A stretch of DNA of 64,000 bases from a virus. The notes beneath the pieces were generated by a model that was not told the DNA's origin, ran no database searches, and saw only the letters and a list, made by a program, of their open reading frames with translations. How positions within the stretch are numbered: the first letter of the stretch is position 1; every line of letters begins with the position of its first letter. Shown one piece after another: positions 1-64,000 of the stretch. The stretch is taken from positions 1 to 64,000 of IMG/VR virus record IMGVR_UViG_3300034418_007369; one strand, given 5' to 3'. The translations under genes and the position numbers were made by a program.

Positions 1-357
1 GTTATTGATGGTATTCGGTTGAACGAGCAAATTGTTATGCGACCAGAAACCCTATCTCTACATCAAATTAATTCAGAAACAGACCTAGATAAAAGGTCTA
101 TTATGATTGAAAGGTTTGGATGGGATAGATTTATTAAAGAATCTAAAGCAGAATGTCTTGACAAAAGACATAATTTGGTTGAAAATACAAAGGAGGCACT
201 TTTTAAAACAGAGTTTGCTGGGAACAGGTTGATTGTAACCTGTCCAACGGGTAGAGTTTTCTCTCTTGGAGTGCCGTCTGATGTTAAGACTTGCGAATCA
301 GCGCAGTCTTGGTTAGGTAGCGAAGAAGAAAAGATTAATGTTATTGCTAGAACTTAG
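1..357 (+). CDS. DUF6745-type protein, C-terminal part (runs off left edge)
   Basis: The frame is open from the first base (reads VIDGIRLNEQIVMRPETL), so this is the C-terminal ~118 residues of a longer gene rather than a gene starting at the TTG at 19. The pattern DGIRLNEQIVMRPETL ... MIERFGWDRFIKES ... VTCPTGRVFSLGVPSDVKTCESAQSWL matches the C-terminal half of DUF6745, a family of unknown function as I remember it. DUF6745 proteins often carry QVxx repeats nearby or in the same chain, and a QVxx protein lies 440 bp downstream. No catalytic residues can be proposed. Confidence 0.6.
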   Translation, partial: VIDGIRLNEQIVMRPETLSLHQINSETDLDKRSIMIERFGWDRFIKESKAECLDKRHNLVENTKEALFKTEFAGNRLIVTCPTGRVFSLGVPSDVKTCESAQSWLGSEEEKINVIART

Positions 358-372
358 AACTTAGGAGTTAAA

Positions 373-831
373 ATGATTGAAATTGAAGAAATCGTAAATT
401 ATGCCAGTAGTATTGCCGATGGTTGTGAGTCTGTAAAAGCGGGTTCTCCTGTGAGATTTACAGAGGCATCCACGCTAAATGATAGAATTTGGCAGGGTGA
501 TCTTGGAATCACTATCAAGTCCAGTATCCCAAGTGGGTACGATCAAATCTCTATTGCTGATTTTAAAAATAGCAATGGGAATCAGTTGGTACACGGTTCT
601 AACAAAGGTAGCAAGCATTGTATTGATTCATTTGATGGTGTTAAAATGTTTGTTCCAAAAAACTGGAATGAAGAAAGTTTGCTTGGCCCGTTTATGATTC
701 TTGAAAAGGAAAGGACAATTACCCATCCTACTCACGGCGATGTTACTATTCCTAAGAATTTTTGTATTCAGATTACATATCAGAGAGAGTACGACAATGA
801 ACAAAAACAAGAACGGCGAGCGAGAGACTAA
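373..831 (+). CDS. Hypothetical protein, 152 aa
   Basis: ATG preceded by an AGGAG ribosome site (ttaggagttaaa). Unrecognised, soluble, acidic, mixed alpha/beta composition without membrane segments; the C-terminus is charged (NEQKQERRARD). Its 3' end overlaps the start of the QVxx repeat gene by 35 nt in another frame, suggesting the two are translated together. It follows the DUF6745 fragment by 15 nt and is probably co-transcribed with it. Confidence 0.6.
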   Translation: MIEIEEIVNYASSIADGCESVKAGSPVRFTEASTLNDRIWQGDLGITIKSSIPSGYDQISIADFKNSNGNQLVHGSNKGSKHCIDSFDGVKMFVPKNWNEESLLGPFMILEKERTITHPTHGDVTIPKNFCIQITYQREYDNEQKQERRARD

Positions 832-1054
832 GGTTCGGAATCAGGTTGGGGGTCAGGTTTGGGATCAGGTTCGGGGTCAGGTTTGGGAGCAGGTTTGGAA
901 TCAGGCTGGGGATCAGGTTCAGGATCAGGTTCAGGATCAGGTTGGGGATCAGGTTGGGGGTCAGGTTTGGGATCAGGTTCGGGGTCAGGTTTGGGAGCAG
1001 GTTTGGAATCAGGTTGGGGATCAGGTAAGGCAAAAGATTAAAGAATCCTCTTGA
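797..1054 (+). CDS. QVxx tetrapeptide-repeat protein, 85 aa
   Basis: ATG at 797 inside the end of the previous gene, with a purine-rich GAGAGAG about 8 nt upstream. After a charged 13-residue leader (MNKNKNGERETKV) the chain is ~16 tetrapeptides of the form Q-V-x-x, x mostly G, W, D, R, E or N, ending RQKIKESS. A 4-residue period with V and W on alternating sides would suit an extended or beta-solenoid fibre, or an amphipathic repeat; this is inference. I recall similar QVxxQVxx tracts in and around DUF6745 proteins. The underlying DNA is a 12-bp tandem repeat that is open in several frames, so the choice of frame rests on composition and start context. Confidence 0.55.
   Translation: MNKNKNGERETKVRNQVGGQVWDQVRGQVWEQVWNQAGDQVQDQVQDQVGDQVGGQVWDQVRGQVWEQVWNQVGDQVRQKIKESS
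841..1032 (+). repeat. 12-bp tandem repeat, 16 units, with 108-bp higher-order period
   Basis: Sixteen consecutive 12-mers of the type tcaggttNgggN. Units at 841-912 recur at 949-1020 with one C/T difference, giving a higher-order period of 108 bp (nine units). Because 12 is a multiple of 3, length changes keep all frames, and all three + frames plus one minus frame stay open. The + strand has GGG or longer runs spaced 8-9 nt apart, which could form G-quadruplexes. Confidence 0.9.
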
Positions 1055-1078
1055 CTTTGACGATTTACATAGTATAAT
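1051..1078 (+). promoter_or_regulatory. Sigma70-type promoter
   Basis: TTGACT (1051-1056), 16-nt spacer, perfect TATAAT (1073-1078). It lies just after the QVxx gene and ~105 nt before the 1184 gene, so it gives a long 5' leader. It has the same architecture as the promoters at 2374 and 3389. Confidence 0.75.
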
Positions 1079-1084
1079 ATGAGT

Positions 1085-1183
1085 GTGCAGGTGAGTGACG
1101 ATCAGGGTGTTCACCATAACCCTTAAACCCGATGAAGTAAGGTTGCCTGCCTCTCTTTTATTTTTCAACCACAGGAGATAGTT
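1085..1183 (+). promoter_or_regulatory. Structured 5' leader, possible cis-regulatory RNA
   Basis: About 100 nt between the predicted transcription start and the ATG at 1184. Candidate pairings seen by eye: GCAGG (1087) with CCTGC at its far end; GGTGA with TCACC; AGGGT with ACCCT around GTTCACCATA; GGTTG with CAACC just before the ribosome site CAGGAG. Several are mutually exclusive, as expected for a switching leader. The segment GATGAAGTAAGG is purine-rich and unpaired in most of these. I cannot assign it to a riboswitch class. Confidence 0.35.
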
Positions 1184-1555
1184 ATGAATTTACCAAGTCC
1201 AACACCCTTGAGGAAAAAGGGTAAGATGATCCCAAAAGATGAGTTAATTTTTTGGGTGGAGAACAATGTAAAGACAGACGGTTTAGAGATCGTAAAGATC
1301 AGAGACACATACCTCTGGACTGTTGGTGATTACGAGCGCCATCGTCTTGATGTGTTTGATAAGTTCTACCCAGATGGCGAGGGTGAATTTTGTTGGACAA
1401 ATCGTGTAGGTAATAAAAGTTTTTTCTTGCATTACAATACTCAAACTAATACAATAACTGATAAGACAACTGGCCGTGTTGAAGTTAAAGAAAAGCGCGC
1501 AGGCTTACAAGGAATTGCTAAAGGTGGAGAACGTATCGGTAAATCGTTTAGGTGA
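1184..1555 (+). CDS. Hypothetical protein, 123 aa
   Basis: ATG with good SD (AGGAGATAGTT). No recognised family. Soluble, basic at both ends, with an aromatic-rich central segment (FWVENNVKT, YLWTVGDYERHRLDVFDKFYP). First gene behind the 1051 promoter and the structured leader, so it is the likely target of any leader control. Followed 4 nt later by another small gene. Confidence 0.6.
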   Translation: MNLPSPTPLRKKGKMIPKDELIFWVENNVKTDGLEIVKIRDTYLWTVGDYERHRLDVFDKFYPDGEGEFCWTNRVGNKSFFLHYNTQTNTITDKTTGRVEVKEKRAGLQGIAKGGERIGKSFR

Positions 1556-1559
1556 TATT

Positions 1560-1742
1560 ATGAATAAGAATGTAATTATTGAATTAGACGAAGATGGTTT
1601 TGTTGTGGCGGTTTATTGTCCAGATGAAACCTATGTGGTAAATGTGCTTGATCGTAATGACTGGAATGGTTGCGACGAGAGCATGGACAATTATTATCGA
1701 AGTCTTGAAGAAGAAATAGATAATTTAAAAAATTGTTTTTAG
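1560..1742 (+). CDS. Hypothetical small acidic protein, 60 aa
   Basis: Starts at ATG 1560, immediately after the TGA/TTA of the preceding gene; longer in-frame extensions run back through that gene and lack an SD. Sequence begins MNKNVIIELDEDGFVVAVY and ends with an acidic helix (SLEEEIDNLKNCF). Two-strand-plus-helix proteins like this are common phage accessory proteins; function unknown. Its stop overlaps by 4 nt the stop of the convergent HNH gene. Confidence 0.5.
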   Translation: MNKNVIIELDEDGFVVAVYCPDETYVVNVLDRNDWNGCDESMDNYYRSLEEEIDNLKNCF

Positions 1743-2302
1743 CGACCACCTTTACTCAAATTATCTTCTGCCCATAATGGTTGAAGATTAGTGTAATGGA
1801 AACATTCTCTCTGTTGTTCTGGATCAGTCAGATCAAACGAACAGCAGGGACGAATGTGGTCAACGTGCCATCCGTGAAGTCCATAGTTTTCCCAGTTCAT
1901 ACCCTCGGTAAATTGTTTTTCAAGATAGGATTTAAGTTCATTGAAAGAGCAGCCAATGAGAGATTCAGTTTTAGCAGATTTAAAACCTCTTGACACAGCT
2001 TGTGACATTCTGCTTGCCAGATTGTTTCTAATTGCATGTTCGGGTTGCTGCCTTCTGATTCTCTGATACTCGTTACGCTTTTCTCTATTGGCCTTACTCC
2101 ATTTAGAAAAGTTTTCACTTCGCTGATCTTTCCTTTTAAGGTTTTGTTCTTTAATTTTATCTTTATTTTTAACGTAACGTAAACGCTCGCAGTCCTTACA
2201 CTTACTATTAACCCCAAGTCTACAGGCGGGATGTTTTGTGAAAAATTCAGTTGTTGCAGGCTTTTCCTGCCCACATTTGGTACATTTTTTAGTTTGATTC
2301 AT
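1739..2302 (-). CDS. HNH endonuclease (homing-type, zinc-ribbon N-terminus)
   Basis: 187 aa on the minus strand between + strand genes. The N-terminus has two CxxC pairs (KCTKCGQ ... CKDCERLRY), a zinc-binding recruiter seen on many phage HNH proteins. A basic Lys/Arg-rich linker follows. The nuclease core near the C-terminus has WHVDHIRPC ... TNLQPLWAEDNLSKGG, i.e. the H-x-D-H-I-x-P and N-L-x-P-L-W/N-L-x-K signature of HNH nucleases. It is a free-standing selfish element by analogy with T-even homing genes. Opposite orientation to all neighbours supports recent insertion. Confidence 0.85.
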   Translation of the reverse strand: MNQTKKCTKCGQEKPATTEFFTKHPACRLGVNSKCKDCERLRYVKNKDKIKEQNLKRKDQRSENFSKWSKANREKRNEYQRIRRQQPEHAIRNNLASRMSQAVSRGFKSAKTESLIGCSFNELKSYLEKQFTEGMNWENYGLHGWHVDHIRPCCSFDLTDPEQQRECFHYTNLQPLWAEDNLSKGGR

Positions 2303-2373
2303 GGTTTCCCCTTATTTAAAGAATTGCGTCACTGTATTATACACATTTTTTTAAAAAAAATAAAAGAAACCAC

Positions 2374-2401
2374 TTGACATATACGATACTGATATTAGAA
2401 T
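2374..2401 (+). promoter_or_regulatory. Sigma70-type promoter of rIIB-like gene
   Basis: TTGACA (2374-2379), 16-nt spacer, TAGAAT (2396-2401). It is followed 34 nt later by the ATG at 2436. The 2303-2373 segment upstream is an A/T-rich spacer between divergent genes. Confidence 0.7.
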
Positions 2402-2435
2402 AAAGAAAACTTCCAATTACTTTTAGGAGAATACA

Positions 2436-3329
2436 ATGGCTTTAACTCACATCAAATCTAATTCAAACGAATGGACTGTAACTCTTGGTGGTCAGCCTTT
2501 TATCTTTGACCACACGCATCCACGTTATGCTGGTCTTGTAGAGTGCGTTCATAGTGAAGATGAAGATGAGTTTGTTAATCTTTTCAATACTGGGCATCAG
2601 GTTGAGGACTGGTCAGAGGGCGACTTTGAGTTTCGCGATGGGTTCCTGTATTTCGAGGACGAGCAGATCGCCACTGATCCTACCAACAGGATTATTGAGT
2701 GTATTGCTGGTGGTTTCCCTCACAAGTTCATGCTTAACTACTTGACAAATCTCTATGATAACGTCAGCGAACGAGCAGTTCAAGAGTCCTACAAGTGGAC
2801 AAGTCACAAGGGTTTACCAATCACCGAAGATGGTATGATGGTTGGTTACAAAGGTGTGCGCCCTCATGTTGGCGAGACTATCAACGTAAAGAATGGCGAA
2901 CTGAAAGACGGCGACCTCGTTGACATTTACACTGGTAAAACTTTCCGCAACAATGTTGGCGACAAGTGTAGCATGAAGCGACGACAGGTTTGTGATGACC
3001 ATACTCAGGGTTGCTCTAGTGGTTTGCATGTCGGTACTTACGAGTATGCTTGCAACTGGGCAGGCAACAGCGGCGTTGTCGTTCTTGTTAAGTTTAATCC
3101 AGCAAACATTGTCAGCGTTCCGTCTGACTGTGAACACTCCAAGTTGCGAGTCAGCGAGTACGAAGTTATTGCAGTTGCTCGCGAACAACTAGAGGAACCA
3201 GTCTACATGGAAGATGAGGATGATGAATGTGCGTACTGTGGTGGCGACTGCCCAAATGACCATGAATACGCTTGTGACGGTTATCTTGGTGACATTGATG
3301 CCTACTACGACGATGAAGCAGATTTCTAA
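2436..3329 (+). CDS. rIIB: rIIB-like protein
   Basis: 297 aa, ATG with SD TAGGAGAATACA. The core matches the phage rIIB family: a helical region (NYLTNLYDNVSERAVQESYK), then LPITEDGMMVGYKGVR, DIYTGKTFRNNVGD, a Cys/Gly-rich GCSSGLHVGTYEYA, and VVVLVKFNPANIVSVPSDCEHSKLRVSEYEV. T4 rIIB acts with rIIA in lysis control and resistance to exclusion; its biochemical role is unresolved. No rIIA is visible here. The C-terminal 45 residues are very acidic with CxYCGGDC, a possible extra metal site not typical of T4 rIIB. It has its own promoter and terminator, so it is a monocistronic unit. Confidence 0.8.
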   Translation: MALTHIKSNSNEWTVTLGGQPFIFDHTHPRYAGLVECVHSEDEDEFVNLFNTGHQVEDWSEGDFEFRDGFLYFEDEQIATDPTNRIIECIAGGFPHKFMLNYLTNLYDNVSERAVQESYKWTSHKGLPITEDGMMVGYKGVRPHVGETINVKNGELKDGDLVDIYTGKTFRNNVGDKCSMKRRQVCDDHTQGCSSGLHVGTYEYACNWAGNSGVVVLVKFNPANIVSVPSDCEHSKLRVSEYEVIAVAREQLEEPVYMEDEDDECAYCGGDCPNDHEYACDGYLGDIDAYYDDEADF

Positions 3330-3346
3330 ACTGTGGTTGGTTTAGC

Positions 3347-3375
3347 GGGGGTGTAGAAATATGCCCCCATTTTTT
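3347..3375 (+). terminator. Rho-independent terminator after rIIB-like gene
   Basis: GGGGG (3347-3351), 12-nt loop, CCCCC (3364-3368), then A and a run of six T. It lies 17 nt after the rIIB stop codon and just before the next promoter. Confidence 0.75.
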
Positions 3376-3388
3376 CTAAAGTTTATGC

Positions 3389-3416
3389 TTGACAATGACG
3401 ACTTATACTCTATAAT
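3389..3416 (+). promoter_or_regulatory. Sigma70-type promoter of uvdE-like gene
   Basis: TTGACA (3389-3394), 16-nt spacer, TATAAT (3411-3416): consensus in both boxes. The ATG at 3452 follows 35 nt downstream. Confidence 0.8.
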
Positions 3417-3451
3417 CAGGGTGTAAGTCGTTTTTCACATTGGAGACAAAT

Positions 3452-4357
3452 ATGTATAACTTATGCTGCATCAGCAACGAACTCAAAGAGCAAGGCTACT
3501 CTTTCAAGACTATGACTTGGAAGCAGTTTAACAAGATTCGCGACACAGAAGGTGAGGAGCGCGCTCTGTTCCTGCTAGGCGAGCGTTGGTTCAACAATGT
3601 CGTTGTGACCTTAGAGTGCATCGAGCATTGTGCCAGAGAAGGTTGGGGATACCGTGTGTCGTCAGCATTATTTCCATGTTTGACACACCCAGAGTTTCAC
3701 TACAATGTTTCAGATGTGCCGCAGTACGACGAAATCATGGAACTATTCGAGGAGTGTAGAGCGAACGATGCGTGGCAGGTCAGACTGTCTACACATCCAG
3801 ATCAATTCAACGTGCTTGCCAGCGAGAATCAAGATGCCGTTGACAAGACCATCGCAGAACTCAACCATCACGGTTGGGTTATGGATCAGCTAGGTTGTCA
3901 GCGTAATTACTACAATCCCATAAACATTCATGTCAACTGTACCAAGGGCGATCTCAAAGATATTGCTGCTCGCTTTATGTCCAACCTAAACAAGTGCGAT
4001 TGCAGCGTGACCAGCAGGCTAGTGATTGAGAATGAGGACAAAGGTTGCTGGACTGTTGCTAATTTGCTAGAGCATTTTGACATTCCAATCACTTACGATA
4101 ACTTACACGACAAGTGCAACCCTTCTCAGTTACCATGTCGCGTTCATCCAGCGTGGGGTATGTCTAGTTGTGCTGCTACATGGGGTAGCGTCAAGCCTCT
4201 GTTTCACTACAGCGAGTCACATCCTGACAAGACTAATCCTCGTAGTCACGCAGATATGCCTGTTGACAAACCGTGTAGCGAGCAGTATGATTGGGACATA
4301 GAACTTAAATCCAAGGACGCAGCGATTCGTGCCTGTGCCGCATTAGTAGGAGTTTGA
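3452..4357 (+). CDS. uvsE: UV-damage endonuclease (UvdE/UVDE family)
   Basis: 301 aa from ATG 3452 (SD TGGAGACAAAT); the longer TTG start at 3440 falls inside the SD. It begins with MYNLCCISNELKEQG, the typical UVDE opening, and continues with LRLSTHPDQF-like VRLSTHPDQFNVLAS, NIHVNCTKGD, LVIENEDKGCWT and ITYDNLHDKCNPS. These supply the His, Glu and Asp metal ligands of the TIM-barrel fold. UVDE nicks 5' to UV photoproducts and other lesions. A repair enzyme with its own strong promoter suggests early expression, perhaps in a sunlit habitat (inference). Confidence 0.88.
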   Translation: MYNLCCISNELKEQGYSFKTMTWKQFNKIRDTEGEERALFLLGERWFNNVVVTLECIEHCAREGWGYRVSSALFPCLTHPEFHYNVSDVPQYDEIMELFEECRANDAWQVRLSTHPDQFNVLASENQDAVDKTIAELNHHGWVMDQLGCQRNYYNPINIHVNCTKGDLKDIAARFMSNLNKCDCSVTSRLVIENEDKGCWTVANLLEHFDIPITYDNLHDKCNPSQLPCRVHPAWGMSSCAATWGSVKPLFHYSESHPDKTNPRSHADMPVDKPCSEQYDWDIELKSKDAAIRACAALVGV

Positions 4358-4454
4358 CAAATGAGTGAAAAACAAGAACAAGAAGATAGGTCTTACTAAT
4401 TACCGCCAGATATTTATAAGTGGAGGGGTTTTGTACCCTATAAGGAGTTGACAA

Positions 4455-4697
4455 ATGACATTTTTCGTTAAATACAATGGCGATCTTGAAAAAGACCCGC
4501 TTAATCGTGGGGTGGAAGATTTTGCTGACTACGAATCAGCATTTGAATTTGCTAAAAGAATGACCAACAAAGGTCTTGCTACCACAATTTATTCTGGTAC
4601 AATAATGGAAGTGAAACATCAAGCAACCTTCGCAGAAAGAAACAAGGCACTTGACGAACTTACAAAACAAGCACAAGAATTAGATATGGGATATTAG
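4455..4697 (+). CDS. Hypothetical protein, 80 aa
   Basis: ATG with SD AAGGAG. The pattern FFVKYNGDLEKDPLNRGVEDFADYESAFEFAKRM looks like a small alpha/beta fold in which a strand is followed by a helix, as in phage WGR/YcfA-like small proteins, but no family is recognised. A strongly helical C-terminus (RNKALDELTKQAQELDMGY) follows. It heads a run of small genes reaching to 6217. Confidence 0.55.
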   Translation: MTFFVKYNGDLEKDPLNRGVEDFADYESAFEFAKRMTNKGLATTIYSGTIMEVKHQATFAERNKALDELTKQAQELDMGY

Positions 4698-4707
4698 GGG
4701 TTGATAA

Positions 4708-4890
4708 ATGAGTTCTAAAGAACTAAAAGAAAAAAATATATGTCAACATTGTGATGGTTTTGGAGGTCAGGGTTGTGGTTATGTGCCAGAGCAAAAAGGG
4801 ATGTTGCCGGTGATGTGTGGATACTGCGATGGTACAGGGGTTAATGATGAAAGAAAAAATCCAAGTAGACATAAGGATGTTGACAAATGA
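4708..4890 (+). CDS. Small DnaJ-type zinc-finger protein, 60 aa
   Basis: Contains CQHCDGFGGQGCG and, 24 residues on, CGYCDGTGV: two CxxCxGxG-like knuckles as in the DnaJ cysteine-rich domain, here free-standing. It probably binds one zinc through four cysteines. Such mini-proteins are common in phages and plasmids; partner unknown. The stop overlaps the next ATG by 4 nt. Confidence 0.65.
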   Translation: MSSKELKEKNICQHCDGFGGQGCGYVPEQKGMLPVMCGYCDGTGVNDERKNPSRHKDVDK

Positions 4891-4982
4891 GTGGAAAAGG
4901 TGATCGTCAGCGACCCGTTGACAAAGAAACTTACGATAAGAATTATGAACTAATTGATTGGGGAACCAAGCATGAAAAGTGA
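4887..4982 (+). CDS. Small conserved phage protein, 31 aa (SGKGDRxRP type)
   Basis: ATG 4887 overlapping the preceding stop. Sequence MSGKGDRQRPVDKETYDKNYELIDWG follows a pattern I have seen in many phage genomes (SGKG-x-x-x-RP ... Y-x-x-N-x-D/E-x-I), always 30-40 residues long, function unknown. Basic start and an aromatic end. Tight overlap on both sides with real genes supports translation. Confidence 0.55.
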   Translation: MSGKGDRQRPVDKETYDKNYELIDWGTKHEK

Positions 4983-5133
4983 ACAAGAATTATTATTAGA
5001 GAGAACAATCGCACTATCAAAGGTGGAAGAATACTGTAAAGCACACCTGTTCAGATGTCCAGCGTCAGCATCGCAAGCATCAATGAAATCTATGGCACTC
5101 ACCATTCTTGAAATGATAGAGGGCAAACGATGA
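4972..5133 (+). CDS. Hypothetical helical protein, 53 aa
   Basis: ATG 4972 overlaps the previous gene by 11 nt, and its TGA overlaps the next ATG (ATGA). Nearly all helix by composition (MKSEQELLLERTIALSKVEEY), with two cysteines (EYCKAHLFRC). No family recognised. Supported mainly by the overlapping start/stop pattern shared with its neighbours. Confidence 0.45.
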   Translation: MKSEQELLLERTIALSKVEEYCKAHLFRCPASASQASMKSMALTILEMIEGKR

Positions 5134-5351
5134 ATGGTAAACAAATATCAGTAGTAGTAATTGGTATAACATCCATCTTCTTGGTACTATACGATATATT
5201 TGCCCTTTACTTTTTTGGTGTAGATAGTACAATTAGTGTCGTTATGAATGAGTGGAGTTTTCAGGCTCATCCATTATTGGTATTTATACTTGGTATGGTA
5301 TTTGGTGGACTGATAGTACATTTCTTTAAATGGAAACCTATAAATGAGTAA
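5130..5351 (+). CDS. Small membrane protein, 73 aa
   Basis: Two hydrophobic segments, about residues 6-27 (VVVIGITSIFLVLYDIFALYFF) and 47-64 (HPLLVFILGMVFGGLIVHFF), joined by a short polar loop. It is a candidate inner-membrane protein of unknown role. It overlaps both neighbours by 4-8 nt, so it belongs to the same translational chain. Confidence 0.55.
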   Translation: MNGKQISVVVIGITSIFLVLYDIFALYFFGVDSTISVVMNEWSFQAHPLLVFILGMVFGGLIVHFFKWKPINE

Positions 5352-5463
5352 ATTACTAATGATTGGCGCATTTTCTCTTGCTCACCTATCGTACTATGGT
5401 ACAACGGGAGCATTGACATTTGCCGTAATCGCCCTGTCCCTTGAGGTCTTGATAGCAAAATGA
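5344..5463 (+). CDS. Small membrane protein, 39 aa
   Basis: MSKLLMIGAFSLAHLSYYGTTG followed by ALTFAVIALSLEVLIAK: essentially two hydrophobic stretches. It overlaps the upstream stop by 8 nt and the downstream ATG by 4 nt. Function unknown; too short for family assignment. Confidence 0.4.
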   Translation: MSKLLMIGAFSLAHLSYYGTTGALTFAVIALSLEVLIAK

Positions 5464-5639
5464 ATCCATACGAACCAATACATTCTGAAAAACCCAAGTA
5501 CAAGCCACGGTCAGTAGACTGGCCTGATTTCTTTTTTGTTGTATTCTTTTTAATATCCTTCCCTCTTTTGTATGGATTTATATTAGAAAGTGAATTGACA
5601 GAAGATATATTAACTGCTATAAGAAAGTTATTTAGATGA
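5460..5639 (+). CDS. Small single-TM protein, 59 aa
   Basis: Polar, Pro/Lys-rich N-terminus (MNPYEPIHSEKPKYKPRSVDW), one TM helix (FFFVVFFLISFPLLYGFIL) and a charged C-terminal helix (ESELTEDILTAIRKLFR). Start and stop each overlap neighbours by 4 nt. Function unknown. Confidence 0.45.
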   Translation: MNPYEPIHSEKPKYKPRSVDWPDFFFVVFFLISFPLLYGFILESELTEDILTAIRKLFR

Positions 5640-6217
5640 AAGTTTTATTATTACTACTAATAATTAGCATAGACGCAGACCCAGCAAATAAACCTATAGT
5701 GGATACATTTGACTCTATAGAAGTAAACCATAGACTTAACAAATGGGGGGTTGAGAATTTAGCTCAAGTTATTGTTTGGAACTGGTGTAGCGGACACAAT
5801 ACGTTTCATGTGGAGTGGTGGAAAAGTATGAATGATGCTTACACTAGAACCAACGAGGGCGAAGAAGCGTGGAACAAGAAAAGAAGAGAAGTTGCTGACA
5901 GGATAGAACCTTGGGAAGTCAGAAAAGATTTCCTAGATAGCTCATATTACCGTGGCGAGTTTACTGGTGGTGCGCTGTACCCAGTGAAAAACTATACAAA
6001 CGGATACTATGAAATAAAAATAAGAGATAAGTATGGTAGTATTAAAAGAATAATTAGATCAAAAAACTTTACAGAAAGCTGGACTAACAACGATCCAGAG
6101 TATGATGATAGGAAAATTCAGCACCCAAGAAATAGGAAGGGATTGACAAGCGACAATGAAACACTGTTACTACATTTACCACAATTAGAAAAGGGTTTGA
6201 TAGATATTATTAGATAA
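5636..6217 (+). CDS. Hypothetical exported protein, 193 aa
   Basis: Begins MKVLLLLLIISIDADPANK, a short hydrophobic leader that could be a signal peptide (weak n-region, cleavage near residue 13-15) or an anchor. The mature part is rich in Trp, Tyr and charged residues (WNWCSGHNTFHVEWWKSMNDAY) with a repeated beta pattern towards the C-terminus. No family recognised. Last gene of the overlapping chain 4708-6217. Confidence 0.55.
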   Translation: MKVLLLLLIISIDADPANKPIVDTFDSIEVNHRLNKWGVENLAQVIVWNWCSGHNTFHVEWWKSMNDAYTRTNEGEEAWNKKRREVADRIEPWEVRKDFLDSSYYRGEFTGGALYPVKNYTNGYYEIKIRDKYGSIKRIIRSKNFTESWTNNDPEYDDRKIQHPRNRKGLTSDNETLLLHLPQLEKGLIDIIR

Positions 6218-6236
6218 TACTAAAGGAAAAATATCT

Positions 6237-6296
6237 ACCATTAAATATAATCACAGAAACTTAATGGTGTTCATGTTGTTATATTGTGTATAAATA
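6237..6296 (+). promoter_or_regulatory. Inverted repeat plus T4-late-like TATAAATA box
   Basis: ACCATTAA (6237-6244) pairs perfectly with TTAATGGT (6261-6268) across a 16-nt loop, without a following U-run. TATAAATA (6289-6296), the core of T4 late promoters, follows 38 nt before the ATG at 6335 with no -35 box at a sigma70 distance. A gp55-like sigma gene at 20093 makes a late-type promoter possible, but this is one site and could be chance in AT-rich DNA. Confidence 0.3.
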
Positions 6297-6334
6297 ATTA
6301 GTGAGTCCTCGTACCTCTAACACAAAGAACAACT

Positions 6335-6883
6335 ATGAAATGTTCCACAAAAACTAAAATTAGTAGGATTTTTGTTGTTACCATATTGCTTATTATGGCG
6401 ATTTTGGTAAAATTAGAAAGGGACAAGACCAAGGAAATGATAGCTAGAACCAGTGGAATTATTAACACTCTTTCTGCTGGCGCGTATGTTCAGTCTCAAA
6501 ATGCTGAACTTTTGATAGAAGTTTTCAATAGATTGCGCAGCGCAAATAATGAGAAAGGCAGGCTAGAAATGATCGACGAGCCATTTGATCCACCGATCAA
6601 AGAGCTAGACGTTTCCGGTGGTGCGAACCAAGTAATATCTGATTTAGATGATATTCAAAAATTCTCAAGCGCGCTCGCTATGAATAACGTATTTCAAAGA
6701 GATAGTATCGGAACTATATTAAAGGCATTACGAGAAATGGACGATATTGAAATTAGCCTAGAAGATAAAATGTTTACATTGAGTGACATTCTTTATGGTG
6801 AAGAAGATAAAGTGATTGCAGATTCAGACCTTGAAGATTTTGAGTGGCACTATGTTGACAACCGAAAGCAGGATGATGAGTAG
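6335..6883 (+). CDS. Membrane-anchored helical protein, 182 aa
   Basis: Basic start (MKCSTKTKISR), one TM helix (IFVVTILLIMAILVKL, about residues 12-28), then a long helical, acidic region. Orientation N-in with the bulk outside is likely from the positive-inside rule. No family recognised. It is the first gene after the 6237-6296 regulatory region and overlaps the next start by 11 nt. Confidence 0.55.
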   Translation: MKCSTKTKISRIFVVTILLIMAILVKLERDKTKEMIARTSGIINTLSAGAYVQSQNAELLIEVFNRLRSANNEKGRLEMIDEPFDPPIKELDVSGGANQVISDLDDIQKFSSALAMNNVFQRDSIGTILKALREMDDIEISLEDKMFTLSDILYGEEDKVIADSDLEDFEWHYVDNRKQDDE

Positions 6884-7202
6884 CCCAGAGTTCTCATCTT
6901 TTGAACCCCACGAACGGAACCTGCCCAAAAAAGAATTGTGGGAAAGAACCATAGAAGTATGGGACTATCTAGTAGAAAATAATTACAGGCCAGCGGACTT
7001 CTCTGCTGGTATTGTTACCATGCGCTACGAAGGTTTCCGTAAACTAATTAAGGCATTTAGTAATTGTGTTAGTGTTCAGGAAACCCCCGTCTACAGAAAT
7101 AGCGCAGTTTGGATTAACGGCATTGAGGTCAGTTATATGGAATTAAAAGACAAACGGAAGTGGAAACCTATAGACGATTGGAAACCATTACATGCAGAAT
7201 GA
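6873..7202 (+). CDS. Hypothetical protein, 109 aa
   Basis: Start placed at ATG 6873 (a second ATG follows directly at 6876), overlapping the upstream stop; a longer frame back to 6816 runs through the previous gene. Soluble, with a helical core (KELWERTIEVWDYLVENNYRPADFSAG) and a Trp/Lys-rich C-terminus. Family unknown. Confidence 0.5.
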   Translation: MMSSPEFSSFEPHERNLPKKELWERTIEVWDYLVENNYRPADFSAGIVTMRYEGFRKLIKAFSNCVSVQETPVYRNSAVWINGIEVSYMELKDKRKWKPIDDWKPLHAE

Positions 7203-7383
7203 CGCAAACATGAGCGACTCTCAATTTATGAGATTTCAAGAGAAAGTTCAGGATAAGATGAAGAACTATGTTGACAATTTCGATAGAGAGAGTAGAATGA
7301 GGGAACTAAAGCGGCGATTCGAGGCCAGCAAAGGACAGAAGAAAACTTTTTGGGAGAAGATTACAGGATGGATAACAAGGTAG
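7192..7383 (+). CDS. Hypothetical small basic helical protein, 63 aa
   Basis: Mostly helix with heavy Lys/Arg content (QFMRFQEKVQDKMKNYVDNFDRESRMRELKRRFEASKGQKK) ending in WEKITGWITR. Overlaps the genes on both sides (11 and 16 nt). Could be nucleic-acid binding by charge; no family seen. Confidence 0.5.
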   Translation: MQNDANMSDSQFMRFQEKVQDKMKNYVDNFDRESRMRELKRRFEASKGQKKTFWEKITGWITR

Positions 7384-8036
7384 AGTTACTAGGATATTAC
7401 GGGTCAGACGAGATAATCGCCTGTTCTGCGTGGACTTCAACCTCTAGGAATTTAACAGATGAAAAGAAAGCAAGAATCCCATCGCTCATTGAAATGCTCT
7501 GGGTCAACGGACACGAAACCCCCTTCGAGAAGGGGGTAGTCCATTTTCTAGTTGATACAGACATAGCCTCACACATCCATTTGCTAAAACATAGGGTCAG
7601 CAGTCTTAATGCCGAGTCTGCTCGTTATAAAGAATTAAAAGAGGATAAGTATTACATTCCAGAGGACTGGAATGATATAGAGTGTAGCGAGTTTTTACCA
7701 CATGGTGACTGCGGAGAATCTTGGGCTACTATACTAGAAAGGTATGTAGAACAAGGCAATATGTTGTACCATCAATGTATAGCAGACCTTGAACCAGTCT
7801 TGGGACGCAAGCGAGCAAAAGAGTCAGCGAGATTCTTCAAGACTTACAACTCGCAGATTCAGGCAGATGTAATGTTCAATATGCGTAGTTTTGCTAACTT
7901 TATTAAATTAAGAAACAGTCAGCACGCGCAAAAAGAGATTCGTGAGATCGCACAACGGATGTGGGATTTAGTCGCCACCATCGAAGGTGAACCGTTCAAG
8001 CATACATTACAAGCTATCTGGAACGGTAGAAGTTAG
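7368..8036 (+). CDS. thyX: Flavin-dependent thymidylate synthase ThyX
   Basis: 222 aa from ATG 7368 (a TTG 18 nt upstream is less likely). ThyX makes dTMP from dUMP with FAD, NADPH and methylene-tetrahydrofolate. Signature KHRVSSLNAESARY at about residues 74-87 matches the RHRxxSxNxxSxRY motif except that the first Arg is Lys. The C-terminal NMRSFANFIKLRNSQHAQKEIREIA is the usual substrate/FAD region. It serves phage DNA synthesis with dCMP deaminase (10471) and dUTPase (27046), which feed dUMP. Confidence 0.95.
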   Translation: MDNKVELLGYYGSDEIIACSAWTSTSRNLTDEKKARIPSLIEMLWVNGHETPFEKGVVHFLVDTDIASHIHLLKHRVSSLNAESARYKELKEDKYYIPEDWNDIECSEFLPHGDCGESWATILERYVEQGNMLYHQCIADLEPVLGRKRAKESARFFKTYNSQIQADVMFNMRSFANFIKLRNSQHAQKEIREIAQRMWDLVATIEGEPFKHTLQAIWNGRS

Positions 8037-8061
8037 TTTTATTATTTTAAAAGGTTATGAT

Positions 8062-8220
8062 ATGAGTGAAAGAAAACGTCTTTTTAATGGTGCGCTTGGT
8101 AAATTTTTAAGAAAATACAAGATCATCAGAAGAACCGCTGTCGTTGGTGGTATTGTTGTGGGATTATATTTTGCTGGCGTTGGGCTGGAGTGGTGGCCTA
8201 ACTTTTTAGTAACTAAATAG
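8062..8220 (+). CDS. Small single-TM protein, 52 aa
   Basis: Starts MSERKRLFNGALGKFLRKYKIIRR, strongly basic, followed by a TM helix (TAVVGGIVVGLYFAGVGLEWW). Positive-inside charge places the N-terminus in the cytoplasm. Role unknown. Confidence 0.5.
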   Translation: MSERKRLFNGALGKFLRKYKIIRRTAVVGGIVVGLYFAGVGLEWWPNFLVTK

Positions 8221-8230
8221 GAGTATTAAA

Positions 8231-8473
8231 ATGACATTCAGGAAGGATGCGCTTGACGCATTAAGAAATCAAGCAGAAGCAGATAGGTTCAAGGCTCTAT
8301 CTAGTTTGAAAATTATGCTAGATCATCCATCGGGAATAGGAGATCACAGCACCGGCGATCTTCACGACAATCTTAACGAAGCACTAAGCCAGTTAGATGA
8401 TGCAGATTCGCGCTTGGATACGTTGAGAAAATATTATTTAGAACTTGGTGGAAATTGGTATTCGGAGGAATAA
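8231..8473 (+). CDS. Hypothetical helical protein, 80 aa
   Basis: ATG with SD TAGGAG. Almost entirely helical with heptad-like spacing (LHDNLNEALSQLDDADSRLDTLRKYYLEL), so probably a short coiled coil. No family recognised. The stop abuts the next ATG directly. Confidence 0.55.
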   Translation: MTFRKDALDALRNQAEADRFKALSSLKIMLDHPSGIGDHSTGDLHDNLNEALSQLDDADSRLDTLRKYYLELGGNWYSEE

Positions 8474-8728
8474 ATGGCTAGATCAAGAGACAGTAGAGCA
8501 AGGCATGAAACCGGAAAGACGATTACTTCTAAATCACAGTTCGGAAGTCACGCTGAAATGGTTGTAGATCATACTCAATATGGATTAACTTTAGAAGATG
8601 GGCAGGTTTTATTACAAGATGGTGGTCATTTTTATGTGACTAAATCTAATCGCCTAGATGATGGAACTGCCGACCCAGCGAGATATAGTGGTAAAAAACT
8701 ATACCTAGAGTCTGGCGGTGACTTATGA
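8474..8728 (+). CDS. Hypothetical protein, 84 aa
   Basis: ATG follows the previous stop with no gap; SD GGAGGA sits in the end of that gene. Basic N-terminus (MARSRDSRARHETGK) and a beta-rich remainder with Gly-Asp turns (YGLTLEDGQVLLQDGGHFYV). Overlaps the next ATG by 4 nt. Family unknown. Confidence 0.55.
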   Translation: MARSRDSRARHETGKTITSKSQFGSHAEMVVDHTQYGLTLEDGQVLLQDGGHFYVTKSNRLDDGTADPARYSGKKLYLESGGDL

Positions 8729-9090
8729 AATTCGTATACATACTAGAAATGATGATTCAAACTATTGATGGGGTTTTGAACGAGCCTATTGGTGTTTTCA
8801 CGGACGAAAAGGATGCAGACAAATGGCTAAAAGAATGTAAAGAATGTTTTAGCAATAAAACAACTGCGTTCAGTATTCTTCCAATAGAAATGGACATAAA
8901 GCCACCCCTGCTAGAAATGACTTCAGAAATTTCTGAAAAAAATATTGGACATCAGCTTGCAGAACTCTATAATCAAGATATATTTGAGCAGATGATCGAG
9001 CCTGACGGTAGTTTTTCTTATCAAATAAAAGATAAATACAAGTCCTCTATGGAAAAAGCTATGAGCAGGAAGTTTAAAAGAGGTAAATAA
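8725..9090 (+). CDS. Hypothetical protein, 121 aa
   Basis: Starts MKFVYILEMMIQTIDGVLNEPIGVFTDEKDADKWLKECKECF, a strand-strand-helix arrangement resembling small phage proteins that report a value with units such as date or temperature modifiers, but no family can be named. Basic tail (KAMSRKFKRGK). Last protein gene before the tmRNA. Confidence 0.5.
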   Translation: MKFVYILEMMIQTIDGVLNEPIGVFTDEKDADKWLKECKECFSNKTTAFSILPIEMDIKPPLLEMTSEISEKNIGHQLAELYNQDIFEQMIEPDGSFSYQIKDKYKSSMEKAMSRKFKRGK

Positions 9091-9095
9091 GCATG

Positions 9096-9320
9096 TATAA
9101 AGGTCTTATGGATGTTGTAGAGGACGGCGGGGCAGTACCGCCCACCTCCACTTACGGGGGTGAAATAGATTCGACTCACAATATGAAGTAACGTATCTCA
9201 TGCCGTAGTTGATAGAAGGGCTACGTTAAAAATCTATCAACATTTTAATTGCAGATGAAAGTCTCGCATTGGCAGCGTAAGCTGTCTGGGGTTTGCCAGT
9301 ACCTTATAGCCCAAACTGGC
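9096..9320 (+). ncRNA. ssrA: Circularly permuted tmRNA (tag ADESLALAA)
   Basis: The 3' tRNA-like half lies upstream of the 5' half. Acceptor piece: T-arm GGCGG-GGCAGTA-CCGCC (9126-9142), then CACCTCC (9143-9149) and discriminator A (9150), with no encoded CCA. After only five nt comes GGGGGTG (9156-9162), which pairs with all seven bases of CACCTCC (one G-U), followed by the tmRNA signature GATTCGAC. P2: ATGTTGT (9112-9118) with ACAATAT (9178-9184). PK1: CGTAG (9204-9208)/CTACG (9221-9225) with TTGATAG (9209-9215)/CTATCAA (9234-9240). Ten nt later a reading frame encodes ADESLALAA-stop (9251-9280). The stop sits in the loop of hairpin GGCAGC-GTAA-GCTGTC (P5). GTTTG/CAAAC and CCA/TGG (9291-9319) form a second pseudoknot. 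tmRNA with SmpB rescues stalled ribosomes and tags products for proteolysis. Exact ends are estimates. No smpB is seen in the window. Confidence 0.88.
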
Positions 9321-9324
9321 TTTC

Positions 9325-9397
9325 GGCCTCATCGTCTAATCGGTTAGGACACCGCCCTTTCACGGCGGCAATCGGGATTCGAGTTCCCGTGAGGTCA
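9325..9397 (+). tRNA. tRNA-Glu (UUC)
   Basis: Full cloverleaf of 73 nt: acceptor GGCCTCA/TGAGGTC with discriminator A, anticodon stem CCGCC/GGCGG with loop CTTTCAC (anticodon TTC at 9359-9361), T-arm CGGGA-TTCGAGT-TCCCG. No encoded CCA. It starts about 5 nt after the last tmRNA pseudoknot, so RNase P cleavage at its 5' end would also trim the tmRNA 3' end. Confidence 0.93.
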
Positions 9398-9416
9398 TAC
9401 TAATAAGGAGGAAAAA

Positions 9417-9662
9417 ATGTTAGTTCAGTGTAAAATGCAAAATTGGCAGTTGAAACTTAAACAAAGAGACTGTAGAATATCCATCATAAAGGACGATGTA
9501 GAAGTAAAGTCTATTAAAACTAAGCTATTTAAAGAGCGCGGAATGTTGATGTTTCCTAATGAACTATACAAACTTATTTGTAAAGACTTGACGGCGGCCA
9601 ATATCTATGATAAATTCTTAGATAGGTATTACACTTGGGACGAAAACGATGAGGGATGTTAG
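9417..9662 (+). CDS. Hypothetical protein, 81 aa
   Basis: ATG with an excellent SD (AAGGAGGA, 5 nt spacing), 19 nt after the tRNA. Beta-rich N-terminal half (LVQCKMQNWQLKLKQRDCRISIIKDDVEVKSIKTK) and an acidic end. No recognised family. Followed directly by the HNH-type gene. Confidence 0.55.
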   Translation: MLVQCKMQNWQLKLKQRDCRISIIKDDVEVKSIKTKLFKERGMLMFPNELYKLICKDLTAANIYDKFLDRYYTWDENDEGC

Positions 9663-9944
9663 ATGAAATTACCAATATTATACAATTATGCCACATCTGC
9701 TGAAAGAAGAGAGGCTAGAAATCAATATATCGAGGATCAAGATGGACTTTGTTATTGGTGTAATTGCCCACTCGACGAAGATCCGCCAGATAAAATAACT
9801 TCCCAAGAAATAAATTTGGATATTTTTCCAGACGGTTTCCTGAATTTTCCAATACATTTGCAGCACGATCACGATTCAGGATTAACAGAAGGTGCTGTTC
9901 ATGCCTATTGCAATGCCGTTATGTGGCAATATCATGGAAGATAA
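9663..9944 (+). CDS. Small HNH/endonuclease VII-like nuclease, 93 aa
   Basis: Contains CYWCNCPL (CxxC metal knuckle), then HLQHDHDSGLTEGAVHAYCNAVMWQYHGR. This is the HxDHD-x-G ... GAVHAxCNAxxWxYHG arrangement of a compact phage HNH family related to endonuclease VII-type ββα-metal nucleases. Length about 90-100 aa is usual for them. It could be a branch-cleaving or packaging-linked nuclease rather than a homing enzyme, because it is small, co-directional and well integrated. Confidence 0.75.
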   Translation: MKLPILYNYATSAERREARNQYIEDQDGLCYWCNCPLDEDPPDKITSQEINLDIFPDGFLNFPIHLQHDHDSGLTEGAVHAYCNAVMWQYHGR

Positions 9945-9957
9945 ATAAAAAAAATAG

Positions 9958-10004
9958 TTGCAATATTTTTGACTCTATGCTATAATATATGGGTACACCG
10001 TGTA
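9958..10004 (+). promoter_or_regulatory. hsp20 promoter with palindromic operator at +1
   Basis: TTGCAA (9958-9963), 17-nt spacer, TATAAT (9981-9986). The expected start (about 9993) falls inside GGGTACACCGTGTA (9991-10004), whose core TACAC-C-GTGTA is a perfect palindrome. A repressor bound there would block initiation. The identical 14-mer in inverse orientation lies after the gene at 10452-10465. Confidence 0.65.
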
Positions 10005-10045
10005 GCAACAGTCATGCCTAATAGGGTGGCAAAAAGGAGAACGCT

Positions 10046-10444
10046 ATGACAAATGCTTTAATTACTGATTTTCTTAATCGCAGCATTGGCTGGGATAACT
10101 TATTTGAGGACTTGACCCGCAAGCCTGTGGGTAATTTCCCTCCGTATAATATCGTTAGAGAAGAAGGGGGCGCAGAAATTCAAATCGCGCTTGCTGGTTA
10201 TTCTAAGGACGATGTTTCTGTTACTTTTCAAGACGGTGTTGTAACCGTTTCGTCTGATGGTGTAGATGAACAAGATAAGCAATATGCCTTCAAGGGTATC
10301 GCCAAAAGAAAGTTCATCAGCAAATTTTCTTTAGGAAAGTATCATGAGGTGCAGGATGTATCCATGAAGGATGGTATGCTTTACGTCTTTGTGGCGGAAG
10401 TCGTACCCGAAGAGAAAAGATTGAAAACATTTACCATTAACTAA
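10046..10444 (+). CDS. hsp20: Hsp20/alpha-crystallin small heat-shock protein
   Basis: 132 aa, ATG with SD AAGGAGAACGCT. The alpha-crystallin domain spans about residues 33-125: NIVREEGGAEIQIALAGYSKDDVSVTFQDGVVTVSS ... FKGIAKRKFISKFSLGKYHEVQDVSMKDGMLYVFV. The family acts as an ATP-independent holdase; T4-like cyanophages carry homologs. It has its own promoter with an operator-like palindrome and is bracketed by the 14-nt inverted repeat, pointing to dedicated control. The usual C-terminal I-x-I motif is present only as FTIN. Confidence 0.93.
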   Translation: MTNALITDFLNRSIGWDNLFEDLTRKPVGNFPPYNIVREEGGAEIQIALAGYSKDDVSVTFQDGVVTVSSDGVDEQDKQYAFKGIAKRKFISKFSLGKYHEVQDVSMKDGMLYVFVAEVVPEEKRLKTFTIN

Positions 10445-10451
10445 TTAACTT

Positions 10452-10465
10452 TACACGGTGTACCC
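10452..10465 (+). repeat. Second copy (inverted) of hsp20 14-nt element
   Basis: TACACGGTGTACCC, exact reverse complement of 9991-10004, in the 26-nt gap between hsp20 and the dCMP deaminase gene and just before a T5 run. It may be a second operator, or pair with the leader in the mRNA to form a 14-bp stem enclosing the hsp20 coding region. Confidence 0.75.
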
Positions 10466-10470
10466 TTTTT

Positions 10471-10929
10471 ATGAATAAAGATTGGGATTTTAAGTTCCTA
10501 CAAATGGCTTCAGATATGAGTAAGTGGTCAAAAGATCCGTCTACTCAGGTCGGCGCGCTGATTGTTAATGATAAGAAGAAAATCGTTTCTTTGGGCTATA
10601 ACGGATTTCCCAGAGGTATCAAAGATGACCACAGGCTAGATGATAGAGAAACAAAATACAAACTAATTGTCCACGCCGAGGCAAACGCCATCCTTCATGC
10701 AAAGGAAAATCTTGAGGGATGCACCATTTATACCATGCCGTTTATGCCATGTAGTAGATGTGCCGGTTTAATTATTCAGTCTGGAATCAAAAGAGTTGTG
10801 AGTGTTGACTGCCCAAACCCAAGGTGGATAGAAAATTTTAATTTATCTCACGACATATTGACAGAGGCTAGATTAGATATTATGTTATACCCAGAAGAAG
10901 AATTTAAACACTGGTCTTGTCCGTTTTAG
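10471..10929 (+). CDS. dcd: dCMP deaminase
   Basis: 152 aa. Zinc-binding deaminase motifs HAEANAI (about residues 68-74, catalytic Glu) and MPCSRCAG (about 92-99). The N-terminal MASDMSKWSKDPSTQVGALIV and GYNGFPRGI are typical of phage dCMP deaminases. It converts dCMP to dUMP for ThyX. It starts 26 nt after hsp20, directly behind the second palindromic element, and may be read from the hsp20 promoter. Confidence 0.94.
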   Translation: MNKDWDFKFLQMASDMSKWSKDPSTQVGALIVNDKKKIVSLGYNGFPRGIKDDHRLDDRETKYKLIVHAEANAILHAKENLEGCTIYTMPFMPCSRCAGLIIQSGIKRVVSVDCPNPRWIENFNLSHDILTEARLDIMLYPEEEFKHWSCPF

Positions 10930-10983
10930 TTCGTCTGTTGCCATATAATGTGTATATTGTATAGTCCTAAATGGAGTATACAA

Positions 10984-11265
10984 ATGAAACAAAAAGAATT
11001 TAACAAGCTATTTTATACATACAGCAAGAATCAGCTCGAAGAAGATAAGGCTTGGGATACATATTTGAAATTTTATAATATTTGTAAAAATGGAGACAAG
11101 GACACAATAGACTATCTGGAAAAGATAGGGTCTATGAATAAAAAACAGATGTTAGAATGGAGAACTAGGCTGGCGGAAATGGGTATGGAACTCACGCCAG
11201 ACCAAGTGGAAGATTATATTTTCGTGCTTTCTTTAGCAATTTTGAGAAATTGGGGTAGCCTATAA
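10984..11265 (+). CDS. Hypothetical helical protein, 93 aa, first gene of DUF1501 cassette
   Basis: Start at ATG 10984 (SD TGGAG); an earlier in-frame start at 10948 lacks an SD. Helical throughout (KEFNKLFYTYSKNQLEEDKAWDTYLKFYN ... EWRTRLAEMGMELTPDQVEDYIFVLSLAILRN). Its TAA shares the A of the ATG of the first DUF1501 gene, so the two are translationally coupled. No family recognised; no signal peptide. Confidence 0.55.
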   Translation: MKQKEFNKLFYTYSKNQLEEDKAWDTYLKFYNICKNGDKDTIDYLEKIGSMNKKQMLEWRTRLAEMGMELTPDQVEDYIFVLSLAILRNWGSL

Positions 11266-12539
11266 TGTTTAATCACGTTCATATTGGTCGCAGGGCTTTC
11301 CTGCAAACAAGTTTATTCGCCGCTGCTGGCACTCAGTTCGCTTTTGGCGAGCAAAAACACTACGAAAGTATTGAAGGTACAGCAAAAAGCGTTATTTTTA
11401 TATACCTCCCCGGAGGTATCTCTGCTCAAGAGTCTTTTGATCCCAAGACGGTGGCCCCTCTTGAATACAGAGGATCTATGCAGGCTATCAATACCAATGT
11501 CGCTGGAATCCAAATCAACGAGAGGCTTCCTAAAACGGCTCAGGTTATGGATAAATTAACAATTATTCGCAGCATGACCCACGGCGAAGCGGCGCATGAA
11601 AGAGGCACAAACAGCGTTTTTACAGGATATAAACCGAGTCCAGCCCTTCAATATCCATCAATGGGATCTGTTGTATCCCATGAGTTTGGGGATCGTAACA
11701 ATATTCCTAGTTATATCTGCTTGCCAGAAAGACCGAACGAGTTTGCCGGTACGGGCTATTTAAGTAATGCGTATGCTCCATTTGCTCTAGGTTCCGATCC
11801 CGCTTCTGACAATTTTAGAGTTAGAGATTTATCTATCAATATTACAGATGAGCATTTTTCCAGAAGAAGAAATCTTTTAGATATTGTAAATAAAAATCTA
11901 AATGATAGAACTAATGCTGACACTGTTGCTGCTATGAATAAGTTTTACGAGAAGGCTTATGATTTAGTTGGCAGTCAGCACGCTAGGGACGCTTTTGATC
12001 TTGAAAAAGAAGATGCAAAAGTGCGTGATCGCTATGGTAGAAATACCGCTGGCGCAAGAATGTTAATGTCAAGAAGATTAGTTGAAGCCGGAGCTAGGTT
12101 TGTGACGATGACTTATGGTGGATGGGATATGCACCAAGACATATTTGGTGGAATAAACAATCAAATACCACCATTCGACCAAGCGTTTTCCGTTCTTATC
12201 CAAGACCTTACAGAAAGAGGATTATTAGATTCGACACTTGTTTGCGTTATTTCAGAATTTGGAAGAACGCCAAAGATCAATAAAGACGCAGGACGCGACC
12301 ACTGGCCTAAAGTATTTAGCTCGGTTCTTGCTGGTGGTGGTATCAAGGGTGGAATGACTTACGGAACAACAGATGCTACTGGTACAGAGCCAGAAGATAG
12401 CCCCGTAACAATTCCCCATTGGGCAACTACAATTTATCACCAAATGGGAATCAATGCAGATAAAGAACTCATGGCTCCCGGCGACAGACCTATTGAAATC
12501 GTAGACTTTGGTGAGGTTATTCAGGATATTATTGCATGA
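11265..12539 (+). CDS. DUF1501 protein A with Tat-like signal
   Basis: 424 aa. The leader has a twin arginine (HIGRRAFLQTSLFAAAG, RR at residues 9-10) then a small-residue hydrophobic stretch, as in Tat-exported Planctomycetota DUF1501 proteins. DUF1501 belongs to the alkaline-phosphatase/sulfatase-like superfamily; no substrate is established. Conserved elements present: YLPGGISAQESFDPK near the N-terminus, SMTHGEAAHERGTNSVFTGY, MTYGGWDMHQD, and ISEFGRTPKIN-KDAGRDHWP near the C-terminus, supplying His/Asp candidates for metals. Full family length and intact, so it looks functional. Overlaps the second copy by 4 nt. Confidence 0.88.
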   Translation: MFNHVHIGRRAFLQTSLFAAAGTQFAFGEQKHYESIEGTAKSVIFIYLPGGISAQESFDPKTVAPLEYRGSMQAINTNVAGIQINERLPKTAQVMDKLTIIRSMTHGEAAHERGTNSVFTGYKPSPALQYPSMGSVVSHEFGDRNNIPSYICLPERPNEFAGTGYLSNAYAPFALGSDPASDNFRVRDLSINITDEHFSRRRNLLDIVNKNLNDRTNADTVAAMNKFYEKAYDLVGSQHARDAFDLEKEDAKVRDRYGRNTAGARMLMSRRLVEAGARFVTMTYGGWDMHQDIFGGINNQIPPFDQAFSVLIQDLTERGLLDSTLVCVISEFGRTPKINKDAGRDHWPKVFSSVLAGGGIKGGMTYGTTDATGTEPEDSPVTIPHWATTIYHQMGINADKELMAPGDRPIEIVDFGEVIQDIIA

Positions 12540-13768
12540 TAAACAGAAGGCATTTTATAGAACACGTTGGAGGGTTGGCCTCATTTTCAGCCGCCTCATC
12601 ATTATTTGGTCAAAACATTCTTGACAATCAGGACGATCTAATTAAGAATGAAAAGGCCGCTATTCTTATATGGCTTGGTGGTGGCCCTCCGACTATTGAT
12701 ATGTGGGACTTGAAAACAGGCGCTACTGGCGGCGAATCAAGACCTATTAGCACGAAAGGCGACTTTCAAATAAACGAACTCATGCCATCGCTGGCTAATC
12801 TTGGACAAGACTTCTCCTTGGTTAGAACGATGATGACAAGAGAGGCAGACCACATGCGCGGATCATACTATATGCACACAGGATTTAAACCAAATCCAAA
12901 TATGGTGCATCCGTCTATTGGTTCTGTTGTTTCCTATGAGCTTTCTCAAGGACGAGATTACCTAGAAATACCGCCATTCTTTTCTGTTAATACGGGAAGT
13001 CTAGGTGGTGGATTCCTTGGAGCGTCTTGGAATCCCTTTGTTGTAAGTTCTAATGGTCAGGTCAGAAACCTTGGAGATAAGGTAGATAACCAAAGACTCA
13101 TGGCACTTGCGGCCATTGAAACCGGATTCACAAAAAGAACAAACAGTGATATGGCAAAATATCATCAACAAATGATTGAAAAAACAATTTTGACCAATAC
13201 CTCGCCCCAGATGAAGGCGTTAAAACCTACTGACGAACCTCAAAATGTCATTGACGCTTATGGCGATACGGCATTTGGAAGGAGCGCGCTGATGGCAAGA
13301 AGATTGATTCAGCGTGGAGTTCCTTTTGTAGAGGTCGGCTTTGGGGGTTGGGACTTGCATCAAAACACTCACGAAACCCTATCAACAAAACTTCCAGAAG
13401 TAGACAAGGTTGTTTCTAGTCTGATATTGGACTTAAAACGTCTTGACATGTGGGATAATGTTGCTATAGTTATGATGGGTGAGTTTGGTAGAACGCCAAG
13501 GATCAACCAGAACGCTGGACGAGATCATTGGGCAAAGATTTGGTCGGCATTTGTTTCAGGTGGACTGCTTAAAGGAGGTCAAGTTGTTGGTTCCTCGTCG
13601 TCAGACGGAACAGAAATAGAAAGCGGAGAGCCATATTCAGCAGAAGATATAATGATGACAGTGTGCCATTCATTAGGTATCGACACAGAAAAAAGCTATA
13701 CTGCTAAAAATGGTCGCCCAATGAGAATAGCTAACAATGGTAAAATTATTAAGGATTTAGTATTATGA
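12536..13768 (+). CDS. DUF1501 protein B with Tat-like signal
   Basis: 410 aa. Leader MINRRHFIEHVGGLASFSAASS has RR at residues 4-5. Same architecture as copy A: WLGGGPPTIDMWDLK, MMTREADHMRGSYYMHTGF, VGFGGWDLHQN, MGEFGRTPRINQNAGRDHW and SGGLLKGGQVVGSSSSDG. The two copies are clearly diverged in the middle third, so they are old paralogs or separate acquisitions rather than a recent tandem duplication. ATGA overlap upstream and downstream implies fixed stoichiometry. Function unknown; probably periplasmic or envelope-associated. Confidence 0.88.
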   Translation: MINRRHFIEHVGGLASFSAASSLFGQNILDNQDDLIKNEKAAILIWLGGGPPTIDMWDLKTGATGGESRPISTKGDFQINELMPSLANLGQDFSLVRTMMTREADHMRGSYYMHTGFKPNPNMVHPSIGSVVSYELSQGRDYLEIPPFFSVNTGSLGGGFLGASWNPFVVSSNGQVRNLGDKVDNQRLMALAAIETGFTKRTNSDMAKYHQQMIEKTILTNTSPQMKALKPTDEPQNVIDAYGDTAFGRSALMARRLIQRGVPFVEVGFGGWDLHQNTHETLSTKLPEVDKVVSSLILDLKRLDMWDNVAIVMMGEFGRTPRINQNAGRDHWAKIWSAFVSGGLLKGGQVVGSSSSDGTEIESGEPYSAEDIMMTVCHSLGIDTEKSYTAKNGRPMRIANNGKIIKDLVL

Positions 13769-14130
13769 GAAATTTAATCTTGACAGTTTTGTTTTTAACA
13801 TCTACAATCGCGTTGGCAGACGATAAGAAACCACAAAGACCACAAAGGCCGCAGGTAGAACACGGTGAGCGCGCGCATCACCCGCCACCACATGTTCGCG
13901 GCTCAGAGCATCATGGCGCTAAACAGTATCACAGACCGCTATATCATCAATACTACAGCAGAAATCCCGTTGGATACAGACCGCATATTCAATGGCTACC
14001 AAATGGATTCAGCTTAAATATTGGACGAACTGCGGTAAGTCCAGATCGTCGTCATGTAAGATTTGGTATTAGCGCCGGATTTTATGGTCGCGCCCCGTTT
14101 ACTCCCTACTATCATAGACATCATAGATAA
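13765..14130 (+). CDS. His-rich exported protein, 121 aa
   Basis: Sec signal peptide MRNLILTVLFLTSTIALA with likely cleavage before DDKK. The mature chain has 13 His in ~103 residues, in clusters (RAHHPPPH, SEHHGAKQYH, YYHRHHR), plus Pro/Gln repeats (PQRPQRPQ). Such His-rich, Tyr/Arg-rich periplasmic proteins may bind metals or polyanions; a metal-supplying partner of the DUF1501 enzymes is a guess. Overlaps copy B by 4 nt and the PAP2 gene by 1 nt. Confidence 0.7.
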   Translation: MRNLILTVLFLTSTIALADDKKPQRPQRPQVEHGERAHHPPPHVRGSEHHGAKQYHRPLYHQYYSRNPVGYRPHIQWLPNGFSLNIGRTAVSPDRRHVRFGISAGFYGRAPFTPYYHRHHR

Positions 14131-14801
14131 TGAATATTATATCAAAGATAAACAAATCTTTAGCAGAAAGAATAGATAAGGCTGTTTATACGGACAATCC
14201 ACAAACTTGGAAAGTTTCTAAGTCTATAACGATTGACTGGAAAAACATTTTACCAGAGCCTCCGAAAAATAATTCTCAAGAAACTAAAAAAGAATTAGGC
14301 TATCTGGCGGAAATCACCGATAATCTTAGTATATCTGATAAAAATTTGGTATCTTTGGTTGACAACGAGCCGCTTGACTTGTATAATGATATACTCAGGC
14401 GGCACGGTTTAAAGATGCCAAGAGATGAATTTAAAAAGGTTTGGGACATATCCTTGCCAATTATTATGAATCTCAAGCATCAGTTTAATAGGCCAAGACC
14501 AGAGCAACTGGCCAAGTTCTACGGTTTGACGATAAATGTTATAGAGACAAAGACTCATCAAACCCCAGCTTATCCATCTGGTCATACGGCTTATGCCGCG
14601 ATGGGCGCATATCTTTTGTCGGATATGTACCCAGAACATTCTGGAGAATTTTTCTCAAAGGTTGGCGATGCTGGTCATGCTCGCTGCCTACAGGGCGTTC
14701 ACTACCCGTCAGATAATGAAGCGTCAATGGTTATCACTGGCGCTATCTGGCAAGATATTAGATATAAAATGTTTCCAGAGCTGAAACCATATAAAATTTA
14801 A
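14130..14801 (+). CDS. PAP2-family phosphatase / haloperoxidase-like protein
   Basis: 223 aa. All three PAP2 motifs are present in the C-terminal half: KHQFNRPRP (K-x6-RP), PSGH, and AR-CLQGV-H-YPS-D (the R-x5-H-x3-D form; the usual Ser before Arg is Ala). The spacing fits class A acid phosphatases and vanadium haloperoxidases. No TM helices or clear signal peptide, so it is a soluble form unlike lipid-phosphate phosphatases; cellular location is unclear. Last gene of the coupled run that starts at 10984. Confidence 0.88.
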   Translation: MNIISKINKSLAERIDKAVYTDNPQTWKVSKSITIDWKNILPEPPKNNSQETKKELGYLAEITDNLSISDKNLVSLVDNEPLDLYNDILRRHGLKMPRDEFKKVWDISLPIIMNLKHQFNRPRPEQLAKFYGLTINVIETKTHQTPAYPSGHTAYAAMGAYLLSDMYPEHSGEFFSKVGDAGHARCLQGVHYPSDNEASMVITGAIWQDIRYKMFPELKPYKI

Positions 14802-14823
14802 TATCAAAATTAGAGTTTTTGTG

Positions 14824-14852
14824 TTGACGTTTGTACGAACTCAAGCTAATAT
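14824..14852 (+). promoter_or_regulatory. Sigma70-type promoter of SSB gene
   Basis: TTGACG (14824-14829), 17-nt spacer, TAATAT (14847-14852). About 50 nt of leader to the ATG at 14903. Confidence 0.65.
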
Positions 14853-14902
14853 ATTGAGTAAGTTTTAAGTTTCGTGTTTCTAAATTTTTTGAGGAGTGTT
14901 CA

Positions 14903-15229
14903 ATGCTGAACAATCATGTTACGTTTAAGGGTAATTTGACCAAAGATCCAGAATACAAAGTCGTTTCCGACAAAGAGCTGGTTACTTTTCGGATCGCTGT
15001 TAATGAAACATTTGGTGAGGGTAGAGAGGAAACTATCTATTTTGACGTAGATGGCTGGAACAGTCATTCAAAGTATGCCCAAAGCGTATTGCTCTCCAAA
15101 GGTGATCGCGTTATTGTTGATGGTCGAATCCGTCAACGTGAATGGACTGACAAAAACGGTTCAACTAGAACTGCATACACTGTCATTCCGTCTACGTTTT
15201 CTAAGGTTGTTAAACCAACTAGTATGTAG
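14903..15229 (+). CDS. ssb: Single-stranded DNA-binding protein (SSB, OB fold)
   Basis: 108 aa, SD GAGGAG. MLNNHVTFKGNLTKDPEYKV starts the OB fold as in bacterial SSB (N-x-V-x-L-x-G-N-L-x-x-D-P); then VTFRIAVNETF, IYFDVDGWNSHSKYAQSVLLSKGDRVIVDGRIRQREW, and TAYTVIPSTF. The acidic C-terminal tail that recruits partners in cellular SSB is missing. Monocistronic with own promoter and a strong terminator, suggesting high early expression. A second SSB-like gene lies at 43694. Confidence 0.92.
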   Translation: MLNNHVTFKGNLTKDPEYKVVSDKELVTFRIAVNETFGEGREETIYFDVDGWNSHSKYAQSVLLSKGDRVIVDGRIRQREWTDKNGSTRTAYTVIPSTFSKVVKPTSM

Positions 15230-15254
15230 TTAAATAATTACGAAATAAGGTTAG

Positions 15255-15277
15255 CCCCGCCTTCGGGCGGGGTTTTT
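15255..15277 (+). terminator. Rho-independent terminator with UUCG loop
   Basis: CCCCGCC (15255-15261), TTCG loop, GGCGGGG (15266-15272), T5. Perfect 7-bp GC stem, 25 nt after the SSB stop and 3 nt before the next ATG. Confidence 0.95.
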
Positions 15278-15280
15278 GTT

Positions 15281-15463
15281 ATGAAAAAAGAAAAGATTTT
15301 ATTAAGATTAGAACAGCTAGAAGATCAGGTATTTCTGATCTCAGAAAGACTTTACAATCCGTCTATAGAGACTTCTGAATTTAAGAAGTTAACAAAGAGA
15401 AAAAACAAACTAAAAAAAGATATTGAAAAGCTAAAAAAGAAGGCTGTATATGGGAATGAGTAA
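15281..15463 (+). CDS. Small basic coiled-coil protein, 60 aa
   Basis: Heptad-like, Lys-rich helix (KILLRLEQLEDQVFLISERLYN ... KKLTKRKNKLKKDIEKLKKKA). No SD is obvious because the ATG lies just behind the terminator, so expression would rely on read-through or another start. Overlaps the next ORF by 14 nt. Function unknown. Confidence 0.45.
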   Translation: MKKEKILLRLEQLEDQVFLISERLYNPSIETSEFKKLTKRKNKLKKDIEKLKKKAVYGNE

Positions 15464-15644
15464 AAGTAGACGCAAGTCAAAAAAAGAAAAAGACAGAAAA
15501 GAAAAGAACAAAAAAAAGGTTCTAAAAATTAGAAACCAGCTAAGAAAAGACGCCAAGGATGATAAGGAGACTTTTCTCATGAAGAAAGAGATTGAAAAGA
15601 TTCAATTTCAAGGTATAACGATAAGAGGAAAAGCAAGTGAATAA
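15450..15644 (+). CDS. Small Lys-rich protein, 64 aa
   Basis: MGMSKSRRKSKKEKDRKEKNKKKVLKIRNQ: nearly half Lys/Arg/Glu, likely disordered or a single charged helix. Either ATG 15450 or ATG 15456 could be the start. Possibly nucleic-acid binding by charge only. Confidence 0.4.
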   Translation: MGMSKSRRKSKKEKDRKEKNKKKVLKIRNQLRKDAKDDKETFLMKKEIEKIQFQGITIRGKASE

Positions 15645-16011
15645 TACAGGTACTTGGAATGGTGATTTGGTCTTAATGTTTAGCGTGTTTTTCTTTTTTC
15701 CAATGATCGCTTATTTTGTTTTTGGTATTTTCTTAAAAATTGGAGAGCTGAATGAAAAACACTATGTTATAAACGTATACCAAGAACAGGAATACGAATC
15801 AAAAAAGGTTTCGCCAGCATTAAACCAAGCAAGAAAACCAGTAGAAACAAATCCCATAATAGAGCAGGTCGCATCCGAGTCGATTGCTGGGTTGGTTGGC
15901 ATGGGCTACAAAAAGTCAGAGGCGAGAAGAATGGTCGCCAAGGCTGCAATCAATAAAGAATACAAAAAAGCCGAAGATATGATATTAGATATTATCTCAA
16001 ACTGTGTATAA
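15637..16011 (+). CDS. Membrane protein with UBA/RuvA-C-like C-terminal domain
   Basis: 124 aa from GTG 15637 with SD AGAGGAA. One TM helix near the N-terminus (LVLMFSVFFFFPMIAYFVFGIFL), a polar linker, then SIAGLVGMGYKKSEARRMVAKAAINKEYKKAEDMILDI. That segment has the three-helix pattern with L-x-x-M/L-G-Y-x-x-x-E-A of UBA and RuvA C-terminal domains, which bind protein partners. The combination is unusual and no family is recognised. Confidence 0.55.
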   Translation: MNNTGTWNGDLVLMFSVFFFFPMIAYFVFGIFLKIGELNEKHYVINVYQEQEYESKKVSPALNQARKPVETNPIIEQVASESIAGLVGMGYKKSEARRMVAKAAINKEYKKAEDMILDIISNCV

Positions 16012-16048
16012 TAAAATATAATTTTGTTCCCTAGTATGAGTATAAACA

Positions 16049-17131
16049 ATGCCAATACCAGAAAAAAAAGAAGGCGAAGAAAGACAACAATATGTTACAA
16101 GATGTATGTCTACGCCAATAATGAAAAAAGATTACCCCGACAACTCTCAAAGAGTGGCTGTTTGTCTTAGTAAAGCCTGTGAAGATATGGGCGAGATGGC
16201 CGCCGCTGACTTCGCTTATAACTATGAAACATTTGGATATACCGAAGAGCTAAATGAGGACAACTTCTATGTTCCCACAGAAGCAGAATATGAAGAAGTA
16301 GAAGGCGAAGAGACAATAGAATGGGATGTCGCTGCCGAACGACCCGGATTGTGGGAGAATATTCGCAGAAAGAAAGAGCGCGAGGGCAAGAATTACAAGC
16401 CAGCCAAGACCGTAGAAGAGGGTAGACCAACCCAAGACCAGCTAAAGCGAGCGCAGTCTGAGTATGAGGCTTACGCAGATCACGCAGAAGCAGACAAGCC
16501 GAGCAAAGATGATCCACGCAGAACGCCCGCGCCCAAAAAAGATCAGAAGAAAGGTTCTGATAAAAACAAACCAGACAGCGCGAAAAATCCAAGCGGCAAA
16601 ATCACTTTCAGTAAAGAGGTGACTGCCCAACTTTCTGCAAAAGTAAAAGAACACAACGCAAAAGGCAAAGGCTCTAAGGCAACTTTGGGTATGCTCAAAG
16701 CCGTATATCGTCGTGGAGCTGGCGCTTATTCGACGAGCCATGCTCCAAAAATGAGTCGTCATGGATGGGCTATCGCAAGAGTTAATGCCTTCTTAACATT
16801 ACTTAGAACCGGAAAACCCTCAAACTCGAACTACACCACTGATAACGATTTGCTGCCTAAAGGACATCCTAGAAAATCCAAGGCCGCAGAGTATCAGGGA
16901 CGTAAGGTTACTCTAAACAAGCCGTTCCGAACTCCAGATGGGCCAAAAAAGTTCGCAGTTTACACCAAAAATGGAAGCGGTAAGGTTGTTATCGTGCGCT
17001 TTGGAGACCCAAACATGGAAATCAAGAAAGACAATCCAGCACGACGAAAGAGCTTTAGAGCGAGACATAAGTGCGATACAGCTCCCGGCCCGAAGTGGAA
17101 AGCTAGATATTGGTCTTGCAAAAAATGGTAG
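16049..17131 (+). CDS. Lys-rich virion-type protein, 360 aa
   Basis: Starts MPIPEKKEGEERQQYVTRCMSTPIMKKDYPDNSQRVAVCLSKA, a short N-terminal motif found on several large-phage proteins (a P-x-x-x-E-x-x-x-x-F/Y-x-x-RCM ... YPD-x-x-QR-x-AVC pattern). A long acidic then basic low-complexity linker follows. The C-terminus has MSRHGWAIARVNAFLTLLRTGKPSN, NDLLPKGHP, and FGDPNMEIKKDNPARRKSFRARHKCD ... ARYWSCKKW, a region I associate with phage proteins of unknown, probably structural or head-associated, function. No catalytic motif seen. Confidence 0.6.
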   Translation: MPIPEKKEGEERQQYVTRCMSTPIMKKDYPDNSQRVAVCLSKACEDMGEMAAADFAYNYETFGYTEELNEDNFYVPTEAEYEEVEGEETIEWDVAAERPGLWENIRRKKEREGKNYKPAKTVEEGRPTQDQLKRAQSEYEAYADHAEADKPSKDDPRRTPAPKKDQKKGSDKNKPDSAKNPSGKITFSKEVTAQLSAKVKEHNAKGKGSKATLGMLKAVYRRGAGAYSTSHAPKMSRHGWAIARVNAFLTLLRTGKPSNSNYTTDNDLLPKGHPRKSKAAEYQGRKVTLNKPFRTPDGPKKFAVYTKNGSGKVVIVRFGDPNMEIKKDNPARRKSFRARHKCDTAPGPKWKARYWSCKKW

Positions 17132-17141
17132 GAGATATACA

Positions 17142-17438
17142 ATGATACGGGGTGTAAAAGCTGGTAAAATTTACAGAGTCGAAAATAAAGATAAGCATGG
17201 AGCAGCAAACGATCACTATAATATGGTGATAATTGAGTGCAGTGATGGCTCTATTGATGAAATATTATTGACTGATTCTGAAGTAATAAAAGGATTAGAA
17301 AGAACCAAAAGAAATAGAGAGGATATACCAAAATACTCTTTAGATTCAGATTGCTGTGCTTACTGGTATGGGCTAATCATTATCTCGGCCATATCTAGTG
17401 CTTTAGGATACTTTATCAGAGATTTAAATTTATTTTAA
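17142..17438 (+). CDS. Hypothetical protein with C-terminal TM, 98 aa
   Basis: ATG 17142 with SD TAGGAGATATACA; longer in-frame forms run through the previous gene. The N-terminal two thirds are beta-rich and polar (GKIYRVENKDKHGAANDHYNMVIIECSDGSIDE). The C-terminus is one TM helix (YWYGLIIISAISSALGYFI). Tail-anchored topology. Function unknown. Confidence 0.55.
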   Translation: MIRGVKAGKIYRVENKDKHGAANDHYNMVIIECSDGSIDEILLTDSEVIKGLERTKRNREDIPKYSLDSDCCAYWYGLIIISAISSALGYFIRDLNLF

Positions 17439-17454
17439 AACGATAGGACGATTG

Positions 17455-18519
17455 ATGATTAATTTGCAGACTCCAATTAATTCGCTTGGATATGGTGTCG
17501 CCGGATATAATATATTAAAAGAGCTTTTTGCTAGAGATGATTCAGTTGCTTTATATCCAATAGGAAAACCGGATCAAACGGATGACTTTATAGCTAAAGC
17601 CATAAGCAATATATCAAACTTAAAATTAAACAGGTCGCACGTTAAAATATGGCATCAACATGACCTCTTTCAAAGAGTCGGCAACGGTAAGCATTTTGGA
17701 TTTCCTATCTTCGAGTTAACCGAGTTCGACCAAAGAGAAAAAGTAAGCCTTCATCATTGTGACGAGCTATTGGTCTGTTCTAAATGGGCTTCTGAAATCG
17801 TCGATAACCAGACAGGAATCAAAGCCAGTGTTGTTCCGCTTGGTGTAGACACTAAAATATTCTATCCTAACAGCCAGTATCAGGTGCATAATCCTTATAA
17901 AACAATCTTTTTTAATTGTGGGAAATGGGAAAAAAGAAAAGGTCATGATATTTTAGGGGAATGTTTCAATAAGGCTTTCACAAAATACGATAATGTAGAA
18001 CTGTGGATGATGTGCGACAATCCATTTTTAAAGCCAGAACAAAAAGAGTATTGGGAAAAACTTTACAAAACGTCGGGACTTGGCGATAAGATCCGACTAA
18101 TCCCTAGACAGCAACGGCATGAGGATGTTGCTAGGCTTATGAATATGGCTGACTGTGGAGTGTTTCCTGCGCGAGCAGAGGGGTGGAACCTTGAGTTGCT
18201 TGAGATGATGGCGTGCGGTAAACACGTTATAACCACCAACTACTCAGCTCATACAGAGTTCTGCTCCCCCGTAAATTCACGACTCATAAACATAGAAAAC
18301 TTGGAAACAGCTTTTGACGGGGTGTTTTTTGATGGTAAAAAAGGACTTTGGGCAGAATTGTCTTGCGATCAAGAGAATGTCGTGATAGAATATATGAGAG
18401 ATGTCCACAGGCTAAAACAAGGCGGGCAGCTCATGGTTAATAATAATGGAATAGAAACGGCTAATAAATTTTCTTGGAAGAACACTGTTGATAAGCTATT
18501 GGAGGCTATAAATGAATAA
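17455..18519 (+). CDS. Glycosyltransferase, GT4-like (GT-B fold)
   Basis: 354 aa; ATG 17455 preferred over the TTG one codon earlier. The N-terminal Rossmann part opens LQTPINSLGYGVAGYNILKEL, typical of acceptor domains. The donor-domain signature near the C-terminus is PARAEGWNLELLEMMACGKHVITTNYSAHTEF, equivalent to the E-x7-E motif of GT4. No signal peptide, so cytoplasmic. It lies far from the glycan island at 38-62 kb, among virion-type genes, so it might act on a phage component. Donor and acceptor unknown. Confidence 0.85.
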   Translation: MINLQTPINSLGYGVAGYNILKELFARDDSVALYPIGKPDQTDDFIAKAISNISNLKLNRSHVKIWHQHDLFQRVGNGKHFGFPIFELTEFDQREKVSLHHCDELLVCSKWASEIVDNQTGIKASVVPLGVDTKIFYPNSQYQVHNPYKTIFFNCGKWEKRKGHDILGECFNKAFTKYDNVELWMMCDNPFLKPEQKEYWEKLYKTSGLGDKIRLIPRQQRHEDVARLMNMADCGVFPARAEGWNLELLEMMACGKHVITTNYSAHTEFCSPVNSRLINIENLETAFDGVFFDGKKGLWAELSCDQENVVIEYMRDVHRLKQGGQLMVNNNGIETANKFSWKNTVDKLLEAINE

Positions 18520-18742
18520 AAAAAATCAGTTGCTAAATGCGGCAGAATCACACTATAGGTCGTTATTAGATAGATATACACTATCAATTTCTAACATTGT
18601 TGAGCGAGGCGAAGCGTCTGGAGATAAAGATCTCGATCAACTAATTGACAACATCCAAAAATATACTAATATACTATCTCAGTATAATTTTATACAAAGA
18701 CTTAAAGCACAATCTCCTAAAGAAGAAGAAAATGCTAACTAA
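18512..18742 (+). CDS. Hypothetical helical protein, 76 aa
   Basis: Overlaps the glycosyltransferase by 8 nt. Three predicted helices (AAESHYRSLLDRYTLSISNIVER ... DLDQLIDNIQKYTNILSQYNFIQRLKAQ). No family recognised; proteins of this shape and size recur in phages next to structural genes. Confidence 0.5.
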   Translation: MNKKNQLLNAAESHYRSLLDRYTLSISNIVERGEASGDKDLDQLIDNIQKYTNILSQYNFIQRLKAQSPKEEENAN

Positions 18743-19127
18743 ACTGACTATAATTTTTGCAAAAATAGAGAAAAAGAGACAGATATTTTCTGATGAATAT
18801 TTCATGCTTTTTTTAAATAAAGAAAATAAGTTACCTTCGGAAACGGTAACGCAGTCGGGAATAAGCGCCTGCATGGATAAAATTTTCGGAAAATATTTTA
18901 AAATAGATAAGCACTGGCCTAATATAAAATTATCTGATGCTAGGGTTTATTTAGATTCTGGAAAATTAACGACAGAGCTGGTTTATACATGCTTTATACC
19001 CTCTGTTTGGTCGATAGAAAAAACCGGCGGTTTTTATACGAGGAAAACAATTAACGACTTATCAATAAAAATTGATCCGTTTTTACTGGACGTTATATCT
19101 AAGCAGTCTGCTTCTGTGTATAGATAG
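18732..19127 (+). CDS. Hypothetical protein, 131 aa
   Basis: ATG 18732 overlapping the previous stop by 11 nt; a longer frame back to 18645 lies inside that gene. Starts LTIIFAKIEKKRQIFSDEYFMLFLNK, with central SGISACMDKIFGKYF and LTTELVYTCFIPSVW. The strand/helix order faintly recalls a degenerate Nudix fold but no Nudix box is present, so it is left unassigned. Confidence 0.45.
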   Translation: MLTKLTIIFAKIEKKRQIFSDEYFMLFLNKENKLPSETVTQSGISACMDKIFGKYFKIDKHWPNIKLSDARVYLDSGKLTTELVYTCFIPSVWSIEKTGGFYTRKTINDLSIKIDPFLLDVISKQSASVYR

Positions 19128-19154
19128 GTATAGCTTTATAAATGAGGTGTTGTT

Positions 19155-19472
19155 TTGGAAGAAGATCAAGCTGCCTGTATAGTAATAGAATGCTCCGCTG
19201 ACGGAGAATTGTCATTTTCCTGTGATTGGATTGGAGCGGAAGATGGTATAACTTCTATGGCGACCATCCTTATGGCTTTAGATAATCAATCTTTAAGCGA
19301 AAAAATATTAGAAAACTTAAAAAGTTTACATAAAGAATCGCAAGGCGAACAGGATCAGGTATTAAAAATAGATGCTTTTTATCGAGCTATTAAAAAATTA
19401 GCAGATCATAGAAATCAGTATGAAGATGAAGATGTTGTCGTATATCCACTAGACGTTTCCTCGTTAATGTAG
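19155..19472 (+). CDS. Hypothetical protein, 105 aa
   Basis: TTG start with SD GAGGTG about 6 nt upstream; no in-frame ATG at a usable distance. Acidic, beginning with beta strands (CIVIECSADGELSFSCDW) and continuing helical (ATILMALDNQSLSEKILENLKSL). Resembles small phage proteins that accompany tail genes, but no family can be named. Confidence 0.5.
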   Translation: MEEDQAACIVIECSADGELSFSCDWIGAEDGITSMATILMALDNQSLSEKILENLKSLHKESQGEQDQVLKIDAFYRAIKKLADHRNQYEDEDVVVYPLDVSSLM

Positions 19473-19479
19473 GATTATA

Positions 19480-20124
19480 ATGAAAACAAAAAAGAAGATA
19501 TCTTGGGAAAGCTGGAACGCAAAAGTTGTAGAGTACTTGTCCCAAGATGAAGAAAAAGAAGCGGCTATTCAAGATGTCGAATTGTCTGAATCGGAAAGCC
19601 AATTTTTTTTTCCGGTTCCACAAAGTAACGTACTCTACACTCCAATGGGGGCTTATCCTGAAGAATCAATGCTAAAACCATCGGACAGATGGGACTGCTG
19701 GACAGCCTCTACTAACTTTCCTATAACTAAAAAAATTGTAAACATACTAAATGAAGAGATTGATGGTGTCGAAGCTTTGAAAATCATGGGTAAATATTCA
19801 TTTTTTATTGGTGTGGCTCAGATGTTTGACATAAGAGACGTGCGAAAACAAATAGATGAAAAAATTTGCTCTTATACCGAGAACGAGATATTTGAGAATA
19901 ATGAAATACAAGAAACTGTGAATTTATTAAAAAACCAGTTGAAAGATAATAATTTCTGGTCTATACTAGTATACCCAGAAGGTATGGTTGAATATGTTGT
20001 TGCTAACGAAATTAATGCTGAATATCTTGACGCCTTGAGTTCGTTAATAGAAAAGAAAAATAACTTTGGTGGAATAATTTTGAGGAGTGATAATGGACAG
20101 CAGAATGAACGAGCTTATGAGTGA
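19480..20124 (+). CDS. Hypothetical protein, 214 aa
   Basis: ATG with SD TAGGATTATA (weak). Acidic N-terminus, then WDCWTASTNFPITKKIVNILNEEIDGVEALKIMGKYSFFIGVAQMFDIRDVRKQIDE, a helical region with little resemblance to known folds. The 3' end overlaps the sigma factor gene by 32 nt. Family unknown. Confidence 0.5.
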   Translation: MKTKKKISWESWNAKVVEYLSQDEEKEAAIQDVELSESESQFFFPVPQSNVLYTPMGAYPEESMLKPSDRWDCWTASTNFPITKKIVNILNEEIDGVEALKIMGKYSFFIGVAQMFDIRDVRKQIDEKICSYTENEIFENNEIQETVNLLKNQLKDNNFWSILVYPEGMVEYVVANEINAEYLDALSSLIEKKNNFGGIILRSDNGQQNERAYE

Positions 20125-20554
20125 TCCTAATGTAGTAGGAATTATGAACGCGGTTGGCGCTAGATATAGGTCTATTGACCCAGATCAACTAGACTCAATT
20201 AAATTAAATACGCTTTGGGAGTGCGCCAAGAAATATGATCCCAAAAGAGGCACTAAATTTACTTCGTTTTTATATCAAAATCTAGTGTTCGCGTTTAAGA
20301 ACGAGCTAAAAAAGAGAATCAGAGAGTTTCCAACGGAAACTATTGAGGCTAATACCCCGTCTAGAGCGTCTAGTCTTACGGACATTTTTGATGGTATGCC
20401 AAAAGAATATGCATCGCTACTAGAACAGAAGTATGTATACAATATGACCATGAATGAAATCGGCAATCAAAATGGTTATAGTCGAGAAACGGCCAGAAGA
20501 AAAGTGGCGAAAGCGGTTAAATTTTATAAAAACAATAACAAGATTGAAATCTGA
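20093..20554 (+). CDS. Sigma-70-family RNA polymerase sigma factor (T4 gp55-like)
   Basis: 153 aa from ATG 20093 (SD GAGGAG). A region-2-like segment (LNTLWECAKKYDPKRGTKFTSFLYQNLVFAFKNELKKR) matches the core-binding/-10 reading helix pattern YDPxRGxxFxSFL. A region-4-like helix-turn-helix (EYASLLEQKYVYNMTMNEIGNQNGYSRETARRKVAKAVKFYK) follows. Its small size and lack of region 1 resemble phage late sigma factors. It would redirect host RNA polymerase to late phage promoters. It sits directly upstream of a likely abundant virion gene. Confidence 0.82.
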   Translation: MDSRMNELMSDPNVVGIMNAVGARYRSIDPDQLDSIKLNTLWECAKKYDPKRGTKFTSFLYQNLVFAFKNELKKRIREFPTETIEANTPSRASSLTDIFDGMPKEYASLLEQKYVYNMTMNEIGNQNGYSRETARRKVAKAVKFYKNNNKIEI

Positions 20555-20641
20555 ATTGTGTATATCAATCTAGGAACTGGACCTTATATCGGATTTGGAA
20601 AATTGTAGTTTATTTCATCACTTTTACATGGAGAACTTATA

Positions 20642-21310
20642 ATGGCAGTTCCTAGTAGCAATAGCCACCTAGTCAATACTACTGGTGGATCGTTTTCGGC
20701 CCAATCTCAGGGCGGAACAATTCTTGGAAACATCACCACTGGCGGTGTTATCACTAGAGCTTCGTCACTCAAAGACAACGCTTCTGATTTCGGCAAGACT
20801 CCGGGGCCAGTAGAAGCAGCAAACGGCCTTGTTGCAAATACCAAGGCTTTGAGCGGCGGAACTTTCGCATATAGTTCGGCTGGCAACTATGTCATCCGTA
20901 CAATTAGCACTACTCTTTCTGGCGTGGCTGGCACGAAAATGTTGATTCCGGGATCGGATTCCAACACTCGTCGCTCGATTCATCAGTTTGAACACTCCTT
21001 TGGTGCTAAGACTTTGACCAAGTTTAGAGCTGGTCAGTACACCTTGACCGGAACCAAGGCAAACGGTTCGTCAAACCTCTCCAGACTAATCTGGTTGAAC
21101 GCTGGCGGAACCGCTGCTCAGGCTCCAGTAGCATTGAACGAAAACATGCACGACATCGCGGATGGTGATGAAGCGGATAGAGCAGCAGACAGCGCTGCAA
21201 ATCCAAGCAGAGCTATTCCGGGCGAATTGGTTATGAAAGTTGACTTCGTTACCACCAATGTAGCTTCTGGTGGCGACTTCTTCGATTACAAGCCAATCAC
21301 TGGTAAGTAA
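20642..21310 (+). CDS. Probable abundant virion protein, 222 aa
   Basis: ATG with SD TGGAGAAC. Gly/Ser/Thr/Ala-rich and beta-dominated (SHLVNTTGGSFSAQSQGGT, NYVIRTISTTLSGVAGTKML, GKTLTKFRAGQYTLTG). No cysteine, and a higher-GC, C/G-ending codon choice than its neighbours, as expected for a highly expressed structural protein. It follows the sigma gene and ends at a strong terminator. It could be a tail-tube, decoration or fibre subunit; no homology recognised. The 87-nt leader upstream has no clear sigma70 promoter. Confidence 0.55.
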   Translation: MAVPSSNSHLVNTTGGSFSAQSQGGTILGNITTGGVITRASSLKDNASDFGKTPGPVEAANGLVANTKALSGGTFAYSSAGNYVIRTISTTLSGVAGTKMLIPGSDSNTRRSIHQFEHSFGAKTLTKFRAGQYTLTGTKANGSSNLSRLIWLNAGGTAAQAPVALNENMHDIADGDEADRAADSAANPSRAIPGELVMKVDFVTTNVASGGDFFDYKPITGK

Positions 21311-21336
21311 TTTATTATTTTATAAATAATTATTCT

Positions 21337-21370
21337 GGGGTTGGCGGCAATCGTTGCCAGCCCCTTTTTT
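21337..21370 (+). terminator. Rho-independent terminator after virion gene
   Basis: GGGG-T-TGGC (21337-21345) pairs with GCCA-G-CCCC (21356-21364) round a 10-nt loop, followed by six T. It lies 27 nt after the stop codon at 21310. Confidence 0.9.
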
Positions 21371-21384
21371 CGCCAAGGTGTGAA

Positions 21385-21939
21385 ATGAGCATTACCGATA
21401 TATTAATTATGATAATTGAGGTTGTTATTATACCATTTTGCGTTTGGCTTGCGGCTCTTTTTTGGAAAAAAATTATAAAACCCGTGGCTAAAATGGTCAA
21501 GGGGCATGATTATTTAGTGTGTAGCATTAAAGAAATAAAACACGAACTAACTACCAATGGTGGATCGTCTATAAAAGATGCTATCAACAGAATAGAAAGC
21601 AGGCAAATAACAGTAGACCATAGATCAAAAGCTATATTTTACAACTTTGAGCAGCCAATTTTTGAGATAAGTAGCACAGGAGATTTTCTTTGGTCAAATG
21701 AAAAATTCAAAGAGGCAACAGACCACAAAGAATTTAAAGGACTTGACTGGGTTAATATTGTAGATGAGCCAGAAAGACATCATGTGTTACATGAGTTTGA
21801 ATCTTGCTCAAAGGGCAACAGAGAAATAAAAATAAAAACTGTATCAATGGACGGTACATCTATATGTTTACACGGTTTCCCATATAGGGGAGAAAAGAAA
21901 AATCACGGTTTTTTAGTTTATTTAAAAATAGGAGAATGA
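21385..21939 (+). CDS. Membrane-anchored PAS-domain protein, 184 aa
   Basis: N-terminal TM helix (ILIMIIEVVIIPFCVWLAALFW, about residues 6-27), a basic juxtamembrane stretch, a short helical linker with HELTTNGGSSIKDAINRIESRQ, then a PAS fold from about residue 80: FEQPIFEISSTGDFLWSNEKFKEAT ... GLDWVNIVDEPERHHVLHEFESC ... EIKIKTVSMDGTSICLHGFPYRG. The linker resembles small phage holin-region membrane proteins (TxNGGSSxKDA). PAS domains sense ligands, redox or light, or dimerise. No output domain is fused. It sits upstream of a holin-like gene. Which side of the membrane the PAS domain occupies is probably cytoplasmic (inference). Confidence 0.75.
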   Translation: MSITDILIMIIEVVIIPFCVWLAALFWKKIIKPVAKMVKGHDYLVCSIKEIKHELTTNGGSSIKDAINRIESRQITVDHRSKAIFYNFEQPIFEISSTGDFLWSNEKFKEATDHKEFKGLDWVNIVDEPERHHVLHEFESCSKGNREIKIKTVSMDGTSICLHGFPYRGEKKNHGFLVYLKIGE

Positions 21940-21940
21940 A

Positions 21941-22150
21941 ATGGGTTCAGCTAAATTCAAATTGAACTGGTCTGACATTATCGGTGTTGGCAAAAATGCG
22001 GCTCTTGTTGGTGGCGCTGCCGCGCTTACCGTTGTTGCACAGAGTCTTGGGACTATCGACCTTGGAACATATGGCCCTCTTGTAGTTCCGATTATCGCAG
22101 TAGGTCTTGATACTGCAATTAAATGGATGAAAAATAACGCAGCAGAATAG
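21941..22150 (+). CDS. Small holin-like membrane protein, 69 aa
   Basis: ATG 1 nt after the PAS gene, SD GGAG. Two hydrophobic segments (NAALVGGAAALTVVAQSLGTI and GPLVVPIIAVGLDTAIKWM) with a short amphipathic start and a polar end (KNNAAE): size and topology of class II holins. Its position between a membrane PAS protein and a peptidase fits a lysis cluster, but holin function is inferred from shape only. Confidence 0.5.
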   Translation: MGSAKFKLNWSDIIGVGKNAALVGGAAALTVVAQSLGTIDLGTYGPLVVPIIAVGLDTAIKWMKNNAAE

Positions 22151-22159
22151 GACTATATC

Positions 22160-23083
22160 ATGGATTTTAAAACGCCACGCGAGCTTTTAAACGCTTATCG
22201 TGAAGGATTTAAAGGCGCAGAGTGTGACAAAAAAGAAGTCGCAAAACTGCTTGGCGAGCTTAAAAATCCACTATTCGGAGCTGCCGCATACCAATTATGG
22301 GGAGATGGAGAAGGGAAACTCTCTCTCCCGTTTAAATCTCTGTTAAAGTTCGACCCAAGTTTTGGGCCATCAGAACGTCAAACAACTGGCGACTGCGTAT
22401 CTCACGCCACTAGAAACGCTATAGACGTAACAAGAAGCGTAGAGATAGATATAAAGGGAGACATGGAGCAGTTTGTTGCCAGAGGTGCAACAGAGGCCAT
22501 CTACCAAAGCAGAGGACACAAAAAGCAAGGCATGATGTGTTCTACTGCTGCAAAATATGTTCATGAGCATGGGGGTATTGTATTAAGAAAAGATTACGGT
22601 ATTGTCGATCTATCTAAATATGATTCAAGCCTTGGCGCTAAACATAAAATCCCTTTTGATATTTATACAAAAGAAGCAAGAAAGCACCAAGTTAAAACCA
22701 TATCTTTAATCACAACTATACAGGAAGCGCGAGATGCGCTTGCTAATGGTTACGGTATCTCTGTCTGTTCTAGTTACGGCTTTTCTTCAAAGAGAGATAA
22801 ATATGGAATAGCTAAACGTAGTGGTGGCTGGTCACATGCTATGGCTTGGATCGCCTGCGATGATACAGACGAAAGATACAAAGAGTCATTGTTTCTAGTA
22901 CAGAATAGTTGGGGTAAATGGAATAGTGGCCCAAAATTCCATGAGCAGCCAGATGGTAGCTTTTGGATTAGAGAAAAAGACGCAAGAGGCATGTTGGCTC
23001 AAAAGGGAGCTTGGGTGTTTAGCGATGTAGATGGATTTCCAGCAAGAGAACTACCGGATTACGGAACTACAAAATTTTTATAG
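22160..23083 (+). CDS. Papain-like (C1A) cysteine peptidase, 307 aa
   Basis: Catalytic elements in order: QTTGDCVSHATRNAID (oxyanion Gln and nucleophile Cys, about residues 74-79), MMCSTAAKYVHEHGGI (substrate-side helix), GGWSHAMAWIACDD (catalytic His, about residue 223), and LVQNSWGKWNSGP (catalytic Asn, NSWG). This is the full Q-C-H-N set of C1A peptidases. No signal peptide or propeptide is recognisable. In a phage it might mature virion proteins, or digest host envelope peptides during entry or exit. It lies in a membrane/lysis-like cluster but no muramidase is nearby. Confidence 0.85.
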   Translation: MDFKTPRELLNAYREGFKGAECDKKEVAKLLGELKNPLFGAAAYQLWGDGEGKLSLPFKSLLKFDPSFGPSERQTTGDCVSHATRNAIDVTRSVEIDIKGDMEQFVARGATEAIYQSRGHKKQGMMCSTAAKYVHEHGGIVLRKDYGIVDLSKYDSSLGAKHKIPFDIYTKEARKHQVKTISLITTIQEARDALANGYGISVCSSYGFSSKRDKYGIAKRSGGWSHAMAWIACDDTDERYKESLFLVQNSWGKWNSGPKFHEQPDGSFWIREKDARGMLAQKGAWVFSDVDGFPARELPDYGTTKFL

Positions 23084-23092
23084 GATAGAAAG

Positions 23093-23545
23093 ATGAAATA
23101 TCTATCAACTTTGATTGTGCTTGTTTTATTTGTCGGATGCGCAGAAACAAAAAATAGTGAGTGGCAAAGCAACCCAGAATACAGAGCCTATATTGCAACA
23201 AGACTTGCCGATGCTATAATAGAGTATAACGTCATCACAGAAGAAGTTGTTGAAGAGGGCTGTGATGGTTCTGGCTGGATAACACAGGGGGATGGACATA
23301 AAACGGAGTGTCCCGGATGCGATGCCTGTAAATCTGCTGGCGACATACCACAAATAGAATGGTCAACAGATACGCTACTAGACATTCCACAAATATTAGA
23401 AGAATTTAAAATTCCGATTGAGGAAGAGCCTGAGCCTGAAGTCATCATAGAACCAGAGCCAACACAAGAAATAATAGTCGAAGAAAAACCAATAATTCAA
23501 ACTAATCAAGATAGGTCAAGAGGACTATTTAGGAGACGTAGGTAA
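23093..23545 (+). CDS. Predicted lipoprotein with Cys cluster, 150 aa
   Basis: Signal peptide MKYLSTLIVLVLFVGCAE with lipobox FVGC (Cys 16). The mature part has CDGSGW ... CPGCDAC, a DnaJ-like zinc knuckle, then a Pro/Glu-rich acidic stretch (EEEPEPEVIIEPEPTQEIIVEEKP) and an Arg-rich end (RSRGLFRRRR). A lipoprotein at this place could be an outer-membrane spanin-like component, which would suit a Gram-negative host. The rod-like EP repeat fits a periplasm-spanning segment (inference). The stop overlaps the next ATG by 1 nt. Confidence 0.65.
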   Translation: MKYLSTLIVLVLFVGCAETKNSEWQSNPEYRAYIATRLADAIIEYNVITEEVVEEGCDGSGWITQGDGHKTECPGCDACKSAGDIPQIEWSTDTLLDIPQILEEFKIPIEEEPEPEVIIEPEPTQEIIVEEKPIIQTNQDRSRGLFRRRR

Positions 23546-23874
23546 TGAGTATAGAAAATTTAGCAGAAAGAATATCAGAGAGCGCCCAGAAAAAAGATGG
23601 AAATTACGGTATTGACCCTATCACTATTAGTATTATAATATCTATCGTTACAAACCTAATAAAACTATGGTGGGCTTGTAAAGATAAACAAAGCATTAAA
23701 GGAGAACTACAAAATCCGTCTCTTATTTTTAAGGTCTTGTTAAAAAGAGAGATACGAAAACGCGCGCGAAGAGAAGATAGGACTGCACTCTATGGGGCAT
23801 TTTTAGATGTTGTTCCGGCGCTAACCGAACAGGAAATTAATGAAATTATAAAACAAATTGGAGAACAGGAATGA
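23545..23874 (+). CDS. Single-TM phage protein, 109 aa
   Basis: Polar N-terminus, one TM helix (YGIDPITISIIISIVTNLIKLWW, about residues 21-43), then a basic helix (LLKREIRKRARREDRTALYGAFLDVV). I recall the YGIDPITI ... SIVTNLI pattern from other phages near virion or lysis genes. Could be the inner-membrane partner of the preceding lipoprotein. Function unproven. Confidence 0.5.
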   Translation: MSIENLAERISESAQKKDGNYGIDPITISIIISIVTNLIKLWWACKDKQSIKGELQNPSLIFKVLLKREIRKRARREDRTALYGAFLDVVPALTEQEINEIIKQIGEQE

Positions 23875-24146
23875 GTGAATTATTTAGTGCGTTGAGTGTA
23901 TTTCAGTGGTTCATGCTTGGCATTGGGGCGTTTTTGATTGGGCCAGTTTTATTTAGCAAAATCTTAGATAGATATGTACATGGAAAGCCAGAGCCTCCAC
24001 CTCTTCCGGGTGACGAGAGCCTCACTGACGTTGTAGAGTGCTGGGAAAATCTTAAAAAATTATGCAAGAGGCATGGATTAGCCGAGGCCGAACAAGAAGT
24101 CCACAAAGTCTTTCCTCTTTTTGCAAAATCAAAGGATGTGCTATGA
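23871..24146 (+). CDS. Single-TM protein, 91 aa
   Basis: TM helix about residues 10-30 (FQWFMLGIGAFLIGPVLFSKIL), Pro-rich linker (KPEPPPLPGDES), then a helical cytoplasmic part (LTDVVECWENLKKLCKRHGLAEAEQEVHKVFPLF). Overlaps both neighbours by 4 nt. Family unknown. Confidence 0.5.
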   Translation: MSELFSALSVFQWFMLGIGAFLIGPVLFSKILDRYVHGKPEPPPLPGDESLTDVVECWENLKKLCKRHGLAEAEQEVHKVFPLFAKSKDVL

Positions 24147-24610
24147 GTGATAACCTTAGAATATTCTTAGCTTTAGTAGTTATTGTGGTTGGACTTTTTG
24201 GGGAAAAAGCTGCCGAATTTGTGAAAGATAACGTTGAAATTGTCGATGAGTCTGTGTATACTATCACTGAACCATCTTTGGAAAACAAAGAGCTTGTCAA
24301 GCCAATTACTGAGATTGAAATCTCCCCAGAAGATGCAAAACTAATTTCTTCATTTTATCTGGAATTAGCTGATGTAATTGACAAAGATGATACTATAATA
24401 GATTCTACAGGACAGTTTAGAAACCTAAACACTTTTGCCGGAGTGTTGCACTTTGATACATCTCTGTTAGGAAAATACGACTCTCTTGGAGAAAACATAG
24501 ACTCGGCTATTGTTAATACTATTGGAAAACAGGACGCGCCTATGGATGACGACAAAAGAGATGACTTGATCGAAATACTAAATGCGGTAGCTTGGAGTGT
24601 CACCCAATGA
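24143..24610 (+). CDS. Single-TM protein, 155 aa
   Basis: ATG 24143, ATGA-type overlap upstream. TM helix at the N-terminus (LRIFLALVVIVVGLFGEKAAEF) followed by an acidic, helical, probably extracytoplasmic region (ISPEDAKLISSFYLELADVIDKDD ... SLLGKYDSLGENIDSAIV). I have seen proteins of this layout in phage membrane clusters but cannot name a family. Confidence 0.5.
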   Translation: MSDNLRIFLALVVIVVGLFGEKAAEFVKDNVEIVDESVYTITEPSLENKELVKPITEIEISPEDAKLISSFYLELADVIDKDDTIIDSTGQFRNLNTFAGVLHFDTSLLGKYDSLGENIDSAIVNTIGKQDAPMDDDKRDDLIEILNAVAWSVTQ

Positions 24611-24792
24611 TTATCAACAAAATTTTAGATGTCCTTCTTGACAAATATGACATTGAAAAAGAAGATGTTGATAAAGTCAAAAAGATTTTAGATAAGGTGA
24701 GCTTTACAAAAAGAGATGGCAAAGATATAATGGTCATCAGTATAGGCGAAGGAATTGAGCTGTCTATAGTTCAGAAAAAAGAAGAAAAATAA
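24607..24792 (+). CDS. Hypothetical small protein, 61 aa
   Basis: ATG 24607 overlapping the previous stop. Helix-helix-strand-strand pattern (MIINKILDVLLDKYDIEKEDVDKVKKILDKV, then IMVISIGEGIELSIVQ). Soluble and acidic/basic mixed. Last gene of the 21385-24792 cluster, 34 nt before the RNR gene. Confidence 0.5.
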   Translation: MIINKILDVLLDKYDIEKEDVDKVKKILDKVSFTKRDGKDIMVISIGEGIELSIVQKKEEK

Positions 24793-24826
24793 ATTAATTT
24801 AGTTTTACAATCATGAGGAATATTTA

Positions 24827-27034
24827 ATGTCTTTGAAATCTTTAATGGATTATACATTTGTTAGTAAGTATGCGCGTTGGATTCCTGAAAAGAAAAGGCG
24901 AGAAACTTGGAACGAGGCAGTAGATAGAGTCAAGCAAATGATGCTCGACAAATATGTTGCAGGTCAAGAGGGCGAGAACGTAGAAGAAATTAAAACCGAG
25001 ATCGAGTGGGCGTATGAACAAATGCGCAAGAAAAAAGTTCTTGGCAGTCAGCGCGCTCTACAGTTTGGCGGATCGCCAATCTTTAAGCACAATGCTCGTA
25101 TGTATAATTGTATTGTGTCATACTGCGACCGTGTAAGATTCTTCCAAGAGTGTATGTATCTTCTTCTGTGTGGATGCGGTACTGGATTTTCCGTACAGAA
25201 ACACCATATTGAAAAACTGCCAGACCTTTTACCAAAGAAAGAGGGTAGTAAAAAATACGTTATTCCAGATACCATTGAAGGATGGAGTGACGCTGTAGGT
25301 ATTTTGGTGTCGAGTTATTTCGATCAATATCTACAAGATGAACTATTCGGTGAATATTCTGGCAAGACTGTTAATTTTGACTACAGTCAAATTCGTCCCG
25401 CCGGATCTTACCTAAAGTCAAGTGGCGGCAAAGCTCCCGGCCCTGAACCTCTACGCAATGCTCTAACAAACATTAGAAAAATCTTAGACAAGGCAATTAA
25501 AGATGGACAGAAAAAGCTCAAACCTATCCAAGCTTATGACATTATTATGCACACCGCTGATGCTGTTATATCTGGTGGCGTTCGCCGCTCTGCTACCATT
25601 TGCGTATTTAGTCCTGACGATAGTGAGATGGCAAGGGCTAAAACAGGAACTTGGTTCATTGACAATCCCCAACGAGGAAGATCAAACAATTCTGCACTAC
25701 TTGTACGAAATGAAACAACAAAAGAACAATTTGCAGAACTAATGAACTCTGTCAAAGAGTTTGGCGAGCCGGGATTTGTATGGGCAGACAGCACAGAACT
25801 TCTGGTAAATCCATGTGTTGAAATTGGCATGTGGCCTGTATGTGAGGAAACTGGTGAATCTGGATGGCAGGCATGTAACCTATCAACTATTAACTGCTCA
25901 AAAGTAAAAACCGAACAAGACTTCTTTGATGCTTGCCGTGCCGCTACAATCATTGGTACACTACAGGCGGGTTTCTCGGAGTTTGAGTATCTGGGCGGTG
26001 CGTCGGAGCGAATCATCGCAAGAGAAGCTCTGCTGGGCGTTAGTATGACAGGCATGATGGAGAACGCAGAAGTTTGTCTTGATCCATCATCACAGAAGCG
26101 CGGCGCTAATATTGTAAAGAAAACAAACGCTAGAATGGCAGAACTGCTGGGTATTCGTCAAGCAGCAAGAACCACATGTATTAAACCAGAAGGAACATCA
26201 AGTTGTATTCTTGGAACATCTAGTGGTATTCACCCGCACCATGCGAAACGATATATCCGCCGAGTCCAAGCAAACAAAATGGAACCCATTTATAATTATT
26301 TTAGAACACAAAACCCAAGAGCATGTGAAGAAAGTGTTTGGAGTAATAATGATAGTGATGACGTTGTATCGTTCTGTGTAGAAGTTAAAGACGGCGGCAA
26401 AACTAAAAACCAAGTGAGCGCACTACAGTTATTGGACTATGTAAAATCTACACAGCAAAGCTGGGTTCTCAATGGTACAAACCCAGAGCTATGTACTCAA
26501 CCTTGGTTAAATCATAATGTAAGTAATACTATTAATGTTAAGCCAGATGAATGGGACGAAGTAGAGAAATATATTTATAAGAATAGAAAATACTTCTGTG
26601 GTATTTCATTGCTTCCTATCTCTGGCGATAAAGATTTTCCACAAGCACCATTCACTACGGTTTATCTACCAAGTGAACAGGTCGCACACTACGGCAATGC
26701 CTCTATCTTTGTGAGTGGACTTATCGAGGTTGCACTTACTCTATGGGAGGACAACCTTTGGGCGGCATGTGACAGTCTACTTGGGTTTGGCGAAAAGATT
26801 AAAGGCAATGGAAAGAAAGAGTGGAAAGAGCGATGTGAAAGATTTGCCGAAAAATACTTCGCAGGAGACCTAAAACAGTTGACATATTGTATGAAAGATG
26901 TCTATAATTGGAAAGAGTGGGTGGATCTTAACAGAGAATACCAAGATGTAGACTTCACACAAGTTGTCGAAGAAACTAATAATGTAAATCCCGTTCAACA
27001 AGTCGCCTGTGCTGGCGGTAAATGTGACTTTTAA
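24827..27034 (+). CDS. nrdJ: Adenosylcobalamin-dependent (class II) ribonucleotide reductase
   Basis: 735 aa, the length of monomeric B12-dependent ribonucleoside-triphosphate reductases. Features: MYNCIVSYCDRVRFFQECMYLLLCGCGTGFS near residue 90; GGVRRSATICVFSPDD; NPCVEIGMWPVCEETGESG near residue 328, the loop that should carry the thiyl-radical Cys; ACNLSTINCSK; RTTCIKPEGTSSCILGTSSGIHPHHAKRYIRR; PFTTVYLPSEQVAHYG; and a C-terminal CAGGKC pair for re-reduction. It makes dNTPs without oxygen but needs cobalamin from the host or environment. No SD stronger than GAGGAAT. Followed 11 nt on by dUTPase. Confidence 0.93.
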   Translation: MSLKSLMDYTFVSKYARWIPEKKRRETWNEAVDRVKQMMLDKYVAGQEGENVEEIKTEIEWAYEQMRKKKVLGSQRALQFGGSPIFKHNARMYNCIVSYCDRVRFFQECMYLLLCGCGTGFSVQKHHIEKLPDLLPKKEGSKKYVIPDTIEGWSDAVGILVSSYFDQYLQDELFGEYSGKTVNFDYSQIRPAGSYLKSSGGKAPGPEPLRNALTNIRKILDKAIKDGQKKLKPIQAYDIIMHTADAVISGGVRRSATICVFSPDDSEMARAKTGTWFIDNPQRGRSNNSALLVRNETTKEQFAELMNSVKEFGEPGFVWADSTELLVNPCVEIGMWPVCEETGESGWQACNLSTINCSKVKTEQDFFDACRAATIIGTLQAGFSEFEYLGGASERIIAREALLGVSMTGMMENAEVCLDPSSQKRGANIVKKTNARMAELLGIRQAARTTCIKPEGTSSCILGTSSGIHPHHAKRYIRRVQANKMEPIYNYFRTQNPRACEESVWSNNDSDDVVSFCVEVKDGGKTKNQVSALQLLDYVKSTQQSWVLNGTNPELCTQPWLNHNVSNTINVKPDEWDEVEKYIYKNRKYFCGISLLPISGDKDFPQAPFTTVYLPSEQVAHYGNASIFVSGLIEVALTLWEDNLWAACDSLLGFGEKIKGNGKKEWKERCERFAEKYFAGDLKQLTYCMKDVYNWKEWVDLNREYQDVDFTQVVEETNNVNPVQQVACAGGKCDF

Positions 27035-27045
27035 GGAATAAAAAA

Positions 27046-27585
27046 ATGGAAGGTAATACAAACAAAAACGTGCCGCCGTTTCCGGTATGGCAAAACTCTT
27101 GTTGCAGACATGAGACGGTAGTAACTTCTCTGCCAATGGGCATGAAGCCTTACACTGGTCCTGAATTAAAAGTTAAGAAACTGGCCCCAGAAGCAATCAT
27201 TCCAACAAAAGCAAATAAAACAGATGCGGGCTATGATCTCTATGCCCTAGAAGATGTAGAGATTCCAGCTGTAAATCATAAACTAATCAAGACAGGTATT
27301 TCTATGGCGATCCCAGCCGGTTACGTTGGTCTCATCTGGCCTCGCTCTGGCCTTGCTTATAAGAATGGACTAGATGTGTTTGCTGGCGTTATTGACGCCG
27401 GTTATAGAGGTGATGTGGGGGTAATACTCTATAATTCAAGAGTAACTGACCACTATCAAGTCAAAAAGGGAGACAGAATAGCGCAGATAGTTTTTCAAAA
27501 GATAAAAGGCTTTAATCTTATTGAAGTGGACGATCTTGATGAAAGTCAAAGGGGTGAAGGCGGATTTGGGAGTAGCGGAGTATGA
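27046..27585 (+). CDS. dut: dUTPase (dUTP diphosphatase)
   Basis: 179 aa with all five trimeric dUTPase motifs: DAGYDLYA, WPRSGLAYK, GVIDAGYRGDVGVILYN, GDRIAQIVFQ and the C-terminal RGEGGFGSSGV. An N-terminal extension of ~38 residues (with a CC pair and VTSLPMGMKPYTGPE) precedes the fold. It hydrolyses dUTP to dUMP, feeding ThyX. Start and operon position after RNR place it in nucleotide supply. It overlaps the next gene by 4 nt. Confidence 0.95.
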   Translation: MEGNTNKNVPPFPVWQNSCCRHETVVTSLPMGMKPYTGPELKVKKLAPEAIIPTKANKTDAGYDLYALEDVEIPAVNHKLIKTGISMAIPAGYVGLIWPRSGLAYKNGLDVFAGVIDAGYRGDVGVILYNSRVTDHYQVKKGDRIAQIVFQKIKGFNLIEVDDLDESQRGEGGFGSSGV

Positions 27586-28580
27586 CCGATAGAATATTTT
27601 GGGCTACTCAGGGAGTACTCTTAAACGGTTCTTTTTTGGGAGGTGTTCAGTCAGTAGGCGTTAACTCTAGCCATTCGGCCTCTGCGCTGTTTAATAACGG
27701 CAGTCCCACAAGACGCCACATCTTCTATAATAGACCCTCTACAGAAATAACAATAGAAAGACTCCTAACAGGCGCCCCCGCAGAAGTTGATGATGGTGTC
27801 GCCGCTGGTGAACATGATATTGAAATTGCCTATGGTTCAGACGAAAACGGGAATATCGGCGAGAACTCATCGTTAGGCGGGGTTCAATATAAAAAATGCT
27901 TAATCAGTTCTATTTCATATTCTATGTCTGTAGACCGTGTTACAGAGACAGTAACATATATAAACAGATGGATGGAGCCGGGCGGAGCGTCTCCTAGCGA
28001 TTTTTCAGGGGTTGGCGGGGGAGGAGGGGAAACTATGAAAAGGCAGCACATAAAACCACAAAGTAGCACATTACCAGAAGAAGTGAAAAAGTTATTCGAC
28101 ATTGGGACTGAACTTAACGGCATTGATGTTCTAGGACTTCAATCCATAGATATAAATGTAAACATAGAACGAACACAATTATTGGATCACGGATACTGGG
28201 GCGGATCGGATGGCGATTTGAGCAGGATTAATGAGTTTTATATTCCCAATCTTCCAATAAGTATTTCTTGTTCTTTTCGCGGGATAATAAGGCAGCCGAT
28301 TCCTTGGACTGGAATTATGAAAAATTTAGATAACGCGGTGCGCCCTGTTGATAACAACTTTACTCAATCTTATGGCGGCCCAGCCGCTAATCCATTCTAT
28401 GAAGCCGATAGGGTGATTGTTATTAATTCGGAATTTTCGGGATCAAATAGTTCATGGAATCTTGGCGCTAAAAATTATTTAACATCAATAGAAACAAACG
28501 GAGGAGATGCTGGAGACGATTCAAATGTCGAAGTTACTATAACTTATCAAAATAGCAACAACTTTATTGAAGTATCATAA
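27582..28580 (+). CDS. Hypothetical beta-rich protein, 332 aa (possible tail tube-like virion protein)
   Basis: Starts MTDRIFWATQGVLLNGSFLGGVQSVGVN and consists of beta segments separated by Gly-rich loops (SGVGGGGGE near residue 147). The repeated pattern ISSISYSMSVDRVTETVTYINRWMEP and DINVNIERTQLLDHGYWG, ending VEVTITYQNSNNF, is like proteins with tail-tube-type beta layers. There are two related halves (VQSVGVN... and LQSIDINVN...), suggesting an internal duplication. It sits oddly between dUTPase and PhoH genes, coupled by an ATGA overlap. Confidence 0.5.
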   Translation: MTDRIFWATQGVLLNGSFLGGVQSVGVNSSHSASALFNNGSPTRRHIFYNRPSTEITIERLLTGAPAEVDDGVAAGEHDIEIAYGSDENGNIGENSSLGGVQYKKCLISSISYSMSVDRVTETVTYINRWMEPGGASPSDFSGVGGGGGETMKRQHIKPQSSTLPEEVKKLFDIGTELNGIDVLGLQSIDINVNIERTQLLDHGYWGGSDGDLSRINEFYIPNLPISISCSFRGIIRQPIPWTGIMKNLDNAVRPVDNNFTQSYGGPAANPFYEADRVIVINSEFSGSNSSWNLGAKNYLTSIETNGGDAGDDSNVEVTITYQNSNNFIEVS

Positions 28581-28608
28581 TCAATAACATTATAGTGGTA
28601 AACACCTT

Positions 28609-29286
28609 ATGACAAAAAAAATAAGAAGAACGCTAAAAAAAGAAAATATTCCCCAGCAAGTTAAAATAGTAGAGCCAAAAACACCCAACCAAAAAAAATA
28701 CATTAGATCAATAATAGAAAACGATATTATTTTTTGCACCGGTCCTTCGGGTTGTGGAAAATCCTTTATTGCCGCTGGCCTGTCGGCACAAAAACTTCAC
28801 CATGATGAAATTGAGAATATAATAATTACTAGACCCCTTGTATGCACCGGAAAAGAAATTGGATCTTTACCGGGAGAGCTGGGAGAAAAAATAGCCCCAT
28901 ACCTCATGCCAATGCAGGAAAATTTAAAACATTTTCTTGGGCGCGCTTATTACGGAGAATACTATAATGCAGGTAGGATCAAGTACATGCCGCTAGAGGT
29001 TATGCGCGGTAGCACATTTAATCATTCATATATGATTCTTGATGAGGCGCAAAACTGTAGCTTTGAACAGATCAAGATGTTTATAACTAGAATGGGTGAA
29101 GGCTCTAAGGTTTTAATAAATGGAGACATTAAACAAACTGACATAAAATCTAGAAGCGGTCTTGCACATTGTATTGAAAAACTCTATAATATAGAGGGAA
29201 TCGCTTATTGCCAGCTAACAATTCAAGATATACAAAGAAACGGAATATTGGGCAGAGTGTTAAATGCCCTAGAGAATGACGATTAA
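28609..29286 (+). CDS. phoH: PhoH-like ATPase
   Basis: 225 aa. Walker A GPSGCGKS at about residues 45-52, Walker B MILDEAQNC, and RMGEGSKVLINGDIKQTD: the standard PhoH/ATPase core without extra PIN or KH domain. Very common in marine phages; thought to be an RNA-related ATPase, and despite its name not clearly phosphate-linked in phages. Basic N-terminus (KKIRRTLKKE). Start ATG 28609, SD unclear (AACACC before it). Confidence 0.92.
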   Translation: MTKKIRRTLKKENIPQQVKIVEPKTPNQKKYIRSIIENDIIFCTGPSGCGKSFIAAGLSAQKLHHDEIENIIITRPLVCTGKEIGSLPGELGEKIAPYLMPMQENLKHFLGRAYYGEYYNAGRIKYMPLEVMRGSTFNHSYMILDEAQNCSFEQIKMFITRMGEGSKVLINGDIKQTDIKSRSGLAHCIEKLYNIEGIAYCQLTIQDIQRNGILGRVLNALENDD

Positions 29287-29299
29287 TTGAGGTAAAAAT

Positions 29300-29641
29300 A
29301 TGCCATTATATGATTTTGAATGTGAGCCTTGTGCGTATTATACGGAAATAAGACAAGGACCGGAAGATCCAGATGTTCATGAGTGTCCATTTTGCGCAAG
29401 CAATACTCTTAAAAAAGTTTTCATTAATGCTCCATCTATCAGTGTGATCGGAGAACCCACTACTGTAAAACATTTAGCAGATAGAAATACCAAAAAGATG
29501 GGAAGATATGAGCTAGAGTCTAAAAACGCAAAGAACAATTCGGAACAGTACAAGGAGGCTAAAAAAGCAAGAGACCAGCGCCGCAAGATCAACTCTATGA
29601 CACAGGAACAGAAGATTAAATGGATAAAGGAAGGTGACTAA
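29300..29641 (+). CDS. FmdB-type zinc-ribbon protein, 113 aa
   Basis: MPLYDFECEPCAYYTEI ... HECPFCASNTLKKVF: the FmdB ribbon, with MPxYxFxCxxC then CPxC. The remainder is a highly charged helix (NTKKMGRYELESKNAKNNSEQYKEAKKARDQRRK). In bacteria FmdB-like proteins are named as putative regulators; phage versions are common and unexplained. Stop overlaps the next ATG by 1 nt. Confidence 0.8.
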   Translation: MPLYDFECEPCAYYTEIRQGPEDPDVHECPFCASNTLKKVFINAPSISVIGEPTTVKHLADRNTKKMGRYELESKNAKNNSEQYKEAKKARDQRRKINSMTQEQKIKWIKEGD

Positions 29642-29907
29642 TGGAACTGGAAAAAGTATTATTAGGTAATAAAAGCGATGAAACGGTTAAATTAAATAGA
29701 AAAGATTTCCCACATCACGCAACTGTTACTCTTAAAATCGACATAAGAAAAATGAATAAGGATGGCTCTTTAGAAAATAAAGTTTTGAGCGCGTCAGAAC
29801 TCTCAAAATATGGCATGGGTATCAAGGCTCAGATATGCACATCTGGAGCTACTCAATCCGAATGCATCAAGAATCTTAAAGAAATGTTGGAGAAAATGAA
29901 TGGCTAG
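29641..29907 (+). CDS. Hypothetical protein, 88 aa
   Basis: Beta-rich first half (VTLKIDIRKMNKDGSL) and helical end (TQSECIKNLKEMLEKMNG). Overlaps the FmdB-type gene by 1 nt and the next by 8 nt, so part of one translational run from 29300 to 38811. No family recognised. Confidence 0.5.
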   Translation: MELEKVLLGNKSDETVKLNRKDFPHHATVTLKIDIRKMNKDGSLENKVLSASELSKYGMGIKAQICTSGATQSECIKNLKEMLEKMNG

Positions 29908-30247
29908 ATGGGAAAATGAAGACGTGTCTGGACTAGGTATTCCAGAACCGATTACTTCAGTTGTAAAATATTTGAATAAGGAAGGTAGAGACTGTCAAAA
30001 CGAAAGATATGGTTTCGTGAAAACTGTTTCTACAACTCTTCCAGATAAGAGTGTTTTTGTAAAATACTATATTAGATTTTATAGAGGCGAGCTTGTTGAT
30101 CCTCATTCTGTTGACATTAATTTTAAATCTAAAATACCAGAGTTTAAAAAAGTATCAGAAGATTGTTATAATCTATATAAAAAATATTTGTCTACAAAAA
30201 ATCGTTTGTATTTCACTAGGTCAAGAAGATTGTTCATGGAGAATTAA
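29900..30247 (+). CDS. Hypothetical protein, 115 aa
   Basis: Basic, mixed alpha/beta (VVKYLNKEGRDCQNERYGFVKTVSTTLPDKSVFVKYYIRFYRGELVDPHSVDINFK). Ends in a helix rich in Tyr/Arg (LYKKYLSTKNRLYFTRSRRLFMEN). The next ORF begins immediately after its stop. Family unknown. Confidence 0.5.
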   Translation: MARWENEDVSGLGIPEPITSVVKYLNKEGRDCQNERYGFVKTVSTTLPDKSVFVKYYIRFYRGELVDPHSVDINFKSKIPEFKKVSEDCYNLYKKYLSTKNRLYFTRSRRLFMEN

Positions 30248-30559
30248 ATGAAAAAGGGACCACTTTCTAACGAAGAGAAAAGCTATATTGAAGAAAACTC
30301 AAAAGTAGGCGCTAAAGATTTAGCGGAATCTATGGATAGATCGCTAAAGCTAGTAAAGGCGCATCTAGGTAAAATTTCTAAAAAAGAACAAACAAAACCA
30401 AAAGAAGAATCTAAAACTATGCAACTATTAGCAAGAAATGCCGATAGGGGCGTGGTGGTTATGACGGAATCGGCCTCTTCGCATTTTGATAAAAATAGGA
30501 AAAAGTCAGAACCGCCCAAAAGATACAGAGGGATTATTCATAAAATAAAGGAAGACTAA
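30248..30559 (+). CDS. Small HTH-like phage protein, 103 aa
   Basis: KKGPLSNEEKSYIEENSKVGAKDLAESMDRSLKLVKAHLGKI has the helix-turn-helix spacing of a MarR/Sigma-4-like DNA reader (the phrase LSNEEKSYIEEN...AKDLAESMDRS...V is typical of small phage HTHs). A flexible linker leads to GVVVMTESASSHFDK, a conserved tail I have seen on similar phage proteins. Probably DNA- or RNA-polymerase-binding; target unknown. Confidence 0.6.
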   Translation: MKKGPLSNEEKSYIEENSKVGAKDLAESMDRSLKLVKAHLGKISKKEQTKPKEESKTMQLLARNADRGVVVMTESASSHFDKNRKKSEPPKRYRGIIHKIKED

Positions 30560-30560
30560 T

Positions 30561-31076
30561 ATGATTTGCACCAAGCTTGATTCATTCCTTAGAAAAAAAG
30601 TTATGACAGATCTTGAAATGACTTGGGAAGCAGAGCTAAAAAGCGGCGTCACTGTTTATGGAGACTATGAAAGAAGCGGACAAGATAATCCTTGGAATAG
30701 ACTTTCTAAACACTGCGAGGAAAATAATGATAGTATTATTAAAATAAAACTTCTAATGTTTGGAGCAAAGAAAGAAACGTTTTTTGAAGACGAAAACGGT
30801 CTCGATGGAATTTTTGTTCTTAGAGGCGCTGCGAAAGAGCAAACAATGTCAGACGATTCTTTTAGGGTGTATCAAACACTCACGGTTGGGCTTTTGCGAG
30901 ACGACTGTGATTCAGTAGATGTTAAAAAATATTGCTGGCCCAATAATGAATTTGAACAAGGCTCTTCTTCTAGAAAGCTGACAGCCGGAAATTTGGAATA
31001 TATGATATTTAAAAATGAATCAGAAAAACTCAAACATCCTAAAGTACAAGAGCTTATCAACGGGGCAGCCGTGTAA
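30561..31076 (+). CDS. Hypothetical protein, 171 aa
   Basis: MTWEAELKSGVTVYGDYERSGQDNPWNRLSKHCEENNDSIIKIKLLMFGAKKETFFEDENGLDGIFVLRGAAKEQ is a mixed alpha/beta N-terminal domain; the phrase WEAELKSG-x-x-V-x-G-D/N suggests a small beta sandwich. The C-terminal part has DSVDVKKYCWPNNEFEQGSSSRKL. Its last 62 nt overlap the next gene. Family unknown. Confidence 0.5.
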   Translation: MICTKLDSFLRKKVMTDLEMTWEAELKSGVTVYGDYERSGQDNPWNRLSKHCEENNDSIIKIKLLMFGAKKETFFEDENGLDGIFVLRGAAKEQTMSDDSFRVYQTLTVGLLRDDCDSVDVKKYCWPNNEFEQGSSSRKLTAGNLEYMIFKNESEKLKHPKVQELINGAAV

Positions 31077-31488
31077 TGCGGCTCAATACGCTGCTGAACT
31101 TGTCTGTTTAAGAAAAAGAGAGAAAGAAAATTGCGGCAGTTTAGAGTTTAAGTTTTGGAACAGATCTCAAAAAGAAGAGTACCAAACTCAAATACGTGTT
31201 GCTTCTAACTTGATAAGTAAATATAGTGAAAAAGCACTAATTAGATATCTAAATAGTCCAAGCGGTAACAATGTTTATGCCTTGGGCTTTCTACATAAAA
31301 GTAAAAAGTTCGCGTTAACACTTAGATTTGTTGAAAAGGGTGTAAAAGAAATACATGCCAAATTGAAAGAAGAGTCGAAGCGCGAAAAGAAAATAATCGA
31401 AGCCCCTAAAGGCGATTATAAACCAAAGAAATCAAAAGGCAAAAATAGCCTCTTTTCAAAAATAAGGAAGATAGATGGCAAAGGTTAA
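31015..31488 (+). CDS. Conserved phage protein upstream of recA, 157 aa
   Basis: ATG 31015 gives a 62-nt overlap with the previous gene; the conserved portion starts at YKSLSTGQPCNAAQYAAELVCLRKREKENCGSLEFKFWNRSQKEEYQTQI, a pattern I recall from replication-region proteins of several phages. The C-terminus is basic (KKIIEAPKGDYKPKKSKGKN). It overlaps recA by 14 nt. Could be a recombination mediator by position, but no family is certain. Confidence 0.55.
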   Translation: MNQKNSNILKYKSLSTGQPCNAAQYAAELVCLRKREKENCGSLEFKFWNRSQKEEYQTQIRVASNLISKYSEKALIRYLNSPSGNNVYALGFLHKSKKFALTLRFVEKGVKEIHAKLKEESKREKKIIEAPKGDYKPKKSKGKNSLFSKIRKIDGKG

Positions 31489-32548
31489 AGACTGGAAGAA
31501 ACAAATCACAGATAAGTATGGCGATATTCTTGTTTCTGGGACAAATGTTTTAAGTAATAGAAAAGATTATAAAGTATTATCAATTTCTCCAATGCTAGAT
31601 ATCGCTCTGGGCGGGGGAATCAAAGAAGGTTCGTGGCTCATGCTTTCAGGCGATCCCAAGTGTGGTAAGACGACCACAGCGATGCAGTTGGCGGCGAACG
31701 CGCAGAAAGATGGTAGACATGTTATCTATCTTGATGCAGAGGGGCGACTCAAAGAAATGAACTTTGAAGTCCCAGAACTAGATCCAGAAAATATGACAAT
31801 CATTCAACCTAAAGACAAACCTATTCCTGCTGAAATATTTTTAGAAACAGCATACAAATACATGACTGATCCAGAATATCATGGGGCGGTTTTGATTGTT
31901 GACTCTATCTCGTCTTTGATTTCAGAGAAAGAACTAGACGGCGACTTCTCTCCCACTAGAGCTGGCCTACCTAAGATTCTCTCTATCTTCACTAAAAAGA
32001 TGGGACAGGTCTTACCTAATCAAAGAGGATTGGTGATACTGATTACCCATACTATCTCAAACACGTCTGGAATGGGCGCGTCTAAGATGGCTGACGGAGG
32101 TAGAAAGATTCAATATCAGGCGGATACTAGAATGGAAGTCAAAAGCGGTGGAGAGAAAATTCCAGCCGTCAAGCCTTGGACAGATGAAAGCGGCGAGATC
32201 ATCGGGCAGCAGGTTAACTGGCGCATCCTCTGCTCGTCTATGGGATCGCCGGGCGGAAACTGTCAGAGTTTTATTCGTTATGGCGAAGGTATCGACGAAT
32301 GTCAAGAGTATCTACAGCTAGCTCAACAGCTTGCCCTTATCGACAGAAGTGGCGCTTGGTTCAAGCTCATATTCATGCTAGAAGATAAAAAATTAATGAA
32401 GAAGCTAGAACCGGATTTAGATGTTGAAGACGAGACCGCATGTATTAAAGCCTTTCAGTTTCAAGGACAGCCAAAGGTGTATAATTTCCTGAAAGAAAAT
32501 CCAGAGTGCATAAAGCTGTTGGCTAAATCAATTAAGGACATGCTATGA
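31475..32548 (+). CDS. recA: RecA/UvsX-type recombinase
   Basis: 357 aa. Walker A GDPKCGKTT at residues 59-67, Walker B AVLIVDSISSL, and a L1/L2-type region with NQRGLVILITHTISNTSGMGASKMADGGRKIQYQADTRM. Lacks the long C-terminal acidic tail of bacterial RecA, as expected for phage forms. Catalyses strand invasion in phage recombination-dependent replication and repair. Neighbouring nucleases, helicase and primase fit a recombination/replication operon. Confidence 0.92.
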   Translation: MAKVKDWKKQITDKYGDILVSGTNVLSNRKDYKVLSISPMLDIALGGGIKEGSWLMLSGDPKCGKTTTAMQLAANAQKDGRHVIYLDAEGRLKEMNFEVPELDPENMTIIQPKDKPIPAEIFLETAYKYMTDPEYHGAVLIVDSISSLISEKELDGDFSPTRAGLPKILSIFTKKMGQVLPNQRGLVILITHTISNTSGMGASKMADGGRKIQYQADTRMEVKSGGEKIPAVKPWTDESGEIIGQQVNWRILCSSMGSPGGNCQSFIRYGEGIDECQEYLQLAQQLALIDRSGAWFKLIFMLEDKKLMKKLEPDLDVEDETACIKAFQFQGQPKVYNFLKENPECIKLLAKSIKDML

Positions 32549-32976
32549 AAATAGAAATAGTAGGATTAGACGCAAGGGGCTACATATGGATGCCGCTATC
32601 CGCAGCCGCCGAGAATGTTAATAGATCAAAACTTCATGAAAAAGCATACAAACTTATTGAAGAATTCTATCCGTATGATACGATATTGGAAGAAGTGACA
32701 CTCCCCGGAAGCAAAGACCAATTTGGAGGAAAATCCCTTAGAGCGGACTTGTTTTTACCAGCTAGAAGAATTATAATAGAAGTTCATGGAGAGCAACATT
32801 ATAAGTTTAACAAGTTCTTTTTTAAGAGCAAGCTAGACTTTTATAAAGCCAAAGCCAGAGACTCAGACAAAAGAGAGTGGTGCGAGTTGAACGAAATAGA
32901 ACTGATAGAATTAAATTATAATGAGGACATTGATGAGTGGAGAACAAAAATTAGAAGAGTTTCTTCTAGCGATTGA
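32545..32976 (+). CDS. PD-(D/E)XK-type endonuclease, 143 aa
   Basis: The segment SLRADLFLPARRIIIEVHGEQHYKFNKFFFKSKLDFYKAKARDSDKREWCELNEIELIELN gives D (in RADLF), E-x-H/K (IIIEVHGEQHY) and a terminal strand, the layout of the Vsr/very-short-patch-like PD-(D/E)XK nucleases. A related motif (EIDLFLPDIKTIIEIDGPQHF) occurs at 59493, so the two are distant paralogs. Possibly a resolving or mismatch nuclease acting with RecA. Overlaps recA by 4 nt. Confidence 0.72.
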   Translation: MKIEIVGLDARGYIWMPLSAAAENVNRSKLHEKAYKLIEEFYPYDTILEEVTLPGSKDQFGGKSLRADLFLPARRIIIEVHGEQHYKFNKFFFKSKLDFYKAKARDSDKREWCELNEIELIELNYNEDIDEWRTKIRRVSSSD

Positions 32977-33394
32977 TAATTGGATAGAGTGTAAAGGGCT
33001 TCCGAAGGTTGAGCAAAAAGAAGACATTGAAGCTATTCTTAATATGCGATCTCACGATATAAACCATCTCTCTGCAAAAGAATGTCTGGCGTATGCCTAT
33101 GAGCTATACGCATATTCAGACTATCTTGAATCCATAAAAGCCAAAGAAAAGATCGTTTTAGATTGGGCGGATTCCAGTATTTGGTATATAATATCTAAGT
33201 CTCTAGACTCTTACGGCACAAGCTATACGAAATGGGAACAGAAGTATTATTCTGCCGTAAAAGAAAACCCTCTAGCGTCTGATATATTAAAAATCAAGAA
33301 GCACGCAGAAGCAAGACTGTCTTGCGTAGATGGTAAATCTAACAAGGTATTGAGAATGGCAGACACATTAAGTAATTTATCAAAAACAAGATGA
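32933..33394 (+). CDS. Hypothetical protein, 153 aa
   Basis: ATG 32933 chosen because a GAGG ribosome site lies ~6 nt upstream of it; ATG 32921 lacks one. Helical (LEEFLLAIDNWIECKG, AKECLAYAYELYAYSDYLESIKAKEKIVLDWADSSIWYIISKSLD). Related in style to phage structural-adjacent or recombination accessory proteins; family unknown. Overlaps the nuclease gene by 44 nt. Confidence 0.5.
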   Translation: MSGEQKLEEFLLAIDNWIECKGLPKVEQKEDIEAILNMRSHDINHLSAKECLAYAYELYAYSDYLESIKAKEKIVLDWADSSIWYIISKSLDSYGTSYTKWEQKYYSAVKENPLASDILKIKKHAEARLSCVDGKSNKVLRMADTLSNLSKTR

Positions 33395-33401
33395 GGTTAA
33401 A

Positions 33402-33812
33402 ATGCTAGACAAATTTATTGAATCACTAACCGCAGAACAAAAGATGGCGCTCATAGAAACCCTAAGTGAAAGTATTGAAAAACCAGCGGAGACTAAAAAA
33501 GAACAACGTCCAGAACCAGTAAAATTATCAAGTGCAGATATTGGCTTGGACTTTACGGTTTCTAAAGACGGCGGGCAAGTTAGAACTAGAATCCCCGTTA
33601 CGGAGAACAAAAGGTTTAATAGCTTTACTGATGACGGAACAGAAGCAAAGGGCGCAGAGTTTAAAACGCCGGATGTCAAGCCTACCGAGCGACGACGACA
33701 GCCAACCAAGATGATAGATCAGAAATGCACCAAGTGTCAAAACTCTGTTAAGGTTCATCCTACGCACGCTAGGGAGTGGTATGTTTGCGACAGGTGCATT
33801 GGTGGCCGATAA
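33402..33812 (+). CDS. Zinc-ribbon protein, 136 aa
   Basis: Helical N-terminus, Lys/Glu/Pro-rich middle and a C-terminal ribbon (MIDQKCTKCQNSVKVHPTHAREWYVCDRCIGGR): CxxC-x(18)-CxxC. A single-zinc ribbon of this kind often binds nucleic acid or protein partners. Its TAA shares the A of the helicase ATG, so the two are coupled. Confidence 0.6.
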   Translation: MLDKFIESLTAEQKMALIETLSESIEKPAETKKEQRPEPVKLSSADIGLDFTVSKDGGQVRTRIPVTENKRFNSFTDDGTEAKGAEFKTPDVKPTERRRQPTKMIDQKCTKCQNSVKVHPTHAREWYVCDRCIGGR

Positions 33813-35275
33813 TGAAAAAGAACAAACTACAGGACTTAGCTTCTGAAAGGGCTGTACTGGCGGCACTGTGTCAGTACGGGCTAGACTGTTATCTTGACAT
33901 TGATTTTGTAGATGGCGACCATTTTACAGATGACATGAATCAAGTTTTGTTTAGCTGTATTCATAAAACAATATCTGACAACGCAAAGGTAGAATTAACA
34001 TCTATTCTATCTGCTGCAAATAGTCTTGGTGTTGGCGATGCGCTAAACAACAAGGAAGAAATGGGGTTCATCAGATCCCTGTTTAATTTCCCAGTAAATT
34101 TAGAAAACTCGCAAATTCATGCCGCTAAAATCGCAAAGCTAAAGCTGGCTAGAGATTTAAAGAAAACACTAAGCGGCTGCCAGAAAAGCGTAGAGTCCAT
34201 GACGGGCGAAGAAGATATTGTAGACCTTATCTCTATGGTAGAATCTCCTATCTTAGATGCTACATCTGCAATATATCAAACATCAAGTAATAAAACAGAA
34301 GTAATGGGAGAGGGTATTGATGAATACTTGGATTTTCTCACAGAGAATGTATCAGATTTTGTTGGAATCCCCACAGGGTTTGCACGATATGATGCTGCTA
34401 TTGGCGGTGGGCTGCGTCGAAAATGTGTTGACTTAGTAGCGGCGCGACCCAAGGTTGGTAAGTCTATGTTTTGCGATGCTGTTGCGCTCAACATATCAAT
34501 GCAAAATGTTCCCGTTCTTGTTCTAGATACTGAAATGTCTAAAGAAGATCACTACAATAGAATTCTAGCTAGTATTAGTGGTGTTGAAATTAACAAAATA
34601 TCCACTGGTAAATATTCTGATAATGTAATAGAAAATGAAAAGGTTCGTGCCGCCGGTGAAAAACTTAAAAACATACCATACCACTATATTAGTATTGCAG
34701 GTCAGTCTTTTGATAATATACTTTCTATTATGCGTAAATGGATTTATCAGCACGTTGGGTTTGACGAAAGCGGCAGAACTAACGATTGTGTAATTATTTA
34801 TGATTATCTTAAACTGATGAGTTCAGACGGCATTAGTGCGTCTATGCAGGAATATCAAGTTCTTGGCTTTCAAATTACCAAGCTGCATAACTTTATGGTT
34901 AAATATGATGTTCCATGTTTGAGCTTTGTGCAGTTGAACAGAGATGGTATCACAAAAGAAAGCACCGATGCGGTATCTGGCTCCGACCGTCTTATTTGGC
35001 TTTGTACCAGTTTTACAATTTTTAAGATGAAATCAGACGAAGAAAAAGCGGAGGACAATCCTAAAAATGGAAATAGAAAACTTGTTCCCATTGTAGCCAG
35101 ACATGGTGAAGGATTAGATGATGGTGATTATATTTCGATGAAGATGTTTGGTAATATTGGACGTTTAGAAGAAGGCATGACTAGAAATGAAATTCATAAC
35201 AATGCCAAATCAAGAAGTGAAGGATTTGAAATAAATGAAAACTTTGACCCCGAATCAGATCTCAGCAGCGTGTGA
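33812..35275 (+). CDS. dnaB: DnaB-type replicative helicase
   Basis: 487 aa from ATG 33812; an upstream start at 33776 lies inside the zinc-ribbon gene. An N-terminal helical domain (residues 1-110, SERAVLAALCQYGLDCYLDI) precedes the RecA-like motor: GIPTGFARYDAAIGGGLRRKCVDLVAARPKVGKSMF (Walker A about 210-217), VLDTEMSKEDHYNRILASISGVEINKI, CVIIYDYLKLM (Walker B), VPCLSFVQLNRDG and SGSDRLIWLCTSFTIF. Unwinds the phage fork. The primase gene starts within its last 41 nt. Confidence 0.92.
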   Translation: MKKNKLQDLASERAVLAALCQYGLDCYLDIDFVDGDHFTDDMNQVLFSCIHKTISDNAKVELTSILSAANSLGVGDALNNKEEMGFIRSLFNFPVNLENSQIHAAKIAKLKLARDLKKTLSGCQKSVESMTGEEDIVDLISMVESPILDATSAIYQTSSNKTEVMGEGIDEYLDFLTENVSDFVGIPTGFARYDAAIGGGLRRKCVDLVAARPKVGKSMFCDAVALNISMQNVPVLVLDTEMSKEDHYNRILASISGVEINKISTGKYSDNVIENEKVRAAGEKLKNIPYHYISIAGQSFDNILSIMRKWIYQHVGFDESGRTNDCVIIYDYLKLMSSDGISASMQEYQVLGFQITKLHNFMVKYDVPCLSFVQLNRDGITKESTDAVSGSDRLIWLCTSFTIFKMKSDEEKAEDNPKNGNRKLVPIVARHGEGLDDGDYISMKMFGNIGRLEEGMTRNEIHNNAKSRSEGFEINENFDPESDLSSV

Positions 35276-36254
35276 CGCGCTAAAAGATTCTATTCCAGAA
35301 GTGCTTGAAAGACTTGATATTGAGTATATAGAATACAGCAATAGATACGCTTTTCCTTGTCCTATTCACGGCGGCGACAATCCAGAAGGATGTTGTGTCT
35401 TTCTAGATGGTGATGACGTTGTGGGAAACTGGAAATGCTGGACAGCCGGGTGTGACGACGACTATGCGAGAAACATATTTGGATTTATTAGAGGCTGTTT
35501 AACCACCAAGAAGGGATCAGAAGCGACTCTTTCAGAAACATATAAATTTTGTGAGTCTATAGCAAAAGCAGAAGAAAGAGAAGAAATAGACATCAATCCT
35601 GCTAAAGAAGCTAAAATGATTGATATTTTTTTGAAGCAGTCTGTCGCGACAATACCAACAATCTCAAGACAGGATGTTCGATCTAAAATACAAATACCAT
35701 CACAATATTATATGGACAGAGGATACTCAGAGGAAGTTCTTGACTTGTTTGATGTTGGTACATGTTTAGATAGCAATAGGCCAATGTGTAATCGGGCCGT
35801 TGTTCCTATCTATGATGTAAACGATTGTTATGTTGGATGTGTTGGTAGATCAATCTATGATAACATGCAACCAAAATGGCTACACAGTAAAGGTTTTAAA
35901 AAAGAACATCTTTATGGGTTAAATATCGCAAAAGACCATATAATAAGAAGTAGAACCGTTTTCTTGCTAGAAGGTCAGGGCGATGTTTGGAGAATGCACG
36001 AGGCCGGATATAGCAACTCTGTTAGTATATTCGGCGCGTCCATAACAGATGAACAGCTGATATTGCTTGAAGAGATAGGAGTCATGAATGTAATAATATT
36101 AACAGACTATGATGAGGCCGGAAACAAGGCGGCCACTCAAATCATGAAAAAATGTGGAAGAAGATTTAATTATTTACGGCCAACTCTTGACGCTAAAGAT
36201 GTTGGCGATTTATCCGTTGAACAATTGCAAGAACAATTAAAGGCTATCTTATGA
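35235..36254 (+). CDS. dnaG: DNA primase (DnaG-type, CHC2 zinc finger and Toprim)
   Basis: 339 aa. N-terminal zinc finger C42-x2-H45 ... C68-x4-C73 (CPIHGGDNP ... WKCWTAGC). Toprim segment in the second half: FLLEGQGDVWRMHEAGYSNSVSIFGASITDEQ and VIILTDYDEAGNKAA, giving the catalytic Glu and DxD equivalents (DYD). Shorter than DnaG (~580 aa), without the helicase-binding C-domain. SD GAAGGA precedes ATG 35235. Overlaps dnaB by 41 nt and the kinase by 4 nt, so expression is coupled with the helicase. Confidence 0.92.
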   Translation: MKTLTPNQISAACDALKDSIPEVLERLDIEYIEYSNRYAFPCPIHGGDNPEGCCVFLDGDDVVGNWKCWTAGCDDDYARNIFGFIRGCLTTKKGSEATLSETYKFCESIAKAEEREEIDINPAKEAKMIDIFLKQSVATIPTISRQDVRSKIQIPSQYYMDRGYSEEVLDLFDVGTCLDSNRPMCNRAVVPIYDVNDCYVGCVGRSIYDNMQPKWLHSKGFKKEHLYGLNIAKDHIIRSRTVFLLEGQGDVWRMHEAGYSNSVSIFGASITDEQLILLEEIGVMNVIILTDYDEAGNKAATQIMKKCGRRFNYLRPTLDAKDVGDLSVEQLQEQLKAIL

Positions 36255-37063
36255 CTAAAATATTAGCGTTTTCTGGAAAGAAACAATCTGGCAAAAGCAC
36301 ATCTTCAAACTTTATTCATGGCTATCAACTAAGAGCCTTTAGAGTTATAGAAAACTTCGCCCTAAATGAAAAAGGCGACCTCTTAATAAGAACAGGAGAA
36401 TCAAATGACTCTTACGGGATGCTGGATGTTAACAGGTTCGATGCGCAATTTGCCGAGTGGGCTGGATATAATATGTGGCCCTATATTAAAAAATACTCAC
36501 TAGCCACGCCACTGAAGCTAATGGCTGTAGAGCTGTTTGGCCTAAGTGACGAGCAGGTGTTTGGCACAGACGTTCAAAAAAATACAAAGACTCACATAAA
36601 GTGGGAAAACATGCCAATTTCAATAGCACAAAGAAAAAAGCTAAACAAGTACGGCAGAATGACAGCTAGAGAATTTCTACAGTTTTTTGGAACAGAAATT
36701 TGCAGAAAGATTCATAATGATGTTTGGGTCGAGCGTCTTGTTAAAGATATTGAGATGGAATCTTCTTTGCTTGCGGTCGTTGATGATGTTAGATTTCAAA
36801 ATGAAGTAGAGCTTATTCAGAAAGCGGGCGGCAGGGTTATAAGACTAACAAGACAGCCACATGAAGATAATCACTCTAGCGAAACAGAGCTAGATAATTA
36901 TGAAGATTTTGATGCGGTTATTGACAATACAGACCTAAGCATTACCGAAACAAATAAACAAATTATTGATTTGTTAGAAAAATGGGGATGGCTAGGAGAA
37001 GAAGTTTTACTACAGAGCGAAGAACAGGAGAGATTAACAGGTATTCAAGCAATAAGGAGCTAG
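36251..37063 (+). CDS. Deoxynucleoside monophosphate kinase
   Basis: 270 aa. P-loop FSGKKQSGKSTSSNF at residues 7-21. Later segments KYGRMTAREFLQFFGTEICRKIHNDVWVERLVKDI and VVDDVRFQNEVELIQKAGGRVIRLTR are the lid/base-binding layout of T4 gp1-like dNMP kinases. Converts dNMPs to dNDPs, linking ThyX/dUTPase output to triphosphate formation. Insertion of a longer loop around residues 25-60 differs from T4. Confidence 0.85.
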   Translation: MTKILAFSGKKQSGKSTSSNFIHGYQLRAFRVIENFALNEKGDLLIRTGESNDSYGMLDVNRFDAQFAEWAGYNMWPYIKKYSLATPLKLMAVELFGLSDEQVFGTDVQKNTKTHIKWENMPISIAQRKKLNKYGRMTAREFLQFFGTEICRKIHNDVWVERLVKDIEMESSLLAVVDDVRFQNEVELIQKAGGRVIRLTRQPHEDNHSSETELDNYEDFDAVIDNTDLSITETNKQIIDLLEKWGWLGEEVLLQSEEQERLTGIQAIRS

Positions 37064-37064
37064 G

Positions 37065-38087
37065 ATGATAGTAACGTATATTAGGTCGTCTAGCTATGGC
37101 AACTATGAATTTTGTCAGATGCAGTATTTTATGACATATGTCTTAGGTCATAGATCGGCTTCTGGAAAAAAGGCGCAACAGGGTACAGCCTGTCATAAGG
37201 TCATGGAATGCTTAGCGGCATGTAAAAAAGAACTACAAGAAAAGCCAGAAGAAAAAAATCTATCTATTACAGATGATGCTATTGGCGAAGTAGAATTTAC
37301 ACCCAAAAAGCTCTACACTAAAAAATTTGTAAAAGATTTAATGGATAGAAGTTATGAGTATTATACCTCTATGGATGACCATAAGTACTATCCGGCAGAT
37401 TTTAGATTTTGTGAACAGCAAGTTGAAACGGCACTTACTTACAATGATGGTCAGTTCGACCCTAGAAATAGAACCATTGTAGACACAGAGCCTACTTTCG
37501 ATATTCCTATTGAAGAAGATTGGGCTAAGTTTGAATATGAAATGCCAGATGGAACCAAACTAAATGGACAGCTCGCTATCAAAGGAACTATTGACTTAGT
37601 TACACAAATTGATGACGGCGTTATAGAGGTCATAGACTGGAAAACAGGACAAAGAAAGAACTGGGCGACCGGAGAAGAAAAAACTTACGAAAAACTTCTT
37701 GAAGATCCTCAACTTCTATTGTATAACTATGCGATATCTAAATTATATCCAGACTATGAACAGGCTATTATGTCTATCTTCTTCACAAGAGACGGCGGCC
37801 CTTTTAGCATGTGTTTTGATGCGTCAGATCAAGACAGGTTTTTGGGTATGCTAAAAGCCAGATACGAAGAAATAAAACAAAATATTAAACCAAAGCCAAT
37901 TAAACAAAACAGAATGGATTTTAGATGTCAAAAACTATGTCATTTTTATAAGAATAATTGGCCCGGAACAAATACTACAATGTGTCAGCATGTCGAGGGC
38001 AGGCTGCACACGATTGGCTATAAAGAGACCCTCAAAGAGTGTACTAAGGAAGGATTTAACATAGGATATTATGAGGCTCCGGGATAA
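37065..38087 (+). CDS. RecB/Cas4-type PD-(D/E)XK exonuclease with possible Fe-S cluster
   Basis: 340 aa. Nuclease motifs GTACHKVME (motif I His), GTIDLVTQIDDGVIEVIDWKTGQ (G-x-x-D ... E-x-x-D-x-K) and PQLLLYNYA (motif IV QxxxY), all in RecB/AddB/Cas4 order. One Cys near the N-terminus (YEFCQMQYF) and three near the C-terminus (CQKLCHFYKNNW...MCQHV) match the four-Cys iron-sulphur arrangement of Cas4 and AddB. Likely a DNA end-processing exonuclease feeding RecA; no CRISPR genes are nearby. Confidence 0.85.
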   Translation: MIVTYIRSSSYGNYEFCQMQYFMTYVLGHRSASGKKAQQGTACHKVMECLAACKKELQEKPEEKNLSITDDAIGEVEFTPKKLYTKKFVKDLMDRSYEYYTSMDDHKYYPADFRFCEQQVETALTYNDGQFDPRNRTIVDTEPTFDIPIEEDWAKFEYEMPDGTKLNGQLAIKGTIDLVTQIDDGVIEVIDWKTGQRKNWATGEEKTYEKLLEDPQLLLYNYAISKLYPDYEQAIMSIFFTRDGGPFSMCFDASDQDRFLGMLKARYEEIKQNIKPKPIKQNRMDFRCQKLCHFYKNNWPGTNTTMCQHVEGRLHTIGYKETLKECTKEGFNIGYYEAPG

Positions 38088-38088
38088 T

Positions 38089-38811
38089 ATGAAGGGAATA
38101 ATTTTAGCAGGTGGCACAGGAAGCAGGCTTTACCCGCTTACAAAAGTTACAAACAAGCATCTTTTACCAGTCGGAAAATTTCCAATGATTCACTATCCAA
38201 TAGTGAACATGAAAAACGCTGGCATAACAGACATATTGATTGTTAGCGGAACAGATCATGTGGGAGACATGATAGCTTTTTTAGGCAGCGGAAGCGAATA
38301 TGGTTGCGACTTTACCTTTAAGGTTCAGGATCAGCCAGATGGAATCGCCGGAGCTTTAAAACTGTGCAAGTCTTTTGTTGGGAGTGATAATTTTTTGGTT
38401 GTCTTGGGGGATAATATTTTTGAAATTGACATTAAGCATCACATAGATTCATTTAACACATCTGCAAAGTTTTTCTTTAAACGCATGGAAAATCCTAATA
38501 GGTTTGGTGTTGCTGTTCTAAATGACGATTTTGAATTATTAGAAATAGAAGAAAAGCCAAGCAATCCCAAGAGTGATTTAGCCTGTATGGGCATATATAT
38601 GTATACAAGCGAACTTTTTAATTATGTGGACGATCTTAAAAAATCAGAGAGAATGGAGTACGAAGTTTCCGATTTAAATAATCTCATGATAAAAAACCAT
38701 AAGACGAGTTACGTTATCATGGATGAATTTTGCATGGACGCAGGCACTATGGACTCCTATCACTATACAAATAAAATTTTAATAGAAAATGATAAACGAC
38801 CAAGGGGGTAG
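38089..38811 (+). CDS. Short sugar nucleotidyltransferase (RmlA-like)
   Basis: 240 aa from ATG 38089, the usual MKGIILAGGTGSRL start; an upstream ATG at 38071 is inside the previous gene. Motifs: LAGGTGSRLYPLTKVTNKHLLPVGKFPMI, LVVLGDNIF (metal-binding Asp) and ACMGIYMYTSELF. Compared with RmlA (~290 aa) the C-terminal dimerisation part is missing. Probably makes dTDP-glucose from glucose-1-phosphate and dTTP, and marks the start of the glycan island. RmlB lies 20 kb downstream. Confidence 0.88.
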   Translation: MKGIILAGGTGSRLYPLTKVTNKHLLPVGKFPMIHYPIVNMKNAGITDILIVSGTDHVGDMIAFLGSGSEYGCDFTFKVQDQPDGIAGALKLCKSFVGSDNFLVVLGDNIFEIDIKHHIDSFNTSAKFFFKRMENPNRFGVAVLNDDFELLEIEEKPSNPKSDLACMGIYMYTSELFNYVDDLKKSERMEYEVSDLNNLMIKNHKTSYVIMDEFCMDAGTMDSYHYTNKILIENDKRPRG

Positions 38812-38813
38812 CC

Positions 38814-39695
38814 GTGTCGCAGTTGATAGACCTAAAAAAAGACTTTGATTTGGGGAATAAATTTTTACTAGACGTAGCGTCAGAGCTATCTAACACTCTA
38901 GATGATAGTTATAGGGTTGTTATTAAGTATGATCTACAAGATTACAATATTCCAAAAGACGACAAGAAAAATATACTTTTTGCGCTGTCTAGAGAAACAC
39001 ATGAACTACCAAGATACACAGAAGACGAAAGGATTTTTCTTACGTTTCATAACTATGCTCCTTTAGACGCTTGGGGACATCCGATAAATCATCCGAAAGT
39101 TGTGCCGCTGCCGCTTGGATTCTTTATAAATGATATGACCTCCAAGGTTGAAGAAATAAAGCCTCACGAAGATAGAGAATATGACTTCTGTTTCGTTGGA
39201 CAGATACCGCATACCGGAACAAGAGATAAGTTTAAAAGATGTTTAGACAATATGCTAGAGCGCATAGGAAATAAATACAAATACTACGTCAAATATACTG
39301 AGTCTTTTGGTTGCGGCTTAGATCATCAAGAATATATTGACTTATTAAACAACTCAAAAATTTGCCTATGTCCGACTGGGGCATATAGTGATGAGTCTTT
39401 TAGATTTTTTGAATCTATAGCTATGGGGGCGTTCCCTATGGTTGAAATGCTGCCAAGGTTTTGGTATTATGAACAGGCACCAATGTTTTTCGCTAAATGG
39501 CAATTCTTAGATAGCTTTCTAGAAAATTCTTTAAATTTTTTACGATCTGAAAATAAAAGAGTTGCACTTGAACAAATTGTAAACTACAATAATACAATAT
39601 TGAATACTGTCACCCTTTCTGGATTTTTGAAAAAGATAATTGATGAACAGCAAATACATACCAATAAATTGCAAGACCCACTTCAGTCTCCTTAA
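38814..39695 (+). CDS. Exostosin-like glycosyltransferase (GT47-type)
   Basis: GTG start at 38814 with SD AAGGGGG. 293 aa. PLDAWGHPINHPKVVPLPLGFF, EYDFCFVGQIPHTGTRDKFKRCLDNML, then YIDLLNNSKICLCPTGAYSDESFRFFESIAMGAFPMV: the C-terminal donor site of exostosin-like GTs, with a D/E-S-x-R-x-F-E motif. Cytoplasmic, no leader. It overlaps the polymerase gene by 53 nt in another frame, tying glycan and replication genes into one transcript. Confidence 0.75.
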   Translation: MSQLIDLKKDFDLGNKFLLDVASELSNTLDDSYRVVIKYDLQDYNIPKDDKKNILFALSRETHELPRYTEDERIFLTFHNYAPLDAWGHPINHPKVVPLPLGFFINDMTSKVEEIKPHEDREYDFCFVGQIPHTGTRDKFKRCLDNMLERIGNKYKYYVKYTESFGCGLDHQEYIDLLNNSKICLCPTGAYSDESFRFFESIAMGAFPMVEMLPRFWYYEQAPMFFAKWQFLDSFLENSLNFLRSENKRVALEQIVNYNNTILNTVTLSGFLKKIIDEQQIHTNKLQDPLQSP

Positions 39696-41235
39696 AGGAT
39701 TCTCTAATCCCGATAGACTAGCGAAACTGTGCGCTTCATATAACTATGGGGCGTGCGTTCTTGCTGATGTCAACACTCTTTCTGGCGCCGTGAACTTTCA
39801 TCAGGCGTGTACGAAGAATGGCGTCAAGCCAATACTAGGACTAGACACAGAGCAATTCCTCCTAATTGCAAAGAATAAAGCTGGATGGCTAGACCTTATT
39901 AAATATTCTTCAGAAGAACAAGATATTGACACTCTGAAAAGAATAGCTGATAATGGCAACATTTTGTTTATAACAACAGAAGATAGTCCAGCCCAAAAGA
40001 AAATGTGGGGAAAGAATTATTTTTGTTATGATTATATTTCTGATGCGGTGTATTATTGCACCAAAGAAGAAGCAGAGCTACATAGAATCATTCTGTGTTC
40101 TGGGATGAAAACCAGCATTCCGAAAGTTACGGCAAAGCTGCAAAAGGGAGAAGATTTTGAAAACAAACACTTCTTTACAAGTGAAGATTATTGCTTAAAG
40201 CCGACAAGCAGAGTCACAGGTAATAAAAAATTATTTGACGCACTCGCTTCGTGCGAAGAGTATGAAATCACCGGAAAGCCAATGCTGCCAGAGTTTGATG
40301 TGCCTGAAGGGTTTGATAGTGATGAGTATCTTAAAGAGCTTTGTCGGCATGGTTGGAAATCTAAACTCGCCCCCGCTGGCAAAGTGTCCGACCCAAAACA
40401 GAAAGAAATCTATCTGCAAAGAGTAAAGACTGAGCTTGAAGTTATCTTTAAGGCTAATCTTAGTGGTTATTTTTTGATCGTGCAAGATATTGTCAATTAT
40501 GTTAAAAATCGTGGCTGGATCGCTGGTCCCGGTCGAGGATCTGCTGCCGGGTGTTTGATCTCTTATTTAGTTGGAATCACAGAAGTTGATCCAATTGAAT
40601 TTGACTTACTCTTTGAGAGATTTTATAACGAGGGACGGAATACGGAAGATCACGTCTCGCTTCCAGATGTTGATATGGATGTTCCCGCAGAACATCGAGA
40701 CGAAGTAATTGACTACATTAAAGAAAAGTATGGAATTGATAAGGTCTCCCAGATGGTAACATTTGGTAAACTACAAGGTCGCGCGGCGATCAAAGAAGTT
40801 TTAAGAATCAATGATGCTGTATCTTTTTCTGAAATGAACGCTATTACAGATAGTATTCCAGATGAAGCTAAAATTTCTGACCAGCTAGAACTCATGGAAG
40901 ATAAGTCTATTATCAGATGGGCGCTAGAAAACGAATCAGAAGCGCTAAAGAGCTGGTGCTATTATGATGAAGAAGGAAACTTAGAAGGACCGCTATCAAG
41001 ATATTTTGAACAAGCTATTAAAATTGAAGGAACAAATAAATCTCAGGGCAAACATGCTGCCGGTGTAATTATATCTAAACATCCACTAGCAGAGGTTTGT
41101 CCAATGGTTAAAGACAAGAATGGTAAAATGATTGCCGCGCTTGAGATGAATGACCTAGAGGCTATGGGTCATGTTAAGTTTGATGTTCTTGGAATTGACT
41201 TGTTAAGTAAAATTATGGAAATATGTGAGGATTAA
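39643..41235 (+). CDS. dnaE-N: DNA polymerase III alpha, N-terminal part (PHP-like + palm with all catalytic Asp)
   Basis: 530 aa, ATG 39643. A shortened PHP-like domain (THFSLLKGFSNPDRLAKL ... GVKPILGLDTE) has lost most metal ligands. The palm follows: GPGRGSAAGCLISYLVGI (about residue 294), PDVDMDVP (about 341, two catalytic Asp) and GHVKFDVLG with the third Asp at residue ~514. The ORF then ends after LLSKIMEICED. The fingers, HhH and OB parts are on the second gene at 42141. End and restart are seamless in the DnaE alignment I remember, so nothing is lost. No intein motif at the end. An in-trans two-chain C-family polymerase is the simplest reading. Confidence 0.92.
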   Translation: MNSKYIPINCKTHFSLLKGFSNPDRLAKLCASYNYGACVLADVNTLSGAVNFHQACTKNGVKPILGLDTEQFLLIAKNKAGWLDLIKYSSEEQDIDTLKRIADNGNILFITTEDSPAQKKMWGKNYFCYDYISDAVYYCTKEEAELHRIILCSGMKTSIPKVTAKLQKGEDFENKHFFTSEDYCLKPTSRVTGNKKLFDALASCEEYEITGKPMLPEFDVPEGFDSDEYLKELCRHGWKSKLAPAGKVSDPKQKEIYLQRVKTELEVIFKANLSGYFLIVQDIVNYVKNRGWIAGPGRGSAAGCLISYLVGITEVDPIEFDLLFERFYNEGRNTEDHVSLPDVDMDVPAEHRDEVIDYIKEKYGIDKVSQMVTFGKLQGRAAIKEVLRINDAVSFSEMNAITDSIPDEAKISDQLELMEDKSIIRWALENESEALKSWCYYDEEGNLEGPLSRYFEQAIKIEGTNKSQGKHAAGVIISKHPLAEVCPMVKDKNGKMIAALEMNDLEAMGHVKFDVLGIDLLSKIMEICED

Positions 41236-41451
41236 ATGAATGCTACAAAAGAAGAATATATGTCTGTGATTTTTTCTGGTTGCAGTATTGACTATAAAGA
41301 TATTACATTTTGTAATTTGGCTAATCACTATAGAAGATTGGCAAGATCAAATGAATATCAAGTATGGTCAGACAGACAAAACGAATATCACCTATTTAAA
41401 AATATCGAAGATGCTGTTGATAAGTTTATTGAACTAAAGAAAAGGAAGTAA
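41236..41451 (+). CDS. Hypothetical 71-aa protein between polymerase halves
   Basis: ATG directly after the polymerase stop codon. Helix-strand-strand-helix pattern (YKDITFCNLANHYRRLARSNEYQVWSDRQNEYHLFKNIEDAVDKFIELKKR) like small DNA-binding or regulatory proteins of phages. No nuclease motif, so it is not an obvious homing relic. One nt from the exonuclease gene. Function unknown. Confidence 0.55.
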   Translation: MNATKEEYMSVIFSGCSIDYKDITFCNLANHYRRLARSNEYQVWSDRQNEYHLFKNIEDAVDKFIELKKRK

Positions 41452-41452
41452 C

Positions 41453-42148
41453 ATGGCGAACTATAGAGATATTATTGTTTTTGACTTTGAGACCGGCGGC
41501 GCTAATCCATATACGTGTCAGCCAACTCAAATCGCGGCTGTGGCTATCCACGCTAGAAAGCTAGAGCTACAGCCCGGAGGCGTGTTTAACAGCGAGATTC
41601 GCCCTATTATCGACGACGATGAGGCCATTAAAGCGGGAGTCGGCCCGTTGGAGGAAGAGGCTCTGCGGGTAACGCGCAAAAACCGTGACGACCTAGCAAA
41701 AGCACCTTTGCCCAAAACAGTATGGAAAAAGTTTGCTCAGTTTTGCGACAAATATAATTTTAAGAAAACTAATTATTATGCACCTATCGCTGCTGGCTAT
41801 AATATCAATGGCTTTGATATGCCTATTGTGGAGAGAATGTGTCAACAATATGGTCCAACTCATGCAAAGAATGGCAGGCAGGGAATCTTTAACCCTATTT
41901 TTACCATTGATGTAATGCAACATATTTACTGCTGGTTTGAAAACAATACAGAAGTAAAGGGATATGGTATGGATTACTTGCGCGACTATTTTGGAATGAG
42001 TCAGGCTAGTAAGGATAATGCTCACGATGCGTTGCAAGACGTTAAGGATACCGCTAATATCATGATTAAGTTCATGAAATTGCAAAGAACATTGCTACAT
42101 AAAGTTAAATTTGAAAAAACATTTGCGAACGGGGATATTTATGTCTAA
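41453..42148 (+). CDS. dnaQ: DEDDh 3'-5' exonuclease (DnaQ-like proofreading subunit)
   Basis: 231 aa. Exo motifs: VFDFETGGANPYTCQPTQIAAVAI (D-x-E, residues ~9-13), AAGYNINGFDMPIV (Asp), and NAHDALQDVKDTANIMIKF (H-x4-D), i.e. the DEDDh set. The C-terminus (RTLLHKVKFEKTFANGDIYV) may contact the polymerase. Location between the two halves of the alpha subunit and 8-nt overlap with the second half make it the probable epsilon-type proofreader. Confidence 0.9.
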   Translation: MANYRDIIVFDFETGGANPYTCQPTQIAAVAIHARKLELQPGGVFNSEIRPIIDDDEAIKAGVGPLEEEALRVTRKNRDDLAKAPLPKTVWKKFAQFCDKYNFKKTNYYAPIAAGYNINGFDMPIVERMCQQYGPTHAKNGRQGIFNPIFTIDVMQHIYCWFENNTEVKGYGMDYLRDYFGMSQASKDNAHDALQDVKDTANIMIKFMKLQRTLLHKVKFEKTFANGDIYV

Positions 42149-43682
42149 ATTTGACATTAATAATTTTGAAGATGAAGAAGTTTGGGATTTGATTTGCGAA
42201 GGACGCACAAAGGGCGTTTTTCAACTTGAGTCTAGCCTTGGTAAGCATTGGGCTAAAGAAGTCAAACCCAGAAGCATCAGTGAATTAGCGGCTCTTATTT
42301 CGTTGATTCGTCCCGGCTGTTTGAAGGCTTACACAGATGGTAAATCCATGACACAGCACTATGCGGATAGAAAAAAGGGAACTGATGCTGTTGATTACCC
42401 AGATGATTCTTTGGAGCCTATTCTAAAAGGAACCTATGGTGTTTTGGTATACCAAGAGCAAAGCATGAAAATCGCCCAGCAACTAGCTGGGTTTGACCTT
42501 AAAGAAGCTGATTCGCTTCGTAAGGCTATTGGTAAAAAGAAAGCTGAACTCATGGAAGAAATGAAACAGGTCTTTATGGATGGCGCCGAAAAGCAGGGGA
42601 TTATCAAGAAGGAAGTGGCGGGAGAGATTTTTTCATGGATCGAGAAGTCTAACCGCTACGCCTTCAACAAAAGTCACGCTGTTTCATATGCTATTGATGC
42701 ATACTGGAGCGCGTACTGTAAATGTCATAGATTAGAGAGGTTTTACGTGAGTTACATGAATCGCTCTGACCGTAAGCCAAAGCCTGAGATTGAGCTAAAA
42801 CAGCTTATCATGGATGCTAAGATGCATGGGCTAGACACCTATCCGCCAAGGCTTAATCACATGCACACAAATTTTCTACATGAGAATGGTAAAATTTATT
42901 TTGGTATGAGGCACATTAAAAATGTAGGCACGAAAGAGTGTGATAAAATTGAAGAATTAAAACAAACAGAAGATTTGTCTTTGTTTACTTGGATGGATTG
43001 TCTTATCAAGATTGTTCACCGTACCAAGATCAACAAGCGAGCGGCAATTGCTATGATTTCTGTTGGTGCGTTTAATGGCAAGAACAATAGAGAGTCTCGC
43101 CAGAAAATGCTGTATGAATATGATAGCTGGAATAATCTTTCTGCAAGAGAAAAAGATGCCATCGCTGATAATTACAAAAGTAATTTAACTTTGGCTCAGT
43201 GTGTAGACCTGCTATCAGACTGGGTTAAGATTAATTCTAGAAGGGCGCAAGCGATAGAGGACATCAAGCAGTCTCTCATTTCGCCATTCTATAGCCTAGA
43301 TGACGATCCCGCCTCTATTGCAGATTATGAAATTAAATTAATGGGGTGTGCCTTGACATGCAGTAAGGCAGATTCTATAAATATTTCTACAAATATGTGC
43401 AAAGATGTGACACAGGGTACTATAAGAGGTAAGGTAAATCTTTCTGTGATGATTAATTCTATCCGTACCTATAAAACTAAAAAGGGAAAGAATCCCGGCC
43501 AAGAGATGGCTTTTTTGTGTATTGAAGACGCGAGCGGCGAACTGGATTCCGTTACAATTTTTCCAGAAGCATTTATAAAATATAAAGATTTATTGATAGA
43601 AAGAAACACTGTCTTCATAGATGGTGAGGTTTCTAAGAGGGATAAAAATTCCATCGTTGTTAATAAAGTTATACAAGTTTGA
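42141..43682 (+). CDS. dnaE-C: DNA polymerase III alpha, C-terminal part (fingers, HhH, OB fold)
   Basis: 513 aa from ATG 42141. It begins in the linker of DnaE and at once reads CEGRTKGVFQLESSLGKHW, the fingers motif; then ISLIRPGCLKAYTDGKSM, GVLVYQEQSMKIAQQLAGFDLKEADSLRKAIGKKK, and NRYAFNKSHAVSYAIDAYWSAY. HhH-like region near FGMRHIKNVGTKECDKIEEL, and a C-terminal OB fold (INSIRTYKTKKGKNPGQEMAFLCIEDASGELDSVTIFPE). In cyanobacterial DnaE the split intein sits at the YxFNKSH position; here that site is uninterrupted and the split is elsewhere. Confidence 0.92.
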   Translation: MSKFDINNFEDEEVWDLICEGRTKGVFQLESSLGKHWAKEVKPRSISELAALISLIRPGCLKAYTDGKSMTQHYADRKKGTDAVDYPDDSLEPILKGTYGVLVYQEQSMKIAQQLAGFDLKEADSLRKAIGKKKAELMEEMKQVFMDGAEKQGIIKKEVAGEIFSWIEKSNRYAFNKSHAVSYAIDAYWSAYCKCHRLERFYVSYMNRSDRKPKPEIELKQLIMDAKMHGLDTYPPRLNHMHTNFLHENGKIYFGMRHIKNVGTKECDKIEELKQTEDLSLFTWMDCLIKIVHRTKINKRAAIAMISVGAFNGKNNRESRQKMLYEYDSWNNLSAREKDAIADNYKSNLTLAQCVDLLSDWVKINSRRAQAIEDIKQSLISPFYSLDDDPASIADYEIKLMGCALTCSKADSINISTNMCKDVTQGTIRGKVNLSVMINSIRTYKTKKGKNPGQEMAFLCIEDASGELDSVTIFPEAFIKYKDLLIERNTVFIDGEVSKRDKNSIVVNKVIQV

Positions 43683-43693
43683 AAAGGATTATT

Positions 43694-44020
43694 ATGAATA
43701 ATTGCTCTTTTTTAGGCAAGCTCAAAGAGCCTGTCTTTTCTACAGTATCTAATGATGTTGATATGGTTAATTTTGTACTTGAAGTTGAAGAATATAGAAA
43801 AAATAAATCTGGTCAAAAAACAAGACGTGTTGAAAATCTAACATTTGAAGCATGGCACACCGCCGCTATTACCCTGAGAGAAAAATTAAATGTTGGCGAT
43901 CTCGTTCTGGTAGAATGTACAGCCAGAAGCAAAAGAGACGAAGATGATTTTTGCTACTTTAGAGTCAATAGTTTCAAGATTTTTAACAAAGAAAGATACT
44001 CCACGCAATCGGAAGACTAA
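43694..44020 (+). CDS. Second SSB-like OB-fold protein
   Basis: 108 aa, ATG 43694 with SD AAAGGA. NCSFLGKLKEPVFSTVSNDVDMVNFVLEVEEYRKNKSGQKTRRVENLTFEAWHTAAITLREKLNVGDLVLVECTARSKR shares the SSB strand order (FLG-x-L ... VNFVLEV ... FEAWH ... LNVGDLVLVE). Lacks the C-terminal acidic tip. It follows the polymerase C-part by 11 nt, so it may bind ssDNA at the fork, with the SSB at 14903 serving another stage. Confidence 0.82.
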   Translation: MNNCSFLGKLKEPVFSTVSNDVDMVNFVLEVEEYRKNKSGQKTRRVENLTFEAWHTAAITLREKLNVGDLVLVECTARSKRDEDDFCYFRVNSFKIFNKERYSTQSED

Positions 44021-45672
44021 TGAGAAAAAAGAAGATATTGTTTGTTTCTGAGGCTTCGTGGCTTAGTACCGGATATTCCGTATATACCAAGGAAGTTCTT
44101 AGTAGACTAAATCAGATAGAAGAATTTGAAGTTGCTGAACTAGCCTGCTATACGGACGCAGCAAATCCAAATATAAAAAAAACACCTTGGAAGGTATACG
44201 CCAATAAACCATTACCAGACGATCCAAATCTAAATATTTACAAATCTAACACAATTGCTCAATTTGGTGAATTATCATTTAATAGCGTACTGCTAGACTT
44301 TATGCCAGATATTGTGATGGATATTAGAGACTGGTGGATGCTAGAGTTTGAACAGCGCTCGCCTTTTAGAGACATGTTTCACTGGGCGATTATGCCAACG
44401 GTAGACGCATCGCCACAAAATATGCAATGGATAAATACGTATGACTCTGCGGATTCCGTGTTTGCTTATTCTGAATTTGGAAGAGATACGATGAGTCGTC
44501 AATGCGACACGATAAAGTTTGTTGATGTGGCGTCTCCGGCGGCCAGTAAGGTATTCAGTCCAGTAGATGATAAGCGCCAGCATAAGATTAACATGGGCGT
44601 GTCCCCAGATAGTATTATAGTGGGAACCGTAATGAGGAATCAAAAAAGAAAACTATATCCAGATCTGTTTTCTTCATTTAGAAAATTTTTAGATATTGCA
44701 AATAAAGATAACGTGTTTTTATACGCGCACACCTACTATCCAGATGTTGGATGGGAGATTCCACAGCTAATACAAGAAAACGGTCTTTCTAATCGCGTAC
44801 TGATGACATATAAGTGTAAGAAGTGTGACACTATCAGTGTTGACTTTTTTCAGAATTCTGTTCAGGTATGTAATAAATGTAAGAGTTTGTCTAATCAGCT
44901 TGTTGGCATAGGCAATTCAATAGAAGAAAATAGACTCTCGCAGATTTACAATCTGTTTGATATTTATGTCCAATACGCAAACAGCGAAGGCTTTGGTATG
45001 CCGCAGCTTGAAGCGGCGCACTGCTCTCTTCCTGTTATTTCTACTTATTATTCTGCCATGCAGTCTGTAATAGACAATATTGGTGGAATCGGAATAGAGC
45101 CAATTTCATACTATAAAGAATGTGAAACGGGATGCAACAGGGCGGTTCCAGATAATGAGCTTTTTGTTCAGGCTTTACTAGACCTAATTTCACGCCATGA
45201 AAACGATTCTAATTATTTGGTTGATCTGGGTAGGACCATTATGGAAAAAGCCAAACATCACTATACTTGGGATGCAGCTGCCGACAAGTGGGCTGCTAGA
45301 TTTAAAGAGGTGGAACTAAAAGACCCAAAAGAAACTTGGCTGTCTCCATCAAAAATTAGAGTACCAAAAACTGAACTACCCGCCTCACTTAAAAACGCCA
45401 AAGAAATAACGGATTTTATTTTTAATAGTGTTTTGTGCAAGCCCGAATGGATCGGTAATCATATTTGGAGAAGGATGTTAAGAGATTTGACATTTGGCTA
45501 TAAGTGCGAAAGTTCTAATAAAGAGTTTTACTTTAATGAGTCTCATAACAAATCTCAAAAATCAAGTTTGCCCTTTTCTCCTCAAGATGCACTAAAAGAA
45601 ATGTTAAACTTTAGAAATCAGATGAACTCTTGGGAACAGGCCAGATTAAGAAAAATCGGAGCAATAAAATGA
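44020..45672 (+). CDS. Glycosyltransferase GT4-like with inserted zinc ribbon, 550 aa
   Basis: GT-B protein: N-terminal ILFVSEASWLSTGYSVYTKEVLSRL, donor site ANSEGFGMPQLEAAHCSLPVISTYY. Between the two lies YKCKKCDTISVDFFQNSVQVCNKCKS, a CxxC-x(16)-CxxC zinc ribbon not found in ordinary GT4 enzymes. The C-terminal ~120 residues are an extra helical region with a W/R-rich stretch (CKPEWIGNHIWRRMLRDLTFGYKCE). Starts in the last base of the SSB stop. Donor unknown. Confidence 0.82.
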   Translation: MRKKKILFVSEASWLSTGYSVYTKEVLSRLNQIEEFEVAELACYTDAANPNIKKTPWKVYANKPLPDDPNLNIYKSNTIAQFGELSFNSVLLDFMPDIVMDIRDWWMLEFEQRSPFRDMFHWAIMPTVDASPQNMQWINTYDSADSVFAYSEFGRDTMSRQCDTIKFVDVASPAASKVFSPVDDKRQHKINMGVSPDSIIVGTVMRNQKRKLYPDLFSSFRKFLDIANKDNVFLYAHTYYPDVGWEIPQLIQENGLSNRVLMTYKCKKCDTISVDFFQNSVQVCNKCKSLSNQLVGIGNSIEENRLSQIYNLFDIYVQYANSEGFGMPQLEAAHCSLPVISTYYSAMQSVIDNIGGIGIEPISYYKECETGCNRAVPDNELFVQALLDLISRHENDSNYLVDLGRTIMEKAKHHYTWDAAADKWAARFKEVELKDPKETWLSPSKIRVPKTELPASLKNAKEITDFIFNSVLCKPEWIGNHIWRRMLRDLTFGYKCESSNKEFYFNESHNKSQKSSLPFSPQDALKEMLNFRNQMNSWEQARLRKIGAIK

Positions 45673-46745
45673 AAATATTGTATATAGGACACTACAAGGA
45701 TGGAACGGGTTGGGGAGATGCCGCCAAGAATAATATTATAGCTTTATCTAAAGCCGGTGTTGATGTTGTGCCTAGAGCCATTTCTTACAACGAAAAAGAT
45801 TCTGAGCCAGATGAAGAAATAAGTAAATTAGAACAAAAAAGCTCCGAAGGTTGCGATATCTGTATTCAGCATACGCTTCCGTCTAATTATGTTTATGATT
45901 CTAATTTTAAAAACATCGGATATCTAGCCACGGAAAGTAGCGATTTTGTAGATACGGCTTGGCAGAAAAATATAAATATGATGGATGAACTTTGGGTTCC
46001 GTCTGAATACGTCAAAAATTCTTGCGTAAAAAGCGGTGTCACAATACCCATCAAGATCGCCCCGCACTGTCTTAATATAGATTCATATTTAAAAGCAGAA
46101 GACGGCGCGAAAATTTCACAACTGCTAAACACTTTTAACTTTGCTTTTGTGGGAGAATTTATAGAGAGAAAAAATATACAAGCCTTAATTAAAGCGTTCC
46201 ATACAGAATTTCATCCAAAAGAAAATGTAAGCCTGCTTATTAAGACTTCTGGTGTTGACATTAGTGTTGTAAATAATCTAATTCAAGCAACCAAAAAGGG
46301 CCTAAAACTAAGAGAAAAATATAAGGAAGATATTGTTATATCGGGAAAACTAGAAAAAAAAGACTATCTTTCAGTGCTCAAGCAGTGTCATGCTTTTGTC
46401 ATGCCAAGCAGAGGCGAGGGTTTTTGTATTCCGGCGCTAGAAGCGATGGCTCTTGGCGTTCCCGCCATCTACACAAAAGGAACGGCCATGTCTGAATTTT
46501 GCATAGGCTCGGCTGTTGAAAGCCATAGCGTAGCATGTTTTGGCGGCATGGGATCACTGCCAAACATATACACCGCAAATAGTAACTGGCAAGAAATTAA
46601 TATTAGAGACCTTCAAGCAAAAATGAGAAACGCTTATACAAAAGGAACAGACATAGACAAAAAAGAAAGATGTCAAAATAAGGCAAAAGAATACTCTCAC
46701 GAAAATATTGGAAAGCTATTTAAGGAGTTGTTGAATGACAAGTAG
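45669..46745 (+). CDS. Glycosyltransferase, GT4-like, 358 aa
   Basis: ATG 45669, 4-nt overlap with the previous GT. Begins MKILYIGHYKDGTGWGDAAKNNI; middle FAFVGEFIERKNIQALIKAFHTEF; donor motif MPSRGEGFCIPALEAMALGVPAIYTKGTAMSEF. Complete GT-B fold without leader. Part of the co-linear GT run 44020-50471. Confidence 0.87.
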   Translation: MKILYIGHYKDGTGWGDAAKNNIIALSKAGVDVVPRAISYNEKDSEPDEEISKLEQKSSEGCDICIQHTLPSNYVYDSNFKNIGYLATESSDFVDTAWQKNINMMDELWVPSEYVKNSCVKSGVTIPIKIAPHCLNIDSYLKAEDGAKISQLLNTFNFAFVGEFIERKNIQALIKAFHTEFHPKENVSLLIKTSGVDISVVNNLIQATKKGLKLREKYKEDIVISGKLEKKDYLSVLKQCHAFVMPSRGEGFCIPALEAMALGVPAIYTKGTAMSEFCIGSAVESHSVACFGGMGSLPNIYTANSNWQEINIRDLQAKMRNAYTKGTDIDKKERCQNKAKEYSHENIGKLFKELLNDK

Positions 46746-47796
46746 AGCCAGTCAAAGATCAGTTAGAAGCATATTAAGGTCCGCCCACAGACCCAAAAAA
46801 CTTAATATATTAACATTTTGCGCACATGAAAGATATGAACAAAATCTTTGTAAGACTGGTCATAATTTTTATTCAGTTGGCGTTGGTAAAACTTGGGACA
46901 CCGATTACGGAAAAATACCAGAAAACTATCACGTCATTAATAGTATTCCAGATTACTTAGATTTTGATTTGATATTGGCGCACACGGACGACAACAGAGT
47001 GGCCGCTGTTTACAGCCATCTGTCTGGAGACGATAAAAAAAATCTAAACAGAACTCATATCCCGATTTTGAGGCACAATCATGTTCTTCCAGATGTTAGA
47101 TATGACATAGAGATGCAAAAAAAAGCAGCAGTAAATCCAATTTTTAATTTCTTTTCTTTTATTTCAAACTATTCTAGGGATCGGTGGGGCTTTAGCAAAG
47201 ATAATTCATTAGTTATCGAGCATGGTATTGATACAGATTTCTGGAATCCGGGATCAGAAAAAAGAGACAATGTTTGTCTTTCTGTTGTAAACGATTGGCC
47301 CAATAGGGATTGGTGCTGTGGATGGAATGTTTGGAGGCATACGGTTGGAATGAAGGGCGGATCTGGAACCAAGACAGACCCTTGGCAGTGCGATCTTCCA
47401 ATTAGAGTGTTTGGCAAGAGTCCCGGATTATCTGTTCCGGCTGAGTCAACAGAGCATCTAAGAGAGATTTACCAAAAGTCAAGAATATTTTATAACACAT
47501 CTATACATTCGCCTGTTCCAACTGTATTATTAGAAGCTATGGCGTGTGGATGCGCAATTGTTTCAACCGCAACATGTATGATACCAGAATTTATAAAACA
47601 CGGCCAAAATGGATTAATATCAAATGATGTCAATGAGCTAAAATCTTATCTAAAGATGCTTATGGAAAACGAAAACATTGCCAAAAAACTAGGACAAAAC
47701 GCAAGAAAAACAATTGAAGAAAAATTTAGCCTAGACAAATTTGTTAACAATTGGAATAAAACTTTTGACTTGGCGACGACTCTATACAAAGGATAA
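46735..47796 (+). CDS. Glycosyltransferase, GT4-like, 353 aa
   Basis: Basic N-terminal extension (MTSRASQRSVRSILRSAHRPKK) before the fold KLNILTFCAHERYEQNLCKTGHNFYSVGV. Donor site PVPTVLLEAMACGCAIVSTATCMIPEFIKHGQNGLIS. An unusual Trp/Cys-rich loop (WPNRDWCCGWNVWRHTVGM) lies in the middle. Cytoplasmic; substrate unknown. Overlaps upstream GT by 11 nt. Confidence 0.85.
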   Translation: MTSRASQRSVRSILRSAHRPKKLNILTFCAHERYEQNLCKTGHNFYSVGVGKTWDTDYGKIPENYHVINSIPDYLDFDLILAHTDDNRVAAVYSHLSGDDKKNLNRTHIPILRHNHVLPDVRYDIEMQKKAAVNPIFNFFSFISNYSRDRWGFSKDNSLVIEHGIDTDFWNPGSEKRDNVCLSVVNDWPNRDWCCGWNVWRHTVGMKGGSGTKTDPWQCDLPIRVFGKSPGLSVPAESTEHLREIYQKSRIFYNTSIHSPVPTVLLEAMACGCAIVSTATCMIPEFIKHGQNGLISNDVNELKSYLKMLMENENIAKKLGQNARKTIEEKFSLDKFVNNWNKTFDLATTLYKG

Positions 47797-47799
47797 TCC

Positions 47800-48222
47800 A
47801 TGAAAATATATTTATCAGAAAAAAAATTAACTAATGACGATTTTATTCATGTCTCTAGTATCATGCATCTTGATAATGCTGTATTAGATGGCGAGGCGAC
47901 GGAAATTGTTGCAGACAGTTTTTTAAATCAATTTAAGATTGAAGATTTAGAAAAAGTCATACAAAAAATAGTAAGCAAAATGAGAATTAAATCAGAAATT
48001 AGTATTCAGGGCAAAGACTTGGATATTTTGATCCTTAAATATAACCGGGGAGAAATTTCTATACAAGATTTAAACAGGGATCTTATTGGCGAATCGCCTG
48101 TGTCAAGTTTAATAAATGTAGAAACTCTTCAAGAAGCTCTACCAAAAAACATAGAGGTTTCTTACATGTCTGTAGACCAACAAACAGGAAATTTTTTAAT
48201 AAAAGGGAAAAGATCAAAATGA
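47800..48222 (+). CDS. Hypothetical protein, 140 aa (SAM-methyltransferase-like remnant?)
   Basis: The pattern LDNAVLDGEATEIVADSFLNQFKIEDLEKVIQKIVSKMRIKSEISIQGKDLDIL resembles the last half of small class-I methyltransferases (an E/D-x-x-x-x-x-x-L-x-x-F ... LEKVIQ-x-x-x-x-K-L-x-x-x-G-x-L-x-I run), but no SAM-binding GxGxG is present. I therefore leave function open. Coupled to the next gene by an ATGA overlap. Confidence 0.45.
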   Translation: MKIYLSEKKLTNDDFIHVSSIMHLDNAVLDGEATEIVADSFLNQFKIEDLEKVIQKIVSKMRIKSEISIQGKDLDILILKYNRGEISIQDLNRDLIGESPVSSLINVETLQEALPKNIEVSYMSVDQQTGNFLIKGKRSK

Positions 48223-49013
48223 TGGAAATGAAATGTTCGGGTTGTGTTTTTACTAAAGTCAAGGACTCTAAACAGGCCGGATGCATGTTGAATAGAATAG
48301 AGAAACTTCAAGAAACCAACACGGAAGAAAAGGACGGAGTAGAGTACAAGGTTTTAAAAAGATTTTGCAATACGCATCGCCCAGAGCGATGGCTACAAAA
48401 GCTCACGCTTGACAAGAGTCTAGACGCCACTAGCACTGCGCTCGAAGAAGTAAGACCAAGAGTTGGATTTATTGTTTATTTAGACCACTCAAAAGATAAT
48501 CCGTTGACATGGCTTGAGTCAACTCTCATGGATATCAGAGATCAAACAGAGTCGGCTGCCAGATATGTGATTGTTGTTAACGAAAAAGTGGAATATAATC
48601 AACAAATTCATGATATGCTGCTGCTATTTTTCAATAAAGAAAAAACAGAGATTCACCTTTTACAATTATTAGAAGTACCTACAAATAAAATATGGATTGT
48701 TGATGAGTGCTTTCGGTTCGCTTTAAACGGATGGATTTATGTAACAACATCTGGCGAAGCGGTTAGTAGAAGCCTATTACAAGACATGCATGAGCACATT
48801 AATATAAAAATGAAAAGACTGTCTGTAGTTAAGCCATACGAAGGTATTAATGGGCTTCTATTTCAAACGGCGCTATTTAAATATTTAAATGGCAATAAAA
48901 CAAAGATTTGGGATGAAGATAAAAAAGACTCTAGACTATTTCTAGATAAAATAAAAGATCTAGACGCCGAGAATGATTGTATTTTAGAATGGAGTGATGT
49001 CAATGTTGCCTAA
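48219..49013 (+). CDS. Cys-rich protein with GT2-like (GT-A) region, 264 aa
   Basis: N-terminus MMEMKCSGCVFTKVKDSKQAGC ... FCNTHRPERW holds four or five Cys, a probable metal site. From residue ~80: VGFIVYLDHSKDNPLTWLESTLMDIRDQTESAARYVIVVNEK, resembling the first strand and helix of a GT-A fold, but the DxD is not obvious (ITTSGEAVSR replaces it). May be a degenerate or accessory glycosyltransferase. Overlaps the true GT2 by 11 nt. Confidence 0.5.
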   Translation: MMEMKCSGCVFTKVKDSKQAGCMLNRIEKLQETNTEEKDGVEYKVLKRFCNTHRPERWLQKLTLDKSLDATSTALEEVRPRVGFIVYLDHSKDNPLTWLESTLMDIRDQTESAARYVIVVNEKVEYNQQIHDMLLLFFNKEKTEIHLLQLLEVPTNKIWIVDECFRFALNGWIYVTTSGEAVSRSLLQDMHEHINIKMKRLSVVKPYEGINGLLFQTALFKYLNGNKTKIWDEDKKDSRLFLDKIKDLDAENDCILEWSDVNVA

Positions 49014-49758
49014 AGTAGCCATCATATGTGCAAATTATAATTATGGCAGGTATATTGTTGCCGCCATGAATAGTATAATAAATCAGACATACGAAGGTGA
49101 GCTTCGTTTGTATGTTGTAGACGATGGATCGTCTGACGATTCATGGGATAAAATTTGCGGCTATGTTAATAGCTATAGTCACCCAGCAGAAGGTCAAGAT
49201 AAGATTTACACGAAGCGAATCGAAAACTCTGGTGCTAGTGTCGCCCGCAATACAGCAATTGAAATGTGCTGGGACTGGGCCGATATCATTGGCGTTCTCG
49301 ATGCGGATGACGAATACAAACCAAGAAAAGTAGAAAAGTTTGTAAACAAGCTGATTGAATATCCTGAGATTGGCGCGGTTTATGGGGACTATGATATTCA
49401 TAAAACATATGCAGGTAAATCATATACAAAAGAAGAGTTCAAGCCATCATATTCTAGAGAAGAACTGTTAAAAAATTGCATCGTTCATAGCAACTCTTTG
49501 ATAAAAAAAGAATTTTTACAATCCGTCAGATTGCCCAATGGAGAATTTTTTGACAGTAGGCTGCATGGGCCAGCCAGTAAAGGATTTATCGGATGCACAG
49601 AGGATTACGATCTATGGCTCAGGATATCTAAAGTTTGTATCATTTGCCACGTTCCAGAATCGTTATCTATTGTTAATGAATCCGGTCAAAATCAGTCCAT
49701 GAAAATGACAAACGATGTCTTTAAACAAAACGCCGAAATATTAAGGAGTAGGTTTTGA
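49003..49758 (+). CDS. Glycosyltransferase family 2 (GT-A)
   Basis: 251 aa; ATG 49003 best fits the SD GGAG at 48991. PKVAIICANYNYGRYIVAAMNSIINQTYEGELRLYVVDDGSSDDSWDKI is the GT2 nucleotide-binding N-terminus. SGASVARNTAIEMCWDWADIIGVLDADDEYKP supplies the DxDD metal motif, and CTEDYDLWLRISK the ED catalytic base region. Substrate unknown. Confidence 0.92.
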   Translation: MLPKVAIICANYNYGRYIVAAMNSIINQTYEGELRLYVVDDGSSDDSWDKICGYVNSYSHPAEGQDKIYTKRIENSGASVARNTAIEMCWDWADIIGVLDADDEYKPRKVEKFVNKLIEYPEIGAVYGDYDIHKTYAGKSYTKEEFKPSYSREELLKNCIVHSNSLIKKEFLQSVRLPNGEFFDSRLHGPASKGFIGCTEDYDLWLRISKVCIICHVPESLSIVNESGQNQSMKMTNDVFKQNAEILRSRF

Positions 49759-50471
49759 ACAGGTCTACAACATCAATTAAGAAAAATATAACAGAGAAAG
49801 GATTGTCTGTTGTTATTCTTTCTGCTGGCGCAGGATCTAGAATTAGGTCTAATGAACCAAGAAGCCTAATAAAAGTTAAAGATGACTATCTTATAAATCA
49901 TCAGATAAAAGCTGTTAAAAGCATATTTAAAAATGTAGAAGTTATTGGCGTTTTTGGAACACATCTAGAAAAAATAATAAAAAAGCTAGATAACAAAATA
50001 AGGGTTGTAGAAAACCAATTACATAATACAACAAACAACTCAGAAAGCATGAGGCTTGGTTTAAATAACTGCCTATATGACAATGTTTTGTTTATTCATG
50101 GAGATATTTTTTTTAAAAGCTGCTTACTAGAAAGTGCAGACTTTAATAAATCGTTTTTAGTGGTTGATGCTAACCAAGACATGGAAGAAAAAGAAGTTGG
50201 GGTAACTATTAATAAAAAAGACGTTTCCATACTGTCATACGGGCTGCCAAAAAAATGGTGTCAAATCTGTTTTGTCACGGGTAAAGAACTAAGAATTCTT
50301 AAATCAATATTTTTAAAGTTTCAGGCAGTAGATAAAAAAATGTTATCTTTTGAGATTTTAAACAAAGTCATAGAAAACGGCGGATCTTTCCGGCATCATG
50401 AAAAAAAAGATTCGCACACTATAGAAATAGACTGCATCAAGGATTTAGAAAATGAAAATTTTAATTTGTAA
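49755..50471 (+). CDS. Nucleotidyltransferase (NTP-transferase fold)
   Basis: TTG start (4-nt overlap) with SD AGGAGTAGG. LSVVILSAGAGSRIRSNEPRSLIKVKDDYLINHQI carries the L-x-A-G-x-G-x-R nucleotide signature with S in place of the usual G, and NVLFIHGDIFF the metal-binding Asp. Resembles the short CTP/UTP-sugar or MobA-like transferases. Possibly activates a sugar or alditol phosphate for the island. Confidence 0.72.
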   Translation: MNRSTTSIKKNITEKGLSVVILSAGAGSRIRSNEPRSLIKVKDDYLINHQIKAVKSIFKNVEVIGVFGTHLEKIIKKLDNKIRVVENQLHNTTNNSESMRLGLNNCLYDNVLFIHGDIFFKSCLLESADFNKSFLVVDANQDMEEKEVGVTINKKDVSILSYGLPKKWCQICFVTGKELRILKSIFLKFQAVDKKMLSFEILNKVIENGGSFRHHEKKDSHTIEIDCIKDLENENFNL

Positions 50472-51489
50472 CGACGGACGACACGCCCATTTCTTTCAAA
50501 GAATGTCGTGGGCTAATGCTCTTACGGCGGCTGGCCATCAGGTGTTCCTTTGGGAAAAGGATACTATGCCAGCTTTTGACGCTTTTGATACGTGTGAGCC
50601 AGATATTTTTCTTGGGCAGGCTTATAATCTAGACGAAGCGACGATTAAATGCGTCAAAGAAAGACCACACCTAAGAGTTGGACTGCGCGCCGGAGACTGG
50701 GGCGATCAAACAAAAGATATAGATCAAAATAAATTTAACATCTTGACACTTACAACAAAAGAAGTTAAGATGCTAGAAGAATTAAAAAACGAAACAGGCG
50801 CTCCTGATTTTGTTCATATACACTATCCAGAATGGGCGGTAGAACAAACACATAATCGCTTTGAAAGTATCGGAATCAAAGCTGTATCACTAATGATGTG
50901 CGCAGACACTACCGTATATGGAGGCGGACAAAGAAGAGAAGAGCTTATGTGCGATATAGGATTTGTTGGAGGATACTGGCCCTATAAAGGACAGATTATA
51001 GATCAATATCTTATGCCTCTTTTACATCCTGTTGGCAGATATAATGTAAAAATATTCGGCAATCAACCTTGGCCTGCAAATCAATATTGCGGATTAATAC
51101 AAGACAATAAAGTAAAAGACTTATTTGTTTCTTCTAAAATATGTCCAAACCTTAGTGAGCCTCACGCGCACGAGTTTGGATTTGATGTAAATGAAAGAAT
51201 ATTTAAAGTTTTATATGCTGGCGGCTTCTGTATCACTGATAATGTAGAAGGGTATAAAATGTTTGGTGATGGCATTGTAATTGCAGATTCCCCAAAAGAT
51301 TTTACAGACAAAGTAGAATACTACGCAAACACTGATGCCGGAACAATGGATAGGTCAGAGATAATCCAAAAAGGACAAACACTTGTGAAAGAAAATCACA
51401 CAAACTATCATAGGACCGCACAGATTATGGATTTATTTGGCTACAAAGACGAAGCTAAAAAACTATTAGGGATTGCTAATGAACTCTAG
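50452..51489 (+). CDS. Glycosyltransferase, CgeB-like (GT-B)
   Basis: 345 aa. MKILICNDGRHAHFFQRMSWANALTAAGHQVFLWEKDTMP, then CDIGFVGGYWPYKGQIID and EPHAHEFGFDVNERIFKVLYAGGFCITDNVEGYKMFGDG, the C-terminal donor motif of the CgeB/Glyco_trans_1_2 group. Overlaps the upstream gene by 20 nt and the next by 11 nt. Confidence 0.82.
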   Translation: MKILICNDGRHAHFFQRMSWANALTAAGHQVFLWEKDTMPAFDAFDTCEPDIFLGQAYNLDEATIKCVKERPHLRVGLRAGDWGDQTKDIDQNKFNILTLTTKEVKMLEELKNETGAPDFVHIHYPEWAVEQTHNRFESIGIKAVSLMMCADTTVYGGGQRREELMCDIGFVGGYWPYKGQIIDQYLMPLLHPVGRYNVKIFGNQPWPANQYCGLIQDNKVKDLFVSSKICPNLSEPHAHEFGFDVNERIFKVLYAGGFCITDNVEGYKMFGDGIVIADSPKDFTDKVEYYANTDAGTMDRSEIIQKGQTLVKENHTNYHRTAQIMDLFGYKDEAKKLLGIANEL

Positions 51490-52441
51490 AAAAATTGTAA
51501 TTACTGGCGGTACTGGATTTCTTGGTAAGGCCGTTCGTAAAGCGTTGTTGGATTCTAATGATACTATTATTCCACTTAGAGGAAGAGGTGAATGGGACTT
51601 AACAAAACAAAAACATGTTGAATATTTGTTTGCTCATAATACTCCAGATGTCATTGTGCATCTCGCTGCTAGAGTTGGCGGAATAGGGGCGAATAAGGAA
51701 AACCCCGGATTGTTCATGTATGAGAATCTGGCGATGGGGATGAACTTGATTGAAACGGCCAGAAAATATGGCGCGCTAAAGAAGTTTGTTATGGTTGGGA
51801 CAGTGTGCGCATATCCAAAGTTTACGCCGGTTCCATTCAAAGAAGAAGATATATGGAACGGCTATCCAGAAGAGACCAATGCGCCTTATGGGATCGCTAA
51901 AAAAGCCCTTATGGAAATGCTTGCGGCTTATAATGCTCAATATGGACTTAACTGTACTAATCTCATTCCTGTAAATATGTATGGGCCGCATGATAATTTT
52001 CACCCAAGCATTAGTCATGTTATTCCCGCCATTATTTTAAAGATAGATAAAGCTATTCAAAATAAAGAAAGTTCTGTAGAACTCTGGGGAACTGGAAACG
52101 CCAGTAGAGAATTCCTTTATGTGGATGACTGTGCCGAAGCTATTAAACTAGCAATAGATACAGACACCACACCAGACCCAATCAACATTGGAACAGGTGT
52201 AGAGTTTACAATATCCGCTCTAGCCGAGAAGATAGCATCAATTATGGGATATGAAGGCGATGTCTTATTCAATGCAAACGGAATGGATGGGCAGCCGCGA
52301 CGATGTTTAGACACCTCGAAAGCAAAAGACGCGCTAGGATTTGAGGCGCAAACAGGTTTAATATCAGGACTGAAACAAACTATTGAATGGTACAATAATA
52401 ATAAAGAAAAATTTACTAGTTACTTTAAGGATATTGACTAA
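51479..52441 (+). CDS. fcl: NAD(P)-dependent epimerase, GDP-L-fucose synthase-like
   Basis: 320 aa, ATG 51479 (SD TTAGGGA). SDR fold: KIVITGGTGFLGKAV (GxxGxxG), VIVHLAARVGG, catalytic YGIAK (Y-x3-K) in ETNAPYGIAKKALMEML, and the substrate segment GTVCAYPKFTPVPFKEEDIWNGYPEETN that is characteristic of GDP-fucose synthase. It would convert GDP-4-keto-6-deoxymannose to GDP-L-fucose. No GDP-mannose dehydratase (GMD) is in the window. Confidence 0.83.
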   Translation: MNSRKIVITGGTGFLGKAVRKALLDSNDTIIPLRGRGEWDLTKQKHVEYLFAHNTPDVIVHLAARVGGIGANKENPGLFMYENLAMGMNLIETARKYGALKKFVMVGTVCAYPKFTPVPFKEEDIWNGYPEETNAPYGIAKKALMEMLAAYNAQYGLNCTNLIPVNMYGPHDNFHPSISHVIPAIILKIDKAIQNKESSVELWGTGNASREFLYVDDCAEAIKLAIDTDTTPDPINIGTGVEFTISALAEKIASIMGYEGDVLFNANGMDGQPRRCLDTSKAKDALGFEAQTGLISGLKQTIEWYNNNKEKFTSYFKDID

Positions 52442-52443
52442 AC

Positions 52444-52920
52444 ATGAAAATATTAGTTACTGGACTAGAAAGCTCTTGTACAAAAATAGTGTCTAAAATT
52501 TTTAGTGATAATCTTAAAATAGATGGATATGAAAAATATAATGGAGTAATGAGAATAAGCGATGATAAAAACCTAGTTTCACACATGAGCTTACCCTCTG
52601 GACAGAGAACGTTTTTCTATATACCAAAAATTAAAGATTGGGATATTATAACTATCGCTACTAGGGATTATAATTGTTCTTTAAAATCAAAAATAAATAA
52701 CCATCAGCCAATAGTTAAAAATGCAATTGCCGAGCACGATAATGGCGCATATATACTATCTGAAATGATAAAATTTGATAACGTGCATGTTTTTTCTTAT
52801 GAAAGCTGGTTTTTACTTGGGGATCTATATGTTAAGAAATTTTTAAATCAGTTCAATATAGACTACTCAAAAAAAATAAATCCCGAAAACGTTAATAAAA
52901 AATACATGAAAGATTTTTAA
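52444..52920 (+). CDS. Sulfotransferase-like P-loop protein, 158 aa
   Basis: MKILVTGLESSCTKIVSKIFSDNLKID has the GLESSxTK-x-x-S-K first strand and loop I associate with small phage/bacterial sulfotransferase-like proteins (5'-phosphosulfate-binding type). Later DWDIITIATRDYN fits the second strand. Shorter than full sulfotransferases (~250 aa), so it may be a minimal form. Abuts the next GT by 1-nt overlap. Confidence 0.5.
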   Translation: MKILVTGLESSCTKIVSKIFSDNLKIDGYEKYNGVMRISDDKNLVSHMSLPSGQRTFFYIPKIKDWDIITIATRDYNCSLKSKINNHQPIVKNAIAEHDNGAYILSEMIKFDNVHVFSYESWFLLGDLYVKKFLNQFNIDYSKKINPENVNKKYMKDF

Positions 52921-53768
52921 TGATTACATCTATTATATTCAGTAAAAATAGACCTTTGCAGCTTGACTTATGTCTAAATAGCATAAAGCAAAACTTTCCA
53001 CAATCAACACAGAATATTGTGATTCACAACAACTCTGTTGAGTTTGGGAAGGCTCATTTGCAGCAAAAGAAAGAACATCCAGACGTTGAGTTCTGGCAGC
53101 AAACAGAGTCGCTGTTTTGTGATATCTGGGACGCCATGAAAGAAGCCAAGAACGACTATGTGTGCTTTTTTGTAGATGATTGCATTGTCTATAATAAGGT
53201 ATTCCTTGAAGAAATAAATTTACAAAATCTAGAAAAAGATATTGTCTCTTGTATTTCGCTGCGCTTGGGCATGAATATATGTGAAAGAAGTCACGACAAT
53301 CAAGCCTTTCCTGACAGGCCAGTAACGTATGGTTTTTCTGAATGTGGCGGATGGATGATTGTCAATAGAACCAGTAATACATATGGGTCATACTGGTCTT
53401 ATAACTTGTCTGTAGACGGTCACATCTTTAAAAAATCAAGCATGAAAGAAATGTCTTTTGAGCTATGGAAAATTTCTCAATTTAAAGACTGGAAACAAAC
53501 GCCAAATGAATTTGAAGGCGCGCTACAGAGGTTCTGGACCATTACTCCCGCTGCCATAGTCTGCCCTTTTCAAAGTGCCGTGGTAAATAGCCCAAACAAT
53601 AAAACACAAGACTCTCATGATAATAGGTCTGGAGACTACTACGACTATGATGAGTTTTCTTTATTAAGGAAATATGAAGATGGTAAAAGAATTAAATTAA
53701 GTAACATTGATTTCGGACACATAAAATGTCCACACACCGAAATAGACATCTTAAAGGACTTAAAATGA
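52920..53768 (+). CDS. Glycosyltransferase, GT-A type, 282 aa
   Basis: ITSIIFSKNRPLQLDLCLNSIKQNFPQSTQNIVIHNNS is a GT2-like start, and KNDYVCFFVDDCIVYNK the VDD metal site. Then SCISLRLGMNICE and CGGWMIVNRTS. Acceptor end not recognised. Cytoplasmic. Runs directly into the methyltransferase gene. Confidence 0.75.
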   Translation: MITSIIFSKNRPLQLDLCLNSIKQNFPQSTQNIVIHNNSVEFGKAHLQQKKEHPDVEFWQQTESLFCDIWDAMKEAKNDYVCFFVDDCIVYNKVFLEEINLQNLEKDIVSCISLRLGMNICERSHDNQAFPDRPVTYGFSECGGWMIVNRTSNTYGSYWSYNLSVDGHIFKKSSMKEMSFELWKISQFKDWKQTPNEFEGALQRFWTITPAAIVCPFQSAVVNSPNNKTQDSHDNRSGDYYDYDEFSLLRKYEDGKRIKLSNIDFGHIKCPHTEIDILKDLK

Positions 53769-54502
53769 GCATATACGTACATTACGTACAATCTATAATA
53801 GAAAACTTAGAGCTAAGTCGTGAGCAGTTATTTTTTAAAAGCGACCCAAGATATCAATATGTACTAGAGCACGTAAGCAAAAATCATGGATCAGAATATC
53901 TTGATCTAATAAAAGAAGAATTTCACAACGTTTACAAAGAACACAAAAACCTATTTGTAAACTTGAGTAAAAAAAACGACTCAGTAGGCAAGCCTACGCA
54001 ATATTATTATTTTGATTTCTGTGAATGTTCTCCTACAAACTTGAGATACATCTATCAGTCTTTGTTGATACTCAAATATGCTAATGAGCTTGGTTTAAAA
54101 ACACTAGACATCATAGAAATTGGTGGTGGATATGGTGGTCTTTGTTTTTTCTTAAAAAATATGTGCCATATATACTCTGTCAATATAGCATCATATGTAA
54201 TATATGATCTCCCGGAGGCAGAATCATTACAATCAAAATACTTAGAGTATCATGATTTAAGACTCAGCGAAAAACAAACATTAAAAGGCGAACATTTCCT
54301 GATAAGTAACTACGCATTTAGCGAGCTTCCAGAGCCAATAAGAAAAACATACGAAAAAGAAGTAATAAACCCGTTTTGCTCTTTTGGGTTTTTGGCTTGG
54401 AATGGGTGTGAGTTTTATCGTTTTGTAGACGATAAAGATTTTTTAATAGAAGAAGAAAAACCACAAACACACCCAAACAATAGATACATTTATTTCAAAT
54501 AA
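53765..54502 (+). CDS. Putative sugar O-methyltransferase, 245 aa
   Basis: ATG 53765, ATGA overlap. LDIIEIGGGYGGLCFFLKNM is the SAM-binding motif I, and IASYVIYDLPEAESLQSKYL the motif II region. LISNYAFSELPEPIRKTYEKEVI and AWNGCEFYRF match the family annotated putative sugar O-methyltransferase. It would cap a glycan unit made by neighbouring GTs. Confidence 0.78.
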   Translation: MSIYVHYVQSIIENLELSREQLFFKSDPRYQYVLEHVSKNHGSEYLDLIKEEFHNVYKEHKNLFVNLSKKNDSVGKPTQYYYFDFCECSPTNLRYIYQSLLILKYANELGLKTLDIIEIGGGYGGLCFFLKNMCHIYSVNIASYVIYDLPEAESLQSKYLEYHDLRLSEKQTLKGEHFLISNYAFSELPEPIRKTYEKEVINPFCSFGFLAWNGCEFYRFVDDKDFLIEEEKPQTHPNNRYIYFK

Positions 54503-54512
54503 GGATTAGAAT

Positions 54513-55370
54513 ATGAGATATTTAATACTGGGTAAAGACGATCTAAAGGGTATTCCGGGCAGCGATTCAGCGAAGGATGGGGATATTAATAGATACTGGG
54601 AGCTTGGATGGGAGTCTGTTGGCGGCAGGATTGATTTTATTTCTTTTTATAATCAAGGCTTTTGGGATCAAGACAACATGACAGCCGTGGCAATAGAAGA
54701 CAGGATGTTTCTGTACACTAAAATGTGCAAAAATGTAATTTCTTATACAGAGTTTAAAAAATTAAATGTGTCAAGAGAACAAATAATTTTTGACATTCCC
54801 GCCAACCATATGAGCTGCTGTTTTACAAAAAAAAGTATTTTTTTAAAACCCGGAACGATTGAGTATTACAGAAAAAAAGAAGACCAAGAATTAATTTTTA
54901 ATGGATTCGATCTAGATGGAGCCATTGAACCAGAAGAACCCTTTGTTACAATGTGCATCAGGAGAAGGGGCTGGTGTCCAGATAGAAACAGTGATATATC
55001 ATTTTTTCAGAGGCTTGTAGACGGCATAAAAGATCATTATCCAATATATGTAGTTGGCAAAGGTAATGAACAGTTTTGCGAAGAAAACGGAATCAACTTT
55101 GTTGAAAAATTAAAAGATTATGTTTCATTAATTAAAAATAAAAATTGTGCAAGGTTGATAACACAGGCAACAGGATTAGTCGCCCTAGCTCTAACTTGCG
55201 CAGAGACAGATATAGAACTAATAGATCAGTCTAAATGTTCAAGACTAGATAGTTCAGACGCGATATTGGGAGGAAAATGTATACATTTTTTCAAAGGTGA
55301 AGTAACTCCGTATTTTTATGCAGACGATAAAACTTGTCAAGAAATAATATCAAAAACAATCAAAAAATAA
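54513..55370 (+). CDS. Hypothetical glycan-related protein, 285 aa
   Basis: SD AAGGATTAGAAT. EPFVTMCIRRRGWCPDRNSDISFFQRLVDGI with YPIYVVGKGNEQF and LITQATGLVALALTCA resembles the C-terminal donor half of GT-B enzymes of the fucosyl/heptosyl type (an R-R residue pair and a T-G-x-x-x-x-x-x-x-C/S-x-T end). Assigned as glycosyltransferase-like only by fold impression and neighbours. Confidence 0.5.
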   Translation: MRYLILGKDDLKGIPGSDSAKDGDINRYWELGWESVGGRIDFISFYNQGFWDQDNMTAVAIEDRMFLYTKMCKNVISYTEFKKLNVSREQIIFDIPANHMSCCFTKKSIFLKPGTIEYYRKKEDQELIFNGFDLDGAIEPEEPFVTMCIRRRGWCPDRNSDISFFQRLVDGIKDHYPIYVVGKGNEQFCEENGINFVEKLKDYVSLIKNKNCARLITQATGLVALALTCAETDIELIDQSKCSRLDSSDAILGGKCIHFFKGEVTPYFYADDKTCQEIISKTIKK

Positions 55371-55385
55371 TAGATGGGAGAAGAT

Positions 55386-55694
55386 ATGGCAGATACGCTT
55401 GGCGGTCTTATTGATAAACTGATAACCGTAGACATGAAAATGTGGAACAACCAAGAGTTTCTTTATGAAGTTCGTAGAATTCCATTTGAAGAATTTAAAG
55501 AAAAGTATACTAGCGATGACACTAAACAACTAGCTCTTTTTTCTTCTCTCAAAAAATGTTGTGATCTTAACTTCCAAAGGAATGTGTTGATAGATGAAAT
55601 AGATGAAATGATCGCGTCGGTTTTAGAGGCTCTTTCCTCTGGGGAAAAAATAGATTATGAAAAATTCATCCAGAGAAAACACAAAACATACTAA
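55386..55694 (+). CDS. DUF4254-like small protein, 102 aa
   Basis: ATG 55386 has the SD GGGAGAAG; ATG 55374 has none. MADTLGGLIDKLITVDMKMWNNQEFLYEVR fits the TLxxLIDxLxxxxxKxW pattern of a small helical family (DUF4254-type) often placed inside glycan loci. Helical, acidic. Function unknown. Confidence 0.55.
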   Translation: MADTLGGLIDKLITVDMKMWNNQEFLYEVRRIPFEEFKEKYTSDDTKQLALFSSLKKCCDLNFQRNVLIDEIDEMIASVLEALSSGEKIDYEKFIQRKHKTY

Positions 55695-55812
55695 AAAGAT
55701 ACAAGAAATAGCAGAACATATCAAATATAAATATGGACTGTCTGAGTGGAGCGCAAAAGTTTTAGTCAATGATATTGTAGAATTATATAATAGATCAAAA
55801 AGTGAGGAATAA
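55657..55812 (+). CDS. Hypothetical small protein, 51 aa
   Basis: ATG 55657 overlaps the previous gene by 38 nt in another frame; its TAA abuts the acetyltransferase ATG. Helical (TKHTKKIQEIAEHIKYKYGLSEWSAKVLVNDIVELYNRSKSEE minus ends) and basic at the start. Supported only by position and composition. Confidence 0.35.
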   Translation: MKNSSRENTKHTKKIQEIAEHIKYKYGLSEWSAKVLVNDIVELYNRSKSEE

Positions 55813-56382
55813 ATGTTTAACGATGGTTATTTTTCTGAAAATGATATAAAAGATAGATTTAAGTCTGTTGGTAAAAATGTTTTAATTTCTAAGAACTGCA
55901 CAATTATAGGAACAGAAAACATAGAAATAGGTAATAATGTTAGAATTGATGACTACTGTTGTATTATGGTTGGTAGTGACGGGGCAAGTCTTAAAATTGG
56001 CTCATATGTTCACATCGCGGCAAATTGTTATCTGTCTGCGAAAAATGGAATTATAATGGAAGATTTCACTGGAATATCTCAAGGCGTTAAGATATATAGT
56101 AATTCAGATGATTACTCTGGAGCATTTTTAACAAACCCAACCGTTCCGTCTGAGTTTACAAACGCTACCGGGAGAACCGTCACGTTGAAAAAACATGCGA
56201 TAGTCGGTTCTGGGGCTGTTATCTTGCCGGGAGTCACCATACATGAAGGCACATCTGTAGGGGCTTTATCATTAGTAACTAAAGACTTAAAAGAATGGAG
56301 TATTTATTTTGGTATTCCAGCAAAGAGGTTGAAGAACAGATTAAAAAATCTTTTAGACTTAGAAAAAAAACTTGAGGAATAA
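55813..56382 (+). CDS. Hexapeptide-repeat acetyltransferase (LbH)
   Basis: 189 aa. Left-handed beta-helix hexapeptides from ~residue 28: IGTENIEIGNNVRIDDYCCIMVG, SLKIGSYVHIAANCYLSA, then the active-site region and AIVGSGAVILPGVTIHEGTSVGALSLVTKDL, ending FGIPAKRLKNR. The WbbJ/NeuD-like layout acylates a sugar. In the context of RmlA/RmlB and an aminotransferase it may N-acetylate a 4-amino-sugar. SD GAGGAA. Confidence 0.88.
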   Translation: MFNDGYFSENDIKDRFKSVGKNVLISKNCTIIGTENIEIGNNVRIDDYCCIMVGSDGASLKIGSYVHIAANCYLSAKNGIIMEDFTGISQGVKIYSNSDDYSGAFLTNPTVPSEFTNATGRTVTLKKHAIVGSGAVILPGVTIHEGTSVGALSLVTKDLKEWSIYFGIPAKRLKNRLKNLLDLEKKLEE

Positions 56383-56383
56383 T

Positions 56384-57055
56384 ATGAAAATATCGTCTAT
56401 AATAGAAGCTGCATACAAATTGCCGGATAAATTTTACGCTTTAGAGTGTGGAGCCTGTAGACCGGAGTATATTGAAACAGAAGACTGGAGAAGAAAGCAT
56501 GAAGTCTGGCTACTTGAACCAAATTTAGAAGTATACAATCAATTAAAATCATTAGATTATAAAGTACTTAATCTTGCGCTTTCAGATAATAATCAAAAAC
56601 AAACTTTTTATATTTCAAAATCTGAAGGGTTTTGTTATTTAGAATCATCAAGCTTAAACGATAGTCAAAAAAATAATGAGCAAGAATTACTAAGTTATGA
56701 GGTGGAGTGCATAACATACAAAAATCTACAAAAAAAACTAGGTATAATATATGACATTCTTATACTAGACATAGAAGGTCAAGAAGATAGAGTATTAAAA
56801 AATTTACTAACAATAGAAAAAAAATACTTACCTAAAATTTTATGTGTTGAGTGTGGATATGAATGGGAAGATAGAAAAAAAATATGTAAAAAACTTGGCT
56901 ACAATTTAGATTTCTATTACTATAACAATGCCTATTTTTCTTTATGTAATACTTTTACAAAAGACATAAACACGATTGAGACGTATAATAAATCTTGGCC
57001 TAACTGGGACTATAGCGGGAAAAGAATTTATGACAACGAAAATACCAATATATAA
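56384..57055 (+). CDS. FkbM-family methyltransferase
   Basis: ATG 56384, 223 aa. YALECGACRPEYIETEDWRRKHEVWLLEPNLEVYNQL (SAM motif with an unusual C in ECGAC), LNLALSDNNQKQTFYIS, and YDILILDIEGQEDRVLKNL with LCVECGYEW fit FkbM. Usually O-methylates sugars. Overlaps the aminotransferase by 26 nt. Confidence 0.78.
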   Translation: MKISSIIEAAYKLPDKFYALECGACRPEYIETEDWRRKHEVWLLEPNLEVYNQLKSLDYKVLNLALSDNNQKQTFYISKSEGFCYLESSSLNDSQKNNEQELLSYEVECITYKNLQKKLGIIYDILILDIEGQEDRVLKNLLTIEKKYLPKILCVECGYEWEDRKKICKKLGYNLDFYYYNNAYFSLCNTFTKDINTIETYNKSWPNWDYSGKRIYDNENTNI

Positions 57056-58103
57056 ACCCTACTTACCCAGCAAGTCTATAGAGTACGCAAAAGACGCAAT
57101 AGACAGTGGCTGGGTGTCTTCTATTGGAGAATATGTAGAAAAAGCCACAGAGGAACTCAAGAAGCGCACAGGATCTAAATATGCAGTATTAGTGAATAAT
57201 GGAACATCTGCTACTCACTTATGCGCTAGAGTTCTTAAAAGATGGCATCCTGAAACCAAAAGAGTGTTCTTGCCAAGCGCCTGCTATGTAGCGGCGTACA
57301 ATTCGCTGCTATACGATGATAATGAATGGGTACTACAGCCCGTGGATCTAGACACAGAAACTTGGAATATGCGTATTCCAGAATACGAAGAGGGTGACGC
57401 TATCATGGCTGTCCACAACCTCGGCAATATCATGCCGCTTAACAGTATTGAATGTCCAGTCATAGAGGACTCCTGCGAAACTTTATTTGGAAAAACCAAA
57501 CAGAAACAATCGCTATGCGCCTCTCTTTCTTTTTTTGGCAACAAAAACATGACGAGCGGCGAAGGTGGAGCCGTGCTGACGGACGATGAAGATATTTTTA
57601 AATTCTTGACAAAGTTAAAAGGTCAAGGACAAACATCTAGAAGATATATTCATGATGAACTCGGCTACAATTATAGGATGACCAATATTCAAGCCGCACT
57701 ACTACTGGGCCAGCTAGAAGAGTGGGATAATATATATGGCGGAAAACGAGTATTGTTTCTGAAATATAACGAAGCGTTTAAAGACCATCCAAATATAATT
57801 CCACAGAAAGTGGTTTGCGATCACTCTAAATGGATGTATGGGGTCAGAATTCTTGGGTCTAAATCTTACGAAGATAACAAACGTATTTTTGACGCCCATA
57901 ATATAGAGACTAGACCAATGTTTTATTCTTTTAAACATCACAAACATTTAGACTTCTTGCACAATATGGCAGGAAGAACCCATGCAAACGCAACAAGGCT
58001 ACATAACGAGATAGTAATTCTTCCATCATATCCAGAACTAACCAATGAAGAAGTAAGTCATATAACAGAAACAACATTAAGTATAGCGAGGCGAAATAAA
58101 TGA
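57030..58103 (+). CDS. DegT/DnrJ/EryC1-type sugar aminotransferase
   Basis: 357 aa from ATG 57030. IPIYKPYLPSKSIEYAKDAIDSGWVSSIGEYVEKATEELKKRTGSKYAVLVNNGTSATHLCARVL is the start of the family fold. PLP Lys in SLSFFGNKNMTSGEGGAVLTDDE; AALLLGQLEEWD and WMYGVRIL follow. Transfers an amino group to a keto-sugar nucleotide, e.g. the 4-keto product of RmlB. ATGA overlap with the RmlB gene. Confidence 0.93.
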   Translation: MTTKIPIYKPYLPSKSIEYAKDAIDSGWVSSIGEYVEKATEELKKRTGSKYAVLVNNGTSATHLCARVLKRWHPETKRVFLPSACYVAAYNSLLYDDNEWVLQPVDLDTETWNMRIPEYEEGDAIMAVHNLGNIMPLNSIECPVIEDSCETLFGKTKQKQSLCASLSFFGNKNMTSGEGGAVLTDDEDIFKFLTKLKGQGQTSRRYIHDELGYNYRMTNIQAALLLGQLEEWDNIYGGKRVLFLKYNEAFKDHPNIIPQKVVCDHSKWMYGVRILGSKSYEDNKRIFDAHNIETRPMFYSFKHHKHLDFLHNMAGRTHANATRLHNEIVILPSYPELTNEEVSHITETTLSIARRNK

Positions 58104-59005
58104 TATACTTAGTCACGGGAGGCAGGGGTTTTATAGGGAGCCATTTTGTAGAAAAGGTTCTTGCCGATAATCACGAAGTTATTGATATAGATAAAATGAC
58201 CTATGCGGCCAGTAATAGTCTCCCTTGGGACAATAATCCTAATTATAAACATATAAAAAAAGACATATGCGAACTTAAACATCTACCATGCTGTGATATA
58301 ATTGTAAATTTTGCAGCAGAATCGCACGTAGATAACTCAATTGAATCTCCGGGCGTCTTTCTGAAATCTAATACAGAGGGCGTTTTTAACTTATTAAACC
58401 TAATCAAAAACAAAACATATGAAAAACCAACCCTTGTCCATATCAGCACAGATGAGGTCTATGGCGAGGTCGCCCTAGATGAAGAAGAAAAAACAGAAGA
58501 AAGCATATTGAATCCGGGCAATCCCTACTCAGCAAGCAAAGCCGCTGCGGAAATGTTTATTTTTTCTTATGCCAAAACTCATGATATAAACTATCATATA
58601 GTTAGAAGCGCAAACAACTATGGACCAAGACAGTTTCCAGAGAAGCTAATACCAAAAATTATAAAGCACCTAAAGACAAATAAAAAAATACCAATACAGG
58701 GAGACGGCAGCAACATTAGAGACTGGCTGTATGTCGAAGATAACGCAGAAGCAATCTACAAAATAACTCAATACAATGGCAAAAACGAGATATGGAATGT
58801 ATCTGCCTATAACTATCTTAAAAATACCGATGTCGTTAAAACAATATGTATGTGGATGGGCATTGAAAATTACGAGCAGCATATCGAATATGTTGAAAAC
58901 AGATTGGGACACGACTATAGATATTCCATATGCTCAGAAAAGATTAGACAAAAACTGAAATGGAAACCAGAACACGACTCTCTAACAAATTTTTTAGAGA
59001 CCTAG
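58100..59005 (+). CDS. rmlB: dTDP-glucose 4,6-dehydratase (RmlB-like)
   Basis: 301 aa. IYLVTGGRGFIGSHFVEKVL (NAD fold), VNFAAESHVDNSIESP, HISTDEVYGEV, catalytic NPYSASKAAAEMF (Y-x3-K), and SANNYGPRQFPEKLIPKIIKHLK ... QGDGSNIRDWLYVEDNAEAI. The full RmlB set. It turns dTDP-glucose into dTDP-4-keto-6-deoxyglucose, the substrate of the upstream aminotransferase. Confidence 0.93.
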   Translation: MIYLVTGGRGFIGSHFVEKVLADNHEVIDIDKMTYAASNSLPWDNNPNYKHIKKDICELKHLPCCDIIVNFAAESHVDNSIESPGVFLKSNTEGVFNLLNLIKNKTYEKPTLVHISTDEVYGEVALDEEEKTEESILNPGNPYSASKAAAEMFIFSYAKTHDINYHIVRSANNYGPRQFPEKLIPKIIKHLKTNKKIPIQGDGSNIRDWLYVEDNAEAIYKITQYNGKNEIWNVSAYNYLKNTDVVKTICMWMGIENYEQHIEYVENRLGHDYRYSICSEKIRQKLKWKPEHDSLTNFLET

Positions 59006-59032
59006 ACGAATAACAAAGAAAGGAAATACTAA

Positions 59033-59503
59033 ATGAAAATAGCGGCACTAACCGATAATTTAGCACCATCGCAAAAGTCTTTTTATTTAATAAAAGAGTT
59101 CAACAAATTATCACAAAAAAGCAAAAACTCTTGCTGTGTTTTTACTAATATCTCTGGGTCTGCTGTTACTAAGCCGCTTTTTGCCTGCTATAGCTCGGCG
59201 TTTTTGTCCGAATACAACGGGGCCGTAATTGCCACGTCTATAGCCGAAGCAAAAACCCTATTAGAAACGAGCAGTAGCGCTAAAAAATATTTATACCTAT
59301 GGGAAACTGAATGGACAATGGCGCCAATCAATCACGACGCAGCGTGTAAAATAATGCGTAATCCAAGACTAGAAATAGTAGCCAGAAGCGAAAGCCACGC
59401 AAAAGCAATAGAAAATTTCTGTAACAGAAAACCCATTGAGATAGTTGATGACTGGAATAGCCATCAATTATTAAAACTTATCGGAGGACAAAATGAAAAT
59501 TGA
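59033..59503 (+). CDS. Hypothetical protein, 156 aa
   Basis: SD AAGGAAATACTAA. MKIAALTDNLAPSQKSFYLIKEFNKL ... VFTNISGSAVTKPLFACYSSAFLSEYNGAVIATSIAEAKTLL, an alpha/beta fold resembling the N-terminal Rossmann half of a GT-B protein, but with no donor domain. I recall similar stand-alone proteins in large phages. Overlaps the nuclease gene by 11 nt. Confidence 0.5.
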   Translation: MKIAALTDNLAPSQKSFYLIKEFNKLSQKSKNSCCVFTNISGSAVTKPLFACYSSAFLSEYNGAVIATSIAEAKTLLETSSSAKKYLYLWETEWTMAPINHDAACKIMRNPRLEIVARSESHAKAIENFCNRKPIEIVDDWNSHQLLKLIGGQNEN

Positions 59504-60263
59504 TGAAGAGTTTGTAATAAGCAGATATAGTGAAAATGAAAGCACGTACTCTATTGCTAAAGAACTTGGAACTTATCCTAAAAAGATAGAGCGTATTCTC
59601 AAGAAGAATAATATTCAGCTTAGAAGCAAGTCTGAGTCTCAAAAACTGGCTCTAAAAGCTGGAAGGTGCGAGCATCCAACAAAAGGAAAGAAAAGAACAA
59701 AAGAAGAAAAAGTTAATATTAGTGAGGGCGTATATAATAATTGGCAAACCAAAACCAAGGAGGAAAGAAAAGAAATATCCAGAAAAGCCAGACAGCGCTG
59801 GGACGAAATTCCCGCAGACAAAAAGCGCGACATGATGGAGGCCGCTGGCAGGGCGCTTCATAAAACTTGTAGTGAAGGCTCTAAGGCAGAGAGATATCTC
59901 TACAGGCAAATGAAAGAAGAAGGTCGCGAAGTTGTCATGCATAAAAAGAATCTTATCAGTGGAAACTTTGAAATAGATTTGTTTTTACCAGACATTAAGA
60001 CTATAATAGAGATAGATGGACCACAACACTTTTTACCATTATTTGGTCAAGATAAATTAAAAGAAGTAATCAAGCTAGATTCTATCAAGAATGGATTGCT
60101 TTTAGCTGAAGGATATTGTATAATTAGAGTAAAGTATATGCTGAAGGGATTGTCCCAAAAATCAGCTAGGACATTGTGGGAGCTTGTTTCTGAACAGCTA
60201 TATAAAATTGACAAGAAATTTCCTCCCAAGGACAGACGTTTCATTGAATTGGAGATAAAGTAA
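59493..60263 (+). CDS. HTH plus PD-(D/E)XK-type nuclease (homing-like)
   Basis: 256 aa. N-terminal HTH (ISRYSENESTYSIAKELGTYPKKIERILKKNNIQLRSKSESQKLALKAG), a basic middle with NUMOD-like repeats (KGKKRTKEEKVNISEGVYNNW ... RKARQRWDEIP) and a nuclease region GNFEIDLFLPDIKTIIEIDGPQHFLPLFGQ, giving D ... E-x-D with a Q-H/Y pair, as in Vsr-like folds. Same core as the gene at 32545. HTH plus NUMOD plus nuclease is the architecture of a homing endonuclease, but it could also be a native resolving nuclease. Confidence 0.72.
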   Translation: MKIDEEFVISRYSENESTYSIAKELGTYPKKIERILKKNNIQLRSKSESQKLALKAGRCEHPTKGKKRTKEEKVNISEGVYNNWQTKTKEERKEISRKARQRWDEIPADKKRDMMEAAGRALHKTCSEGSKAERYLYRQMKEEGREVVMHKKNLISGNFEIDLFLPDIKTIIEIDGPQHFLPLFGQDKLKEVIKLDSIKNGLLLAEGYCIIRVKYMLKGLSQKSARTLWELVSEQLYKIDKKFPPKDRRFIELEIK

Positions 60264-61021
60264 TGAATTCTAGTACAGATTTGTTTGATAGAGAAGACAT
60301 GATTGAGAATGTAATTGAAGTCGTACAAGAGGATAGGCCACCATATGGTTCTAAAGAATGGAACGACTTTGTTATGGAAAAGTTTGAACCTCACGAATTG
60401 ATTGATGGAAATCCATTGGTTCATGGGCTACGAAGAATTGCAGAAGATTTGCTTGGAGATATTGTTGTTAGCAGGCCAACTCATGTGCTGGCTTCTGACG
60501 ACCCTCATGGCCCCGGTAGGGCTACGATTGGTTTCGAGGTTGTGTTTGACTGGATGAACTCTGGTCAGCTTAGGACATACGGCGATGTTGCAGATGTGTG
60601 GCATGGCAATACAGACGATCTATTTTGCGCTCATCCCGCCGCTACAGCGGCTACGAAAGCTGAGTCAAGATGCCTAAGAAAAGCCCTTAAAATACGCTGT
60701 GTGGCTGCTGAAGAGATCGCTAGAAACAAAGATGTGGCGGCTATCGTGCGTCAGTCTATCAAGGTTCAACCGAGCGATGGAGACTGGACAGAAGAAGATC
60801 CAATCACCACTCCACAGTTGAATTTTATTGATGGAAAATGTAAACAACTGAATGTAGACGTTTTGGCTTTTATTAATCAAGGAGAAAAGACATATAAAAA
60901 TATTACAGAAGTAACAAAGATGACAGCATCTAAAATGTTGAAGCTGTTAAATGAGTATCAGAATGGTTCTAAAGAAATGCCCGAAGAAGTTAAGGGCTAC
61001 AAAAGTAATTGGAGAGAATAA
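60263..61021 (+). CDS. Rad52-like ssDNA-annealing protein
   Basis: 252 aa; TAATG overlap upstream. Core: PTHVLASDDPHGPGRATIGFEVVFDWMNSGQLRTYGDVADVWHGNTDDLFCAHPAATAATKAESRCLRKALKIRCVAAEEI. The AxATKAExRxLRKAL segment is the landmark of Rad52/Redβ-like annealing proteins in phages. The C-terminal region (PITTPQLNFIDGKCKQLNVDVLAFIN ... MLKLLNEYQ) is a Rad52-type helical tail seen on RecT/Sak-like proteins. May act beside RecA in recombination. Confidence 0.65.
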   Translation: MNSSTDLFDREDMIENVIEVVQEDRPPYGSKEWNDFVMEKFEPHELIDGNPLVHGLRRIAEDLLGDIVVSRPTHVLASDDPHGPGRATIGFEVVFDWMNSGQLRTYGDVADVWHGNTDDLFCAHPAATAATKAESRCLRKALKIRCVAAEEIARNKDVAAIVRQSIKVQPSDGDWTEEDPITTPQLNFIDGKCKQLNVDVLAFINQGEKTYKNITEVTKMTASKMLKLLNEYQNGSKEMPEEVKGYKSNWRE

Positions 61022-61350
61022 TGAAGCTAAATTATAAACTTGGAAATCTTACTGTTGAATTTGAGTGCGATACTGTTAAAGAAGTTTTTAATCAGTTGTC
61101 TACTTTTCAAGAGGTTTTCGGAGAAACGGAATGTGGAAAATGTGGATCTGAGAATCTAAGATTTGTTGTCCGCGAAAACGATGGCAACGAATACTATGAG
61201 ATCAGATGCAACGACTGTGGTGCAAGACTGTCATTCGGCGCGATGAAAAAGGGTGGAGGACTATTCCCGAAACGCAAAGACGGAGACGGAAATTGGCTAC
61301 CAGACAAGGGGTGGCAAAAGTGGAATAATCAAACTAAAAAATTGGAATAA
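61021..61350 (+). CDS. Zinc-ribbon protein, 109 aa
   Basis: ATG 61021 directly after the Rad52-like stop. Helix-strand start (NYKLGNLTVEFECDTVKEVFNQLSTFQEVFG), then ECGKCGSENLRFVVRENDGNEYYEIRCNDCGARL, a CxxC-x(19)-CxxC ribbon, and a Lys/Trp-rich end (GWQKWNNQTKK). Common in phages next to annealing proteins; probably a DNA-binding partner. Confidence 0.7.
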   Translation: MKLNYKLGNLTVEFECDTVKEVFNQLSTFQEVFGETECGKCGSENLRFVVRENDGNEYYEIRCNDCGARLSFGAMKKGGGLFPKRKDGDGNWLPDKGWQKWNNQTKKLE

Positions 61351-61351
61351 A

Positions 61352-62218
61352 ATGAATATAATAATTTTTGGAGGCTCTGGCTACGTTGGAGCCTCCTTTT
61401 TAAAAAAACTTAAAACCGCTAATCATAACATAGATTCTGTATCAAGAAAAGACTGCGATCTTCTTTATGAAGAAAGCGTTTATAATTATTTGAAAATTAA
61501 AAAGCCAGATTATGTTATAAACTGCGCTGGATATACTGGCAAGCCAAATGTAGATGCCTGCGAAAACAATAAATCAGATTGTATAGCTGGTAATATAACC
61601 ATACCAAGCATACTAGCAAGATGCTGCAAAAACCTTGGAATAACATGGGGGCATGTGTCATCTGGATGTATATATACGGGAAGAAACAAAGATGGAAATG
61701 GTTTTACAGAACTAGATTTGCCAAACTTTTCTTTTAGGCAAAATAATTGCAGCTTTTATTCTGGAACCAAGGCTCTTTCCGAAGAGATTATTTTAGATTA
61801 TAATAATTGTCATATTTGGAGGTTAAGAGTCCCATTTTCAAATATCTCTGGAAACAGAAATTATATATCTAAAGTTATGAACTATAGCAAACTTTTAGAC
61901 GTAGAAAATAGCATCTCAAACATTGAAGAATTTGCTCAATGCGCCATAGACTGCATGGAAAAGTCATTACCGCTAGGTATTTATAATCTTACAAATCCGG
62001 GATCTATAACAACAAAAAGGATCACCGAATTACTGAAAGAATACAATATCTGCAATAAAGAATTTGAATTCTTTGAATCTGAGGACGAATTCATGACAAA
62101 TGCAGCCATCGCGCCAAGATCAAGCTGCGTGTTAGATAGCTCTAAAGCCATATCGCTTGGCCTAGAGTTGCTTCCGGCAGAAGAATCAGTTATCAAGTGT
62201 TTAAAAAATTGGACATGA
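61352..62218 (+). CDS. NAD-dependent sugar epimerase/reductase (RmlD-like)
   Basis: 288 aa from ATG 61352. NIIIFGGSGYVGASFLKKL (dinucleotide fold), PDYVINCAGYTGKPNVDACENNK, SSGCIYTGRNKDGNGFTELD and SFYSGTKALSEEII (Y-x3-K). The RmlD-type layout with a wide substrate pocket. It would reduce or epimerise a 4-keto sugar nucleotide. Ends one base before the convergent methyltransferase stop; no terminator is seen between them. Confidence 0.75.
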   Translation: MNIIIFGGSGYVGASFLKKLKTANHNIDSVSRKDCDLLYEESVYNYLKIKKPDYVINCAGYTGKPNVDACENNKSDCIAGNITIPSILARCCKNLGITWGHVSSGCIYTGRNKDGNGFTELDLPNFSFRQNNCSFYSGTKALSEEIILDYNNCHIWRLRVPFSNISGNRNYISKVMNYSKLLDVENSISNIEEFAQCAIDCMEKSLPLGIYNLTNPGSITTKRITELLKEYNICNKEFEFFESEDEFMTNAAIAPRSSCVLDSSKAISLGLELLPAEESVIKCLKNWT

Positions 62219-62219
62219 T

Positions 62220-62780
62220 TTATTTTCTTACACACAGTAGAATATCATCAAATCTTCCTTTGACATGTCTTAGGTCTCTAATTTCCGGCAGATGTGTCCC
62301 TCCAAGCTCTTTATACTTTAAAATAAGCCTGTTTGCGTTTTCTATGCTGCCTATATCTTCAATTATCAGAAGCCCATTGGGTTTTAATTTTTTGAAATAT
62401 AACTCTAGGCAGGAAAATTGGGAATGTAAATTGTGAGGGCCATCATCTATGACAATATCAAAATCAGGTAGACGGCAAGAAACATCAAGGTCATATGCGT
62501 TTTCCTTCAAAAGAAAAACCCTATTTTTAAGAGGGCCGTTTTCTATAGTTTCCCACAAGATCTTAGGAATATTCAAGTCTATGCCATATATTCTAGAGTT
62601 TGGAAAAACCTCAGACCATAACATTATCGAGTCCCCTTGTTCTACACCTATCTCTAATATGTCTAAATTTTTATTTCTATGACCAAGAAACTTTTCTTCG
62701 TAAAAACAATCTATGTATGAATGACTGGTGTTCTTGTCGGTATTTTTATAATTAATAATTAATTCTTTTATTGTTTTCAT
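62220..62780 (-). CDS. Class I SAM methyltransferase, 186 aa
   Basis: Minus strand. LDILEIGVEQGDSIMLWSEVFPNSRIYGIDLN is motif I to II (E-I-G-x-x-x-G), and DFDIVIDDGPHNLHSQFSCLELYFKKLKPNGLLIIEDI motif III/IV, with VIDDGPH as in cephalosporin-hydroxylase/macrocin-O-methyltransferase-like proteins. Adjoins the next minus gene without a gap, so both form one minus-strand unit. Probably glycan modification. Confidence 0.82.
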   Translation of the reverse strand: MKTIKELIINYKNTDKNTSHSYIDCFYEEKFLGHRNKNLDILEIGVEQGDSIMLWSEVFPNSRIYGIDLNIPKILWETIENGPLKNRVFLLKENAYDLDVSCRLPDFDIVIDDGPHNLHSQFSCLELYFKKLKPNGLLIIEDIGSIENANRLILKYKELGGTHLPEIRDLRHVKGRFDDILLCVRK

Positions 62781-64000
62781 TTATCTGGCCTCAACCCTAA
62801 ACAGAAATTGAACCTCGTGACATGTGTTTTGAATAAATCTATAAATATCTTCATCGGCAAATTTAGGAAATAATTGTTTGGCCCTATCGAACCATTGAGT
62901 AGGAATATATTGCTTACTTTGAAGTTTTAGTTTTTTATTCATATCGTGCCACCAAGCCTCTTCAAACTCATCAAAGTGCTGAATCATATGCTCGCTAATC
63001 ACATGAAGGTGTCCCGGACACATCGCCATCTCTTGCCCAAAATGAGGAACTTTAATTGTTACACTCGCTCCAACTCTACAAATACGCGCAATATCTCTAA
63101 TCAAAATAGAAACATTTGGCACATGCTCTAAACAATGAGATGAATATACCTCGTCAACGAAATCATCTGGTAAAGGTATCCCCATCGAAAAATCTGCCTG
63201 AATATCTACCCTTGGGTCATCCAGTATATCACAATTTATAAAACCCTCCCTTGGGTAAATACCTCCACCAATATCAATTTTTATACCTTGAGAAAAATCG
63301 AATTTAGATTTTAGCTTTTGTAGCATTTCTTCACTTAACATGAGCCTCATAATCTCCTCTCTTTTTAGGCAGGGATTGTAGTCTTTACCCCTGTAAATTT
63401 TCCAAAATCTAGAACAGTATGCATTAGAACAATCTTCCGGCACCCCTTCTGGGGCCAGTTTTATTAGCGGTAATAGGTTGTAACCGTGCTCAACAATATA
63501 TTGAACATCGAGATAATTATGTATGTGATGTAGATCAATACATTCATCAAGTTTTCCATATCTGTCGATTTTATCATTGATAAAACTATCTATTTTATTT
63601 TCATGTACAACATGAACCAAATCATAAACATTATCATAAGCCCTACCCCTCGCGTCTGACGATCTAGAAAAAACATATACACATTCGTCATCGTATGAAT
63701 GATTACAAATATAGGACACGAAGTCTTCTTCCATAATAAGGTCCGATCTAATCAAAATAGTTAATTTTTTTGACAGTTCACTTAAAGCAAAGTGGGCCGT
63801 AGAAAACTGTAAAGAATCTTTCTCGTCTATGAGCAGTATATCTTTCAATAGCGGGAAGTCTTTTAAAGATTCTAGAACCTCGGATGGAGTAGAATAGTAT
63901 GTAGCAAAATAAACATCTACATCATATTTTTTAGATAGTTTTTTGACAAGGTTTTCGTAATGAACACGAACCTGAGAAAAATCTATGGTGTAAGGCCACC
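62781..64000 (-). CDS. Two-domain protein with C-terminal SAM methyltransferase (runs off right edge)
   Basis: The frame is open beyond the TTG at 63848 to the window edge, reading WPYTIDFSQVRVHYENLVKK ... YFATYYSTPSEVLESL upstream, so the true start is outside. The N-terminal ~250 residues show a pattern of short strands and helices (YDVDVYFATYYSTPSE ... LLIDEKDSLQFSTAHFALSEL) like phage glycan-linked proteins of unknown role. The C-terminus is a methyltransferase: IKIDIGGGIYPREGFINCDILDDP (SAM motif), FVDEVYSSHCLEHVPNV and VTIKVPHFGQEMA. Residues of an intact SAM site are present. Confidence 0.7.
   Translation of the reverse strand, partial: WPYTIDFSQVRVHYENLVKKLSKKYDVDVYFATYYSTPSEVLESLKDFPLLKDILLIDEKDSLQFSTAHFALSELSKKLTILIRSDLIMEEDFVSYICNHSYDDECVYVFSRSSDARGRAYDNVYDLVHVVHENKIDSFINDKIDRYGKLDECIDLHHIHNYLDVQYIVEHGYNLLPLIKLAPEGVPEDCSNAYCSRFWKIYRGKDYNPCLKREEIMRLMLSEEMLQKLKSKFDFSQGIKIDIGGGIYPREGFINCDILDDPRVDIQADFSMGIPLPDDFVDEVYSSHCLEHVPNVSILIRDIARICRVGASVTIKVPHFGQEMAMCPGHLHVISEHMIQHFDEFEEAWWHDMNKKLKLQSKQYIPTQWFDRAKQLFPKFADEDIYRFIQNTCHEVQFLFRVEAR

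Follow-up and report, generated by a model that had tools for sequence, protein, structure and literature searches.

A locus in the phage DNA analyzed here (the window, 64,000 nucleotides of an IMG/VR virus record of 80,291 bases) raises the question of whether a phage can carry a functional tmRNA gene whose two halves lie in permuted order, and of what the five nucleotides between these halves represent. The record encodes phage proteins including a ribonucleotide reductase, a DnaB-like helicase, a DNA polymerase and a tail tape-measure-like protein, and contains one permuted tmRNA gene. An earlier note, made from the letters, had read the 3′ half as preceding the 5′ half and had proposed a search with the Rfam models. 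The tmRNA_permuted model (RF04321) matches with 93.5 bits (gathering threshold 47, E-value 8.5e-17), and ARAGORN classifies the gene as a permuted tmRNA (tmRNA*) whose tag reads ADESLALAA. The alpha_tmRNA model (RF01849) reaches 55.0 bits against a gathering threshold of 50, and the beta and cyano tmRNA models of Rfam gave no match above threshold in the window. Positions 9091 to approximately 9320 are thus confirmed as a genuine circularly permuted tmRNA gene, with a score far above chance.

All features of the locus lie on the plus strand. The acceptor piece (9091..9150), delimited by the sequence, by the RF04321 match starting at 9091 and by covariation in 24 relatives, begins with the P2 end strand GCATG (9091-9095). 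As this strand pairs with CATGC at 9199-9203, the start at 9096 given in the note had to be moved to 9091, directly behind the stop codon (TAA, 9088-9090) of an upstream gene (8725..9090) that has no PHROG or Pfam match. The sequence of the acceptor piece continues with GGAC (9122-9125), the T-arm GGCGG-GGCAGTA-CCGCC (9126-9142), the acceptor 3′ strand CACCTCC (9143-9149) and the discriminator A73 (9150). The spacer (IVS) CTTAC (9151-9155), delimited by sequence and by comparison of spacer lengths, encodes no CCA, and the junction around it reads CACCTCCACTTACGGGGGTG, an empty-site form (see below). The coding piece (9156..9320, with an approximate 3′ end), as placed by sequence, ARAGORN and Rfam, opens with the acceptor 5′ strand GGGGGTG (9156-9162), so that the two halves form a 7-bp acceptor stem (GGGGGTG/CACCTCC) with a G3-U70 wobble and A9150 as A73. 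The G3-U70 wobble is a tRNA-Ala feature. Further elements are a D-like UUCGAC (TTCGAC in the DNA, 9170-9175) and PK1 (9204-9240), with its stems CGTAG/CTACG (9204-9208/9221-9225) and TTGATAG/CTATCAA (9209-9215/9234-9240). The tag frame called by ARAGORN runs from the resume codon GCA to the stop TAA (9251..9280, ADESLALAA*), with GGCAGC/GCTGTC closing the GUAA loop that holds this stop, and is followed by the P5 hairpin and by a terminal pseudoknot (~9288-9320). The seven-base pairing, PK1, the tag with its stop in a GNRA-type loop, the downstream pseudoknot and the CCA-less five-nucleotide spacer that the note had described could therefore all be located. Four nucleotides past the coding piece lies a tRNA-Glu(TTC) gene (9325-9397; ARAGORN; RF00005, 58.9 bits), which likewise encodes no CCA.

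Folding energies exceed those of shuffles modestly and lend weak support to this structure (minimum free energy, z -2.1 for the gene and -1.15 for the coding piece alone), as is expected for a pseudoknotted RNA, and the case was therefore built on covariance models and covariation. Among the 24 relatives, stem 1 of PK1 is paired in 120 of 120 cells (shuffles: mean 102, maximum 110) and stem 2 occurs as 14 different complementary helices, the 3′ strands of PK1 having been placed at their best-fitting position in a short window, which slightly favours the pairing counts. The P2 end is paired in 118/120 cells; neither PK1 nor P2 pairing served to select the relatives. The acceptor stem is paired in 168/168 cells, a biased count since acceptor pairing was the selection criterion by which most sequences were chosen; more informative are its compensated forms, such as GGGCGAT/ATCGTCC (L193) and GGGCGTG/CACGTCC, with G3-U70 kept in all variants. 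The tag ADESLALAA is identical in the window and in four relatives (L024, L113, L191, L203). The tmRNA of the window is 99.6% identical to those of L024 and L203 and 92.6% identical to that of L113, and the adjacent upstream gene is only 77% identical between the window and L024. The tRNA gene behind the tmRNA is exchanged among relatives while the tmRNA stays: it is a tRNA-Glu in L024, as in the window, but a tRNA-Asn in L113 (5245-5317) and L203 (8786-8858).

Permuted tmRNA genes are not new to phages, contrary to what the note had supposed. Phage Melnitz was reported in 2022 to carry a two-piece tmRNA, public phage genomes hold 53 two-piece forms among 133 unique tmRNA structures, and 50 of these 53 come from marine or aquatic phages (PMC9004378). 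Our own scan of IMG/VR with a permuted-core pattern, which admitted spacers of 5-32 nt, returned at least 120 stretches, nearly all with a permuted core and with spacers spanning that range. Like the phage of the window, Melnitz encodes an ssrA in circularly permuted order, with one precursor cut in two; the authors relate its gene to those of Alphaproteobacteria/SAR11 and report a link with a glutamine riboswitch (PMC9004378). By this description, the window differs from it in its standard-type acceptor piece, its CCA-less 5-nt spacer and its downstream tRNA-Glu, and no riboswitch family of Rfam matched in the window. At the DNA level, the nearest isolate phages gave matches in the tRNA-Glu part only. 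The spacer CTTAC recurs, without CCA, in six relatives (L024, L113, L191, L203, L205, L215). It is not the shortest known, as 5-nt spacers with CCA exist in bacterial genomes, including Alphaproteobacteria; CCA-less bacterial spacers are rare (two, of 6 and 7 nt). A candidate 8-nt CCA-less spacer (L128) turned out to be the start of a standard-order tmRNA, and in two contigs (L188, L204) the halves of a related permuted tmRNA are separated by roughly 170 nt, with no ORF noticed in this spacer. By itself, a permuted phage tmRNA is a further member of a reported class, and the family to which the window gene belongs is more telling.

Searches with PK1- and tag-like sequences brought up coding pieces that seemed to lack an acceptor piece in their vicinity. 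The missing piece was found farther upstream, at a distance of about 600 nt that is occupied by an ORF, so that four of these loci (L213, L214, L217, L194) are not half-gene "split tmRNAs": their acceptor piece lies behind an endonuclease gene. A search with the ORF recovered nine contigs (57-100% identity), in all of which it lies between the acceptor and the coding piece, and two distant relatives located elsewhere; a profile search added L236/L237/L238 and L250, with the gene in the same spacer position. In total, 11 distinct phage cases carry an HNH/endonuclease-VII-like gene of about 180 codons in the spacer of a permuted tmRNA gene (L213, L214, L217, L194, L219, L222, L223, L224, L225, L238, L250), L236/L237/L238 being one sequence in three contigs that was counted once. 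The ORF mostly stops within or just past the acceptor 5′ strand (AAT CGG GGG TGA), and its frame extends further into the tmRNA in L225, L226, L238 and L250. The protein matches PHROG families of endonucleases (phrog_3322, 1.4e-28), EndoVII (phrog_1035, 1.5e-18) and HNH proteins (phrog_3118, 1e-12), and is 46% identical to "endonuclease" genes of uncultured human-gut phages. It has no Pfam match, and a PDB profile search returned nothing relevant. An AlphaFold model reached a pLDDT of 73 with 18 sequences (37 with 9), and Foldseek found nothing significant for the better model; the endonuclease tree branches mostly without resolution. The interrupted genes that were tested fall below the RF04321 threshold and are missed by ARAGORN, which implies that censuses undercount endonuclease-interrupted tmRNA genes.

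The spacer gene is probably a homing endonuclease gene, as judged from four features of the sequences: empty and occupied alleles, remnant-like spacers, a hairpin over the ribosome-binding site and T-arm variants that resemble co-conversion. The window and the occupied locus L217 are collinear on both sides, aligning up to 9154 and again from 9155, with about 600 additional nucleotides in L217 and 82% DNA identity in the upstream gene; an empty (L215) and an occupied (L213) locus show the same pattern. By these alignments, the spacer of the window is the empty form of a site that is occupied in relatives. One spacer (L197) has bases resembling both insert ends and another (L118) a promoter-like remnant. 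Of the 12 loci folded, 10 sequester the ribosome-binding site in a hairpin whose loop contains a promoter-like site (z -2.3 to -5.7); the exceptions are L222, where the hairpin is weak (z -1.6), and L225, where the site pairs with the acceptor strand instead. A T-arm variant with a CTCGTTA loop is common to the occupied copies L218-L220 and to L197, which is consistent with co-conversion. I-TevI, SegB and MobE have the same hairpin-sequestered arrangement (PMC2988022). The T4-type endonucleases SegB, found between tRNA genes, and MobE, splitting nrdA in Aeh1, further share with the relatives an internal promoter-like site and an insertion between pieces that are still able to assemble (PMC2988022). 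The spacer gene differs from them in its putative target, the tmRNA acceptor junction, and in the literature searched we found no homing gene directed at that junction. Group I introns in the T-loop of tmRNA genes, some with LAGLIDADG homing genes (PMC11915505), also bring in an endonuclease gene without destroying the RNA, but the gene in the relatives is HNH-like, lies between the two halves of a permuted tmRNA and is accompanied by no group I intron matched by Rfam. In the available text of the current tmRNA database paper, such spacers are described with a tRNA gene or a repeat only, and homing genes are confined to introns of the T-loop. In the relatives, the discarded spacer houses a protein-coding gene, which probably encodes a homing endonuclease.

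We regard it as quite probable that the window carries a functional phage-encoded two-piece tmRNA gene whose spacer is the empty state of this homing site. Function is argued by the complete set of conserved elements, the alanine identity given by G3-U70 and A73, the covarying helices, the tag frame and a conservation above that of the upstream gene. RNase P would cut the transcript at two places, ahead of G9156 and at the tRNA-Glu that follows, and cleavage at the 5′ end of this tRNA could free the 3′ end of the tmRNA. The end at A9150 would be trimmed and receive its CCA from host enzymes; the two pieces would remain paired, be charged by the host AlaRS and act with the host SmpB, no SmpB gene having been found in the 80-kb record. 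Stalled ribosomes would in this way be rescued during infection and truncated proteins tagged with ADESLALAA. The rare CCA-less 5-nt spacer could hinder processing. Because the mature RNA would no longer contain the spacer, insertion of an endonuclease gene there should be nearly cost-free.

The gene might instead be a passenger, a copy of a host ssrA acquired by imprecise excision or serving as an integration site, with no function for the phage. The ssrA gene is indeed a common integration site and leaves fragments in prophages (PMC9004378), but the window gene is complete and covarying, its acceptor piece is of the standard type and differs from the sampled alphaproteobacterial genes, its neighbourhood is common to several phages, and 99.6% conservation next to a gene at 77% is hardly that of a relic; we consider this origin highly improbable. 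An expressed RNA could also act chiefly as a competitor of the host tmRNA and not in tagging, in the manner of the CDS-less tmRNA of phage DS6A, which is reported to inhibit host tmRNA (PMC11915505). Another phage contig (L051) does hold an apparently CDS-less tRNA-like domain with an identical T-loop. Against such a decoy, which seems unlikely to us, stand the PK1, the resume codon and the open tag frame ending in LAA that the window retains, and a tag unchanged in four relatives. The domain in L051 (~744-852 of a 101.6-kb phage contig) is in standard order with the T-loop GGCAGTA, and is DS6A-like.

A third alternative bears on the lineage of the gene and not on its identity as a tmRNA: phages would have received the alphaproteobacterial permuted lineage by transfer, in the way suggested for Melnitz, so that the permutation had no separate origin and the standard-order phage relatives are reversions. 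This history, to which we assign not far short of an even chance, is favoured by the alpha_tmRNA score just above threshold and by the T-loop GGCAGTA, for which the note had named similar alphaproteobacterial loops, in agreement with the RF01849 consensus GGCgGUA. RF04321 and RF01849 indeed share with the window the permuted tRNA-like domain, the GGCxGUA T-loop, the acceptor stem and the tag. A tree also groups all permuted genes but one together with four standard phage genes (95/83), and a single permuted clade is not rejected by the AU test (p 0.55). However, the true alphas sampled score 115-311 bits with alpha_tmRNA, and exchange as a module best accounts for the alpha-like T-loop of the window, because an alpha-like phage gene (L034) has the same T-arm and acceptor strand. 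The acceptor piece of the window has TAAGCATGTAT and bears the TAAGCATGTAG signature with which the acceptor pieces of its clade open, TAAGCATGTAG being the P2 strand of one-piece tmRNAs. With at most two mismatches, TAAGCATGTAG occurs in 17 of 21 members of the window clade, in all six phage genes of standard order (6/6) and in 13 of 17 bacterial ones; it is found in none of 56 permuted genes of mostly alphaproteobacterial origin and in none of 102 alpha-like permuted genes of phages (chance level: about 0.6% of random window stretches). An alpha-type acceptor piece, CTATGGCGATAAA-like and without TAAGCATGTAG, was not found in the window, whose acceptor 5′ end is not of the CTATGGCGATAAA type and whose entry into PK1 is of the GCATGCCG type, as in E. 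coli. Trees of the 165-nt coding piece place the window clade apart from the alpha clade, with AU p values of 0.43-0.57 that favour no particular origin, in a comparison that included one cyanobacterial and no betaproteobacterial permuted sequence. The presence of TAAGCATGTAG in the acceptor piece and its absence from the sampled alpha-type permuted genes suggest, at the level of sequence motifs, a separate phage lineage; the window clade may have had a beta-like ancestor. The permuted tmRNA of L034 (reverse complement, from ~7090 onward) has a very short coding piece without a clear PK1, in which hardly anything separates the tRNA-like part from the tag.

How a separate phage lineage could have become permuted is suggested by standard-order genes. 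Six loci (L251, L243, L240, L247, L246, L245) have homologues of the endonuclease directly 3′ of full-length standard-order phage tmRNAs (RF00023, 88.6-127.9 bits, gathering threshold 47). All but L246 had been candidates for trans-encoded cases, which their standard-order tmRNAs ruled out, and L240 and L243 have no match among isolate phages. The endonuclease lies beside tmRNAs of both orders and therefore tracks the tmRNA acceptor end. We propose, tentatively and as something appreciably short of probable, that the window belongs to a phage permuted-tmRNA lineage beyond the three known bacterial ones, arisen beside an HNH homing gene at the acceptor end. Tandem duplication of the unit standard tmRNA - endonuclease gene, followed by loss of the outer halves, would yield the order acceptor piece - endonuclease gene - coding piece, and later loss of the endonuclease gene would leave a short spacer as in the window. 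The endonuclease behind standard-order tmRNAs thus offers a concrete route to permuted tmRNA genes, and the coexistence in phages of standard-order and permuted members beside the same endonuclease family makes the origin of the permutation testable.

Several further observations concern the surroundings of these genes. Extra HNH-like genes seem to come after the endonuclease homologue in L243 and L246, and in L251 a GOLLD RNA (157-541, 204.9 bits) precedes the phage tmRNA by about 1 kb, along with several tRNAs. In the window, a 93-aa ORF with a weak match to endonuclease VII (9663-9944; phrog_423, 7.5e-6; Pfam just below the cut-off) lies close downstream of the tmRNA-tRNA pair. Farther away, a DNA polymerase III alpha-like gene (39640-43682) is split into two ORFs (39640-41235 and 42111-43682); the interval between them holds an ORF of 71 aa and another for an RNase_T exonuclease (41453-42148).
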